A DNA stretch of 35,133 bases, taken from a virus. Location of the stretch: the IMG/VR virus record IMGVR_UViG_3300046777_000246, positions 1-35,133 of that record; one strand, 5' to 3'. This document shows, one piece after another, positions 1 through 35,133 of this stretch (its first letter is position 1; each line of letters starts with the position of its first letter). The notes beneath the pieces were generated by a model. That model was not told the DNA's origin, made no database searches, and saw only the letters and a program-made list of their open reading frames with translations. Position numbers and translations under genes: made by a program.

Positions 1-8
1 TGACAACG
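1..8. other. Probable fold-back assembly artefact at left end
   Basis: Bases 1-17 are the exact reverse complement of 73-89. Bases 9-17 form a natural 9-bp inverted repeat with 73-81, but bases 1-8 disagree with the corresponding phage sequence at the other end of the window (35000-35007). The sequence therefore jumps strands at the 9-bp inverted repeat. This is what a template-switch chimeric read or an assembly-graph fold-back looks like, so these 8 bases should not be treated as phage sequence. Confidence 0.75.
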
Positions 9-134
9 CAGACGCTAGGTCTAAAGTCACCGTACTCATCCATAAACACGCCTGAAAACCCCAGCCCTCGCATAGCGTCTGCGTTGTCAGCACCGAACAA
101 GCGTATTTTTGCGCCTGTCACTAGCTCGACTGTT
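9..134. repeat. Terminal direct repeat (left copy), circular closure
   Basis: These 126 bases are identical to 35008-35133. Joining 35133 to 135 restores one continuous terminase reading frame, which shows that the overlap is the circularisation point of the assembly. The true unique length is then about 34,999 bp. A biological terminal repeat lying inside terL is less likely. Confidence 0.9.
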
Positions 135-412
135 AGTTCAGCCTCATTTGAGCTTTTAAGCACAGGTTCTGCAAAATGTTTAAGATAGTCCCATGCAACA
201 GACTTAGCCTGTGAGCGGTAGGGCGCTATATACGCATAAAGCGGGTATTCGTCTTTGCTCATCAACGCAGCACGAACAATATCGTTGATTGCAGCGACAG
301 TTTTACCCGCTCGTCTGTGAGCAACTAAACAAGCCCAACGCTCTGTGCGGTTATGGAACGGCTTAAACGCTTTACGAGGGCTATACGGTAAGACTACTTC
401 TCGTCTTGCCAC
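9..412 (-). CDS. terL: Terminase large subunit, N-terminal part (continues from the right end of the window)
   Basis: This is the 5' part of the packaging ATPase/nuclease. A GTG at 412 overlaps the end of terS by 19 bp; an in-frame TGA lies five codons upstream, so this is the only reasonable start. No strong Shine-Dalgarno is visible, so translational coupling to terS is likely. Residues about 31-38 read AHRRAGKT, the Walker A loop of terminase ATPases. The gene runs off the left end and resumes at 35133 because the map is circular. The joined protein is 445 aa, a normal terminase size. Only 135-412 is unique here; 9-134 duplicates the right end. Confidence 0.93.
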
Positions 413-699
413 TTGACCACCAGTTCAATTGGGCCGTTATCTGCGCCAACGTGTTCTTGTCTTGCAAGCTTAGGAACGTGGTATTCAGCCACAGCCATAA
501 AGCAATCAAACGCTGTTTTTGGGCCGTATCGGTCATCCATAGCAATCTGTTCTAGCCACGTTTGCAATTGGTGTGCATTACCATCCACAAACGCTGCAAT
601 CGCCTCTCTAGCCTTCGCTGTTGACTTATTAGGCGTACCTGCGACACGACCACCATGCTTCTTTCTATTTTTAACTACAGTAGTTTCTGCCATATCCAT
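394..699 (-). CDS. terS: Terminase small subunit
   Basis: This is the DNA-recognition subunit of the packaging motor, about 101 aa. The N-terminus is basic (KNRKKHGGRVAGTPNK), followed by a helical AKAREAIAAFVDGNA segment, the usual look of small terminases of proteobacterial phages, and terL follows with a 19-bp overlap. The start is uncertain: ATG 699 is chosen, but TTG 705 and ATG 693 are possible and none has a clear Shine-Dalgarno. An operator-like site (718-731) lies immediately upstream, which suggests this is the first gene of a regulated packaging/late unit. Assignment rests on context plus sequence character. Confidence 0.85.
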   Translation of the reverse strand: MDMAETTVVKNRKKHGGRVAGTPNKSTAKAREAIAAFVDGNAHQLQTWLEQIAMDDRYGPKTAFDCFMAVAEYHVPKLARQEHVGADNGPIELVVKWQDEK

Positions 700-717
700 A
701 CTCAATGGTCTTAGAGT

Positions 718-744
718 TTAAGATAGGTTAATTGTATCTTAATC
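718..744 (-). promoter_or_regulatory. Operator-like site upstream of terS
   Basis: TTAAGATAGGTTAA at 718-731 differs by one base from the site at 6459. A second half-site-like GTATCTTAATC follows at 734-744. On the minus strand a TACAAT -10-like box (736-731) abuts it, but no good -35 is visible. It lies between the 95-aa gene and terS, so it could regulate entry into the packaging/structural genes. Confidence 0.5.
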
Positions 745-1026
745 TTTATTGCGTTCGCTAATGTTCTTTGCTTTCGCTCTTGCGTCTTCTTTGCTTGATG
801 CGCCCCATGCTTTTAAGGCTAGAGCTAATCTTGTGGGTTTACCGTCTTTTTCCATTGGGCCGGGCATATTTCCCATTCTTGCTAAAAAGCTTGCCCGTCT
901 TGGATTATCGCCTGATTTGACTGGCGGCTTTAGGTTCATGCCTTCAGCTTTTGCGCTTGCTCTGCCTTTAGCGTTTAACCCGCCTTCAGGGTTTTTGCCT
1001 TCTTTGCGTTGCCAAGCTGCGCTCAT
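739..1026 (-). CDS. DUF6321-like small basic phage protein
   Basis: A 95-aa, Lys/Arg/Ala-rich protein with the string MSAAWQRKEGKNPEGGLNAK at its start and RRASFLARMGNMPGP in the middle. I recognise this as the DUF6321-type protein found in many tailed phages; its function is unknown. It is expected to be cytoplasmic or virion-associated. It overlaps the upstream 49-aa gene by an ATGA-type junction (stop 1023-1025, start 1026), so the two are probably co-translated. No signal peptide or membrane segment is seen. The family name is from memory. Confidence 0.8.
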   Translation of the reverse strand: MSAAWQRKEGKNPEGGLNAKGRASAKAEGMNLKPPVKSGDNPRRASFLARMGNMPGPMEKDGKPTRLALALKAWGASSKEDARAKAKNISERNKD

Positions 1027-1172
1027 TTCTTATCTTTAGCGGTTTTTGCCGCTTCCTTAAAATCTTTAGCTGTCGGCGCACCGGGGCTACCGGGCTTACG
1101 CATCTTCTCACCCGACCCTGCTTTAATGCGCTCTTGCTTTGCTAGGATGTTTGCATATAAGCCAGCTTTCAT
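1023..1172 (-). CDS. Small basic phage protein (49 aa)
   Basis: ATG at 1172 opens a 49-aa frame beginning MKAGLYANILAKQERIKAGS and carrying GEKMRKPGSPGAPTAKDFK. The Lys/Gly/Pro-rich character and the RKPGSPGAPTA string resemble short proteins that accompany DUF6321 genes in other phages (recollection, not searched). Its stop overlaps the next start in an ATGA arrangement and it lies 7 bp downstream of the 132-aa gene, so it fits the operon exactly. Function unknown; possibly virion or DNA associated. Confidence 0.75.
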   Translation of the reverse strand: MKAGLYANILAKQERIKAGSGEKMRKPGSPGAPTAKDFKEAAKTAKDKK

Positions 1173-1179
1173 AGCTCAC

Positions 1180-1578
1180 CTATCGTCTACGCATCATTTC
1201 TGGATTAACCATTGTTGCTGCGCCACGCCCCATGCTTTGCTCCATGTTGCGTCTGTCTAGCTCGCTGATAGCGCCTTGCAACAAACCACGGCGAGTAACT
1301 GGTGCGCCACCCATAGGCATATTGCCAGAGTAATTAGGTTGGTTAATTGGCATACCGTAGTCTGCTTCTGGCGAAATTATTGGCATCCCACCTTGTTGTG
1401 GCACATTTGCGCTCATTGGTGTCATTGCGCTGTAGTCACGCTGCATAGCCATGTTTTGCCTGTCAGCGTCAGTCATAGCACCCATGCCTTGCATTGATTG
1501 CAAGAACTTTTGCATTTGTTGCGCTTGCAGCATTTGCGCCATTCTTTGTGCTTCAGGGTTTTGTACGAGGTCATCCAT
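1180..1578 (-). CDS. Met/Gln-rich hypothetical protein
   Basis: A 132-aa protein with an unusually Met- and Gln-rich N-terminal half (residues 1-50), a Pro/Gly/Met-rich middle and a basic C-terminal tail (MMRRR). The start at 1578 has AGGAA about 6 nt upstream. I do not recognise a domain. Composition resembles low-complexity internal virion or scaffold-associated proteins, and the neighbours (terminase and small structural-type genes) fit that, but this is inference. No membrane segment or signal peptide. Confidence 0.7.
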   Translation of the reverse strand: MDDLVQNPEAQRMAQMLQAQQMQKFLQSMQGMGAMTDADRQNMAMQRDYSAMTPMSANVPQQGGMPIISPEADYGMPINQPNYSGNMPMGGAPVTRRGLLQGAISELDRRNMEQSMGRGAATMVNPEMMRRR

Positions 1579-1586
1579 AGCCGTTC

Positions 1587-1943
1587 CTATTTGAGAAAGC
1601 GTAGTTTGTACAGCGTTGAGTCTAGCAATTGTGCAATTTCATCAATGATGTTCTGTAATTGCGTGTCTTTTGGCAATTCTTTGCGAATTTCTTCAACAAA
1701 ATCACATAAGCTTTTGAGATACTTTTGTGGCGTTTTAGCCAAATGAAAGTCATCCGGATATGCTTTTATTTTGTCGTATTTGCCTTGATATGCTTCTGCG
1801 TAAACGTCAACTAAATCAACGATACCGTCGTAATATTCACCAAGTGCAACGTGCTCTGCATACGAATCTGTTTGCAGGTGCATAAAATGAGCATTGGTTG
1901 CGCTATGTAGCAGCGTCGATACAAATACGGCTGGAAAGTCCAT
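1587..1943 (-). CDS. DUF5856-like protein
   Basis: A 118-aa, mostly helical protein. The N-terminal LLHSATNAHFMHLQTDSYAE followed by an ALGEYYDGIVDLVDVYAEAYQG-type helix matches what I recall of DUF5856, a phage family with a ferritin-like helical pattern (conserved His/Glu spacing). Function is not established. The start has an AGG-containing ribosome site (CGAGG) about 7 nt upstream, and the stop of rusA is directly adjacent (1944). Oddly for an early operon, such proteins often sit near virion genes. Confidence 0.75.
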   Translation of the reverse strand: MDFPAVFVSTLLHSATNAHFMHLQTDSYAEHVALGEYYDGIVDLVDVYAEAYQGKYDKIKAYPDDFHLAKTPQKYLKSLCDFVEEIRKELPKDTQLQNIIDEIAQLLDSTLYKLRFLK

Positions 1944-2306
1944 TTACGCCTCGTTTTCTAAGGTGGCTATCACAATTGTACATCCGCCACCACTTTTTAT
2001 AACACCTCTTTTGATACTTATGCTATCAAATTGTTCATCATCCTCAAATACGCCTGCGTCCTGAAGGCTGTCAAATAGCGCTTTTAAACGGTTATCCAAG
2101 TCAATTTTGCGTCTGTCTCGTGGAAATATCGTAATCATCGCCATTAGCCGCTGTGCGCCAAGCTTTGGGATGTTGTTTGCTGCAATGTATTCCTGAACCG
2201 CTAGTTTGTAGTCTCGACCTTGCTTGCTTAGGATTGTGCGCCCCCTAAAGTTGTTCCAGTAGCTGTTTACAGACGGTGGGAGCGGTAATTGCAGCGTCAT
2301 TAGCAT
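1944..2306 (-). CDS. rusA: RusA-family Holliday junction resolvase
   Basis: A 120-aa endonuclease that cuts four-way DNA junctions, used to resolve recombination or replication intermediates before packaging. The N-terminal LPLPPSVNSYW and the acidic core KIDLDNRLKALFDSLQ with GVFEDDEQ (residues about 68-92) carry the conserved metal-binding aspartates of RusA. The length equals the E. coli prototype (about 120 aa). ATG 2306 is preferred because GAGGG lies 8 nt upstream; ATG 2300 is an alternative. It works logically with the ERF/SSB/exonuclease set on the other strand. Confidence 0.93.
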   Translation of the reverse strand: MLMTLQLPLPPSVNSYWNNFRGRTILSKQGRDYKLAVQEYIAANNIPKLGAQRLMAMITIFPRDRRKIDLDNRLKALFDSLQDAGVFEDDEQFDSISIKRGVIKSGGGCTIVIATLENEA

Positions 2307-2584
2307 TTGACTAACCCTCGTTCAAACAGTTCGCCAATCGTCTTTCTGTGCGCCATTTCCCAAAACTCTCGACGTTGCTCTTTTGACAGTTTGTTGCCTT
2401 GGTCAATATCCATGTGACAACTAAAGCACAATGCTGCAATGCGGTAATCGTGCGCTTTTATGCTTTTACCTTTACCGTCAAGCAATTGGTTACTGTGCGC
2501 TGCGACAACCGTACCGTCGTCAGTATGGCAAAGCTGGCATGGCAACTGGCGGCAAGCTTCTAATAGTTTTGGATTTCTGTACAT
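2300..2584 (-). CDS. DUF1364 (YbcO-like) zinc nuclease
   Basis: A 94-aa protein with NPKLLEACRQLPCQLC, VVAAHSNQ and RIAALCFSCHMDIDQG. Cys16, Cys19, Cys53 and Cys56 would bind zinc, and His30 and His57 are nuclease-core candidates. This is the DUF1364/YbcO family, small HNH-type phage nucleases of recombination regions; YbcO is a known DNase. Its stop overlaps the rusA start by 7 bp, so the two nucleases form a pair as in lambdoid nin regions. It overlaps the upstream 58-aa gene by 25 bp. Family assignment is confident; the exact substrate is not known. Confidence 0.9.
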   Translation of the reverse strand: MYRNPKLLEACRQLPCQLCHTDDGTVVAAHSNQLLDGKGKSIKAHDYRIAALCFSCHMDIDQGNKLSKEQRREFWEMAHRKTIGELFERGLVKC

Positions 2585-2736
2585 TGTTCTTCAGTCCATG
2601 CTTGCAACTCGTTTGCCAACAATTGCATTTCAACCGCTACATCAGCCGCAGCGTCAAATTTGCATTTCAGGATAAGTTGGCGGTAAATTTTTATAGCCGA
2701 CATCAATTTAATCAAAGTTGCGCTGTAATCTGTCAT
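2560..2736 (-). CDS. Small hypothetical protein (58 aa)
   Basis: ATG 2736 (AAAGGA 7 nt upstream) overlaps the previous stop in an ATGA junction. The product starts MTDYSATLIKLMSAIKIYRQ and is predicted helical, without Cys motifs or membrane segments. No family is recognised. The frame is open further upstream to 2784, but the Shine-Dalgarno and the coupling support the start given. Confidence 0.65.
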   Translation of the reverse strand: MTDYSATLIKLMSAIKIYRQLILKCKFDAAADVAVEMQLLANELQAWTEEQCTEIQNY

Positions 2737-3062
2737 TTTGTAATCCTTTCTAAGTTCCGATTGTTTGCTTCCTGTGTCCGCCAAACTTCAATTCTAAGCT
2801 TTGCCGATTCTAAGCGATACTTTAGTAATTCTGCTTGTTCTGTTGCTTCACCAATTGCTTTTGCTAATTCTTGATATTTTGGATCTGCATACGCTTCACG
2901 TTCTTGTGCGCCTATTGCTGTTTCATAACTATTTTTCATCAGAATTGCTTTCAAGCTGCTTTTAAACACTTCAAGCTCTGCAAGTCTGCCTTTTGCTTTT
3001 GCGTATTCTGGCGCATTGTCAAAAATGTATTCAACAGCTTTATGCGGATCAATCTCTATCAT
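2733..3062 (-). CDS. Coiled-coil hypothetical phage protein
   Basis: A 109-aa protein rich in Ala/Glu/Lys/Leu, with long helices and probable coiled coil from about residue 18 to the end (EYAKAKGRLAELEVFKSSLK, then EQAELLKYRLESAKLRIEVW). Such short coiled-coil proteins are common in phage early operons. Function unknown. The start at 3062 has AGGGAAG upstream and overlaps the glycosyltransferase stop by 14 bp, consistent with translational coupling. Confidence 0.75.
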   Translation of the reverse strand: MIEIDPHKAVEYIFDNAPEYAKAKGRLAELEVFKSSLKAILMKNSYETAIGAQEREAYADPKYQELAKAIGEATEQAELLKYRLESAKLRIEVWRTQEANNRNLERITK

Positions 3063-3903
3063 GTTCTTCCCTTTTCACTAATTTCATCCCATATTCATTG
3101 ATGTCTTGTTGAACAACAATGTTTTGTTTTTTTTTTAGGATATTTTTTTTGAACACGTCAAAATCAACTCTGTGGTGCCATCTGTCATAACGCCATGCAA
3201 GCGAAGCGTATTCAGGATAAGCATCAACTAATGTTTGCGACTTTTCTTTTTTCTTTTCACCGTCTGCGTATAACTCTGTTGTATTGCCACCTTTCATGCT
3301 CAATGTCGCAGCTTTATCTTGCAAAAACGCATTAAACAAAATAGTGCACCACCCATCTTTCAATACATCGAGCGACAACGCTACATCTTCGTTGTATTTA
3401 AGTTTCCACCTATGTGGCAAATCATTTCTTATCAATATGCAAGAAAAAATGCGTGTGTTTAAACGAAACGCTGGCATATCTGTGCGTTCTTCTGCAAAAA
3501 AACGATACTGAAATCCAGATTGTGCGACATTTTCGTATCTATCTGTGAAATCTTCCGCTGCACGAAATATTGCGCCAGACCTGCAAGGTATGCGTTTGTT
3601 TTTGTACAAGCGAGCAAACCCATGTATGTTGTCATCAAGTATCCAATGAAACTTGTGACCCTCGCTAATTGAATGCTCCCAACACCAATTTCTAGCAGGA
3701 TAACTTCCTAGCCCAAGATTGCTAAAAGGCAATACAAGTATCTTAGATTTGTCGATAACAGCAGCATATTGCTCGTATTCTTGTGGTTCAACAACAATAC
3801 GATATGCAACGCCCATCACTTCAAGCGCTTTGCTTGTTTTGCGTGTGTCAGCACGACCTTTTGAAATGATGTAGATTGGATATTTAGGATGATTGTGTTT
3901 CAT
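3049..3903 (-). CDS. TET-associated-type glycosyltransferase (TAGT-like, GT-A fold)
   Basis: A 284-aa probable sugar transferase. It opens with a Rossmann-like strand and loop (YPIYIISKGRADTRKTSKAL), has the nucleotide-sugar/metal motif WILDDNI at residues 87-93, and a second acidic motif NEDVALSLDVLKDGW at about 171-185. This layout is that of the phage TAGT family, predicted from gene context in published comparative genomics to glycosylate modified bases in phage DNA. Here there is no TET/JBP dioxygenase or nucleotide hydroxymethylase in the genome. The substrate is therefore open: a host-made or unknown modified base, or not DNA. It overlaps the 82-aa MPEF gene by 20 bp. ATG 3903 is preferred to TTG 3909. 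Confidence 0.8.
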   Translation of the reverse strand: MKHNHPKYPIYIISKGRADTRKTSKALEVMGVAYRIVVEPQEYEQYAAVIDKSKILVLPFSNLGLGSYPARNWCWEHSISEGHKFHWILDDNIHGFARLYKNKRIPCRSGAIFRAAEDFTDRYENVAQSGFQYRFFAEERTDMPAFRLNTRIFSCILIRNDLPHRWKLKYNEDVALSLDVLKDGWCTILFNAFLQDKAATLSMKGGNTTELYADGEKKKEKSQTLVDAYPEYASLAWRYDRWHHRVDFDVFKKNILKKKQNIVVQQDINEYGMKLVKREEHDRD

Positions 3904-4132
3904 CGTCAATCCACACTTTTTTATCTGTATTTACACGCACAGGAAACATTACGCTTTTTGTTGTGAAATGTATGCGTTTCCCTATCAACTCAGAAAACTC
4001 ATTCATATCTTCGACAGTAATGAAATTGACAACAACTGAATGAATAGTTTTTAAATTTGTTTGTTCAAATTCTGGCATTCCTTGCCATTCTTTTTTCCAA
4101 TCAAATTCTTCGTCTCCAAACAAGTCTTTCAT
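3884..4132 (-). CDS. Small 'MPEF-motif' protein coupled to the glycosyltransferase
   Basis: An 82-aa protein with WKKEWQGMPEFEQ (residues about 12-24), an alternating strand segment IHSVVVNFITVEDMNEFSEL and GKRIHFTTKSVMFP. I recall the same pattern (WxxMPEF, then a strand, then TKSxWFP) as a free-standing or ParB-fused C-terminal module next to TAGT genes in other phages; this is memory, not a search. It overlaps both neighbours (4 bp upstream, 20 bp with the transferase), so the pair is almost certainly co-expressed. The role is unknown; it could be a DNA- or substrate-recognition partner of the transferase. Confidence 0.7.
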   Translation of the reverse strand: MKDLFGDEEFDWKKEWQGMPEFEQTNLKTIHSVVVNFITVEDMNEFSELIGKRIHFTTKSVMFPVRVNTDKKVWIDDETQSS

Positions 4133-4335
4133 TTTTCTTGTCTCCAGTAGTAATCATTCAATTGCATACATTTCGTGCTAATCATTTTTAATGCGTTAAT
4201 TGCATCAACAAGCGCTATTGATTGCTCGGTCATAAATTCAAAGTTTTTTTCAACCTGAAGCAAATAAAATATTTGCACCTCTAGTTCGCCTGTAATGCTT
4301 TCAAAATCTAACGCTGCTTGCTTTGACAGTTTCAT
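4129..4335 (-). CDS. Small helical hypothetical protein (68 aa)
   Basis: MKLSKQAALDFESITGELEV opens a 68-aa, largely helical protein of unknown function. An AGG six nt before the ATG (TAGGTACAAC then ATG) provides the ribosome site. Its stop overlaps the start of the MPEF gene (4129-4132). No motif recognised. Confidence 0.65.
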   Translation of the reverse strand: MKLSKQAALDFESITGELEVQIFYLLQVEKNFEFMTEQSIALVDAINALKMISTKCMQLNDYYWRQEK

Positions 4336-4355
4336 GTTGTACCTATATTTAATAA

Positions 4356-4730
4356 CTAAACAATTTCCGATACTTTTTGTGCAATCCGTGACCTAAATTG
4401 CCCCATATCCTCGCCCGGCCTTGGTGTCATACCCAATTCCCTTGCTTTCTCCATCGTCAATTGCTCTGTTGAATACCAAGGCAATGCGGGTTTTTTAGGT
4501 TGTTTCGGCTTCATGTCCAACTCATCGTAATACCGACCTTGATTTAGCCATGTCGCTGGATGCGGTATGTACTCTGTCGCTGTCTCTTTTAGTTTCCAAT
4601 ATTCAATATGCGTCTCTAGCGCATCAATTGCTAATTCCTGCTCATCTATCGGAAGCTTGGCAAACGATTGCATAGCGGTCTTTTTAGCGACTTTGCGAGG
4701 GTATTTTGACCAAAAGTCATTAAAGCTCAT
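4356..4730 (-). CDS. Replisome-organiser/DnaT-like C-terminal domain protein
   Basis: A 124-aa protein beginning SFNDFWSKYPRKVAKKTAMQ and containing YIPHPATWLNQGRYYDE at about 54-70. The FWxxYPRKxxK plus IPHPATWLNxGRW signature is the C-terminal part of many phage replication proteins of the lambda O / replisome organiser type. The usual N-terminal winged helix is missing here, although a separate winged-helix protein is encoded upstream (5977-6303). It probably helps load the host helicase. It overlaps the 210-aa gene by 4 bp. The family pattern is clear; the exact role is inferred. Confidence 0.78.
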   Translation of the reverse strand: MSFNDFWSKYPRKVAKKTAMQSFAKLPIDEQELAIDALETHIEYWKLKETATEYIPHPATWLNQGRYYDELDMKPKQPKKPALPWYSTEQLTMEKARELGMTPRPGEDMGQFRSRIAQKVSEIV

Positions 4731-5359
4731 GTGCGCTCCTCAATGTTGTAAAACCAATCGTCACCAGCAGACCATTTGCGTGTACCGTCTACTGTCCAAA
4801 TGTTTCGTGCTGCTTGAAAGTCAGGGAATTTTGTCTCGCTTGGAATCAGCGACTGGTCATACCAAAGGCAACGGTTGTTTGGTTGACAAGCAAATTGTCC
4901 GTTGTCTAGCCGTATCCAGTTAAACGATTTATGTTCTTCAGCTTGCTCTGTGAATCCGGTGTCAACCTCTAACCCGTCAGCGCAAAAGTCTACGGTAAAC
5001 AAGTATGTGCCAAAGTGCCATTGCTTGTCTTTGCCTAAAAACTTGACCCCAAGGTTACGCAGCCCAATCTTTTCAATAATTGTGAACTTGTAACCCATGC
5101 AGTCCCAAAGCTGTAGCGTGTCAATGGGCAACGATTCAGGCGAGTTTGTGTGCCAGACATAGGCGTGTATTGGTAATTTGTCATAAAGCGCACCGTAAGC
5201 TGGCAACAAGCTTTCAATGCGAAATACTTGCCCACGCAAAGCTTTAAGACTTACCCAAATTGCAGGTTCGTATTGACCGTGACCTTTCTCAAAGTTATAC
5301 AAAAACTCACGCCGCACAAAGCATTTTATTGGTGGCAATGACGCAACAATGTAACTCAT
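4727..5359 (-). CDS. Conserved hypothetical protein (210 aa)
   Basis: ATG 5359 has AAGGA 7 nt upstream and gives MSYIVASLPPIKCFVRREFL and so on; the open frame extends to 5449 but that part only overlaps the preceding gene. The protein is aromatic- and Trp-rich (WVSLKALRGQVF, AYVWHTNSP, WDCMGYKFT, GYLF-type strands), suggesting a beta-rich fold. I do not recognise a characterised domain. It sits between the 114-aa early protein and the replication protein, so a role in early takeover or replication is possible but only inferred. Confidence 0.75.
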   Translation of the reverse strand: MSYIVASLPPIKCFVRREFLYNFEKGHGQYEPAIWVSLKALRGQVFRIESLLPAYGALYDKLPIHAYVWHTNSPESLPIDTLQLWDCMGYKFTIIEKIGLRNLGVKFLGKDKQWHFGTYLFTVDFCADGLEVDTGFTEQAEEHKSFNWIRLDNGQFACQPNNRCLWYDQSLIPSETKFPDFQAARNIWTVDGTRKWSAGDDWFYNIEERT

Positions 5360-5651
5360 TTTTTTTCCTTGCTCTAATTGCATCGGCGCAATCATCCGCA
5401 CCCCAACTTTGACCTTGGGTATGAATTTCATCGCAACCCAGTTCATCACCCGTATATGGCTCTATCCCTTTATATAATTTCCATTTGTCAGATGAATATT
5501 CATCACACACTTTCGCACACGCATCACGCTCATCTTGGCGCACTAACTTGGCAAAGCGTTCAATATCCGCAATTTCTGCCTCCCACAGCCCTTCGTATGC
5601 AGTAAGGCTAAACCCCGCCTTAAAAGCAAGCTCTTTGATTCGTTCATCCAT
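5307..5651 (-). CDS. Early hypothetical protein with ERDACA motif (114 aa)
   Basis: ATG 5651 gives MDERIKELAFKAGFSLTAYE, then EIADIERFAKLVRQDERDACAKVCDEY, and a C-terminal DDCADAIRARKK. This ERFAxLVRxDERDACAKVC pattern recurs in many phage early operons without known function; the regularly spaced Cys/Asp/Glu residues could bind metal. It overlaps the upstream gene by 8 bp and the downstream gene by 53 bp. The last residues after RARKK look non-conserved, so the tail may have grown into its neighbour. Confidence 0.72.
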   Translation of the reverse strand: MDERIKELAFKAGFSLTAYEGLWEAEIADIERFAKLVRQDERDACAKVCDEYSSDKWKLYKGIEPYTGDELGCDEIHTQGQSWGADDCADAIRARKKNELHCCVIATNKMLCAA

Positions 5652-5853
5652 TGTCCACCTCCCAAAGTTTGACAGCAGCAACGTGAAAATGATTGTGTTG
5701 ATTCTTAAATTCGTCGTGCAATTCCATCAAAAAATTACAACACTCACGTCTAGCGTTCTTTCGTATGTTTTGCAACATCGTCACTAGCTCTGACTGCTCT
5801 TGTTCAGTTATCAAACCTGATTCAAGTATCTCAATCGCTTTGTCAATGTTCAT
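5644..5853 (-). CDS. Small hypothetical protein (69 aa)
   Basis: MNIDKAIEILESGLITEQEQ opens a 69-aa protein with a helical N-terminal half and a C-terminal CNFLMELHDEFKNQHNHFHV segment rich in His. Its ATG (5853) overlaps the stop of the 50-aa zinc-ribbon gene in an ATGA junction. No family recognised. Confidence 0.65.
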   Translation of the reverse strand: MNIDKAIEILESGLITEQEQSELVTMLQNIRKNARRECCNFLMELHDEFKNQHNHFHVAAVKLWEVDNG

Positions 5854-6002
5854 TTGTGCGCCTTATAAAATCGTAAGCACCAGTCACAAAGTCCATCAGT
5901 TAGCTTTGAGACTTGTCCACAACAATCGCAAATCGGTTCGACAGATTCTTTGCTGTTTTCCCGCTGTAACTTTTCCCTAAGCCACTCGACTAACGTTTTC
6001 AT
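5850..6002 (-). CDS. 50-aa zinc-ribbon-like protein
   Basis: ATG 6002 opens MKTLVEWLREKLQRENSKES followed by CDCCG at residues 25-29 and LCDWC at 38-42. Cys25-x2-Cys28 and Cys39-x2-Cys42 form a CxxC-x10-CxxC pair typical of small zinc ribbons. The N-terminal third is an amphipathic helix. It overlaps the winged-helix gene by 26 bp and the next gene by 4 bp, filling an otherwise gene-free 124-bp gap, which supports it being real. It may be a nucleic-acid or protein-binding adaptor of the early operon; function unknown. Confidence 0.72.
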   Translation of the reverse strand: MKTLVEWLREKLQRENSKESVEPICDCCGQVSKLTDGLCDWCLRFYKAHK

Positions 6003-6303
6003 AAGTGTTATTCACCCAATAAAGTTGACCAAATACGCCTGTGTACTGATTTGCTAATCTCAATGCTTGTTCAACAGAATCTTTGCTTTTGTACGGATAC
6101 CGATACACTTTGATGTAACGCCCTCCGTGATTTGCTTTGGTGTCTCTAATGCCACGCTCAAGGTCATAAAACGCCTTCGTTTTCAACGCCGTTCTGACGT
6201 GGTTCTCCGCTATCCCTGTTATCTCCGCTATCTCCGATGCGCTTATCCACTCGTTTTGACGAATTGTTTGCAGAATCCTTTGTTGATTTCGTGTAAGTGC
6301 CAT
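5977..6303 (-). CDS. Winged-helix DNA-binding protein (108 aa)
   Basis: MALTRNQQRILQTIRQNEWI, then SASEIAEITGIAENHVRTALKT, form a MarR/LexA-like winged helix (residues about 1-70), with a recognition helix near 31-45 and a wing around GGRYIKVYRY. The C-terminal VEQALRLANQYTGVFGQLYW is variable. It may bind the phage origin or promoters, or act as the DNA-binding half of a split replisome organiser (compare 4356-4730). ATG 6303 is chosen; the frame is open to 6333 and lies inside the 92-aa gene for 140 bp. Confidence 0.78.
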   Translation of the reverse strand: MALTRNQQRILQTIRQNEWISASEIAEITGIAENHVRTALKTKAFYDLERGIRDTKANHGGRYIKVYRYPYKSKDSVEQALRLANQYTGVFGQLYWVNNTYENVSRVA

Positions 6304-6442
6304 AGCTATCCATGTAAAAAAGTGAGTTGCCAATGCGTGTTGGGTACTTCATAAAGTCCATACTGCCCGGTCTCGGCATAAACCTAAACCCCGTGTATAA
6401 CTTCGCAAATCTATCTATCTTTTCTGGTTGCTTCTTTTTCAT
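6164..6442 (-). CDS. First gene of the leftward operon (92 aa), long overlap
   Basis: MKKKQPEKIDRFAKLYTGFR, then FMPRPGSMDFMKYPTRIGNS, is a basic, protein-like N-terminal half. The last 46 residues (Ser/Asp/Asn-rich) lie entirely over the winged-helix gene in another frame. The start is 16 nt from the operator-like site at 6459-6472, with AGGGA upstream. Either this is a true 92-aa protein overlapping its neighbour by 140 bp, or only about the first 46 residues are under selection. A frameshift near the T6 run at about 6317-6322 joining the two is also possible. No function recognised. Confidence 0.55.
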   Translation of the reverse strand: MKKKQPEKIDRFAKLYTGFRFMPRPGSMDFMKYPTRIGNSLFYMDSYGTYTKSTKDSANNSSKRVDKRIGDSGDNRDSGEPRQNGVENEGVL

Positions 6443-6458
6443 ACCAATCCCTGTGTAG

Positions 6459-6494
6459 TTAAGATAGCTTAATACTTGTTTTATGTTTTAGCAA
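6459..6494 (-). promoter_or_regulatory. Leftward early promoter with operator
   Basis: TTAAGATAGCTTAA at 6459-6472 is a near-palindrome (TTAAG-N4-CTTAA). On the minus strand TTGCTA (6494-6489) lies 17 bp before a weak -10 TAAGCT (6471-6466) that overlaps the operator. The first leftward gene starts at 6442. This would drive the whole early/accessory operon and be shut off by the operator-binding protein. The -10 is poor, so the promoter is less certain than the operator. Confidence 0.55.
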
Positions 6495-6793
6495 GTCGTT
6501 TTGATGTTGTATTTTTACAAGTTATTTATATAAATTCTTGAGACAATACTTCCCCAAGGGTGGTAAGCGTGTAGTTTCCTACGCTGTACCGACCTATCCC
6601 ATATCTATGACAGAAGTTATGCACATATATTTGATTAAGCACAAATAGATACCAGAGCTACACAGAGTGAATGTTCAATCGAGCTAGAGTCTTGTCCCAC
6701 CATGTCCTCTAGTCTTGTGCTGTACCCATTTAAGTCAGCGAGGCTTGCTCACGGGTGTAGTGAAGCCTATGTTCTATTCCACGCCACCCATGT
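6473..6793. other. Gene-poor regulatory island, possible replication origin
   Basis: No convincing gene on either strand. Visible elements are: AT-rich tracts near 6475-6540; a hairpin at 6562-6590; a sequence TTATGCACA at 6617-6625 that fits the DnaA-box consensus TTATNCACA, flanked by an AT-rich stretch to about 6655; and short Ser/Leu-type ORFs that do not look coding. A lone DnaA box plus AT-rich DNA beside the regulator is suggestive of an origin but not proof. Confidence 0.35.
6562..6590 (-). other. Bulged hairpin with GAAA tetraloop on the minus strand
   Basis: GGTA/TACC plus AGCGTAG/CTACGCT arms pair around a four-base loop, with a 1-nt and a 2-nt bulge. Read on the minus strand the loop is GAAA, a stable GNRA tetraloop. 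It lies about 120 bp upstream of the first leftward gene, so it could be part of a structured non-coding RNA or of a longer leader. Confidence 0.4.
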
Positions 6794-6827
6794 AGGTGCA
6801 TTGTTATCGTATGGAGTACGAGCCAAT

Positions 6828-6944
6828 AAAAAAAGCCGCTTTAGAGCGTGTCTTGCTGGCCGGAATCCTATTTCTAGGACTATTTTTTGATAAATACTAT
6901 CCAAGTACACTTATCAAAAAACCAAGACACACACTAAAACGGCT
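6828..6944 (-). terminator. Large nested inverted repeat ending in a U-tract (terminator for the regulator transcript)
   Basis: Arms 6834-6855 and 6923-6944 form a 22-bp stem on the minus strand with a single T-T mismatch and two G-U pairs. It is followed by seven T residues (6834-6828), the hallmark of an intrinsic terminator for leftward transcription from the Cro-like gene. Inside are a perfect 11-bp stem (6883-6893 with 6911-6921) and a 5-bp stem TCCTA/TAGGA (6866-6879). The structure is far larger than a normal terminator and could also be a stable small RNA or a replication element. Confidence 0.6.
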
Positions 6945-6964
6945 TCTCAACATCGCCCGGCCAG
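6856..6964. repeat. Second inverted repeat CTGGCCGG / CCGGCCAG crossing the terminator stem
   Basis: CTGGCCGG at 6856-6863 lies inside the loop of the 22-bp stem, and its exact reverse complement is at 6957-6964, outside it. The two pairings cross, so together they could form a pseudoknot, or they could be mutually exclusive alternatives. Confidence 0.5.
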
Positions 6965-7002
6965 AGCAACATTTACGAACAAATTATCTACTACTTTTTG
7001 AC

Positions 7003-7224
7003 CTAATGCAACTCAGGCCAAATTGTTTTCCAACTTTCAGGGAAAATATCTTTTCGGTGTATCACGCCTTGAGACAGTCGCTCAAGTTCAGCAGCCATAA
7101 AAATCAGCTTGTCTGGCGGTATACCGTTATTCTTCCATTGCGAGACAGCAGGAACAGACACCCCGCACAACTTTGCTACCTTAGTTGTGCCCCCTAGAAT
7201 CGAGATGATTTTACCGTTGTCCAT
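7003..7224 (-). CDS. Cro/YdaS-like transcriptional regulator
   Basis: A 73-aa helix-turn-helix protein: MDNGKIISILGGTTKVAKLC, then GVSVPAVSQWKNNGIPPDKL, then AAELERLSQGVIHRKDIFPE. The segment TTKVAKLCGVSVPAVSQWK (about 13-31) is the HTH. The GIPPDK and RKDIFPE strings are typical of YdaS/Cro-type regulators of lambdoid phages. It is divergent from the ERF operon and very probably binds the TTAAG-N4-CTTAA sites, one of which abuts its own start. There is no Shine-Dalgarno before ATG 7224. No opposing CI repressor gene is seen, so a lysogenic switch is not demonstrated. Confidence 0.88.
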   Translation of the reverse strand: MDNGKIISILGGTTKVAKLCGVSVPAVSQWKNNGIPPDKLIFMAAELERLSQGVIHRKDIFPESWKTIWPELH

Positions 7225-7250
7225 GTAGCTATCTTAACCCAACAAGTCAA
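7222..7250 (-). promoter_or_regulatory. Operator/promoter at the regulator start
   Basis: On the minus strand TTGACT (7250-7245), a 17-bp spacer, then TACATG (7227-7222). The spacer contains TTAAGATAGC in the same position as in the two rightward promoters. The -10-like box includes the ATG of the regulator, so transcription from it would start inside the gene. Either this is operator only, or the geometry is exceptional. Confidence 0.5.
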
Positions 7251-7291
7251 GGGTGCAGAAAATTTATTTTTTAAAGCTACTTTATTCATAC

Positions 7292-7320
7292 TTGCACAAT
7301 CTGTTTAGATAGCTTAATAT
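7292..7320 (+). promoter_or_regulatory. Main rightward early promoter with operator in the spacer
   Basis: TTGCAC at 7292-7297, a 17-bp spacer and TAATAT at 7315-7320 make a good sigma70-type promoter about 35 bp before the ribosome site of the ERF gene. The operator-like TTTAGATAGCTTAA (7304-7317) fills the spacer and overlaps the -10, so a bound regulator would block RNA polymerase. A further partial copy, TTAAAGCTAC, lies at 7271-7280. Confidence 0.75.
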
Positions 7321-7363
7321 CTACCTACTGACATACCCGTCAGGACAACATATAGGTGCAAAA

Positions 7364-7930
7364 ATGAATGAATTAGCAAAGGCATTAGTCAAAGCTCAAG
7401 CTGCTATGAACCACGCAGCGAAAGATAGTAAAAATCCCCACTTTAAATCTGCATACAGCTCACTAGCATCAGTCATTGACGCTGTGCGCCCTGCGCTTTC
7501 TGGCAACGGATTAGCGTTTGTGCAAAAGCTGCATACAGCCGACGGTGGTGTAGCAGTCGAAACCGTATTGATTCACGAGTCAGGTCAAGAAATGTCTTGT
7601 GGGACGCTGTTTATCCCTGCAAGCAAGCAAGACGCACAGGGCTTTGGTTCAGCGCTTTCGTATGCAAAACGCTATAGCCTGCAATCTGCGCTTGGTATTG
7701 CATCGGCTGACGATGACGGTGAAGCAGCTGTTAAATCGCCGCCTAAGCCGCCAGTAGCCGTGACAATAGATATGGACTACGCAGTAGACGAAATGTCTGC
7801 ACAACCCAATTTAGACGCTTTAAAGGCGTGTTTTGCGAAATGGTACAAATCTGCGCCTGATTCGCAGAAAGAAGTGCTCAAAATGATGTATGACGGTATC
7901 AAAGTTCAAATGGCAAAGGAAGGTAAATAA
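7364..7930 (+). CDS. erf: ERF-family single-strand annealing protein
   Basis: A 188-aa recombinase that anneals complementary single strands, as P22 Erf does when circularising phage DNA. Residues about 1-125 are the ERF domain: NELAKALVKAQAAMNHAAKD, then NPHFKSAYSSLASVIDAVRP and the signature GFGSALSYAKRYSLQSALGI, ending at DDDGEAA. A Pro-rich linker and a short helical C-terminal domain follow. AGGTGCA (7354-7360) supplies the ribosome site. It is the first gene of the rightward operon and its stop overlaps the ssb start region (7930). It pairs with SSB and the exonuclease downstream. Confidence 0.95.
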   Translation: MNELAKALVKAQAAMNHAAKDSKNPHFKSAYSSLASVIDAVRPALSGNGLAFVQKLHTADGGVAVETVLIHESGQEMSCGTLFIPASKQDAQGFGSALSYAKRYSLQSALGIASADDDGEAAVKSPPKPPVAVTIDMDYAVDEMSAQPNLDALKACFAKWYKSAPDSQKEVLKMMYDGIKVQMAKEGK

Positions 7931-8340
7931 TGGCAAACGACCTCAATCGCTGCGAGTTTATTGGACGGCTTGGGAAAGACCCTGAAGTTCGGTATTCGGC
8001 TGATGGGAACGCAATCTGTAACTTTTCTATTGCTGTTGGCTACAAAGCAAAAGACAAAGACAACACAGAATGGGTGCGTATTGTCACTTTTGGCAAACTA
8101 GCTGGAATCTGTGGTGATTTTTTACGTAAAGGGTCACAGGTGTACATCGCAGGCAGAATGACTACACGCAAATGGCAAAACAAAGACGGCGTTGACCAAT
8201 ACACAACAGAAGTTGTTGGTGACCAAATGCAAATGCTAGGCGCACGTCCTGATGATGCACCAGCCCCTAAAAAGCCTGACGCATACCGTCAAATCAAAGA
8301 AGGCAGTATTGCCGATATGGACGATGACGTACCGTTTTAA
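7930..8340 (+). CDS. ssb: Single-stranded DNA-binding protein
   Basis: A 136-aa SSB with the OB-fold start NRCEFIGRLGKDPEVRYSAD, ICNFSIAVGYK, and WVRIVTFGKLAGICGDFLRKG. A short linker leads to the acidic tip DMDDDVPF, the partner-binding tail found on bacterial and phage SSBs. It is slightly shorter than E. coli SSB because the linker is reduced. Its stop directly precedes a GGAG ribosome site for the next gene. It protects single strands for the ERF/exonuclease system and for host-driven replication. Confidence 0.96.
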   Translation: MANDLNRCEFIGRLGKDPEVRYSADGNAICNFSIAVGYKAKDKDNTEWVRIVTFGKLAGICGDFLRKGSQVYIAGRMTTRKWQNKDGVDQYTTEVVGDQMQMLGARPDDAPAPKKPDAYRQIKEGSIADMDDDVPF

Positions 8341-8350
8341 GGAGCTAGTT

Positions 8351-8494
8351 TTGAATCAAACAGAGCAAGCAATTTTGATTTCTTGGCGGCTTCAGCAATG
8401 GTACGAGGGAATGGTGCTAGACCCTCGTGCCATGCAAGACCTACAAGATGCCATTGAAATGCTTAAAACATTAGCTAAACAGGTGAAAAAATGA
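8351..8494 (+). CDS. Small hypothetical protein (47 aa, TTG start)
   Basis: TTG 8351 lies 6 nt after GGAG (8341-8344). It gives LNQTEQAILISWRLQQWYEG, then DPRAMQDLQDAIEMLKTLAK. The frame is open upstream but that part only overlaps ssb. The product is helical, with unknown function. Its stop overlaps the next ATG (ATGA, 8491-8494). Confidence 0.65.
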   Translation: MNQTEQAILISWRLQQWYEGMVLDPRAMQDLQDAIEMLKTLAKQVKK

Positions 8495-8703
8495 AAATTA
8501 GTCAACCCGCTTTTCCCACATGGTTAGAGACAGACAATATGGCGCATGGAATGATGTTGCGAGATTATGTCGCAGCCCATGTGTTATCAGGTATGTGCGC
8601 TGGTGACTGGCAACTTCCTATTGATGACCAAACATGGGCAAAAGCCGCTGCAACACGAGCGTTTGAAATTGCCGACGAGTTTATGAAAGCGAGAGACGCA
8701 TGA
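8491..8703 (+). CDS. Hypothetical phage protein with MLRDYVA motif (70 aa)
   Basis: A 70-aa protein with QPAFPTWLETDNMAHGMMLR, then DYVAAHVLSGMCAGDW, and a helical C-terminus ATRAFEIADEFMKARDA. The GMxLRDYxAAxxLxG pattern, followed by an AxxAYxxADxML-type helix, is widespread in phage recombination operons; function unknown. It overlaps both neighbours by 4 bp, so translation is coupled. Confidence 0.8.
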   Translation: MKISQPAFPTWLETDNMAHGMMLRDYVAAHVLSGMCAGDWQLPIDDQTWAKAAATRAFEIADEFMKARDA

Positions 8704-9437
8704 TTATCAAAACAGCGGATTCAGAATCCGGTCATTGGTATACGCAAACGGGCGAACCAGCGTATCGCATCATTGGGAAAAATGGTGTTGAGCGTAATAC
8801 TCGCTTATCTGACGCTCGTGAACGTGGGCTAGTCCCGTCGGTGACCACAATTACAGGGTTGCTTGCAAAGCCCGGCCTCAACAATTGGCTACAGCAACAA
8901 GTTTTGCTTGCTGCGTTGACTTTGCCAAGGGCTGATGGTGAGTCTGAGGAAAATTGGTTACAGCGTGTTATGTCGGATGCCAAAAGCACAGGACGTGAAG
9001 CAGCAGACCGTGGAACACGATTGCACGGGGTGTTGGAAGACTTTTACCGTGGCAAAAACTACGATTTTCCTGCATTTGTGACAAGGGTGCATACTGCGCT
9101 TGAGACACATTTTGGAACTAACCAAAGTTGGGAAACGGAGCGCTCATTTGCGTCTAATGGCTACGGTGGCAAAGTTGACCTGATTGCAGGCAATATCGTG
9201 GTGGACTTTAAGAGCAAAGAGGGGGACTTGAGCAAGATTACCCCTTACCACGAGCAAATAATGCAACTGGCGGCTTATAGGCAAGGATTAGGGCTACCTA
9301 CAGCACGTTGCGCCAATGTTTATTTCACAGAAAACGGTGATGTACGGCTGATTGAGCACTCAGAGCAAGATTTGGCTGATGCTTGGGAGTGTTTTCAGTA
9401 TCTTCTTGCTTACTACAAGAAGAAGAACAACATATAA
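8700..9437 (+). CDS. PD-(D/E)XK exonuclease (RecB/Cas4-like)
   Basis: A 245-aa nuclease. After a substrate-binding N-terminus (VPSVTTITGLLAKPGLNNWL) it has RGTRLHGVLEDF (His109, Glu113), GGKVDLIAGNIVVDFKSK (Asp160, Asp169, Lys171) and YHEQIMQLAAYRQG (Gln186). These are the GxxxH, D, (D/E)xK and Q motifs of RecB-type exonucleases. With ERF and SSB it forms a Red-like pair: the exonuclease resects ends and the annealing protein uses the exposed strand. It is the last gene of this transcription unit. Confidence 0.9.
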   Translation: MIIKTADSESGHWYTQTGEPAYRIIGKNGVERNTRLSDARERGLVPSVTTITGLLAKPGLNNWLQQQVLLAALTLPRADGESEENWLQRVMSDAKSTGREAADRGTRLHGVLEDFYRGKNYDFPAFVTRVHTALETHFGTNQSWETERSFASNGYGGKVDLIAGNIVVDFKSKEGDLSKITPYHEQIMQLAAYRQGLGLPTARCANVYFTENGDVRLIEHSEQDLADAWECFQYLLAYYKKKNNI

Positions 9438-9442
9438 TCAAG

Positions 9443-9469
9443 AGGCGGGGAACGCTGGTGTCCCCTCCC
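9443..9469. other. G/C-rich hairpin after the exonuclease gene
   Basis: GAGGCGGGGA and TCCCCTCCCTC can pair around a 9-nt loop with one C/T mismatch. No T-run follows, so it is not a standard intrinsic terminator. It could stabilise the upstream mRNA 3' end or pause polymerase. The rest of 9438-9604 holds only the promoter at 9541-9569. Confidence 0.4.
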
Positions 9470-9540
9470 TCCTAGTTCCGGCTAGTACCCGCACCCAATG
9501 ACAAAAATACAACATTAGTGAAAACACTAACCAAAAACAG

Positions 9541-9569
9541 TTGCATTGTTTGTTAAGTTGGCTTAATAT
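9541..9569 (+). promoter_or_regulatory. Second rightward promoter with operator in the spacer
   Basis: TTGCAT (9541-9546), 17 bp, then TAATAT (9564-9569). TTAAGTTGGCTTAA at 9553-9566 is a variant of the operator in exactly the same phase as at 7304-7317. It drives the small-gene cluster that starts at 9614. Confidence 0.72.
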
Positions 9570-9613
9570 TTAATTATGGCAATGACGCCATTAAACAAAT
9601 ACAGGTGCATAAC

Positions 9614-9823
9614 ATGAATAAAATTTACACAGACAACGGCGCAGTTGTTATAGAAATGCAAGTATGGGCTGGCATCAATAAATTTGTTAAAAACATTGAC
9701 GGCACATACGAAGTGTTTGCAAAAGGTTTTATGGAGACTGAACTTATCAAAGTTGGTCATGGCAAACGTGCAAAACGCAATTTTGATTATGCATATCAGC
9801 AATTAACAAAAAATTCTCAGTAA
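9614..9823 (+). CDS. Small hypothetical protein (69 aa)
   Basis: ATG 9614 follows AGGTGCA (9603-9609). The product MNKIYTDNGAVVIEMQVWAG, then INKFVKNIDGTYEVFAKGFM, is probably beta-rich at the start and basic at the end (GHGKRAKRNFDYAYQQ). No family recognised. It is the first gene behind the second operator-controlled promoter, so it is likely an early host-interaction or regulatory protein. Confidence 0.7.
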   Translation: MNKIYTDNGAVVIEMQVWAGINKFVKNIDGTYEVFAKGFMETELIKVGHGKRAKRNFDYAYQQLTKNSQ

Positions 9824-9855
9824 CTTAACAATTTAAATTTAATACAGGTGCATAA

Positions 9856-10095
9856 ATGAGTGAATACAACGACGAGCAATTTGACGTAGGTGTGCAAAGC
9901 GCCAATGACGTTATGGACATAATCCAACATCGTGGCATTGATGACGATGGTTTGACTTGGCTTGATTGGTATCAGCGCATCCAGTCTGGTGACGCACTTT
10001 ACAACATTGTGATGAAGCTAGTGCAAAACCGCAAAGACCCAAAGTATGCAGACTTAATTGACGAAATCGAAGCTGAAATTGAGGGGTGGCTATGA
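9856..10095 (+). CDS. Acidic hypothetical protein (79 aa)
   Basis: AGGTGCA (9846-9852) precedes ATG 9856. The protein is strongly acidic (SEYNDEQFDVGVQSANDVMD, then IDDDGLTWLDWYQRI and YADLIDEIEAEIEGWL). Such small acidic phage proteins sometimes mimic DNA or bind host factors, but nothing specific is recognised here. It overlaps the next gene by 4 bp. Confidence 0.7.
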   Translation: MSEYNDEQFDVGVQSANDVMDIIQHRGIDDDGLTWLDWYQRIQSGDALYNIVMKLVQNRKDPKYADLIDEIEAEIEGWL

Positions 10096-10214
10096 AACAT
10101 CTTACATACAAACCTAATGACCAACGTATCCCTGTTGAAGGCTATGTGCTTGGCGCAATCGTGTTGTTTGCTGTATTTGGATTCTTACCACTTTTAAATT
10201 GGATACTGAAATGA
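10092..10214 (+). CDS. 40-aa single-pass membrane protein
   Basis: ATG 10092 overlaps the preceding stop (ATGA). It gives MKHLTYKPNDQRIPVEGYVL followed by the hydrophobic GAIVLFAVFGFLPLLNWILK. One membrane helix spans about residues 18-38. Function unknown; the position in an early cluster suggests a small inner-membrane effector. Its stop overlaps the next ATG. Confidence 0.65.
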   Translation: MKHLTYKPNDQRIPVEGYVLGAIVLFAVFGFLPLLNWILK

Positions 10215-10411
10215 GCAAAACTAATCAAGTTCTCATGCACCTGCAAAAGAAACCCATTACGTCTTGGGAAGCAATTATGAAGTATCGTGTAACTAGGCTT
10301 GCTGACGTTGTGTTTAAGCTTAAACAGCGTGGGCACAATATTGTGACTTTAATGGTAGACGATGGTGAAGTGCGGTTTGCCCGTTATTACTTGGTAAAGG
10401 AGAAAAAATGA
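10211..10411 (+). CDS. Small winged-helix protein (HTH_39-like)
   Basis: A 66-aa protein: MSKTNQVLMHLQKKPITSWE, then AIMKYRVTRLADVVFKLKQR, GHNIVTLM and a final strand (EVRFARYYLVKEKK). The pattern KxxQVLxHLxxxPITxxEAxxxYxxxRLAxxIxxLxxxGHxI is the phage HTH_39-type winged helix. It probably binds DNA; possibly a modulator of phage or host transcription. ATGA overlaps occur at both ends, so it is co-translated within the cluster. Confidence 0.82.
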   Translation: MSKTNQVLMHLQKKPITSWEAIMKYRVTRLADVVFKLKQRGHNIVTLMVDDGEVRFARYYLVKEKK

Positions 10412-10560
10412 GCTACGAATTAACAGAGCAACCTAAGTTGCCATGCCCGTTGATTGATAACCCTGAATGGAAGTATATACCCGCAGCATCGACTAACATT
10501 GCTGAAACCTTTAAGCGTTTTGGCTTTGTCCCACCAAGCACACTAAAGGAATCAAAATGA
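10408..10560 (+). CDS. Small hypothetical protein (50 aa)
   Basis: ATG 10408 (GGAG 6-9 nt upstream, overlapping the previous stop) gives MSYELTEQPKLPCPLIDNPE, then WKYIPAASTNIAETFKRFGF and a short tail. Predicted soluble, with Pro-rich loops. The string NPxWKYxPxxxTNIxETFxRxGFxPPS looks like a conserved phage early peptide, but I cannot name a family. Overlaps the next gene by 4 bp. Confidence 0.68.
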   Translation: MSYELTEQPKLPCPLIDNPEWKYIPAASTNIAETFKRFGFVPPSTLKESK

Positions 10561-10706
10561 AAAAGTATGTCATCGCAGTCGTGTTAGCCTTGTCAGCAAC
10601 AGCAGCGTATGCAGCTTGTACAACGCACACTTATATGTCAGGTGGACGCATGGTAACGTGCACCACCTGTTGCTACGGAAACAATTGCAATACAACTTGT
10701 TTTTAA
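10557..10706 (+). CDS. Secreted Cys-rich peptide (49 aa)
   Basis: MKKYVIAVVLALSATAAYAA is a textbook signal peptide with an AYA cleavage site. The mature remainder is about 30 aa with seven Cys residues (CTTHTY, then VTCTTCCYGNNCNTTCF). It would be exported to the periplasm and held by disulphides or metal. The lipobox is not canonical (Tyr at -3). It sits at the end of the rightward cluster and overlaps the endolysin gene tail-to-tail by 4 bp. Possible roles are envelope stress, superinfection exclusion or lysis timing; none is shown. Confidence 0.75.
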   Translation: MKKYVIAVVLALSATAAYAACTTHTYMSGGRMVTCTTCCYGNNCNTTCF

Positions 10707-11239
10707 GCAAGCATTGACGTTGCTTTAAGTTCTACCTCAGCAACCCGATTTAACCAGCCTTCACCGTAAACTTTGAAATCATCAAGACTACGGTAGAAGG
10801 CTTCTTTTTCTGCGCTAAATTTTTTAATCAATTCAGTAGGGTCAGCAGCTAAAACTGCTTTCATAGTGATTGGGCCTAAACCACCATCCGCAGGTACGCC
10901 AACAGCAGTTTGCAATAACTTAATTGATCGACCGGGGCCGGCATTTACCCCAAAATCAAAAACCAAATAATCAATTCCCGAAGGCAACTCGTCCGCACGA
11001 ACCACGTCCCAGTATTTCTTTTTATACAACGGTTCAACGTCAGCAGGCGTTAGCTTACGCATTTGATCGTGTGTAACTTGATGACCAACGTAATTTTCCC
11101 AATTAAATTGAGTTACGCCAAGCATAGTCGAGCCTTTACGCCCGTCAGGTAGTTTGTTGCCTTTATCACGTTCATCATCTGAAAAACCGCCTTCAGATGA
11201 AAGCATTTGTTCAAACGCCTGTTTCCAATTACTTTGCAT
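10703..11239 (-). CDS. Endolysin, GH108 family
   Basis: A 178-aa cell-wall hydrolase. The N-terminal AFEQMLSSEGGFSDDERDKG holds the catalytic Glu16 in the EGG motif of GH108 (ZliS-like) muramidases. GSTMLGVTQFNWENY and the KKYWDVVRADELP segment continue the domain, and SGIDYLVFDFGVNAGPGRSI plus GVPADGGLGPITMKAVLAAD form the C-terminal PG_binding_3-type part. No signal peptide is present, so it needs the holin encoded just upstream (11229-11645, 11-bp overlap). Last gene of the late block. Confidence 0.94.
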   Translation of the reverse strand: MQSNWKQAFEQMLSSEGGFSDDERDKGNKLPDGRKGSTMLGVTQFNWENYVGHQVTHDQMRKLTPADVEPLYKKKYWDVVRADELPSGIDYLVFDFGVNAGPGRSIKLLQTAVGVPADGGLGPITMKAVLAADPTELIKKFSAEKEAFYRSLDDFKVYGEGWLNRVAEVELKATSMLA

Positions 11240-11645
11240 CGTCTTTTCCTTTTGATTTCATGTCCATAATCTTTTCCAACGTGCGACCGCCAAAATAAAA
11301 GGACATTATTAGCATCCCCCATTGACCTAGCAACTCAACATACGCTTTATTGGTGTCCATATCAAACGCAGACATCATTGCAAACGTAAAATAGCCTCCT
11401 AGAATCGCTATAAGCGTCATAGGGCGTATATTTTTAGATAGCCAAGAGTCAGACTTCATGTCGTTTTCTTGACGCTTGGTAAGCTCGCCTTGCTCTTGCA
11501 TATCTGCTTGCATTTTGGCTAATTCGCCATTTTGCTGCATTTGCAATAACTCTAATTGCGCCTTTGCTTTTTGCTCAGGGTCTGGGAAAAACTTATCTAG
11601 CACCTTCATGCCGATGCCAAGTATGTCAAGAATTGGAATCATCAT
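11229..11645 (-). CDS. Holin, 3-TM (GTA_holin_3TM-like)
   Basis: A 138-aa membrane protein. An N-terminal MMIPILDILGIGMKVLDKFF amphipathic/hydrophobic helix is followed by a charged, Gln-rich coiled region (about 22-65), then IRPMTLIAILGGYFTFAMM and ELLGQWGMLIMSFYFGGRTL as membrane helices. This arrangement is that of the 3-TM holins of phages and gene transfer agents. It would open the inner membrane for the GH108 endolysin. It overlaps the endolysin start by 11 bp and the upstream 200-aa gene by 4 bp. Confidence 0.88.
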   Translation of the reverse strand: MMIPILDILGIGMKVLDKFFPDPEQKAKAQLELLQMQQNGELAKMQADMQEQGELTKRQENDMKSDSWLSKNIRPMTLIAILGGYFTFAMMSAFDMDTNKAYVELLGQWGMLIMSFYFGGRTLEKIMDMKSKGKDDAK

Positions 11646-12244
11646 CTACCCTTTACAAGTTTAGTTGCTGCAATTAACAACATATCGTGTGCGTGTGCTG
11701 TGTCAGGTTTTTCTTTCCAACCAACCGTGATTTGACCGATAAACTGGTTGATTTCAGGCGGCACAGATATACGACAAGTGTAAGTCACGCCTTGATTTAG
11801 ATACCAAAGACCAATCTCAGACTGTGCTCGTGTGTATTCGCCGCATGGGATTTCACTAGAAATTAGCCTTACAACGTCGTTATTATTGGCTTGGTTTGTT
11901 GTAAACAATCCAACATCTACGCCTTCAAAGCGCTTCTCACGAGTACCGTCTTTTGAGTACGCTCGTAGAATGACACGCTTGTTTAGTATTGGATTGACAG
12001 AGAATATGACTACAAAATCTGCTCGTGTTTCTTTAAAAAGCAGCACAGCAGCGTCATCAAACTGGTTTTCGTTAAGTTTTGGCAATTCCTGCGACTTCAT
12101 GTAGACGCTTAGGAATAAACCTTGGTTTTGATAGGCAAAATAACCAAAAAAACCCATCAAACCAAGCAAAATGACTACTAAAAGCTTAAACGGGCTGTCT
12201 ATATACCCCAAAACAGACATTACACCGTCTTTTACCTCTTTCAC
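11642..12244 (-). CDS. Membrane-anchored lysis-cassette protein (200 aa)
   Basis: One N-terminal membrane helix (KLLVVILLGLMGFFGYFAYQ, about residues 20-40) is followed by a soluble domain of about 155 residues with Cys135 and Cys157, probably periplasmic. No characterised domain is recognised. Its place between a TM/coiled-coil protein and the holin suggests a lysis-control or spanin-like role. However, it lacks the long coiled coil of an i-spanin and no embedded lipoprotein was found. Overlaps of 4 bp occur at both ends. Confidence 0.75.
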   Translation of the reverse strand: MKEVKDGVMSVLGYIDSPFKLLVVILLGLMGFFGYFAYQNQGLFLSVYMKSQELPKLNENQFDDAAVLLFKETRADFVVIFSVNPILNKRVILRAYSKDGTREKRFEGVDVGLFTTNQANNNDVVRLISSEIPCGEYTRAQSEIGLWYLNQGVTYTCRISVPPEINQFIGQITVGWKEKPDTAHAHDMLLIAATKLVKGR

Positions 12245-12462
12245 TTGTCTGCCTTTGAGTCAAGCTTTTCAAATATCTGCTTAAGAATTGACTTTATCTC
12301 TGCAATGTCAGCACGATAATCGTCTTTTTGAACGTAGGTATGTGGCATTTCATTGACTTTGTCTTCGAGCTTTTGAATCTGCCTAGTCATATTGTTAAAA
12401 ACGTACACAGCTAAGAAAGCTGCAACGCTAACTATGATGTTGAAGATTTGCTGATTATCCAC
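12241..12462 (-). CDS. TM plus coiled-coil protein of the lysis cassette (73 aa, GTG start)
   Basis: GTG 12462 gives VDNQQIFNIIVSVAAFLAVY, a membrane helix, then RQIQKLEDKVNEMPHTYVQK and DYRADIAEIKSILKQIFEKL, a coiled coil. This is the layout of small phage haemolysin-XhlA-like or accessory holin proteins. The frame is open to 12660 but the extra part overlaps the fibre gene in shadow. The start therefore rests on composition, with only a weak GGTAG ribosome site. Confidence 0.72.
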   Translation of the reverse strand: MDNQQIFNIIVSVAAFLAVYVFNNMTRQIQKLEDKVNEMPHTYVQKDDYRADIAEIKSILKQIFEKLDSKADK

Positions 12463-12563
12463 GCTGCTACTACCCACGGAATCAAAGTTGTCATCACAAT
12501 CAATACTACCGGAAGCAAGACAATTGCCCCGAATAGTATTGATGCTTCTTTTAGATACTTCAA
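12432..12563 (-). CDS. Tiny hydrophobic protein with TTG start (43 aa), tentative
   Basis: TTG 12563 overlaps the stop of the last glycine-rich fibre gene (TTGA). It reads LKYLKEASILFGAIVLLPVV, then LIVMTTLIPWVVAAWIISKS. Two hydrophobic stretches and a charged N-terminus look like a small holin or antiholin. It fills the 97-bp gap between the fibre gene and the next lysis gene and overlaps the latter by 31 bp. No clear Shine-Dalgarno; it would rely on reinitiation. Confidence 0.5.
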   Translation of the reverse strand: MKYLKEASILFGAIVLLPVVLIVMTTLIPWVVAAWIISKSSTS

Positions 12564-13495
12564 GCGTTGTACGTAGAACTCGAAGTGAAGGTGTGGATTG
12601 TATAGCCACCAGACGATGTAACAGTACCGCCTGTGCCACGCTGTGAGCCAAGGTAAGCAATAATTACTACGCCTGAACCGCCGGTTGCGCCAGATACATT
12701 ACTACCGCCGCCGCCACCGCCGCCTGTATTTGCTGTTCCTGCCGTGCCATTATTTACTCCACCAGCACCGCCACCGCCAGTACCACCTGCTCCTTGTCCT
12801 GTTTCTGATGCACCGCCACCGCCACCAGCATAAAAAACAACAGACCCGCTAATCGAACTAGATAATCCTGCACCACCAGCACCACCAGTAACAGTAGTAT
12901 TAGGGCTACCTGCTGCGCCTGCACCTCCTCCACCTCCTCCAGCGCCAAAACCAGAAGCTGCCGCATGATCGCCGCCTACATTACCTTGCCCTGATGTTGC
13001 AGAGCCTCCCGGGTACACATTTGCGCTGCCGCCTGATGCGTAAGCAGATCCGCCACCAGAACCGCCTGAACCACCTAAATAGTTAACAGTATTTGCTGAT
13101 CCTCCCCTACCACCGCCAATAGCACTTATTGAATTAAATGAAGAATTAGTTCCATTTGATGCTGTAGCAAGATTTACTGATCCAGCACCACCTGCGCCGA
13201 CTGTAATTGTGTATGCAGTTCCTGAACTTAAAATGCTAGTCCCAGTTAAATATCCACCTGCGCCACCACCACCATAGATTGCACCACCGCCACCGCCAGC
13301 TACAACAAGGTAATTAACCGAATACCCAGCAGGTTGTGAGAATTGCAGCCAAGAAGAAGTTGTAGCGTCATACCACTCTGGGTTTCCAGTTGTGGAGTTT
13401 TGACGAATCATGCCACTTGCAGGAGTAGCAGGACGCTGCGCCGTAGTCCCCACGGGGAGCTTTAAATAGTCTGTACCCTGTACGTCAAGAGCCAT
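12560..13495 (-). CDS. Glycine-rich tail fibre/adhesin, paralogue C
   Basis: A 311-aa protein. The N-terminal collar VPVGTTAQRPATPASGMIRQ-type segment (LPVGTTAQRPATPASG, then NSTTGNPEWYDATTSSW) is followed by VNYLVVAGGGGGAIYGGGGA and about 200 residues of Gly/Ala/Ser-rich repeats. It ends with GTGGTVTSSGGYTIHTFTSS. The Gly-rich domain resembles the phage Gly_rich_2 type, probably packed polyglycine-II helices that present receptor-binding loops. The start has AAGGA 8 nt upstream; the upstream stop and this site form the string TAATTAAGGA. One of three paralogues. Confidence 0.85.
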   Translation of the reverse strand: MALDVQGTDYLKLPVGTTAQRPATPASGMIRQNSTTGNPEWYDATTSSWLQFSQPAGYSVNYLVVAGGGGGAIYGGGGAGGYLTGTSILSSGTAYTITVGAGGAGSVNLATASNGTNSSFNSISAIGGGRGGSANTVNYLGGSGGSGGGSAYASGGSANVYPGGSATSGQGNVGGDHAAASGFGAGGGGGGAGAAGSPNTTVTGGAGGAGLSSSISGSVVFYAGGGGGASETGQGAGGTGGGGAGGVNNGTAGTANTGGGGGGGSNVSGATGGSGVVIIAYLGSQRGTGGTVTSSGGYTIHTFTSSSTYNA

Positions 13496-13508
13496 GATTT
13501 ATCCTTAA

Positions 13509-13862
13509 TTAAGCTGCAACCAATTCTTTCCACGATGTCGTGGCTTCGTCCCACTCATAACGCTTGCCGTCTGTAGGCATCGCTACTGGAGCTTCCCATA
13601 ACGCTGTGTGTGGGCTTAGTACCCATGATGCGTATGGTTGTGGTGGGTAAAAAACGTCTGCTACGGAGTCGTAGTGGTAGCCAATGCCAGCAAAGTTGCC
13701 ACGAAGCGGTGTGCCGCCTTTTGTGTGCTGATTGCCGTGTGTGTTGTAGCTAGTTTGTACCCATTGACCGGGTGAGCTGTCTACGAATGTATCAAAGAAC
13801 TCAGGTTCTGCAACGATAACCTGTGTAACTTTTCCGTCTACTACTTTGGCAAAATGACCCAT
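13509..13862 (-). CDS. Virion-associated hypothetical protein between fibre paralogues (117 aa)
   Basis: MGHFAKVVDGKVTQVIVAEP, then EFFDTFVDSSPGQWVQTSYN, GTPLRGNFAGIGYHYDSVAD and a Trp-rich C-terminus ending YEWDEATTSWKEL. Proteins with the pattern ...NxVxxVIVAExxF...PGxWxQTSYNTxGGxH...LRxNFAxIGYxYD occur next to fibres in marine and freshwater phages. They are probably small tail or neck decorations; function unproven. AAGGAGA precedes the ATG. It separates paralogues B and C, implying insertion or duplication around it. Confidence 0.82.
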   Translation of the reverse strand: MGHFAKVVDGKVTQVIVAEPEFFDTFVDSSPGQWVQTSYNTHGNQHTKGGTPLRGNFAGIGYHYDSVADVFYPPQPYASWVLSPHTALWEAPVAMPTDGKRYEWDEATTSWKELVAA

Positions 13863-13876
13863 GTTGGTCTCCTTAA

Positions 13877-14830
13877 TTAAGCCGTGAATGTACCGCTAGA
13901 TGTAAATGTGTGGATTGTGTTGCCACCGCTTGATGTAACTGTGCCGCCTGTGCCTCGTTGTGCACCAGCGTAGCTGATAATAACAATGCCTGAGCCGCCT
14001 GCGCCGCCTGCGTAATTTCCTACAGAAGAACCGCATCCACCGCCGCCGCCACCTGTATTTACAGTTCCAGCCGTACCATTTGCAACAGCGCCACCAGCAC
14101 CGCCACCACCAGCACCACCAGCACCACCAGCCGTAGCATATCCACCGCCACCGCCACCGCCTGCATAAGTTACAGCAGAACCAGAAATAGAATTTGAAGC
14201 ACCTGCACCGCCAATACCGCCACTTGTACTAGAGCCATTACCACCAATAGCACTAGCACCGCCACCACCGCCGCTGCCATAAGCACCCGCTGCGGTGCTA
14301 CCAACTCCCCCCGCATAACCTTGTCCAGATGTTCCTGACCCAGCAGTACCGCCAAATGACGAACCACCACCTGATGCACCAGAAACACCATTTGTTGCTG
14401 TTGTATTGCTTGGCGCTAATACGCTGCCACCACCAAGTGCCGTAGCAATTCCGTTAATGATTGAACTATTGCCGCTATTTCCCGCTGCTCTACCAGCACC
14501 AGCAGAAGCACCTCCTGCGCCCACAGTAATTGTATAAGCCGTGCCTGAAGTAAATGCAGTTGTTCCAGTTAATAAACCGCCTGCGCCGCCGCCACCTGTA
14601 GGATAATCTCCACCATTAGTAGAGCCGCCAGAACCGCCGCCACCCACAACAAGGTAACTAGCCGAGTACAGCAACGAAGTAATTGGTTGCCATTGCGAAC
14701 CAGTCCAGCTTTCCAATTGACCAAGCGTACTATTCCACCCAATCTGCCCGTTTACAGGCGTTGATGGTCTACCTGCCGTTGTCCATGATGGTGGGCCAAA
14801 TCCTGTTGAGCCGCCGACGTATGCTGTCAT
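13877..14830 (-). CDS. Glycine-rich tail fibre/adhesin, paralogue B
   Basis: A 317-aa protein. The short N-terminus TAYVGGSTGFGPPSWTTAGR leads to the collar RPSTPVNGQIGWNSTLGQLE plus WTGSQW, then SASYLVVGGGGSGGSTNGGD and a long Gly/Ala/Ser-rich domain with repeated TYAGGGGGGG-type blocks. The end GTGGTVTSSGGNTIHTFTSS, then GTFTA, is nearly identical to that of paralogue C. Its N-terminus differs from paralogue A, suggesting separate attachment or a captured fusion. AAGGAAAG precedes the ATG. Confidence 0.85.
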   Translation of the reverse strand: MTAYVGGSTGFGPPSWTTAGRPSTPVNGQIGWNSTLGQLESWTGSQWQPITSLLYSASYLVVGGGGSGGSTNGGDYPTGGGGAGGLLTGTTAFTSGTAYTITVGAGGASAGAGRAAGNSGNSSIINGIATALGGGSVLAPSNTTATNGVSGASGGGSSFGGTAGSGTSGQGYAGGVGSTAAGAYGSGGGGGASAIGGNGSSTSGGIGGAGASNSISGSAVTYAGGGGGGGYATAGGAGGAGGGGAGGAVANGTAGTVNTGGGGGGCGSSVGNYAGGAGGSGIVIISYAGAQRGTGGTVTSSGGNTIHTFTSSGTFTA

Positions 14831-14839
14831 GTTCTTTCC

Positions 14840-15823
14840 TTATGCCGTAAATGTGCCTGACGAAGTGAAGGAATGCACCGTGTATGTGATTCCGCCAGAA
14901 GTAAAGCTAGTAACTGTGCCGCCTGTGCCTCGTTGAGTGCCGGGGTACGAAACAATCACAATACCTGAGCCACCTGCTGCGCCTGAGCCGCCGCCACCGC
15001 CTGTATTTGCAGTCCCCGCTACGCCTGATGCGCCGCCACCTCCCGCACCGCCAGCGCCACCACCAATAACGCTACCGCCTGCGCCACCGCCTGCGTAATA
15101 TGTTGCCGTACCTGTAATTGAGCTTTGTAAACCTACGCCACCTGCACCGCCAGCCGAACTTCCATTTGCAGGCGATCCACCAACGCCACCAGCACCACCA
15201 CCACCTGCGGAAGGATAGTTAGGGCCTGCTGCGCCTTGACCTTGACCACCGTTATTACCTTGCCCAGCTGTTCCTGTGCCGCCATATAAGTTACCGCCGC
15301 CACCGCCTGAACCACCATTGCTTGCGTAAGCAGCAGTTCCAATAGCGCCAGCGCCACCACCAATAGAAGTTGAAAATGTACTAAAAGAAGAATCTGATCC
15401 GTTAGTTGCGCCACTTGATCCACCTGCGCCAACGGTGATTGTGTAAGCTGTTCCAGCGCTTAATGTGGCATAAGAAGTAAGCATACCCCCTGCGCCACCA
15501 GCACCGCCTGCACCACCACCACCACCTGCGACAGTAAGATAATTTACGGTGTATGCAGGGCCAGCGACCGCACCCCATGAAGTACCGTTATAAATTTCAG
15601 TATAACCAAGCGTTGTGTTATACCTCATTTGACCAGTAACAGGGCTTGCAGGACGCTGTGCTGTTGTTCCAACAGGAATTGTTGCCCCACCTGTTGTTGC
15701 ATCCGCTGTAATTGCTACGCCATTAGCAGCAGGAATTGTCATTATGAAATTGGAAGCAGTATTGGCTGCATCAAGTGTTACCGATCCACCTGAAGCTGCT
15801 CCAAGTTTTATTGATCCAGCCAT
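14840..15823 (-). CDS. Glycine-rich tail fibre/adhesin, paralogue A
   Basis: ATG 15823 (GGAG 6 nt upstream) gives a protein of about 327 aa. MAGSIKLGAASGGSVTLDAA, then NTASNFIMTIPAANG, is a phage fibre N-terminal module also seen in the adjacent 82-aa protein. VPVGTTAQRPASPVTG-type collar, YNTTLGYTEIYNGTSW, VNYLTVAGGGGGAGGAGGAG and about 190 Gly-rich residues follow. The C-terminal tag is GTGGTVTSFTSGGITYTVHS. Probably a trimeric or polyglycine-II adhesin at the tail tip. Confidence 0.85.
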   Translation of the reverse strand: MAGSIKLGAASGGSVTLDAANTASNFIMTIPAANGVAITADATTGGATIPVGTTAQRPASPVTGQMRYNTTLGYTEIYNGTSWGAVAGPAYTVNYLTVAGGGGGAGGAGGAGGMLTSYATLSAGTAYTITVGAGGSSGATNGSDSSFSTFSTSIGGGAGAIGTAAYASNGGSGGGGGNLYGGTGTAGQGNNGGQGQGAAGPNYPSAGGGGAGGVGGSPANGSSAGGAGGVGLQSSITGTATYYAGGGAGGSVIGGGAGGAGGGGASGVAGTANTGGGGGSGAAGGSGIVIVSYPGTQRGTGGTVTSFTSGGITYTVHSFTSSGTFTA

Positions 15824-15825
15824 AT

Positions 15826-16074
15826 TTAGCTCCAAATGCTTCCGTTATATGTTTCAAACAATCCAGTTGTAGTATTAAATCTAACCATACCTGTAACTGG
15901 TGCAGCAGGGCGTTGTGTGGTTGTGCCTGTAGGCAAAAATATCCCGCCTGTTGTTGAATCTGCGTATGTCAACTGTCCTGTTGTTGCAGGGATCACTACC
16001 GTGACATTGGACGCTGTGTCAACAGGGTTGACTTCAACCGTTCCGAGCGCAGGTGCTTTTAGTCGTAAGCCCAT
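15826..16074 (-). CDS. Truncated fibre module protein (82 aa)
   Basis: MGLRLKAPALGTVEVNPVDT, then ASNVTVVIPATTGQLTYADS and LPTGTTTQRPAAPVTGMVRF, and the end FNTTTGLFETYNGSIWS. This matches, segment by segment, the N-terminal about 90 residues of paralogue A, but it stops exactly where the glycine-rich domain begins. It looks like a fibre base without adhesin: a deletion product, an adaptor that caps the base, or one subunit of a hetero-oligomer. The ATG is one base after the upstream stop. The frame is open to 16158, but that part overlaps the 230-aa gene. Confidence 0.75.
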   Translation of the reverse strand: MGLRLKAPALGTVEVNPVDTASNVTVVIPATTGQLTYADSTTGGIFLPTGTTTQRPAAPVTGMVRFNTTTGLFETYNGSIWS

Positions 16075-16075
16075 T

Positions 16076-16768
16076 TTAGATAATCGCCCAAACAGAACCA
16101 GCAGGAATGGTGACAGTAGCGCCTGCGTCAATCGTGATAGGCCCTGTAGACATGGCATTTGACAGCGCAGGAATTGAGTAGCTTGTTGTCACCGTTTGAC
16201 CGTTTTCAATAAATATTTTGTCACCGCCAGCACCAGTCGCACCACCGCCAAAACCGACTGAAATTAGCTGGAAATCAACACCGTCATATATTACAACGAC
16301 CACATTGCCTGCGGTTAAATCTCCTGCTTGTACAGGATCAACCGCATTGCGTAACAAGTTTTTTGCGCCTAAACCGTCAATATTTAGCGTAACAGCACCA
16401 GTATTGGTGTTTGCAACGATAAAACTGTACATTGCGCCTGTTGAATACGACGCTAACGGTGGAACAAGAGAACCGAGCAATGTGTCAGTTCCCGTGACTG
16501 TCATGTAATTTAGCGTATTACCTTGAAGTTGCTCTAGCCGTACTGCATCAGTTGCTGCAACAGCCGCACCCAAGCCAGTAATCCTAAATCCACCCATCGG
16601 AATGTTTGCCGTAGGTGTGGTTTGACCGTCTTTTGTGATTACGTTAGTAAGACCATTGGCTAAGTCATTGGTCAGCGCATTAAACGCTGTCGAACTGATG
16701 ACAGTACCAGCAACAACAGGCTGTCCTGCTGTGTTGATTAGGAATACTCCGTTGCCGTTGTAAGACAT
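16076..16768 (-). CDS. Tail fibre / short-tail protein (230 aa)
   Basis: MSYNGNGVFLINTAGQPVVA, then GTVISSTAFNALTNDLANGL, IPMGGFRITGLGAAVAATDA and a beta-rich domain SFIVANTNTGAVTLNIDGLG. The N-terminal half (stalk start, then PMGGFRITGLG, then A-D-A-x-R-LEQLQ) is typical of podovirus/myovirus fibre bases. The C-terminal GPITIDAGATVTIPAGSVWA closely matches the end of the 601-aa fibre at 29354, so the two share a terminal beta tag. It follows the 945-aa internal protein by 9 bp and precedes the adhesin cluster. Confidence 0.85.
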   Translation of the reverse strand: MSYNGNGVFLINTAGQPVVAGTVISSTAFNALTNDLANGLTNVITKDGQTTPTANIPMGGFRITGLGAAVAATDAVRLEQLQGNTLNYMTVTGTDTLLGSLVPPLASYSTGAMYSFIVANTNTGAVTLNIDGLGAKNLLRNAVDPVQAGDLTAGNVVVVIYDGVDFQLISVGFGGGATGAGGDKIFIENGQTVTTSYSIPALSNAMSTGPITIDAGATVTIPAGSVWAII

Positions 16769-16777
16769 TTTTGCCTC

Positions 16778-19615
16778 TTACTCAGTTAATTGATTAAGTC
16801 GTTGCCCTAATTGTTGCATTAACTGTGGGTTTTGCAACAGACTTCCATACAATGCGCCAGACGTAACTCGCTCGCCAAGCCCCATGCCCGGCACTCGATT
16901 TGCAAGCGCATTTGCGACGTTTAATGCTTCTTTTTGGTCTGCTTTGTTGACCGCAGCGCCAAACACTTTCTTTGCACCCGCTTTTACAAGAGGTACGCCA
17001 ACCGTTGCGCCGACAGCCGTACCAACAAACGGTAAACCGCCCATAGCACCTAGCGCATCAATTCCAGCGCCCAACACTAACGCACCGCTATTGCTATTGT
17101 TGACAGCAGAGCCTTTTGGTTGTGTTGTCATGTAATTTGCAACACGCCCTAAACGCTTCAATTCTGCAACTTCATCAGGGCTAAAGAACAAGGCAAGTTT
17201 TCTGTCACCAATGTTTTCCAACGCAGAATTAAAGCTTTTTGCGCCAAATGTGCCAATCTCGTCTGATTGACCACCAAGCGCTTTAGACTTCAAATGCGTC
17301 AAAATAGCATTTTTAGTTGCTGTTGGGTCACCAGCTTTTGCAACAGCCGCTGCATCATCAAGTGATCCTGACAAAATAAATTTTTGAATAAATTTATCAG
17401 GTTGCATCCCGTTTACAGTTGCTTCAATTGGCGCAGCAGACTCTTGCCATGCCATCCTTGCACGATGACTTGCTCTTGCAGCGTTTAAAGCGTCAAGCAA
17501 TTCTTTGGGTTGAGCGTCTTTGCCAGTCAAAAATGCTGCGCCAGCGTCCGTAACGACTTGATTGCCGCCAAATTGCGTTTTAATTGGTTGTACTTCAGTT
17601 TTATCTATTGCGTCACGAACAATTTTTAATGCAGCCTTGACGTTGCCATCAGTTGTTGAACGTGATGCCGTGGCAATTGTGGTCATCAAATTGTCTAACG
17701 CTTTTACGTCAAACGGTACTGGGTATTTAACGCCTTCAATTGTTGTTTCGCCTTTGGCAATCGTGTTTAACATTCCACGGATGTTTTCAGGCAAAAATGC
17801 GTTTTTGTTTTCAGCAGACAATGCAGCATCAATGTTTTGCATTAACTTAGAACGGTCTAACGGCACGTTACCGCCCGGCAAATTCTTTGCAACATCGTAC
17901 AAATTGCTTGTGGAAGCTTGCCTTGCCAAGTCTTCAGCAGCAATTTTTGAGATATTTGCTTGTCCTGCTGTAAACAAATCAGTTTTGCCTGCGCCTGCAC
18001 GATTAAGCGCTTCAATTAACGCTTGATTGTTAGCGTTTTGAATGTTTCCAAGCGCTTGCAAATCAGGATTTGTAGTGTTCATCCCTGCTTTTGCAAGATT
18101 TTGCTCAATCGTGACTTGGCGAGGATCAAGCGTAATCATGCCTTTTGTCGGTGTCGCACCTTGAATCATGCGAATATCGACTAACCGACGCATTGCGTCT
18201 TCGTCAAACGTGCCGCCTGTACGCAAAGCGTTAGCAACGTCATTACGCAACGCTGTTTTAACTTGATCTGGCACTTTTGAAAAATCAAAGCCTGAACGAC
18301 CTAGCGTTGTTGTTAATAACTCATCAATTTGTTCAGGTTTTGGTGTAAATAACTTTGGGGCAATTGTTTTTGCCGCTGTTGTTGCGCTTGACTGTATCGC
18401 TCCAGCCGCAGTTGGTGCAGCAACGCCGCCCACAATACTTGATAACAATTCAAGTTCAGGTGGTGCGCCGTATTCACGAGCAACGCTACCGCCAGCGCCT
18501 GCGCCAGCCGCAGAAATGCCTTGCATTGCAGGGTTTGCAGCTAATTGTCGCAAAATAGCTTGTGTGCTTCCTGTAGCCATAGGTGCAAGCGCACCAGCAG
18601 CACCCATCATAGGAATTGAGCTTGCAATAGTTTTTGCAACGTCAAAACCAAAGCGCTCTGCCTGCCCTGAATCGTCCATTACTGACTTTTCAATAGGTTT
18701 TGGCAATCCTAATGCGTTTGCTAATTTTTGAGCTAGTGTCTCAGCAGATGCTACAGACGGGCCACCAAGCTTTTGACTAATAGCTTGAGTTGCCATGCGT
18801 AACGGTTCTGTTGGCGCAGTCAATGCAGCACCAACGCCTTCTATACCTGCACGTCCTGTTAATCCTAGCGCACGACCGCCTGCCAAAAGATTGCGTTTTA
18901 CAGAATCGCTAAAGCTTTCAGGTTTTGGTTGTTCTACAGGCGGTTTTTGTTCTACTTGAACTGGAGTTATTGCAAACTCAGCATTTAACGCTTGAAATGG
19001 GTTAACTTGTTGCGTTTGTTGCGTCTGAACTTGAGGCGCACCAACTCTAAATTCTTCGTTTAATGCTTCAAACGGATTGCTTTTTGGGTTCGCCATAGGT
19101 GTATTCACATCAGACGTTGTTGCTTGTGCGTACATTTTATTGGGATTTAGCTTGCTCATCACAAATTCTTGTGACTGGCGAGGCTGAGGATAATTTGCAG
19201 AAGGCAAACTTGCCCAAATTGGGCCTGATTTCTTTACCGCAGATTCCCAATTACCTTGCAGCACATCGGGCAAAATGCCACGTTCTTGCAATAAATTGAT
19301 TGCCGCTAAATCTTGACTACGCTCACCAAAATCAGGCAAACCTAATTTCTTTGCTTGCTCGTCCCAAGTATTTGACAAAAACTGATAACGCCCTGCTGCC
19401 GTAGTTTTGTTAGGTCTGCCTGTCGTTTCAGTAAAGTCAAACAAAATACGAGGATGGTCAGCCAATGAATCCATTTTGCCGCCACCAAACAACGTGTTGT
19501 AACCGTGTTTAGTAGTGCCTTCTGCCGCAGAAATCATGTCCAAAAAACTACGGACATTGGGATTGTCCAGTACGGGCAATAAATTAGCGACAGCAGGATT
19601 AACTGGATTTTCCAT
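16778..19615 (-). CDS. Large internal virion protein with N-terminal GH104 muramidase domain (945 aa)
   Basis: Residues about 18-155 form a GH104 lysozyme/transglycosylase: FLDMISAAEGTTKHGYNTLF (Glu32 is the catalytic candidate), DHPRILFDFTETTGRPNK, TTAAGRYQFLSNTWDEQAKK and AAINLLQERGILPDVL. Gln/Pro-rich linkers follow (about 165-230), then long Ala/Gly-rich helical stretches to the end, with hydrophobic segments near 345-410 and 850-900. This is the architecture of an ejection protein such as T7 gp16: it enters the cell with the DNA and cuts peptidoglycan. Start and upstream stop overlap (TAATG). Confidence 0.88.
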   Translation of the reverse strand: MENPVNPAVANLLPVLDNPNVRSFLDMISAAEGTTKHGYNTLFGGGKMDSLADHPRILFDFTETTGRPNKTTAAGRYQFLSNTWDEQAKKLGLPDFGERSQDLAAINLLQERGILPDVLQGNWESAVKKSGPIWASLPSANYPQPRQSQEFVMSKLNPNKMYAQATTSDVNTPMANPKSNPFEALNEEFRVGAPQVQTQQTQQVNPFQALNAEFAITPVQVEQKPPVEQPKPESFSDSVKRNLLAGGRALGLTGRAGIEGVGAALTAPTEPLRMATQAISQKLGGPSVASAETLAQKLANALGLPKPIEKSVMDDSGQAERFGFDVAKTIASSIPMMGAAGALAPMATGSTQAILRQLAANPAMQGISAAGAGAGGSVAREYGAPPELELLSSIVGGVAAPTAAGAIQSSATTAAKTIAPKLFTPKPEQIDELLTTTLGRSGFDFSKVPDQVKTALRNDVANALRTGGTFDEDAMRRLVDIRMIQGATPTKGMITLDPRQVTIEQNLAKAGMNTTNPDLQALGNIQNANNQALIEALNRAGAGKTDLFTAGQANISKIAAEDLARQASTSNLYDVAKNLPGGNVPLDRSKLMQNIDAALSAENKNAFLPENIRGMLNTIAKGETTIEGVKYPVPFDVKALDNLMTTIATASRSTTDGNVKAALKIVRDAIDKTEVQPIKTQFGGNQVVTDAGAAFLTGKDAQPKELLDALNAARASHRARMAWQESAAPIEATVNGMQPDKFIQKFILSGSLDDAAAVAKAGDPTATKNAILTHLKSKALGGQSDEIGTFGAKSFNSALENIGDRKLALFFSPDEVAELKRLGRVANYMTTQPKGSAVNNSNSGALVLGAGIDALGAMGGLPFVGTAVGATVGVPLVKAGAKKVFGAAVNKADQKEALNVANALANRVPGMGLGERVTSGALYGSLLQNPQLMQQLGQRLNQLTE

Positions 19616-21204
19616 TATTTAATACCGTATTTTGTACGCATTGTTATAACTTTTCCATCAGGAGTTCTTCCTATGGGCATATCAAACACAGATGGATCAA
19701 CTTCTTTGTACGATTCACTAATTAAATCAAGTTTGCCTTTGTGTGCATCACTCATGTTGACTGCTCTATTAAAGTAGTCAGCTTTATGTTTATCTCGCAA
19801 CGCCATTGATCTGGCAAGGTCAAGCGTAAAATCTTTTGCTTGTGGTGTGTCAGACAATCTGACAAAAGTTTCTTTTCCTGTAATTGCGTCACGCTCTGTT
19901 TGAGAGCCTTTTTGTTTTTCCAACGTATTTAACAGCGCTTTTGCACCTTCTTTTTCAAACAATTGAGCATTTGTCGCAAGTTTTTCTGCGCCCTTAACGC
20001 CCATTGCTGCAAAAATACTTGCCACTTCAGCTTGAGCTTTTATGCCAAATCCTGTTTTAAAATCCAGACTTTGCAAAACATCTACGCTACTAAGAATATT
20101 GTCTGCTGCACTTGCCGCCACTCTAGCTGGAGCAAGCACATTTTTACGCCAATCTTCATTTAGCCCTTTTGCTACGTCTTGTTCAACTGGGCTTGCAGAA
20201 ATAACCGCAGGTTTTATATCCCTTGGTTGTTCAACAGGAGTCGCTTGTGCATTAGGGCTTAATCCCGGAATGTTTGCAAACGGATTAACAATTGCGTTTA
20301 CACCACCAATGTTTTGAAGTTTTGTGCTTGCAATACCTTGACCTCTAGCGTCAATACTAGGTTCTGTTGTTGTTGCCAAACCAGCCATGCCTTCCGCTAG
20401 TTTTGAAATTCCTGTGTTGTAAGCTTGAATTTGAGCCGCATTTCCAACTGGAACAGCACTTGTTGTCCCATTTGGCCCTGGAACTCTTTGCATATTTTTG
20501 TCTGGGGCGTAATAAATTGGCGCTGTTTGAAATGGCATTACTAAACCTGCTCCCGGAGCAAGTGTTGTTGGCGAAATGTAATTTTGTTTTGCAATTTGCC
20601 CTTGCATTGCAGCGTTATATTGTGGAGAACCAGAAGGATATACAGAGGCTAAATTCTTTTGGAATTCTGTTGGATTGCTATGTGTACTTAAAGCTGTTGC
20701 ATAAGCTTGTGGGCTAATCAAATATTGCAACATTGCTGCACGAGGGTTCATCCCCATGGGCACAGGCATTGCAGAACCCGTGCCTGTTTGCACCCCTGTC
20801 ATGCGTGCTGCGTTTGTATTTGTTGGGCCAACATCGCCTTGCATTGCGCCGCCAGCTAAAGCCAAATCTCTAACTCGCTCCGGCGTTGTGCCGCCGCCTA
20901 AACCAAACATTTCTTCCGTTTTCTGCATTTGTGCAGAAGCCAATTTTGCTTGTTGCTCAGGAATTAAATCAGAAGACCTACGAGCAATATATGCTTTTAG
21001 CAATTGCCCTAACCCTTGAATTGGACTTGGTGCAACATAATGTCCTGAAACCATTTGGCCTTGAGGCTGCTCTTGCAAAGCTTGCTGCATCAAAATGTCT
21101 GCATAACGCTGATTTTGTGCAAGTTCGTATTGTTGACGAGCAATGTCAGGCCCTAGCATTGCTTGCATCGGGTTCATTTGTGCAATTGGATTAGTGACAG
21201 ACAT
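19615..21204 (-). CDS. Internal virion/ejection protein candidate (529 aa)
   Basis: A Met/Gln/Ala-rich 529-aa protein: SVTNPIAQMNPMQAMLGPDI, then ARQQYELAQNQRYADILMQQ, a Pro/Gly-rich middle and a helical C-terminal third (SAADNILSSVDVLQSLDFKT, then KAQAEVASIFAAMGVKGAEK) ending FDMPIGRTPDGKVITMRTKY. No catalytic motif is seen. Its position between the S74 protein and the GH104 protein, with similar composition, suggests an internal core protein ejected with the genome. This is inferred from context. Confidence 0.78.
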   Translation of the reverse strand: MSVTNPIAQMNPMQAMLGPDIARQQYELAQNQRYADILMQQALQEQPQGQMVSGHYVAPSPIQGLGQLLKAYIARRSSDLIPEQQAKLASAQMQKTEEMFGLGGGTTPERVRDLALAGGAMQGDVGPTNTNAARMTGVQTGTGSAMPVPMGMNPRAAMLQYLISPQAYATALSTHSNPTEFQKNLASVYPSGSPQYNAAMQGQIAKQNYISPTTLAPGAGLVMPFQTAPIYYAPDKNMQRVPGPNGTTSAVPVGNAAQIQAYNTGISKLAEGMAGLATTTEPSIDARGQGIASTKLQNIGGVNAIVNPFANIPGLSPNAQATPVEQPRDIKPAVISASPVEQDVAKGLNEDWRKNVLAPARVAASAADNILSSVDVLQSLDFKTGFGIKAQAEVASIFAAMGVKGAEKLATNAQLFEKEGAKALLNTLEKQKGSQTERDAITGKETFVRLSDTPQAKDFTLDLARSMALRDKHKADYFNRAVNMSDAHKGKLDLISESYKEVDPSVFDMPIGRTPDGKVITMRTKYGIK

Positions 21205-21205
21205 A

Positions 21206-22879
21206 TCAAATCATCCCGTAATTGACGGTTTTGTAGCCATTGAATTCGCCAACAGCTTCAGGAACAATTTTTTCAACTTCATCAGCCATATAACCAAGCT
21301 GTGTCGGGCCACCCCATACATAGTTGTATGAGTAAATATTTAACCCATTATCTGCAACGCCAACTTGTTTAATGTTTGTTTTCAAGCGTCTATCCGAAAA
21401 CAAACCAGCCGCACCACTAAATGTTCCTGTTGGCGCTAACAATGCAGCACCACCTAATTGGAACAAACCTTGAGTCAATTGCGAATTAGCAGCATTTTGT
21501 GCGTTTGCAGCCCCCAATTGTCCTTGATATTGCGCTTGCGTAGCGTTAAACAATGGTGCAGCTTGCACTTGTGTTGGTTGATACCCAGAAAACTGAGGCA
21601 ATTGAATTTGCGAACCACTCATCAATGCAGCAATTTCGTTAATTGGTTGATTTCTCAAACCTAACGCTTGTTGCATTGCTTGCTGTTGCGCCATGTTTTC
21701 AAACTGTGCAGCTTGCAATTGTTGGTTAAAGTTTTGTGCAGCAGCTTGGTTATAAAGCTGATCTGCGGTCACGCCTTGCCCAAAGTTTTGTGCAATTGAA
21801 CGATTTAATATTTCGTTTGCAGTTACGCCTTGTCCAAAGTTTTGTCCAACAGCTTGATTGTATAAACCAGCGCCAGCTAATTGAGCTTGGTTTGCAAATG
21901 TACCTAATCCTAGTTGCTCATTTAGCCCTTGTTGACGTGCTGCCATATCAAGGTTAATCCCTTGCAACGCAGCTTGGTTGTACAAATCATTTTTGCTCAT
22001 CTCACGATTGCGAAACGCCTTGTCGTAAGCTTCTGTGCCCGGCACTAGCCCTTGATTTGCAAGTTGCTGCCTAAAAGACACGTCACCTGCTTCAATTGTT
22101 GGATTTAACCGCTGAAGAATTAGATTTTGAGCCGTAGTACCTGCGTTAATTGGCATTGCTGCCAAATTTGATGTATCAATTGAATATTGCAGCGGTACTT
22201 CGCCACGAGCAAGACCATATTTATCTGCTGTAACTTCACGTTGCGCTAATCCGTATGTATCTGCTTGCGTGTTAGCTCGTGCTCTGTCGTATTCGCCAAA
22301 TTCAGTTTGAATTGCAGGCAAGTTTGGATTAAAAGGTTTTGCTAATACGCTTGATGCTGTAGCAATACCTTGCTCACCAAGACCCGACAACGCACGTTGT
22401 ACACGTTGTTGAGCTTCTAATGTTGCTTGCGCTTCAGGAGTAAGTTTTTGTGTAATTAAAGGCGTATCTGCATTTTCAATTGTAGTAAACATTTCCTTTG
22501 TAGGAGCTTTACCAACTTTTGCCAATGCTTCTTCATAAGCTTTTTTATCAAACGTGCTTCCACCACGTTCTTCCCAATAGCCGCCAGAATCACCGCCCCC
22601 AACCCAAACATTTTCTTTTGGGCCAGCTTTCATAAAATCAGATTTTACAGGCGTAGCGTAAGAACCGCCTTTTGTTTGATATTCTTGAAGCGCTTTGTTA
22701 TATGCAGCTTCGTCAAACTTTGGTGTTCCGTATGTAACCGTCTGCGTTCCAAACGGCGTAATCATATTTGGGTTGCTAAGTCGTGCCGTTGTGCGAGCAG
22801 CTTCGACGTTTTGTACGCCTTGCTCTTTTGCCGCTGCTTTGTAATCTGGTACTGGTGGCGTACTAACCGACTTACCCAT
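21206..22879 (-). CDS. Internal/tail protein with C-terminal S74-type chaperone remnant (557 aa)
   Basis: The N-terminus MGKSVSTPPVPDYKAAAKEQ, then GVQNVEAARTTARLSNPNMI, is typical of podovirus internal proteins. The middle has about 20-residue Gln/Asn-rich repeats (NQAVGQNFGQGVTANEI, then NRSIAQNFGQGVTADQL). The last about 65 residues, SDRRLKTNIKQVGVADNGLN to EAVGEFNGYKTVNYGMI, match the start of the Peptidase_S74 intramolecular chaperone (Ser-Asp at the cleavage point). The helical remainder usual for that domain is missing, so self-cleavage is uncertain. It overlaps the GNAT gene by 8 bp. Confidence 0.82.
   Translation of the reverse strand: MGKSVSTPPVPDYKAAAKEQGVQNVEAARTTARLSNPNMITPFGTQTVTYGTPKFDEAAYNKALQEYQTKGGSYATPVKSDFMKAGPKENVWVGGGDSGGYWEERGGSTFDKKAYEEALAKVGKAPTKEMFTTIENADTPLITQKLTPEAQATLEAQQRVQRALSGLGEQGIATASSVLAKPFNPNLPAIQTEFGEYDRARANTQADTYGLAQREVTADKYGLARGEVPLQYSIDTSNLAAMPINAGTTAQNLILQRLNPTIEAGDVSFRQQLANQGLVPGTEAYDKAFRNREMSKNDLYNQAALQGINLDMAARQQGLNEQLGLGTFANQAQLAGAGLYNQAVGQNFGQGVTANEILNRSIAQNFGQGVTADQLYNQAAAQNFNQQLQAAQFENMAQQQAMQQALGLRNQPINEIAALMSGSQIQLPQFSGYQPTQVQAAPLFNATQAQYQGQLGAANAQNAANSQLTQGLFQLGGAALLAPTGTFSGAAGLFSDRRLKTNIKQVGVADNGLNIYSYNYVWGGPTQLGYMADEVEKIVPEAVGEFNGYKTVNYGMI
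21769..21856. repeat. Imperfect direct repeats inside the 557-aa gene
   Basis: Two near-identical stretches of about 28 bp (starting near 21769 and 21829) are separated by 60 bp. They encode the NFGQGVTA repeat of the internal protein. The exact 60-bp period (20 codons) points to tandem duplication of a helical repeat. Confidence 0.6.
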
Positions 22880-23285
22880 AACGAACCCCTAAAAATCGAC
22901 AATTCTCTCTTGTCATTGTCAAAAATATAATGTCACCGTCTTGCGAACCATCAACGATTCTAGCTTCTTCGGTAAAACCCATATTTGTTACTAATTTTAT
23001 ACTTTTAACGTGGTTTGAGACTACTGGAACAATAATTTTCTTCACTTTGCATACATTGAACGGATAGTCAAAAATCGCTTTCAAATACGCTTTTGTCATC
23101 CTACCTTCAATCGCTATGTGACAAAAAATTGATGCTCTGTTCCAATTCTCATAAATCACGCCTGCAACAAATGTGCCATCTTTCTCAAGTCCAATAGCAC
23201 TACTTGTTTCCGAGTAAAACTCGCCTGCAATTCGATCCGCAACCCATGCGCCGACTTCAGCGCCTTGAACTATATCCCAGCCCAT
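22872..23285 (-). CDS. GNAT-like acetyltransferase in the virion operon (137 aa)
   Basis: MGWDIVQGAEVGAWVADRIA, then SSAIGLEKDGTFVAGVIYEN, AYLKAIFDYPFNVCKVKKII and VVSNHVKSIKLVTNMGFTEE, with GDIIFLTMTRENCRFLGV. The order of strands and the NxxSIxxxxxxGFxxE segment are those of small GNAT N-acetyltransferases of the RimJ-like kind, though the acetyl-CoA loop (QxxGxG/A) is weak. Such genes recur between tail genes in aquatic podoviruses. The substrate is unknown; a capsid or host protein is possible. Overlaps of 16 and 8 bp with its neighbours. Confidence 0.78.
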   Translation of the reverse strand: MGWDIVQGAEVGAWVADRIAGEFYSETSSAIGLEKDGTFVAGVIYENWNRASIFCHIAIEGRMTKAYLKAIFDYPFNVCKVKKIIVPVVSNHVKSIKLVTNMGFTEEARIVDGSQDGDIIFLTMTRENCRFLGVRYG

Positions 23286-24814
23286 CCGAGTTGGTACACA
23301 ATGTCAGTAGAAGCCCACAAAATCGTCACGCCTTGTGAAGCTGTCTTAAATTGAGTTGAGCCGCAATAGCCAATGCCAGTAATACCTTGCCAATTGTTGC
23401 TGATAATGTTTTCTGTGCCCCAATAGGCATCATCCCATAGCGCTGTATCCCAAAGACCGTAATTGCTAGGAGAAAAAGCCAATGCCGCAGTCGTGTCTTG
23501 CAAATCAAAATCGACGTTCATGCCGACAAAGACTGAAGGAGCGCCATTTGTGAATAAGCTAGGTCTTGCTCGTGTAAAGTACTTTTTTACGCCACGAGAT
23601 TCAAAATAGTTGAACGCTTGAAATGCGTTTGAATTAATGTTTGCACCATCATCCGCATAAGATTCGTCCCATGCGTGTGCAACGTAGCCGTTTGCACCAA
23701 AATACGGTTCATTTTCAAAGATTTCCCAACAATTTGCAGCCCAACCTGTAAAGTTACACCACGCTTTTGTAATGTTATTCATCACATATTGCTGTTGTAA
23801 CCCTGCGCCAACTGGCACGTTTACGCTCAAAGCGTTATGTTTGGGGTCAAATATCATTTGCCAGCCAAAAATATCACCATAAGACTGCGTTGCTGCTGCA
23901 AATGCGCCTTGAATCTTGTCAGAAAGCGCCACCCGAGGGTCTAAACGTGAACTTTGTAAGCTTGCTGCAAGCGGATATACGCCGTTATACGTCAAAATGA
24001 CTACATCGCCGCCATATTTAATCATGCAGCGCTTGCCAACAGGCTTACCAACACGCCAAACGCCGATTAGCGACCATTTTGTAGCGTCGCTAGGGTCTGT
24101 GCCTGCATAAACGATAACTTCGCCATTAGACGTGATAAACACAAGGTTATCATCCACGCCGTAACCAGCATCAAGCGTCCATGTGCAAATGTTTACAAGA
24201 TAACCGCCTAATTGAGCAACTGCACTCATGTCAATGTAGTTTGCAGCACCCTGAATCGACAATGTTGGCAGATACCACGCTTTTAAACTGTCGTTTTCAG
24301 TAAACCAAACTTGATTTTTAAATGTTGTGATGTTGTTTAAGTCTTGCTGGTTCACACCTGTAATTGTTGGCGTGATCCATGTCGAACCGTCATAAATGAT
24401 GGGGTCATCTACACCGTTTACAGCATACAAATAACCACCAGCAGGCGTTGTGACGTTGACGTATTCCCATTTAGCGTTCGACAGTCCAAACAAGTCTGGC
24501 GCACCGACAGGGCCTGACGCAGTAACGTCATAAACCTCATCATTAACACACGCAAATAGCTTGTTTGCAGCGCCTGACGAGTAACTCATCAAGGTTTGCA
24601 CTTGACCGCCTAAACCTGTGGCGTGTTTTGTGTAGCCGGGTCTTAGCACCACGTTATTCACAGACGGGAACAAGTTGGTCAATTGAACAGCGTCAAGCAC
24701 GTCCATGTTTGCAATCGAATCACGCACGTTCCAGCCACCGATAGGCGCAGGAAGCGAAGCAACACGAGCAGCGTTGTGTTGAACTAGCTGGTTAATGCCT
24801 CTGCGTGTAGCCAT
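23270..24814 (-). CDS. Tail hub / stabilisation protein, beta-propeller-like (514 aa)
   Basis: ATG 24814 is one base after the upstream stop; the open frame reaches 24859 but only over the preceding gene. MATRRGINQLVQHNAARVAS, then LPAPIGGWNVRDSIANMDVL and LFPSVNNVVLRPGYTKHATG, start a protein of repeated beta units (SGAANKLFACVNDEVYDVTA, VWFTENDSLKAWYLP, LVFITSNGEVIVYAGTDPSD). This is the pattern of P22 gp10-like or propeller tail-hub proteins that plug the portal after packaging. Ends in a Trp-rich region. Confidence 0.85.
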   Translation of the reverse strand: MATRRGINQLVQHNAARVASLPAPIGGWNVRDSIANMDVLDAVQLTNLFPSVNNVVLRPGYTKHATGLGGQVQTLMSYSSGAANKLFACVNDEVYDVTASGPVGAPDLFGLSNAKWEYVNVTTPAGGYLYAVNGVDDPIIYDGSTWITPTITGVNQQDLNNITTFKNQVWFTENDSLKAWYLPTLSIQGAANYIDMSAVAQLGGYLVNICTWTLDAGYGVDDNLVFITSNGEVIVYAGTDPSDATKWSLIGVWRVGKPVGKRCMIKYGGDVVILTYNGVYPLAASLQSSRLDPRVALSDKIQGAFAAATQSYGDIFGWQMIFDPKHNALSVNVPVGAGLQQQYVMNNITKAWCNFTGWAANCWEIFENEPYFGANGYVAHAWDESYADDGANINSNAFQAFNYFESRGVKKYFTRARPSLFTNGAPSVFVGMNVDFDLQDTTAALAFSPSNYGLWDTALWDDAYWGTENIISNNWQGITGIGYCGSTQFKTASQGVTILWASTDIVYQLGWAGI

Positions 24815-24815
24815 A

Positions 24816-25721
24816 TCAATTTGGGCCGTATCCGGTGTCAGGAATGTTGTCGTAACCAATCAGAACTGTGCCCGGTCTCGGCGCAAACGACAGGTTCGCA
24901 GCGCTCATATCTTGAGCCAACACAGTCTCAAGCTCTGTCATGTAGTTACGATACATCGCTGTCGTATCAAAGCCTTTAGCTTCAAAATACTTAAGCTTTG
25001 TCGACAATACCATCAACCGATCAGGGTAAATGCAGGTGTCAGAATCCGCTGTAAACGAGTTCTTTGGTGTGCCGTCTGCGCCTTCTGCCCACGCTTGCGA
25101 GCGGTATTCGTAGCCTAGTAGCTCATTTGTTGAGACACCGGGCCAAATCTGAAACGTGTTGCCCAACAAGCGCCAACGGATACGAGGGCCAGTCGAGATA
25201 TACCCCGAAAGCAGCCATTCCCATTGCTGTGCGTCCTCTGGGCCTAGCATCTCCCAATGCTTTGACTTATCCCAATGCGTCCGTGGCACAGTCGCATCGT
25301 AGTCAGCAGGGAGAGGATATTTAACTTTCATAAAACACAAGCTTGCACCGACATACGTTCCCGTAGACGGTTGATTGACTGTTACTTGTGTCGCTGAATC
25401 GACGCTAACGATGTATGTAGCGTTGCCAAGCCCGTTGCCTGTTACCTGATACGTCGTATCAAGTCCAGCGGTGCTTGGGATGTTTGTAATTGTGTAAGTA
25501 TTGAGAGCAACATCGCCAGTCGTGTTTGTGTACGATGTTGTGAATGTATGCTGCTTAGTCAGCCTGCGCCAATCGCCTTTCTTTAGTAGCTCGTAGCCTG
25601 ATGCGTTCATCAAAGCTAAGATTTGGATAACGTCCTGATTGGTGTTACCAGCTACTGATGCAGGAGTCGAGACACCTAGCTCGTTGGTCACTTGCGTGAC
25701 TAATTGCAGCATTGTGGACAT
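24816..25721 (-). CDS. Head-tail adaptor / tail tube A-like protein (301 aa)
   Basis: MSTMLQLVTQVTNELGVSTP, then QDVIQILALMNASGYELLKK and GDWRRLTKQHTFTTSYTNTT: a helical N-terminus followed by beta strands. This is the usual form of podovirus connector proteins that follow the capsid genes (T7 gp11 / P22 gp4 class). RTHWDKSKHWEMLGPEDAQQ and ISTGPRIRWRLLGNTFQIWP are typical of the family. It forms a ring between portal and hub. Assigned by order and sequence character. Confidence 0.82.
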   Translation of the reverse strand: MSTMLQLVTQVTNELGVSTPASVAGNTNQDVIQILALMNASGYELLKKGDWRRLTKQHTFTTSYTNTTGDVALNTYTITNIPSTAGLDTTYQVTGNGLGNATYIVSVDSATQVTVNQPSTGTYVGASLCFMKVKYPLPADYDATVPRTHWDKSKHWEMLGPEDAQQWEWLLSGYISTGPRIRWRLLGNTFQIWPGVSTNELLGYEYRSQAWAEGADGTPKNSFTADSDTCIYPDRLMVLSTKLKYFEAKGFDTTAMYRNYMTELETVLAQDMSAANLSFAPRPGTVLIGYDNIPDTGYGPN

Positions 25722-26267
25722 TTATTCCTCTTTCTTTGGTCTACCAGCTTTTTTATCAGCCATCAACGATGCAAGTTGCTCCTTGAGTTCTGCTAGTTCT
25801 TTCTTTGTTGCCTCAATCTCAGAATGACCGTCTGATTTTGTTTTGTTCAACAAAAAGCTTCTAGCTTTCTCACGCAAACCTGCTGCGCCCATTCCTACTT
25901 TCTGAAGTTGCATATCTGAAGCAGTAGCGACTTGCTCAACAGTTTGAAACTTCACAATGTTCAATTCTTCTAGCTGCATCTGAGTAATATCCTCAGGGCG
26001 AGCTTCGTACCAATCTTTCAACGGTGTGCCAATCAAGTGCGCTTCGTTGTTTTGCATCTGATAGTGTAGCCATTGGCGAGGAAATCGCTGCTTATGACTT
26101 TCACGCACAGGTTGCTCGACTACGTTCGTCTTATCGCCCGGCACAACTATTCTAACAAAAGGCTTACCTTGCCACGGCTTTTTTACGTCCGTCGAAGGGT
26201 GTTCAAAAGTGTAAAACTCAACAAATAATTGTGAGTCTGCATTACGAATATCGCTATCTAGTCCCAA
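25722..26267 (-). CDS. Structural hypothetical protein with HhH-like segment and basic tail (181 aa)
   Basis: SQLFVEFYTFEHPSTDVKKP, then KPFVRIVVPGDKTNVVEQPV and HKQRFPRQWLHYQMQNN form a beta-rich start. FQTVEQVATASDMQLQKVGM, then GAAGLREKARSFLL, resembles a helix-hairpin-helix. The C-terminus is a coiled coil ending ADKKAGRPKKEE, an AT-hook-like basic tail. It is the first gene after the internal terminator. It may contact DNA at the head-tail junction; function not established. Confidence 0.75.
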   Translation of the reverse strand: MGLDSDIRNADSQLFVEFYTFEHPSTDVKKPWQGKPFVRIVVPGDKTNVVEQPVRESHKQRFPRQWLHYQMQNNEAHLIGTPLKDWYEARPEDITQMQLEELNIVKFQTVEQVATASDMQLQKVGMGAAGLREKARSFLLNKTKSDGHSEIEATKKELAELKEQLASLMADKKAGRPKKEE

Positions 26268-26285
26268 AATCCTCTCCCGTTAGAT

Positions 26286-26316
26286 TTAAAAAGGGGGGAA
26301 GGTTGCCCAACCCCCC
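26286..26316 (-). terminator. Intrinsic terminator after the capsid genes
   Basis: On the minus strand GGGGGGTTG, GG, CAACC, TT, CCCCCC folds into a strong G/C hairpin (arms 26316-26311 and 26298-26293, inner GGTTG/CAACC). TTTTTAAAT follows. It lies just after the 98-aa decoration gene and before the adaptor genes, and would lower expression of the tail genes relative to scaffold, capsid and decoration. Confidence 0.85.
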
Positions 26317-26324
26317 GTGCTACA

Positions 26325-26621
26325 TTACACCGATGCCTTGCTGAACCAAGCGTAATCGCCTGATGCCAGAGCAACTGCTGGGCTGGTGTACGAACCACCA
26401 GAAGCTGTTGCTACAAAGGTTGACGGATCAACAGAACAATCCGTATCAGACGCAGAAATAGTTGCGCCTGCTTTAGCTAAGACATACAACTTGCCATCCG
26501 AACCAAACACTTGCAGACCAAGAGGCCCGCTCGTAGGGACAGCCGTACCTGCGCTGTTGGTGTTGGTGGTAACGGTGCTAGTTAGCGTAGCACCGATGAC
26601 TGGCGAGACTGAATAAGCCAT
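26325..26621 (-). CDS. Probable capsid decoration/head protein (98 aa)
   Basis: MAYSVSPVIGATLTSTVTTN, then GPLGLQVFGSDGKLYVLAKA, and DYAWFSKASV. A small beta-rich, Ala/Thr/Ser-rich protein directly after the major capsid gene (16-bp gap) and directly before a strong terminator, so it is made at capsid-like levels. Such proteins usually decorate or stabilise the shell. No named family is recognised; the role is from position and expression logic. Confidence 0.72.
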   Translation of the reverse strand: MAYSVSPVIGATLTSTVTTNTNSAGTAVPTSGPLGLQVFGSDGKLYVLAKAGATISASDTDCSVDPSTFVATASGGSYTSPAVALASGDYAWFSKASV

Positions 26622-26637
26622 GATAGTTTCCTCTTAA

Positions 26638-27639
26638 TTAAGCGATCAAAACGCCGCAGAACTGTGGGCCAGACGATGTGAGGTTCCCGGCCCAGCCGAT
26701 GAGCTTCACGATTGCGTCTTGGTTTACAGCTTGGCGCTCGCCGCCGATTGGCACGAAGTTGCGATCAACGTGTGGACGGAACATCAAATACTTGGTGTTC
26801 AAGAACCACATATGGTTGGCAGTTGCATCGTTACCGATACCACCGTCAAGCACAACGTCAGAAGCCATACCAGCACCGTAGTACTTCAAGCTTGCAAAAC
26901 CAGCACCGACGTTGCTGTTGCCACCGTCAGTAATACGCTGAATTGCTTGCAGCGACTGGAGGTACAGGCTGTAGTAGTTGTTGTCGCAAACGATCAAGTC
27001 AGGCTTGTCTGTTCCACGAATCAACTGAACGGCTACCGCATCCATGTATTTTTGAATGTTGGAAGCCGAAACAGCAGCTAGACCATCAGTTGTGCCAGAG
27101 TATGCAACCGAGCGCCAGAACGACCAAGTAGCACGGTTAATGCCACCGTAAGTACCAGAGGAAGGAGCATCAGGAACGGCTGCTGCCAATCCGGTGATGT
27201 TTTTGCCGCTGTTACCAGTACCGTCAAGATAAATGTCTTGCGAGATACGGTTAGCCAACTGTGCTTCAGCAACTTGCATACGACCATCCAACAGGTCGAT
27301 GATTGCTTCTTTACCGCTGTTTTGGATCATTTCCAAGCCAGAGATAGAGACAGCAGCAGCGTACTGAGTGATCGAGAACTGAGCAGCCGAAATTGGGCTG
27401 TTCTGCGACACGTTCAGCACTTCGTAGCCAGAGTACGAGTTAGTGTTGTCGGTTGCGCTGTCGGTGTACATAATTTCTTGCAAAATTACGTTACCGCCAG
27501 AGAAAGTCTTTACGTTGCCACGCTCTTTGAGGCGGCGCAGTAAAGCGTTGTTGTTTGTTACGTTGTCAGCAAGCTCACCAGTACGGCTTTGAATGTTAGT
27601 CGCAATGATGTCGCTGATCGAGCTATTGGCAAATGCCAT
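26638..27639 (-). CDS. Major capsid protein
   Basis: A 333-aa protein: MAFANSSISDIIATNIQSRT, then LADNVTNNNALLRRLKERGN, FSGGNVILQEIMYTDSATDN, and an A-domain-like LIVCDNNYYSLYLQSLQAIQ. The end FRPHVDRNFVPIGGERQAVN plus IVKLIGWAGNLTSSGPQFCG is typical of a phage shell protein with the HK97-type fold. CGGAGA lies upstream of the ATG. It follows the scaffold gene by 20 bp, the standard head order. The stop is followed by TTAAGAGG, used by the decoration gene. Confidence 0.9.
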   Translation of the reverse strand: MAFANSSISDIIATNIQSRTGELADNVTNNNALLRRLKERGNVKTFSGGNVILQEIMYTDSATDNTNSYSGYEVLNVSQNSPISAAQFSITQYAAAVSISGLEMIQNSGKEAIIDLLDGRMQVAEAQLANRISQDIYLDGTGNSGKNITGLAAAVPDAPSSGTYGGINRATWSFWRSVAYSGTTDGLAAVSASNIQKYMDAVAVQLIRGTDKPDLIVCDNNYYSLYLQSLQAIQRITDGGNSNVGAGFASLKYYGAGMASDVVLDGGIGNDATANHMWFLNTKYLMFRPHVDRNFVPIGGERQAVNQDAIVKLIGWAGNLTSSGPQFCGVLIA

Positions 27640-27659
27640 AATAATCTCCGATTAGGTTA

Positions 27660-28583
27660 TCAAAAGCGTTCGTTAAGGCTTTCTATTTGTTCAGCCAATA
27701 AAGAACGTCTATCTTGCGCTTTGGTAGCCGTGTTCACTCCGGGTGTAGAGCTTCTAACGCTTACCGCTGCCGCCCGAGCAGCTTTCGCTGCTTTGTTAGC
27801 CGATTCTCGTTTAGCCGCTTCAGTTTTGGCTTGTAGGCTTTGCTGTAGCTTGCTAGACAATGTTTCGTCTAGGCGTACTGCTTTGTTGTATGCGTCTTCC
27901 AAGTTTTGCGCCATTCCTGAATTCAGGAGTTGGATCATCGTTGGACGGGCATCCTCAAAAAACTCAGCTTTTTCTGCAAAACTGTTAATTTCGCTTAAAA
28001 GAGCTTGGTTTTGTGCTGCTTCTTGCTGCTGTTTCCATGTCATTACTTCATTTTTAACGCTATAAAGCTCGTTTTGAAGCATTGACACAGTAGGATCGAC
28101 AGGTTGTTGTTGCAACGTGCCGATTTCCCCTAAATTTACACCATATTGCTGAGAAAGAGTAGCAAACATTTGCGCTTTCTGTTGCGGTGTTCCGTGACGC
28201 AAAACATTATCTGCATCCATAAGCGCTTTAATTGCTTGCGGTGGTTCAATTCCTAGCGTTCGCAGGTTGTTTTGATACGGTTCAATTGCTTGTTGAATTT
28301 GGTCAGCAAATTGAGCCTTAGAAAGCAAGGGTTCGACCCCTTTCTTCATTTCTTCTTCACGCTGCCATGCGTATTCTTTCAGCCGTGGGTCAGCGGTTTG
28401 CCAAACTTCGTGATAATCCTTCTTCCACGACGCTGGTGGACGCTCCCAAACAGGCGGTTCAGGCGCAGGTTCAGCAGGTTGTTGCGTAGTTTGAGACGGC
28501 GCAGCTTCTGCTTGCGGTTCTTGCTCTATCGCATCAAATTGTTGTGCTAATAAATCTTTTCTATCAAGCTGCTCGTCGCTCAT
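27660..28583 (-). CDS. Scaffolding protein (307 aa)
   Basis: Acidic/Pro-rich N-terminus (EQEPQAEAAPSQTTQQPAEP, then APEPPVWERPPASWKKDYHE), long helical middle and a basic Ala-rich C-terminal helix (TEAAKRESANKAAKAARAAA). This low-complexity, Gln/Glu/Ala-rich layout directly upstream of the capsid gene is that of a phage scaffold: the basic C-terminus would bind the shell and the protein would leave during maturation. GAGGGAG lies before the ATG. No protease motif seen. Confidence 0.85.
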   Translation of the reverse strand: MSDEQLDRKDLLAQQFDAIEQEPQAEAAPSQTTQQPAEPAPEPPVWERPPASWKKDYHEVWQTADPRLKEYAWQREEEMKKGVEPLLSKAQFADQIQQAIEPYQNNLRTLGIEPPQAIKALMDADNVLRHGTPQQKAQMFATLSQQYGVNLGEIGTLQQQPVDPTVSMLQNELYSVKNEVMTWKQQQEAAQNQALLSEINSFAEKAEFFEDARPTMIQLLNSGMAQNLEDAYNKAVRLDETLSSKLQQSLQAKTEAAKRESANKAAKAARAAAVSVRSSTPGVNTATKAQDRRSLLAEQIESLNERF

Positions 28584-28593
28584 AAATACTCCC

Positions 28594-28920
28594 TCAAGTA
28601 AATTTTCTGCGTATTTCAGTCAAAATCTTTTGTGCTTCTTTGTGCGTCATGTTGCCAAGCTGTTGACGTAGCACTTCCCGTCGGCTTTCACTATTCGGCG
28701 GCGTGTATTTAGTTTCCATTTTCTCGTTTCCCACCTCAATGCAACCATGTTGTTGCAGGTGTTCACGGTGTCTTGAGCGGCTTGTAATCATTGAACCGTC
28801 AATCATTGACTTATATGGCTGAATATCTGGCACGACGTAAGGGCCGTACAGCTTGTCCAAATGCTCATCCGAGCCTTTTTCGACCAACTTGCCATCAACG
28901 TAAACGTAAGTCTTTCTCAT
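28594..28920 (-). CDS. Conserved head-region hypothetical protein (108 aa)
   Basis: MRKTYVYVDGKLVEKGSDEH, then PDIQPYKSMIDGSMITSRSR and HREHLQQHGCIEVGNEKMET. The pattern PDIxPYKSMxDGxxIxSRSxHREHLxxHGCxEVGN recurs upstream of scaffold genes in many podo- and siphoviruses, with unknown function. His/Cys residues could bind metal. It overlaps the preceding gene by 4 bp. Confidence 0.82.
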   Translation of the reverse strand: MRKTYVYVDGKLVEKGSDEHLDKLYGPYVVPDIQPYKSMIDGSMITSRSRHREHLQQHGCIEVGNEKMETKYTPPNSESRREVLRQQLGNMTHKEAQKILTEIRRKFT

Positions 28921-29357
28921 AGCAGAGCAAGAACCTCCTCATCGTCCATCTCAATGTAAGCGTCATAGATTTGCTGAACTCTTGCTAAGTCAGCCATCAA
29001 CGCATCAAAGTTAATAGTATTGATAAAATCTATTGACTTTAGTTCGCTTATTGTAGCTTCCTTAATGAAGGGTGCGGCTATTTCTTCTGCAACTAAGGGT
29101 TTACCCTCAACCAAATGCTCAAATAGCGCAACAACTTCGTCCCTTCGTTTCTTAGCTTTTGCTGCTTCTTTCTCTCGTTGCTCTTTGCGCTTCTTATCGC
29201 CATCGTGCATATCAATTTCGATGACTGGCACAACCCCACCGACTGTGCCTGTAAATGCGCCCGTGTCGTTTTGATCTGTAGCGTTTAGTACGCCAGTAAC
29301 GACCAACACCTGAAAGGCATTGGGTTGAAACGCATTTGTCTGAAAAGCTGCTGTCAT
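28917..29357 (-). CDS. Structural-region hypothetical protein (146 aa)
   Basis: MTAAFQTNAFQPNAFQVLVV, then DTGAFTGTVGGVVPVIEIDM, is a short beta N-terminus. KKRKEQREKEAAKAKKRRDE is a highly charged helix, and the C-terminus is acidic (IYDAYIEMDDEEVLALL). Similar small proteins beginning FQxNAFQxxAFQ are common in phages next to capsid genes. Function unknown. It overlaps both neighbours by 4 bp. Confidence 0.78.
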   Translation of the reverse strand: MTAAFQTNAFQPNAFQVLVVTGVLNATDQNDTGAFTGTVGGVVPVIEIDMHDGDKKRKEQREKEAAKAKKRRDEVVALFEHLVEGKPLVAEEIAAPFIKEATISELKSIDFINTINFDALMADLARVQQIYDAYIEMDDEEVLALL

Positions 29358-31159
29358 ACGATAGCCCAGACGCTACCTGATGGGACTGTGACTGTGACAC
29401 CGGACGCAATGGTGATAGGCCCTGCACTCACAGCGTTATTGCCTGACGCAATTGTGTAGTTTGAACTAATTGTCGCAGCGTTTTCCCACAAGCCTGTTGC
29501 TGTGATGTTGCTGCTTACAGGCGCTGCGCTAACCCATGCCGTACCGTTTGAGGTAAGGACGTAACCAGCCGTTCCAGCCGCAGTCAGACCTGTACCGCCG
29601 TTAGCAACAGGCAACGCTGTGCCTGAGTAGCTAATGGCTAGTGTGCCAGAAGTCGTAATTGGCGAGCCTGATATGCTTAAAAATGACGGTACAGACGCAG
29701 CAACGCTAGTGACAGACCCTGAGCCTTTGTTGTTAAACGTAGTCCAGTCTGTGCTTGTTAGATACCCGTTTTGCGACGATGTTGCAGCAGGCATTGACAA
29801 GTTTGGCGTTGTGCCACCAGTTGATGCCATTGGCGCTGTTGCCGTAACCGATGTGACCGTACCCCCGCTTGATGGGCTGGTGTTTGTGACTGTAAAACTA
29901 GGGTATGTGCCAGACACGCTAATGCCTGTGCCAGCAGTCAACGTAACGGTTTGGTCAGGCGCTGTGTTAGCAACTGTGATTGACCCTGCGCCATTTGTGA
30001 CAGAAATGCCCGTTCCAGCGCTGATATTGGCGTTTTTCCAGTACCCTGCAACAGCATCATAAATCAGCGTATTGCCGCTTGTTGGTGTGCCGATTTGTAC
30101 GTTTGAGTCAGTACCACCAAGCTGTGAGCCGGGGTTAATCCGAATCAATATCGTGCCGCCACCGCTTGAGCCGCCATTGACCACAGCAGCCATTTGCACT
30201 TTGACGTTAGGCGCACTTGGTTTTGTCGCTGTCAACCCACCTGTAACCGCAGGGTTGTACCAAAGAATCTCACCATCAGCGTATGTCGAAGTATTGACGT
30301 TACGCAGCGTTCCAAACGTCTGTACAAGTCCAAATCCATTTAATGCAATGTTTTCTGCTGCGATACCCATAATGTATGAGCCATCGACGATGCCTGTAGC
30401 TGGTGCGCCAAGCGGTACTCCACTTGCGCCTACAGCACCAGTAAACATTACAACTTCGCCTTTTGTGATTGCAGACGATGCTTTGGTGTAAAAAAACTGG
30501 TCTTCGCCAATGTGCTGCGTGACGTTGCCGCCAGCCATGCCCAAACCAAGCGTATTATTGCCATCCCAGCCAAGTTGACCAGCCGTTAATGCTGTCGCAT
30601 ACGTTGTATCAAAATGAATGTAATCAGGATTAGAAATTCCACCCGTTACGCCTGTCATTGACGTAATATTTGTGTTTGTAGGTGCGTTTGCTGTGCCAGA
30701 AATGTCTGTTTGCGTTAAAACGACTGTACCTGTGTAGCCGTTTACCGATGTAACTGCGTCTGTGTTGTCAATCTGCTGCCATGCTGTGCCGCTGTAGACA
30801 GCCATGTCACCGACGTTCCAGTCAGTAATGCCGTCCAAATTGGTAGAACCAGCAACGCTCACAACGTAGTAATAGCCTTTTGTGCCGACACCAGAGGCTA
30901 GGGTAGGTGTATTGGTTGATGCGTTCCATGTGCCTTGATAACTCAACGTGCCTTGAATTGACGCAGGAATTTGACTAAGCGGGACTGTGCCGCCACCGTC
31001 AAGCGTAGCAACACCGTTTGCAACACCTGCGTTTAACTCTGCTGCTGTGCCAAGACCAATAATTGTATGGTCAGCGTTCCAGTTACTAGGGCGAACTAGG
31101 CTAGTGTCAGCGCTGTCAGGAACGGTGCTTACAAACGGGTGCTTTACGGTTACGCTCAT
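29354..31159 (-). CDS. Tail fibre protein (601 aa)
   Basis: SVTVKHPFVSTVPDSADTSL, then RPSNWNADHTIIGLGTAAEL and GGGTVPLSQIPASIQGTLSY, give a fibre base. It continues with WNVGDMAVYSGTAWQQIDNT, VTSVNGYTGTVVLTQTDI and many beta-strand repeats (QNGYLTSTDWTTFNNKG, then VANGGTGLTAAGTAGYVLTS). These are widespread phage fibre motifs. The C-terminal GPITIASGVTVTVPSGSVWA is shared with the 230-aa fibre at 16076. Its location between portal and scaffold, far from the other fibres, is unusual. Overlaps of 4 bp on both sides. Confidence 0.88.
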   Translation of the reverse strand: MSVTVKHPFVSTVPDSADTSLVRPSNWNADHTIIGLGTAAELNAGVANGVATLDGGGTVPLSQIPASIQGTLSYQGTWNASTNTPTLASGVGTKGYYYVVSVAGSTNLDGITDWNVGDMAVYSGTAWQQIDNTDAVTSVNGYTGTVVLTQTDISGTANAPTNTNITSMTGVTGGISNPDYIHFDTTYATALTAGQLGWDGNNTLGLGMAGGNVTQHIGEDQFFYTKASSAITKGEVVMFTGAVGASGVPLGAPATGIVDGSYIMGIAAENIALNGFGLVQTFGTLRNVNTSTYADGEILWYNPAVTGGLTATKPSAPNVKVQMAAVVNGGSSGGGTILIRINPGSQLGGTDSNVQIGTPTSGNTLIYDAVAGYWKNANISAGTGISVTNGAGSITVANTAPDQTVTLTAGTGISVSGTYPSFTVTNTSPSSGGTVTSVTATAPMASTGGTTPNLSMPAATSSQNGYLTSTDWTTFNNKGSGSVTSVAASVPSFLSISGSPITTSGTLAISYSGTALPVANGGTGLTAAGTAGYVLTSNGTAWVSAAPVSSNITATGLWENAATISSNYTIASGNNAVSAGPITIASGVTVTVPSGSVWAIV

Positions 31160-31554
31160 GAGTTGCCTCGAATAATCGTGCCTGCTGTGATGTCTACGCT
31201 TTGACCAGCAGCAATGTCAACAGTATTTAGTATCAAATCTGCGCTAGACAAACCTACAGAACCGTCCATTACGACAGTCGTGCCATCAGCTTTAAATATG
31301 CGAAAGAAGCTCGCAGTACCTGATGCCGCTGCGTTTGTCTGCGTTACCGCCCCCAATGTTAGCGTCCCATCCGTGTCAGTACCGAACACGCCTGCAATTG
31401 GCATACTTACGAGAAGTACCTGCGTAGTAATCGCTGTATTCGCATTTGCAGGCTGTGTACCGCTGTAGAGATTAAATAGCGCACCCGTTCCAGCATAAGT
31501 TATCAACCCCTCGTTTTGAGCGTGTCGTGTTGCGTTTGAGTAATAGAGCGTCAT
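31156..31554 (-). CDS. Structural hypothetical protein (132 aa)
   Basis: MTLYYSNATRHAQNEGLITY, then AGTGALFNLYSGTQPANANT, VLLVSMPIAGVFGTDTDGTL, SFFRIFKADGTTVVMDGSVG and DITAGTIIRGN. Beta-rich, Thr/Ala/Gly-rich, resembling small virion proteins found after portal genes in many phages (LYSGxxPA, FRIFxxDGTTVxxDGSVG). Probably a head or neck component. It overlaps the portal and fibre genes by 4 bp each. Confidence 0.78.
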   Translation of the reverse strand: MTLYYSNATRHAQNEGLITYAGTGALFNLYSGTQPANANTAITTQVLLVSMPIAGVFGTDTDGTLTLGAVTQTNAAASGTASFFRIFKADGTTVVMDGSVGLSSADLILNTVDIAAGQSVDITAGTIIRGNS

Positions 31555-33758
31555 TGCACAACCTCAACCCCTGCAACCTTACCGTCTGCGCCACGGATGA
31601 CACGTTTCGGTGCTGCTGCAAGAGTTTTAACGCCTTCAATTTGATTGATTGTCTGCGCTTGCATTTGAAGCATATTTTGATGCAATTCAGCCATTTTGTT
31701 AAGCGCTTCGTTTAGGCTATTGCCAAGCTGTTGCACCATTTGCTTCGACTGTAGCTCTTGAGCTTCGAGTAATGGCACATCAACGCCGGGGTTCGCTGCA
31801 ATCCGAGCCAAATTGATCTTGTTTTGCGCTTCAAACTGAACTTTCCATGCTTCAAAATCTTGCTTCTGCTTTTCAAGCGCAGCATCGCTTTGCATTTTAA
31901 TTTGCTCAATTTGCATATCAGCCTCAGTTCTAGCTTGCTCACGCTGTTGCTCAAGTTGCATCTTGACCATTTCTGGATCAGGCTGTGGCGGCTGTTGTGC
32001 TGCCATTTGCTGCTTCTGCTTCATTTGCTCAAGCGCTTGATCTATCGTGCCTTCAATTGGTTCTGCCTGCTTGTATGCAGACATACCAAACTTGACCATA
32101 TCCACGAGCATAGGCACAAGCTCAGGCGCTTGTTGACCCATTGGCAACGCTTGCGACAAGAACCCACCCATAGCTTGCAGGAATTCAACCCTGTCACGTT
32201 TGTTTTGGTTCTCATCAATCTGCACGAGACTGTCTGCTGCAACTTCAATCCTGAAGTTACGCAACACTTTGTCTTTAATCAGCATCAGCGCTTCAGGAAC
32301 GAGCTGTTTGTCAGCGTCGCTCATTTGTTCAGCCGCTGCGTACTGAATGATTGTTTGCGGTTGAAACTTAGAACAGATAATCTGCGCTTTGAGACGGATT
32401 AGCTCTGAGGCAAAAAGTGCCACGTCTTCTTGCATTGAGCGAAGTCGTAAGCCTGCGTACTGTCCTTTGATTTGCTGTGCTGTCGCTGTTTCGCTTGCCG
32501 CAGTTTGACCACGAACAATGTCTGAAATACCCGTGATTTCATAAATTTGCGCCTTAATCTCGTCTCGTGCCCGATAACATTGGATAAGTGCACCAGCAAT
32601 CTGGTCAATTGGAAGTATGTCAATCGAGCCTTTCAAACCGCCTTTTTCGCTAAAGCCCATCCACTTATCCACAGGTATCAACGTGTTGTTGTCACCTTCA
32701 GTAAGCAGACGCTGCAAAGCTGGTTGCGAAGCGTCGTACACGCCACGAATACGCAGCGCTTTGACTAAACCATCAATCCTGTCTGTCAGGATGTCTAATT
32801 CTTGCGCTTGATCTTGATACAACACAAAGTCAGCAACAGGCACAAGCGTGTCGCTCGTCATTGTTGCGTACAACGGCTTAGCGCATGGGAAAAATCCTTC
32901 TAATCCTAGTGGGTCATCACGCTCGTCAATGATTTGCGGTGCGTTTTTGCTAAACCAGTAGACCTTTTCTGTCTCCAAATCCCACAATTCGCAGATTTTT
33001 GCTCGTGTGAAGTCACGGTTGTTTTGACCGTACTGTTTGTTGGTTTCAGGGCCTGCATCCAACGGAATTTTGTTACCAACATCTTCGCCAAAACGCTCAA
33101 TCAGCGCTTCACGAGTCATGTACACCCAACGCCACACTTGCGTGACTTCTTCCCATGTACGGGCAACGCTATGTCCAAAGTCTTTCCAATGGACGTAATC
33201 GGTGGGGGCGCACTCGTATTCGATTTCTTCTTGCGGTTCGGCTTCCATGCCAGCGCCGCCATCAAGCGTTGCAGCATTTCCCTCGTTACCAGCGCCGATG
33301 CCTGTCTCTTTGTCTACGTCTTCGGTGATTTGGTAACCATCATCGGGCATATTTTGCGCTACGACGTGCGGTTCGTACCGTACCCATGCAACACCACGTC
33401 CGCCAAGGAATCTATCCTCAACAGCGTGACGCATTGCGCTACGAAAGTCTGAATAATGCTCAATCTCGAAATCTAACGAGCGTTCAATAAGCTGCGACGC
33501 AACACGCCCAACGGGGTCATTGTCACCAAAACGACGTGAAACAGCAGCTTTTGGTAATCGAGCGTATACAGCAGGAATCAGCGTCTGTACGTTTGACCAC
33601 AAAATGTTGAATTTTGCTGTTTCGTTTGTGTTTTGGTTGCGGTTGTCATCACGATAGCGTTTAACTATCTTCTGTGTGCGAGCTTCCCACTTCTTGAACT
33701 CATTGTCGTATTGAGCAATGATGTTCAGATACTTCTGAACGCCTGTTAGAGCTTCCAT
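31551..33758 (-). CDS. Portal protein (735 aa)
   Basis: The dodecameric DNA gate of the head. The N-terminus has NEFKKWEARTQKIVKRYRDD, then NILWSNVQTLIPAVYARLPK. The core contains DRFLGGRGVAWVRYEP, YVHWKDFGHSVARTWEEVTQ and ADFVLYQDQAQELDILTDRI. GISDIVRGQTAASETATAQQ is the usual portal stem region. The last about 170 residues are a long Gln-rich coiled coil (barrel-like), seen in P22-type podovirus portals; the 735-aa length also fits that class. AGAGG precedes the ATG. Confidence 0.92.
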   Translation of the reverse strand: MEALTGVQKYLNIIAQYDNEFKKWEARTQKIVKRYRDDNRNQNTNETAKFNILWSNVQTLIPAVYARLPKAAVSRRFGDNDPVGRVASQLIERSLDFEIEHYSDFRSAMRHAVEDRFLGGRGVAWVRYEPHVVAQNMPDDGYQITEDVDKETGIGAGNEGNAATLDGGAGMEAEPQEEIEYECAPTDYVHWKDFGHSVARTWEEVTQVWRWVYMTREALIERFGEDVGNKIPLDAGPETNKQYGQNNRDFTRAKICELWDLETEKVYWFSKNAPQIIDERDDPLGLEGFFPCAKPLYATMTSDTLVPVADFVLYQDQAQELDILTDRIDGLVKALRIRGVYDASQPALQRLLTEGDNNTLIPVDKWMGFSEKGGLKGSIDILPIDQIAGALIQCYRARDEIKAQIYEITGISDIVRGQTAASETATAQQIKGQYAGLRLRSMQEDVALFASELIRLKAQIICSKFQPQTIIQYAAAEQMSDADKQLVPEALMLIKDKVLRNFRIEVAADSLVQIDENQNKRDRVEFLQAMGGFLSQALPMGQQAPELVPMLVDMVKFGMSAYKQAEPIEGTIDQALEQMKQKQQMAAQQPPQPDPEMVKMQLEQQREQARTEADMQIEQIKMQSDAALEKQKQDFEAWKVQFEAQNKINLARIAANPGVDVPLLEAQELQSKQMVQQLGNSLNEALNKMAELHQNMLQMQAQTINQIEGVKTLAAAPKRVIRGADGKVAGVEVVQ

Positions 33759-33768
33759 TTAAAGCCTC

Positions 33769-34077
33769 TTAGCTAAATGAACCTACCGCAATAACTGTCA
33801 CGCCTGCGCCTGTGGTGACTTTCCAACCAGAGGTCAAAGAAGCCATGTTTAGCTCAATGTTTAGCACACCTACGCCGTTGCCTACGTTTGCAGGAACGAC
33901 AGGAATTGCTGTCACGCCATCAGTAATTGTGACTGTTGAAGTCGCTGCTGTGTTGACGGTGACGATTAGACGGTGCAGGTAATCGCCTGCTGCGCCTGAG
34001 CCGCCAAGCACTTGTGCTGTCTGACTAGCTGCGACTGTTTCGTATTGGTATCCATAACCACGTTGAATTCCGCTCAT
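33769..34077 (-). CDS. Small structural hypothetical protein between terL and portal (102 aa)
   Basis: MSGIQRGYGYQYETVAASQT, then AQVLGGSGAAGDYLHRLIVT, and TVTITDGVTAIPVVPANVGN. A beta-sandwich-like, Thr/Val/Gly-rich protein. The pattern (QVLGxxGxxGDYLxRLxxxVxTxxTxxVxIxDG) is common in virion proteins near portals, possibly head fibres or decorations. Its start overlaps the terL stop by 4 bp (ATGA), so it belongs to the terminase-portal unit. Confidence 0.78.
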   Translation of the reverse strand: MSGIQRGYGYQYETVAASQTAQVLGGSGAAGDYLHRLIVTVNTAATSTVTITDGVTAIPVVPANVGNGVGVLNIELNMASLTSGWKVTTGAGVTVIAVGSFS

Positions 34078-35133
34078 ATCCTGCTACCCCTTGGAGGTTG
34101 GTAAGTTGCCCACATATCGTTCAAAGTGACCGTGTTCTCTGGGCCAACTATCAGCGGTTTTACAACGTCTGGTGGCTTCACTTTGGGTTCTAAGCGCCAA
34201 GCTACTGCCATCATCCTAAAAGCGTCTGAAGGGTGTGAAGTCCAGTCATGTCTTGGACTGCTTCTAAACGCTTTCTTATCTTCGTCGTATTCCCTTTGAT
34301 ACTGTCTCAGAGCTTCAAGTCCTTCCGAGCATTTAGTTTTGTCGAACCAACACATCGGAAGACATTGCCTTACTGCTTGAATCCCATCTTGTACGCCCAA
34401 GTCAGGCACAATCGCCATGTTGTTTATACCTAGATGTTCCGCCAATTGCTCAATAACCGACTTGCCTTGTGCTGCTAGAGTTTTAGCTCTTGCATCATGC
34501 GGAAGTTGATGTTTTCCGTATTTATAAGGCTTTTCTTTGATTATTTTCGCAATTTCTTCAATATTAGCACCGGAAATAGCAAAAAAGTCGATTAAATGTA
34601 TTTCATTTCGAACAACTTGATACCACCAAATTGCGGTGTCATCCCGATAGCCCAAGTCCCAAGCGGTGTGAACTGGCACATGAGGGTCATACGGCACGTT
34701 TGTAATGCGCCCCTCGTCTTCTGCTAAACGCAAGTCTGTGCCGTAGTAAGCGCCAAGAATCGACGCTTCAAACGAGCACTCATATTCTTGCAAGTATTGG
34801 TCTTCAGAGATTTGTGCTCTTGCAGCATTTAATTCAGTCTGAGGCAACAACCCCGATTCTGACGCTGTAAGCTTGAGGCAAAACCATTCACCTTTGCTTT
34901 TGGTTGCTTGGTCATATATCTGCCAAAACTGATTTTTGCCTTTGGGTGTCCCTGCGAACACAGCCCAGCCCTGTTTGTCAGACAAAGTAGGACGTATGAC
35001 GTTACCCCAGACGCTAGGTCTAAAGTCACCGTACTCATCCATAAACACGCCTGAAAACCCCAGCCCTCGCATAGCGTCTGCGTTGTCAGCACCGAACAAG
35101 CGTATTTTTGCGCCTGTCACTAGCTCGACTGTT
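34074..35133 (-). CDS. terL: Terminase large subunit, C-terminal part (5' end continues at 134/135 to 412)
   Basis: This supplies residues about 93-445 of the joined 445-aa terminase. Walker B is GVFMDEYGDF (Asp125/Glu126 in the full protein), followed by the coupling motif FAGTPKGKNQFW. The nuclease domain starts at VHTAWDLGYRDDTAIWW (Asp252) and ends with the conserved HDWTSHPSDAFRMMAVAWRL. Together with Walker A at the other end of the window the enzyme looks complete. Its stop overlaps the 102-aa gene by 4 bp. The apparent internal start at 35120 is an artefact of the linear cut. Confidence 0.95.
   Translation of the reverse strand, partial: TVELVTGAKIRLFGADNADAMRGLGFSGVFMDEYGDFRPSVWGNVIRPTLSDKQGWAVFAGTPKGKNQFWQIYDQATKSKGEWFCLKLTASESGLLPQTELNAARAQISEDQYLQEYECSFEASILGAYYGTDLRLAEDEGRITNVPYDPHVPVHTAWDLGYRDDTAIWWYQVVRNEIHLIDFFAISGANIEEIAKIIKEKPYKYGKHQLPHDARAKTLAAQGKSVIEQLAEHLGINNMAIVPDLGVQDGIQAVRQCLPMCWFDKTKCSEGLEALRQYQREYDEDKKAFRSSPRHDWTSHPSDAFRMMAVAWRLEPKVKPPDVVKPLIVGPENTVTLNDMWATYQPPRGSRI
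35008..35133. repeat. Terminal direct repeat (right copy)
   Basis: These bases are identical to 9-134. This copy continues naturally into upstream terL sequence at 35007 and below, whereas the left copy is preceded by 8 foreign bases, so this is the authentic junction. Confidence 0.9.

Follow-up and report, generated by a model that had tools for sequence, protein, structure and literature searches.

Glycosyltransferases of the TET-associated class (TAGT, Pfam PF20691) have a characterised member in ggt of phage T6, an enzyme that works on DNA (PMC13216743). The same 2026 paper reported PF20691 in phages T2 and T6, described its GT-A fold and suggested novel transferases; a solitary TAGT, unaccompanied by an alpha- or beta-glycosyltransferase, was counted in 288 of 753 genomes (PMC13216743), so that a 'lone' TAGT is no rarity. 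In Nonlabens phage P12024L, the operon gp26-gp28 encodes TET, a TAGT and a methyltransferase. For Aeromonas phage Aeh1, a 2021 paper, after Iyer et al. 2013, described Aeh1ORF087c as presumably modifying DNA at an unknown base (PMC8056088); we take this ORF to be Aeh1p093, the sole TAGT match in the Aeh1 genome. Through the solitary TAGTs and Aeh1, the general idea that a lone TAGT modifies DNA is already in print. In arabinosylation of the RB69 type, a 5-hydroxylated cytosine is made first (PMC13390438).

The locus described here lies in a virus sequence of 35,133 nucleotides (IMG/VR record IMGVR_UViG_3300046777_000246, positions 1 to 35,133), which was analysed over its entire length and is referred to below as the window. 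Its glycosyltransferase gene (3049..3903, minus strand, ATG at 3903) encodes 284 amino acids that match PF20691 over the whole profile (positions 1-205 of 205, E=5.4e-44, about 151 bits against a curated cutoff of 27.5 bits), the full-length match that we required of a TAGT; the PHROG match is phrog_842 (E=5.7e-45). Two motifs are conserved among 43 relatives: DDN (residues 90-92, 3628..3636, minus), in which D90, D91 and N92 are invariant, and NED (residues 171-173, 3385..3393, minus), in which N171 and D173 are invariant and E172 is kept in at least 90%. By analogy with GT-A families, from which the metal role is carried over, DDN would be a DXD-type metal and nucleotide-sugar site, and NED is a candidate catalytic base, a role taken from GT2-like GT-A enzymes. 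An earlier note on this DNA, made from its letters and open reading frames, had assigned the protein to the TAGT class and proposed a profile search; the end-to-end PF20691 match and the conservation of DDN and NED bear out that assignment, and the coordinates, lengths and motifs given there for this gene and its partner were correct. PF20691 also matched in the Bacillus subtilis and Bacteroides ihuae control genomes, one of these matches being above the curated cutoff.

The partner gene (3884..4132, minus) encodes the 82-aa MPEF protein, recognizable by the motifs WxxMPEF (residues 16-22, 4067..4087, minus) and TTKSVMFP (residues 57-64, 3941..3964, minus). It has no significant family in Pfam, PHROG or NCBIfam. 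The pattern is kept in 30 divergent partners, where W16, M19, P20, F37 and P64 are invariant and T58 occurs in at least 90%. Measured against locus L002, whose TAGT is 93% identical to that of the window, dN/dS is 0.044 for the MPEF gene and 0.045 for the TAGT gene, values that denote strong purifying selection on both. The two genes overlap by 20 nt (3884..3903, minus), and a ribosome site, GGAG, precedes the partner gene, with none obvious before the glycosyltransferase gene. This arrangement makes the translational coupling asserted in the earlier note plausible. Overlap is a conserved habit: it occurs in 224 of 241 split MPEF/TAGT pairs and measures exactly 11 nt in 118 of these. The stand-alone model of the window MPEF was moderate (pLDDT 77, pTM 0.41), and the attempt to give the domain a structural identity failed: PDB held no match by sequence or by fold, and BFVD offered only a handful of uncharacterised proteins, 30-38% identical and of low TM-score.

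The glycosyltransferase fold was modelled with AF2 on a natural MPEF-TAGT fusion (locus L056, TAGT 56% identical to that of the window; pTM 0.85), and its PDB matches, all GT-A enzymes, predict a GT-A fold. These nearest folds are generic, with TM-scores all below 0.5, and they include polysaccharide and protein enzymes such as heparosan synthase, TarP and ppGalNAcT2. A predicted GT-A fold does not tell which acceptor is used. The earlier note had regarded a best structural match to a polysaccharide glycosyltransferase as evidence against DNA modification; since the nearest folds are generic GT-A enzymes at TM-scores below 0.5, such a match is not diagnostic.

Across phages, MPEF is a near-obligate partner of TAGT, far beyond what chance would give. 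When the glycosyltransferase only was used as the query, the strict MPEF pattern was present in the locus of 75 of 80 contigs, nearly always directly upstream of the TAGT or fused to it. Profiles applied to every fetched locus (duplicates kept, some loci sharing a contig and most fetched through TAGT) yielded 325 MPEF ORFs. Of these, 244 lie immediately upstream of a TAGT, 29 within the same ORF and the remaining 52 elsewhere in a TAGT-holding locus; none lay in a locus devoid of TAGT. Because most of those loci had been fetched via TAGT, a scan seeded with MPEF only constitutes a fair test, and in all 78 new loci that it returned a TAGT is fused, adjacent or within 1.5 kb. Conversely, MPEF is fused, adjacent or near in 308 of 316 TAGT domains; of the other eight, three lie at contig ends, two belong to divergent fusions, one has a sub-threshold MPEF, one is a second copy and one is the TET-linked TAGT of P12024L. 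An association of MPEF with such glycosyltransferase genes, which the earlier note had put forward, is confirmed by these counts. The window, with its MPEF gene adjacent to its TAGT gene, conforms to this unit, and the same minimal pair recurs in hundreds of contigs. The collection scan was run with the closer subset alignment A3, alignment A1 being too divergent, and the MPEF-TAGT alignment was built from natural fusions, rows that mixed stand-alone MPEF and TAGT proteins having misaligned and been dropped.

MPEF and TAGT form one protein in POP12, PTm1, Aeh1, phage 65, Kuja and Vibrio phages 1.124.O and 1.076.O, and Kuja carries the fusion twice, in tandem. Starred branches of the tree mark at least six changes of the fused state, an approximate figure obtained by a quick method, and long branches part the MPEF-TAGT clade both from T6 ggt and from the TET-linked TAGT. 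Other genes intervene at some pairs: a SAM-methyltransferase-like gene of ~260-280 aa lies between MPEF and TAGT in eight loci (L048, L230, L241, L265, L273, L282, L310 and L013), a GT-B gene is inserted in or adjacent to the pair in five (L277, L279, L315, L104 and L035), and a gene of ~354 aa without an assigned function takes such a place in L316 and L321. A second, distant TAGT-like family adjoins MPEF-TAGT units at L023:7659-8513, L098:7749-9476 and L290:4210-5055.

In 23 cases, a longer protein that precedes the TAGT has MPEF at its C-terminal end, and by eye ~21 of these 23 have a ParB-like N-terminal half. Among the ParB halves scanned with PF02195, eight match at E<0.001 and five of these exceed the curated cutoff (best 1.6e-10). 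Among PHROGs, they match ParB-like families as well as the N-terminal ~170 residues of phrog_498, a family of phage DNA methyltransferases, typically at E=1e-43 to 1e-49 and more weakly in L042 and L081. With tblastn they are 54-56% identical to annotated DNA methyltransferases of Psychrobacter phage pOW20-A and Vibrio D93. The ParB-N-MPEF proteins adjoin TAGT and often terminase genes too. The 82-aa partner in the window has no ParB half, and no ParB fusion was found among the closest window relatives, such fusions being confined to other relatives. In L083:200-610 and L093:9145-9747, the region fused ahead of MPEF does not resemble ParB. Because MPEF is, in the ParB-N-MPEF proteins, joined to a module that elsewhere heads phage DNA methyltransferases, DNA would be the likeliest target of the TAGT, by analogy with this module swap; the lack of the fusion in the closest window relatives counts against this. 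In the literature searched, which did not extend to Iyer et al. 2013, neither the MPEF partnership nor the ParB fusions are described, and as far as that literature goes both are new here.

A 126-nt exact direct repeat stands at both ends of the window (9-134 = 35008-35133), between which the terminase large subunit is also divided, and from this we conclude that the genome is complete and circularly mapping; gene absences in it are therefore meaningful. The complete window gave no match to Tet_JBP (PF12851), to thymidylate synthase/hydroxymethylase (PF00303) or to C5-methylase (PF00145), and it thus belongs neither to the TET-TAGT operons nor to the systems of T-even hmC glucosylation or 5mC-based hypermodification. 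In the controls, PF12851 detected the TET gene beside the TAGT of P12024L, and PF00303 and PF00145 matched in 9 and 10 of 14 genomes, respectively. The earlier note was accordingly right that TET/JBP, hydroxymethylase and thymidylate-synthase-like genes are missing. Tet_JBP was likewise absent from 44 MPEF-TAGT contig records and eight named phages, many of these relatives being contig fragments in which an absence carries little weight, with the window, Aeh1 and phage 65 as the better cases, together with two 47-kb Vibrio phages that were deposited as partial genomes. The large T4-like relatives carry thymidylate-synthase-family genes, a category in which synthase and hydroxymethylase are not told apart, and one of the two 47-kb Vibrio phages has a weak PF00145 match. 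Within the window, the pair is situated between replication and recombination genes (replication-initiation-like, RusA, HNH) and terminase. A neighbour labelled 'ferredoxin' (4730-5449, minus, phrog_3704) was considered as a hidden oxidation partner and rejected, as it occurs in 3 of 31 TAGT records and is unlinked to TAGT; phrog_3704 is found mainly beside purM in cyanophage and pelagiphage, and its label looks like annotation carry-over. Three further, neighbouring window genes (12560-13495, 13877-14830 and 14840-15835, minus) all match phrog_2295 and are probably duplicated tail-fibre-like proteins.

We regard MPEF and TAGT as one unit and propose, with moderate confidence, that it attaches sugar to bases of phage DNA between replication and packaging. 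The TAGT would be a metal-dependent, UDP-sugar-using GT-A enzyme and MPEF its dedicated accessory domain, which may dock it onto DNA or a DNA-bound partner, a role suggested by the phages that fuse MPEF to the front of TAGT or carry it on a ParB-N protein. DNA glycosylated in this way could block nucleases. Because no phage hydroxylase or hydroxymethylase was found, two kinds of acceptor would come into question: an unmodified base that receives the sugar directly, or a base bearing a hydroxyl that the host or an enzyme not recognised here has provided. The former is a tentative proposal: MPEF-TAGT might act directly on an ordinary, unhydroxylated base in DNA, with MPEF, sometimes on a ParB-like protein, as the docking element, and such a one-step reaction would need no TET, hydroxymethylase or kinase.

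Classical two-step chemistry whose first step is hidden, the TAGT acting on hmC, hmU or 5-hydroxy-C that comes from the host or from a phage enzyme too divergent to be recognised, we consider rather unlikely. Characterised DNA glycosyltransferases do take a hydroxyl acceptor, the TAGTs of T6 and P12024L adjoin gp42 and TET, respectively, several large relatives have thymidylate-synthase-family genes, and many window ORFs are without assigned function, so that an enzyme could have gone unrecognised; against this stand the three families missing from the complete window, the lack of Tet_JBP in contig records and named phages alike, the unlinked 'ferredoxin' neighbour, and the lack of a reported gp42 (gene 42) in Aeh1 and phage 65 (PMC2993671). 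Loss of the other genes of a TET or hmC pathway, leaving MPEF/TAGT as a decaying remnant, would also account for the missing acceptor-making enzymes, but dN/dS of about 0.045 on both genes, the conserved motifs and the recurrence of this two-gene arrangement across hundreds of contigs render it highly improbable.

The target might instead be a phage or host protein, a teichoic-acid-like polymer or another glycan. Heparosan synthase, TarP and ppGalNAcT2 are among the nearest solved folds, and GT-B, glycosyltransferase-like, methyltransferase and UDP-sugar genes lie beside the pairs of some relatives; genes of these kinds also occur in surface-glycan clusters, which counts against the DNA reading, and their presence would fit either longer sugar chains on DNA or a different target. 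We nevertheless judge a non-DNA target improbable, for the TM-scores to polysaccharide and protein GT-A enzymes all fall short of 0.5, the ParB of the ParB-N-MPEF fusions is that of DNA methyltransferases, and the family scans of the window gave no match to a glycan carrier or flippase. Restriction sites bear on the protective part of the DNA reading: GGCC stands at 0.39 and GATC at 0.42 of expected in the window, a depletion that would be unexpected in fully protected DNA and counts against protection. GGCC is also low in the closest window relatives (0.22-0.47), and since the TET-TAGT phage P12024L avoids it too, the depletion decides nothing on this point.

If DNA is the substrate, the pair would represent a compact, possibly one-step, two-gene sugar modification spread over hundreds of phages and many hosts. 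The analysis singles out MPEF as an uncharacterised domain, and the ParB fusions offer a handle on the delivery of modification enzymes to phage DNA. Culturable phages with MPEF and TAGT (Aeh1, phage 65, PTm1 and POP12) make the question testable now.

Among known systems, the arabinosylated-DNA phages (RB69 and relatives) have in common with the proposed role of MPEF-TAGT a sugar on phage DNA as counter-defence, although no 5-hydroxylated-cytosine pathway of their type was seen in the window. The ParB-N DNA methyltransferases (phrog_498, Psychrobacter phage pOW20-A) share the ParB-N domain of the ParB-MPEF proteins; in the former ParB leads into a methyltransferase, in the latter into MPEF beside a glycosyltransferase, and the window is without the ParB half. 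The T2/T6 ggt (beta-glucosyl-HMC-alpha-glucosyltransferase) combines PF20691 with a GT-A fold, as does MPEF-TAGT, but T6 ggt scores 39 bits to the profile against about 151-152 for the window TAGT, adjoins the gp42 hydroxymethylase, attaches a second glucose to one already in place and has no MPEF. P12024L resembles the window in being a small phage with a PF20691 glycosyltransferase; its TAGT is ~30% identical, across a long branch, and has no MPEF and an adjacent TET, which the window lacks. Aeh1 has MPEF and TAGT as in the window, with a TAGT that is 46% identical, but there the two are fused into a single protein, in a T4-like phage of 233 kb with a thymidylate-synthase-family gene, whereas the 35-kb phage described here has them as two genes.

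Follow-up and report, generated by a model that had tools for sequence, protein, structure and literature searches.

The early region of this P22-like phage likely harbors, on the minus strand and immediately past the gene of a Cro-type regulator, a gene for a stable, self-terminating small RNA, which we refer to as RNA1. This reading was drawn from sequence comparison of the window, that is, the whole 35,133-nt stretch of the virus record IMGVR_UViG_3300046777_000246, with related phage loci, cited here by their L numbers. RNA1 is a new family within a known kind, the structured phage RNAs, and it apparently represents an undescribed RNA family of P22-like freshwater phages.

Genomic context of the locus

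Genes for Erf-type annealing, SSB, and exonuclease functions diverge from the cro gene, the RNA1 region is followed downstream by the genes of a winged-helix and a replication protein (rep), and portal and terminase genes were recognized elsewhere in the window. Among named phages, DNA similarity was found only to ctn9Y15 (MW202674), a complete, circular 36.6-kb P22-like podovirus with no annotated integrase. The deposited annotation of MW202674 (4881-5377) contains four tiny hypothetical open reading frames (ORFs UOF80261-UOF80264) antisense to RNA1 and RNA2, the downstream neighbor of RNA1; these are probably not genes. A coding role of the plus-strand ORF at 6796-7197 in the window, which is antisense to cro and RNA1, was likewise set aside.

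Several further features of these phages were observed. An operator-like repeat built around TTAAG-NNNN-CTTAA occurs at 6458-6474, 7227-7238, and 7303-7319, marking the promoters of cro, of recombination, and of the early genes downstream; the RNA1 promoter has no such site. A conserved hairpin element, CTTGGCAGGC...GCACTCTTAGACG, lies between cro and RNA1 in L009, L010, L012, and L017-L027 and also after RNA2 in L122 and L054, with GTGCTTTATCGAAGCTCAC present in most. The TET-associated glycosyltransferase encoded at 3049-3909 on the minus strand (PF20691, E 5.5e-44) suggests that this phage has modified DNA bases, and the three tandem paralogous glycine-rich proteins at 12560-15835 (minus strand) are probably tail fiber parts.

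Architecture of RNA1

A preliminary description of the same DNA had reported nested and crossing repeats between 6828 and 6964, and all of them (the 22-bp, 11-bp, small, and 8-bp crossing stems) were found in place. The two 23-nt arms of the outer stem (P2 in Table 1) are 87% Watson-Crick complementary and, when read as minus-strand RNA with G-U pairs allowed, fully paired except for one mismatch. Enclosed within them are a perfect 11-bp stem (6883-6893 with 6911-6921) and a small stem (6864-6870 with 6875-6881). The crossing repeat reads, on the plus strand, CTGGCCGG at 6856-6863 and its complement CCGGCCAG at 6957-6964, and each of these words occurs once in the window in a plus-strand search. 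The minimum free energy of the minus strand was -65.2 kcal/mol, compared with -36.2 ± 3.6 kcal/mol for shuffled sequences (z = -8.2; 0 of 200 shuffles as good), and the plus strand folded more weakly in the same comparison (z = -4.5). In the loop of an additional 5' hairpin, P1 (approximately 6973-6966 with 6956-6949), lies the crossing repeat's 5' half, and the RNA1 unit therefore spans approximately 6976 to 6828. The bounds given earlier thus held for the repeats, but they truncated the unit at its 5' side, where P1 had been missed. In relatives, the length of RNA1 ranges from about 95 to 150 nt, and P3 is missing from compact forms.

Table 1. Features of the cro-RNA1-RNA2 region (window positions; PK5' and PK3', the two strands of the pseudoknot)
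Feature	Position	Strand	Basis
P22_Cro/YdaS-like regulator gene (cro), 73 residues, directly upstream of RNA1	7003-7224	-	PF14549 E 6.9e-10, PF15943 E 4.5e-10
-35-like TTGCAT, predicted RNA1 promoter, overlapping cro 3' end	7006-7011	-	TTGACA or TTTACT in relatives
-10-like GATAAT, predicted RNA1 promoter, 17-nt spacer	6983-6988	-	consensus match, homologs
RNA1, whole putative small RNA, ~145 nt	6828-6976	-	fold, covariation, promoter, recurrence
P1, 5' hairpin, putative transcript 5' end	6949-6973	-	fold; helices 1-2 84-94% paired
P1 core, GTTGC with GCGAT	6970-6966 / 6956-6952	-	
PK5', CTGGCCGG, in P1 loop	6957-6964	-	95% paired with PK3'
P2, 5' strand of long terminator stem	6923-6945	-	98.7% paired; double changes in 15/20 pairs
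P3, inner hairpin, 11 bp perfect, AT-rich	6883-6921	-	88.5% paired where present
P4, small inner hairpin AGUCCUA-GAAA-UAGGAUU	6864-6881	-	fold; 54% paired, alignment imperfect there
PK3', CCGGCCAG, flush against P2 3' strand	6856-6863	-	repeat and covariation
P2, 3' strand of terminator stem	6833-6855	-	repeat and covariation
T7 run, intrinsic terminator, putative RNA1 3' end	6828-6834	-	T-run columns 0.98 identical, 47 homologs
RNA2, second structured RNA, conserved and modular, adjacent to RNA1 downstream	~6542-6824 (approximate ends)	-	covarying stems

Predicted promoter and terminator

RNA1 is predicted from conserved consensus elements to have its own sigma70-like promoter. A -35/-10 pair with a spacing of 16-18 nt precedes it in nearly all of 57 homologs, in which raw consensus matches averaged 5.0 of 6 positions at the -10 box (TATAAT) and 3.9 of 6 at the -35 box. 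Because P1 starts about 6 nt past the -10 box in most homologs (the gap is about 10-12 nt in the window), this hairpin would form the very 5' end of RNA1. At the opposite end, the minus strand does run into the seven T residues noted earlier, and their combination with the 20+ bp stem of P2 corresponds to an intrinsic terminator. Across 47 homologs, conservation within RNA1 peaks at the T-run (identity 0.98), and the pseudoknot strands are among the least conserved elements (0.65-0.67). Loci of the L009-L027 type possess an apparent cro terminator upstream of the RNA1 promoter, so that RNA1 would there be independent of read-through from cro. Taken together, the conserved promoter, the position of P1, the T-run, and the apparent separate cro terminator give RNA1 the anatomy of a self-contained small RNA.

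The spacer between the -35 and -10 boxes frequently contains a dyad in L044-L045, L050, L065-L066, L073, L077, L083, and L128. Its arms vary between phages while staying complementary (CCTCG/CGAGG, ATCTG/CAGAT, CACCG/CGGTG, and CTCTG/CAGAG, around GAAAGA), and the dyad is perhaps an operator with changing specificity.

Recurrence and covariation in related phages

A search with the Cro protein yielded 40 viral loci, and reading the 330 nt after cro in each revealed that many share one layout in differing sequence, in which a -10-like box is followed by a short hairpin, then by a long stem enclosing inner hairpins, and finally by a T-run. Even unrelated sequences adopt this layout, as in L028 (AGTTCTCTCC/GGAGAGAACT) and L122 (GGCTTGGT/ACCAAGCC). 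The DNA pattern of the stem retrieved 75 further stretches, most of which were genuine on inspection. For an unbiased estimate, 80 loci were chosen by the Cro profile alone, and the 65 that were distinct and long enough were retained; a fixed detector was then applied to the DNA after cro, which counted a locus as positive when P1 and a terminator stem were accompanied by a flush pseudoknot with six or more Watson-Crick pairs. Of these 65 loci, 34 showed the RNA1 architecture, compared with only one among 975 dinucleotide shuffles and none among the 65 reverse strands, and the 34 positive loci contained 23 distinct pseudoknot sequences. Relaxing the detector to admit the type B layout raised the count to 37 loci (5 of 975 shuffles). 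Some of the remaining Cro-chosen loci lack the cassette entirely; in L030, L031, and L033-L035, no RNA1-RNA2 cassette follows cro, and a coding gene begins at the site of the RNA1 -10 box. The cassette is a clean presence/absence module.

Covariation was assessed in 47 type A homologs against a structure comprising P1, P2, P3, P4, and the pseudoknot. Standard pairs occupied 90.5% of the pair cells, in comparison with 77.1% after shuffling and 41-45% when partners were slid, and 38 of the 51 pairs had changes on both sides. Compensatory changes were present in 15 of 20 pairs of the long stem, the conservation of which is biased because most homologs were retrieved by the P2 sequence pattern, and in five of the six pseudoknot pairs counted, with the pseudoknot 95% paired overall. 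The covariance check proposed in the preliminary description therefore came out in favor of both stems, and the crossing repeat that it had read as a pseudoknot behaves as one. The G-U pairs in P1 and P2 fit a minus-strand RNA. Since the pairing is conserved in relatives, the notion of a simple termination point alone can be rejected; the fold energy (z = -8.2) and the conserved pairing together point to a minus-strand RNA that is more than a termination point. Among the functions suggested earlier, a stable small RNA is the best reading, given the covariation, the conserved promoter and T-run, and the recurrence beside cro.

From these features, we infer how RNA1 would be expressed, terminated, stabilized, and folded, in which order, and how it might act in trans. 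RNA polymerase would start at the sigma70-like promoter overlapping the 3' end of cro and produce an RNA of about 145 nt, the 5' end of which would fold immediately into P1. During transcription, the P1 loop would capture the strand that immediately precedes the 3' half of P2, a pairing that would pre-position both distant halves of this stem, so that P2 could close across 60-110 nt of intervening RNA. The closed stem, together with the U-run, would terminate the transcript and leave both ends of RNA1 locked in helices; with its ends so protected, RNA1 should be long-lived. Its most likely mode of action would be that of a free small RNA; in addition, the terminator would separate cro from RNA2 and the replication region.

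RNA2 and read-through in cis

The neighboring RNA2 possesses covarying stems and a hairpin capped by GAAA, and it is modular across phages: its 5' and 3' portions occur in various combinations, and entirely different types can take its position, with at least six types in total. The type present in L003 contains the Betaproteobacteria-1 RNA (RF02932; L003 1276-1401, 81.1 bits, cut-off 49.4), and RNA2 in L032, L036, and L037 resembles the EGFOA RNA (RF02955) below the cut-off (29-30 bits; L037 3432-3524). Both families reportedly come from a 2017 paper in NAR. Neither model matched the window or RNA1, the hits in relatives falling only in RNA2, and no RNA1 was found upstream of Betaproteobacteria-1 in the bacterial genomic loci examined. 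No specific base pairing between RNA1 and RNA2 was detected (matched pairs -62.1, mismatched pairs -62.3). In L118, L120, L123, L125, L129, and L130, a different small element precedes RNA2, comprising a promoter, hairpins with CCC-containing loops, and a strong terminator.

This arrangement bears on the most serious competitor to a free small RNA, an attenuator acting in cis, in which RNA1 would be the leader of a longer early transcript and the pseudoknot would set or regulate read-through into RNA2 or rep. We consider it unlikely. In its favor, most loci have RNA2 or rep beginning about 5-15 nt past the T-run, the gap containing no clear promoter, and RNA1 and RNA2 remain adjacent even though the RNA2 type changes; cis control by fixed or regulated read-through is conceivable because a structured RNA or rep directly follows RNA1 in most relatives. 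The start codon of rep in the type B relatives L017 and L021-L025 lies 10-15 nt past the T-run, leaving no space for another promoter; some read-through is therefore implied for rep, and a parallel cis role is possible. However, an attenuator with alternative folds, as envisaged in the preliminary description, found no counterpart in the relatives: neither computed foldings nor inspection by eye revealed a conserved competing fold that would open the stem, the pseudoknot and the terminator stem can coexist, and the T-run is nearly invariant. Moreover, the window and many relatives have a separate operator-bearing promoter-like site after RNA2 (repeats 6458-6474 and 7303-7319), and RNA2 seemingly has its own promoter-like site in at least L118, L120, and L130.

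Evolution of the pseudoknot

The pseudoknot is the fastest-evolving element of RNA1, and its complementarity is retained. Up to four Watson-Crick types occur per pair, with pair 26/132 being CG in 17, AU in 13, UA in 11, and GC in 5 homologs. Parsimony was applied on a tree built without the pseudoknot columns, from a short alignment in which recombination may inflate the number of steps; on this tree, two central pseudoknot pairs switched Watson-Crick type at least 13 times each, as opposed to 0-6 times for P2 pairs, and double switches per pair numbered 6.5 in the pseudoknot and 2.15 in P2. The G-U share was 1% in the pseudoknot versus 10-21% in P1 and P2. Between closely related loci, this element is the first to change, and it accounts for four of six differing sites in L045/L048, four of five in L009/L027, and four of nine in L049/L096. 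The pseudoknot words have no further site in the window, and 7-nt loop words were no more common in the flanks of their own loci than those of other loci (0.98 versus 1.02 per locus); at 8 nt, the values were 0.38 and 0.25, with no consistent place. As no other partner appears in the phage, the loop would pair with its own receptor, in cis or between two RNA1 copies, and by sequence the loop-receptor pairing is thus self-pairing, within one RNA1 or between two. No conserved unpaired seed naming a target was present in the RNA1 homologs.

These patterns raise the prospect of homotypic recognition, whereby the P1 loop of one RNA1 would pair with the receptor of another, as a dimer or in interference, in a manner specific to the phage type, as in plasmid incompatibility or with the immunity RNAs of phages. 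The rapid change of a pseudoknot that stays paired almost without G-U, two close pairs of loci (L045/L048 and L009/L027), which differ mostly there, and the lack of another site for its words in the phage are consistent with this idea, which we nevertheless regard as rather doubtful. Covariation does not separate cis from trans pairing, independent close pairs are few, and a cis pseudoknot undergoing fast compensatory drift would give a similar picture. In addition, the complete relative ctn9Y15 has no annotated integrase, which renders immunity in the lysogenic sense doubtful. Selection for pseudoknot specificity is accordingly offered as a hypothesis, in view of the short-alignment tree, possible recombination, and the small number of close pairs. 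In a speculative extension that we think improbable, RNA1 may be a self-recognizing, RNA-only identity tag, the loop and receptor of which diversify quickly under selection so that RNA1s of the same type recognize each other; recognition could take the form of a dimer, a ring, or interference with an incoming relative, excluding co-circulating types. If the fast compensatory evolution does reflect selection for specificity, these phages would offer a natural setting, with many existing variants to compare, in which to examine whether RNA self-recognition is used by phages.

Database searches and less probable explanations

Rfam 15 gave no match in the window at the gathering cut-off and nothing for RNA1 in the scanned relatives, and a relaxed search of the window returned only sub-threshold microRNA and unrelated UTR matches. 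The RNA1 pattern had 0 matches in GTDB genomes, and Cro relatives in genomes were without RNA1. The RNA1 covariance model, run on 399 genomes of one order, found only stretches of about 60 nt, which are much shorter than RNA1 and were taken as ordinary terminators. A literature search produced nothing on RNA1, Betaproteobacteria-1, or EGFOA, and because many journals lay outside its coverage, the lack of an earlier description of RNA1 is not proven. Identification of RNA1 as a 6S mimic was set aside since it has no central bubble, and as a type III antitoxin since it has no tandem repeats.

RNA1 might also serve as a decoy, with its shape and not its sequence being what matters, for a protein such as RNA polymerase, ProQ, or an RNase. 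Its structure is indeed kept without conservation of the sequence, both ends are held in helices, and no unpaired seed is conserved; however, no such protein is known, RNA1 lacks the central bubble of a 6S-type hairpin, and neither 6S nor another Rfam family was matched, so that we give this explanation little credence. It is more improbable still that RNA1 does nothing beyond ending the cro operon as an elaborate intrinsic terminator. The strong hairpin and T7 lie just past cro, and the T-run is the most conserved part, but the RNA1 promoter is itself conserved, the pseudoknot is kept by compensatory changes in 47 homologs, and loci of the L009-L027 type have an apparent cro terminator of their own. 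A DNA hairpin used in replication, proposed earlier and in keeping with the early-region position upstream of the replication genes, can practically be dismissed, as no evidence for it was found, the minus-strand G-U pairs and the strand asymmetry (z of -8.2 versus -4.5) indicate RNA, and a cruciform cannot account for the crossing pairs or the promoter-to-T-run frame.

Comparison with known RNAs

RNA1 adds an apparently undescribed structured RNA family to uncultured freshwater phages, and its neighbor gives a phage home to at least one Rfam family without a known function, Betaproteobacteria-1, with EGFOA perhaps being another. Both of these families lie directly downstream of RNA1 (in L003, and in L032, L036, and L037, respectively) and are forms of RNA2, not of RNA1. 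RNA1 shares with intrinsic (rho-independent) terminators a GC-containing stem followed by a U-run, its own T-run being conserved; unlike them, it encloses 60-110 nt with inner hairpins, is joined to a 5' hairpin by a covarying pseudoknot, and has its own predicted promoter. HK022 put, which prevents termination, is likewise a structured RNA of lambdoid early transcripts, whereas RNA1 ends in a conserved terminator. Lambda OOP, P22 sar, P4 CI, and P1 C4 are small phage RNAs antisense to phage mRNA. RNA1 resembles them in its place beside the cro/immunity region and in having its own predicted promoter and terminator, but it is encoded on the same strand as cro, shows no conserved seed, and has no site in the phage matching its loop. 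In the phi29 pRNA, two regions vary between phages and remain mutually complementary, as do the two pseudoknot strands within RNA1, although the architecture and phage type differ and no Rfam match was obtained. Finally, loop sequences diversify with pairing kept in ColE1-type RNA I and other incompatibility RNAs, as they do in RNA1; those RNAs have an antisense transcript as their partner, whereas the only partner of the RNA1 loop lies within RNA1 itself.
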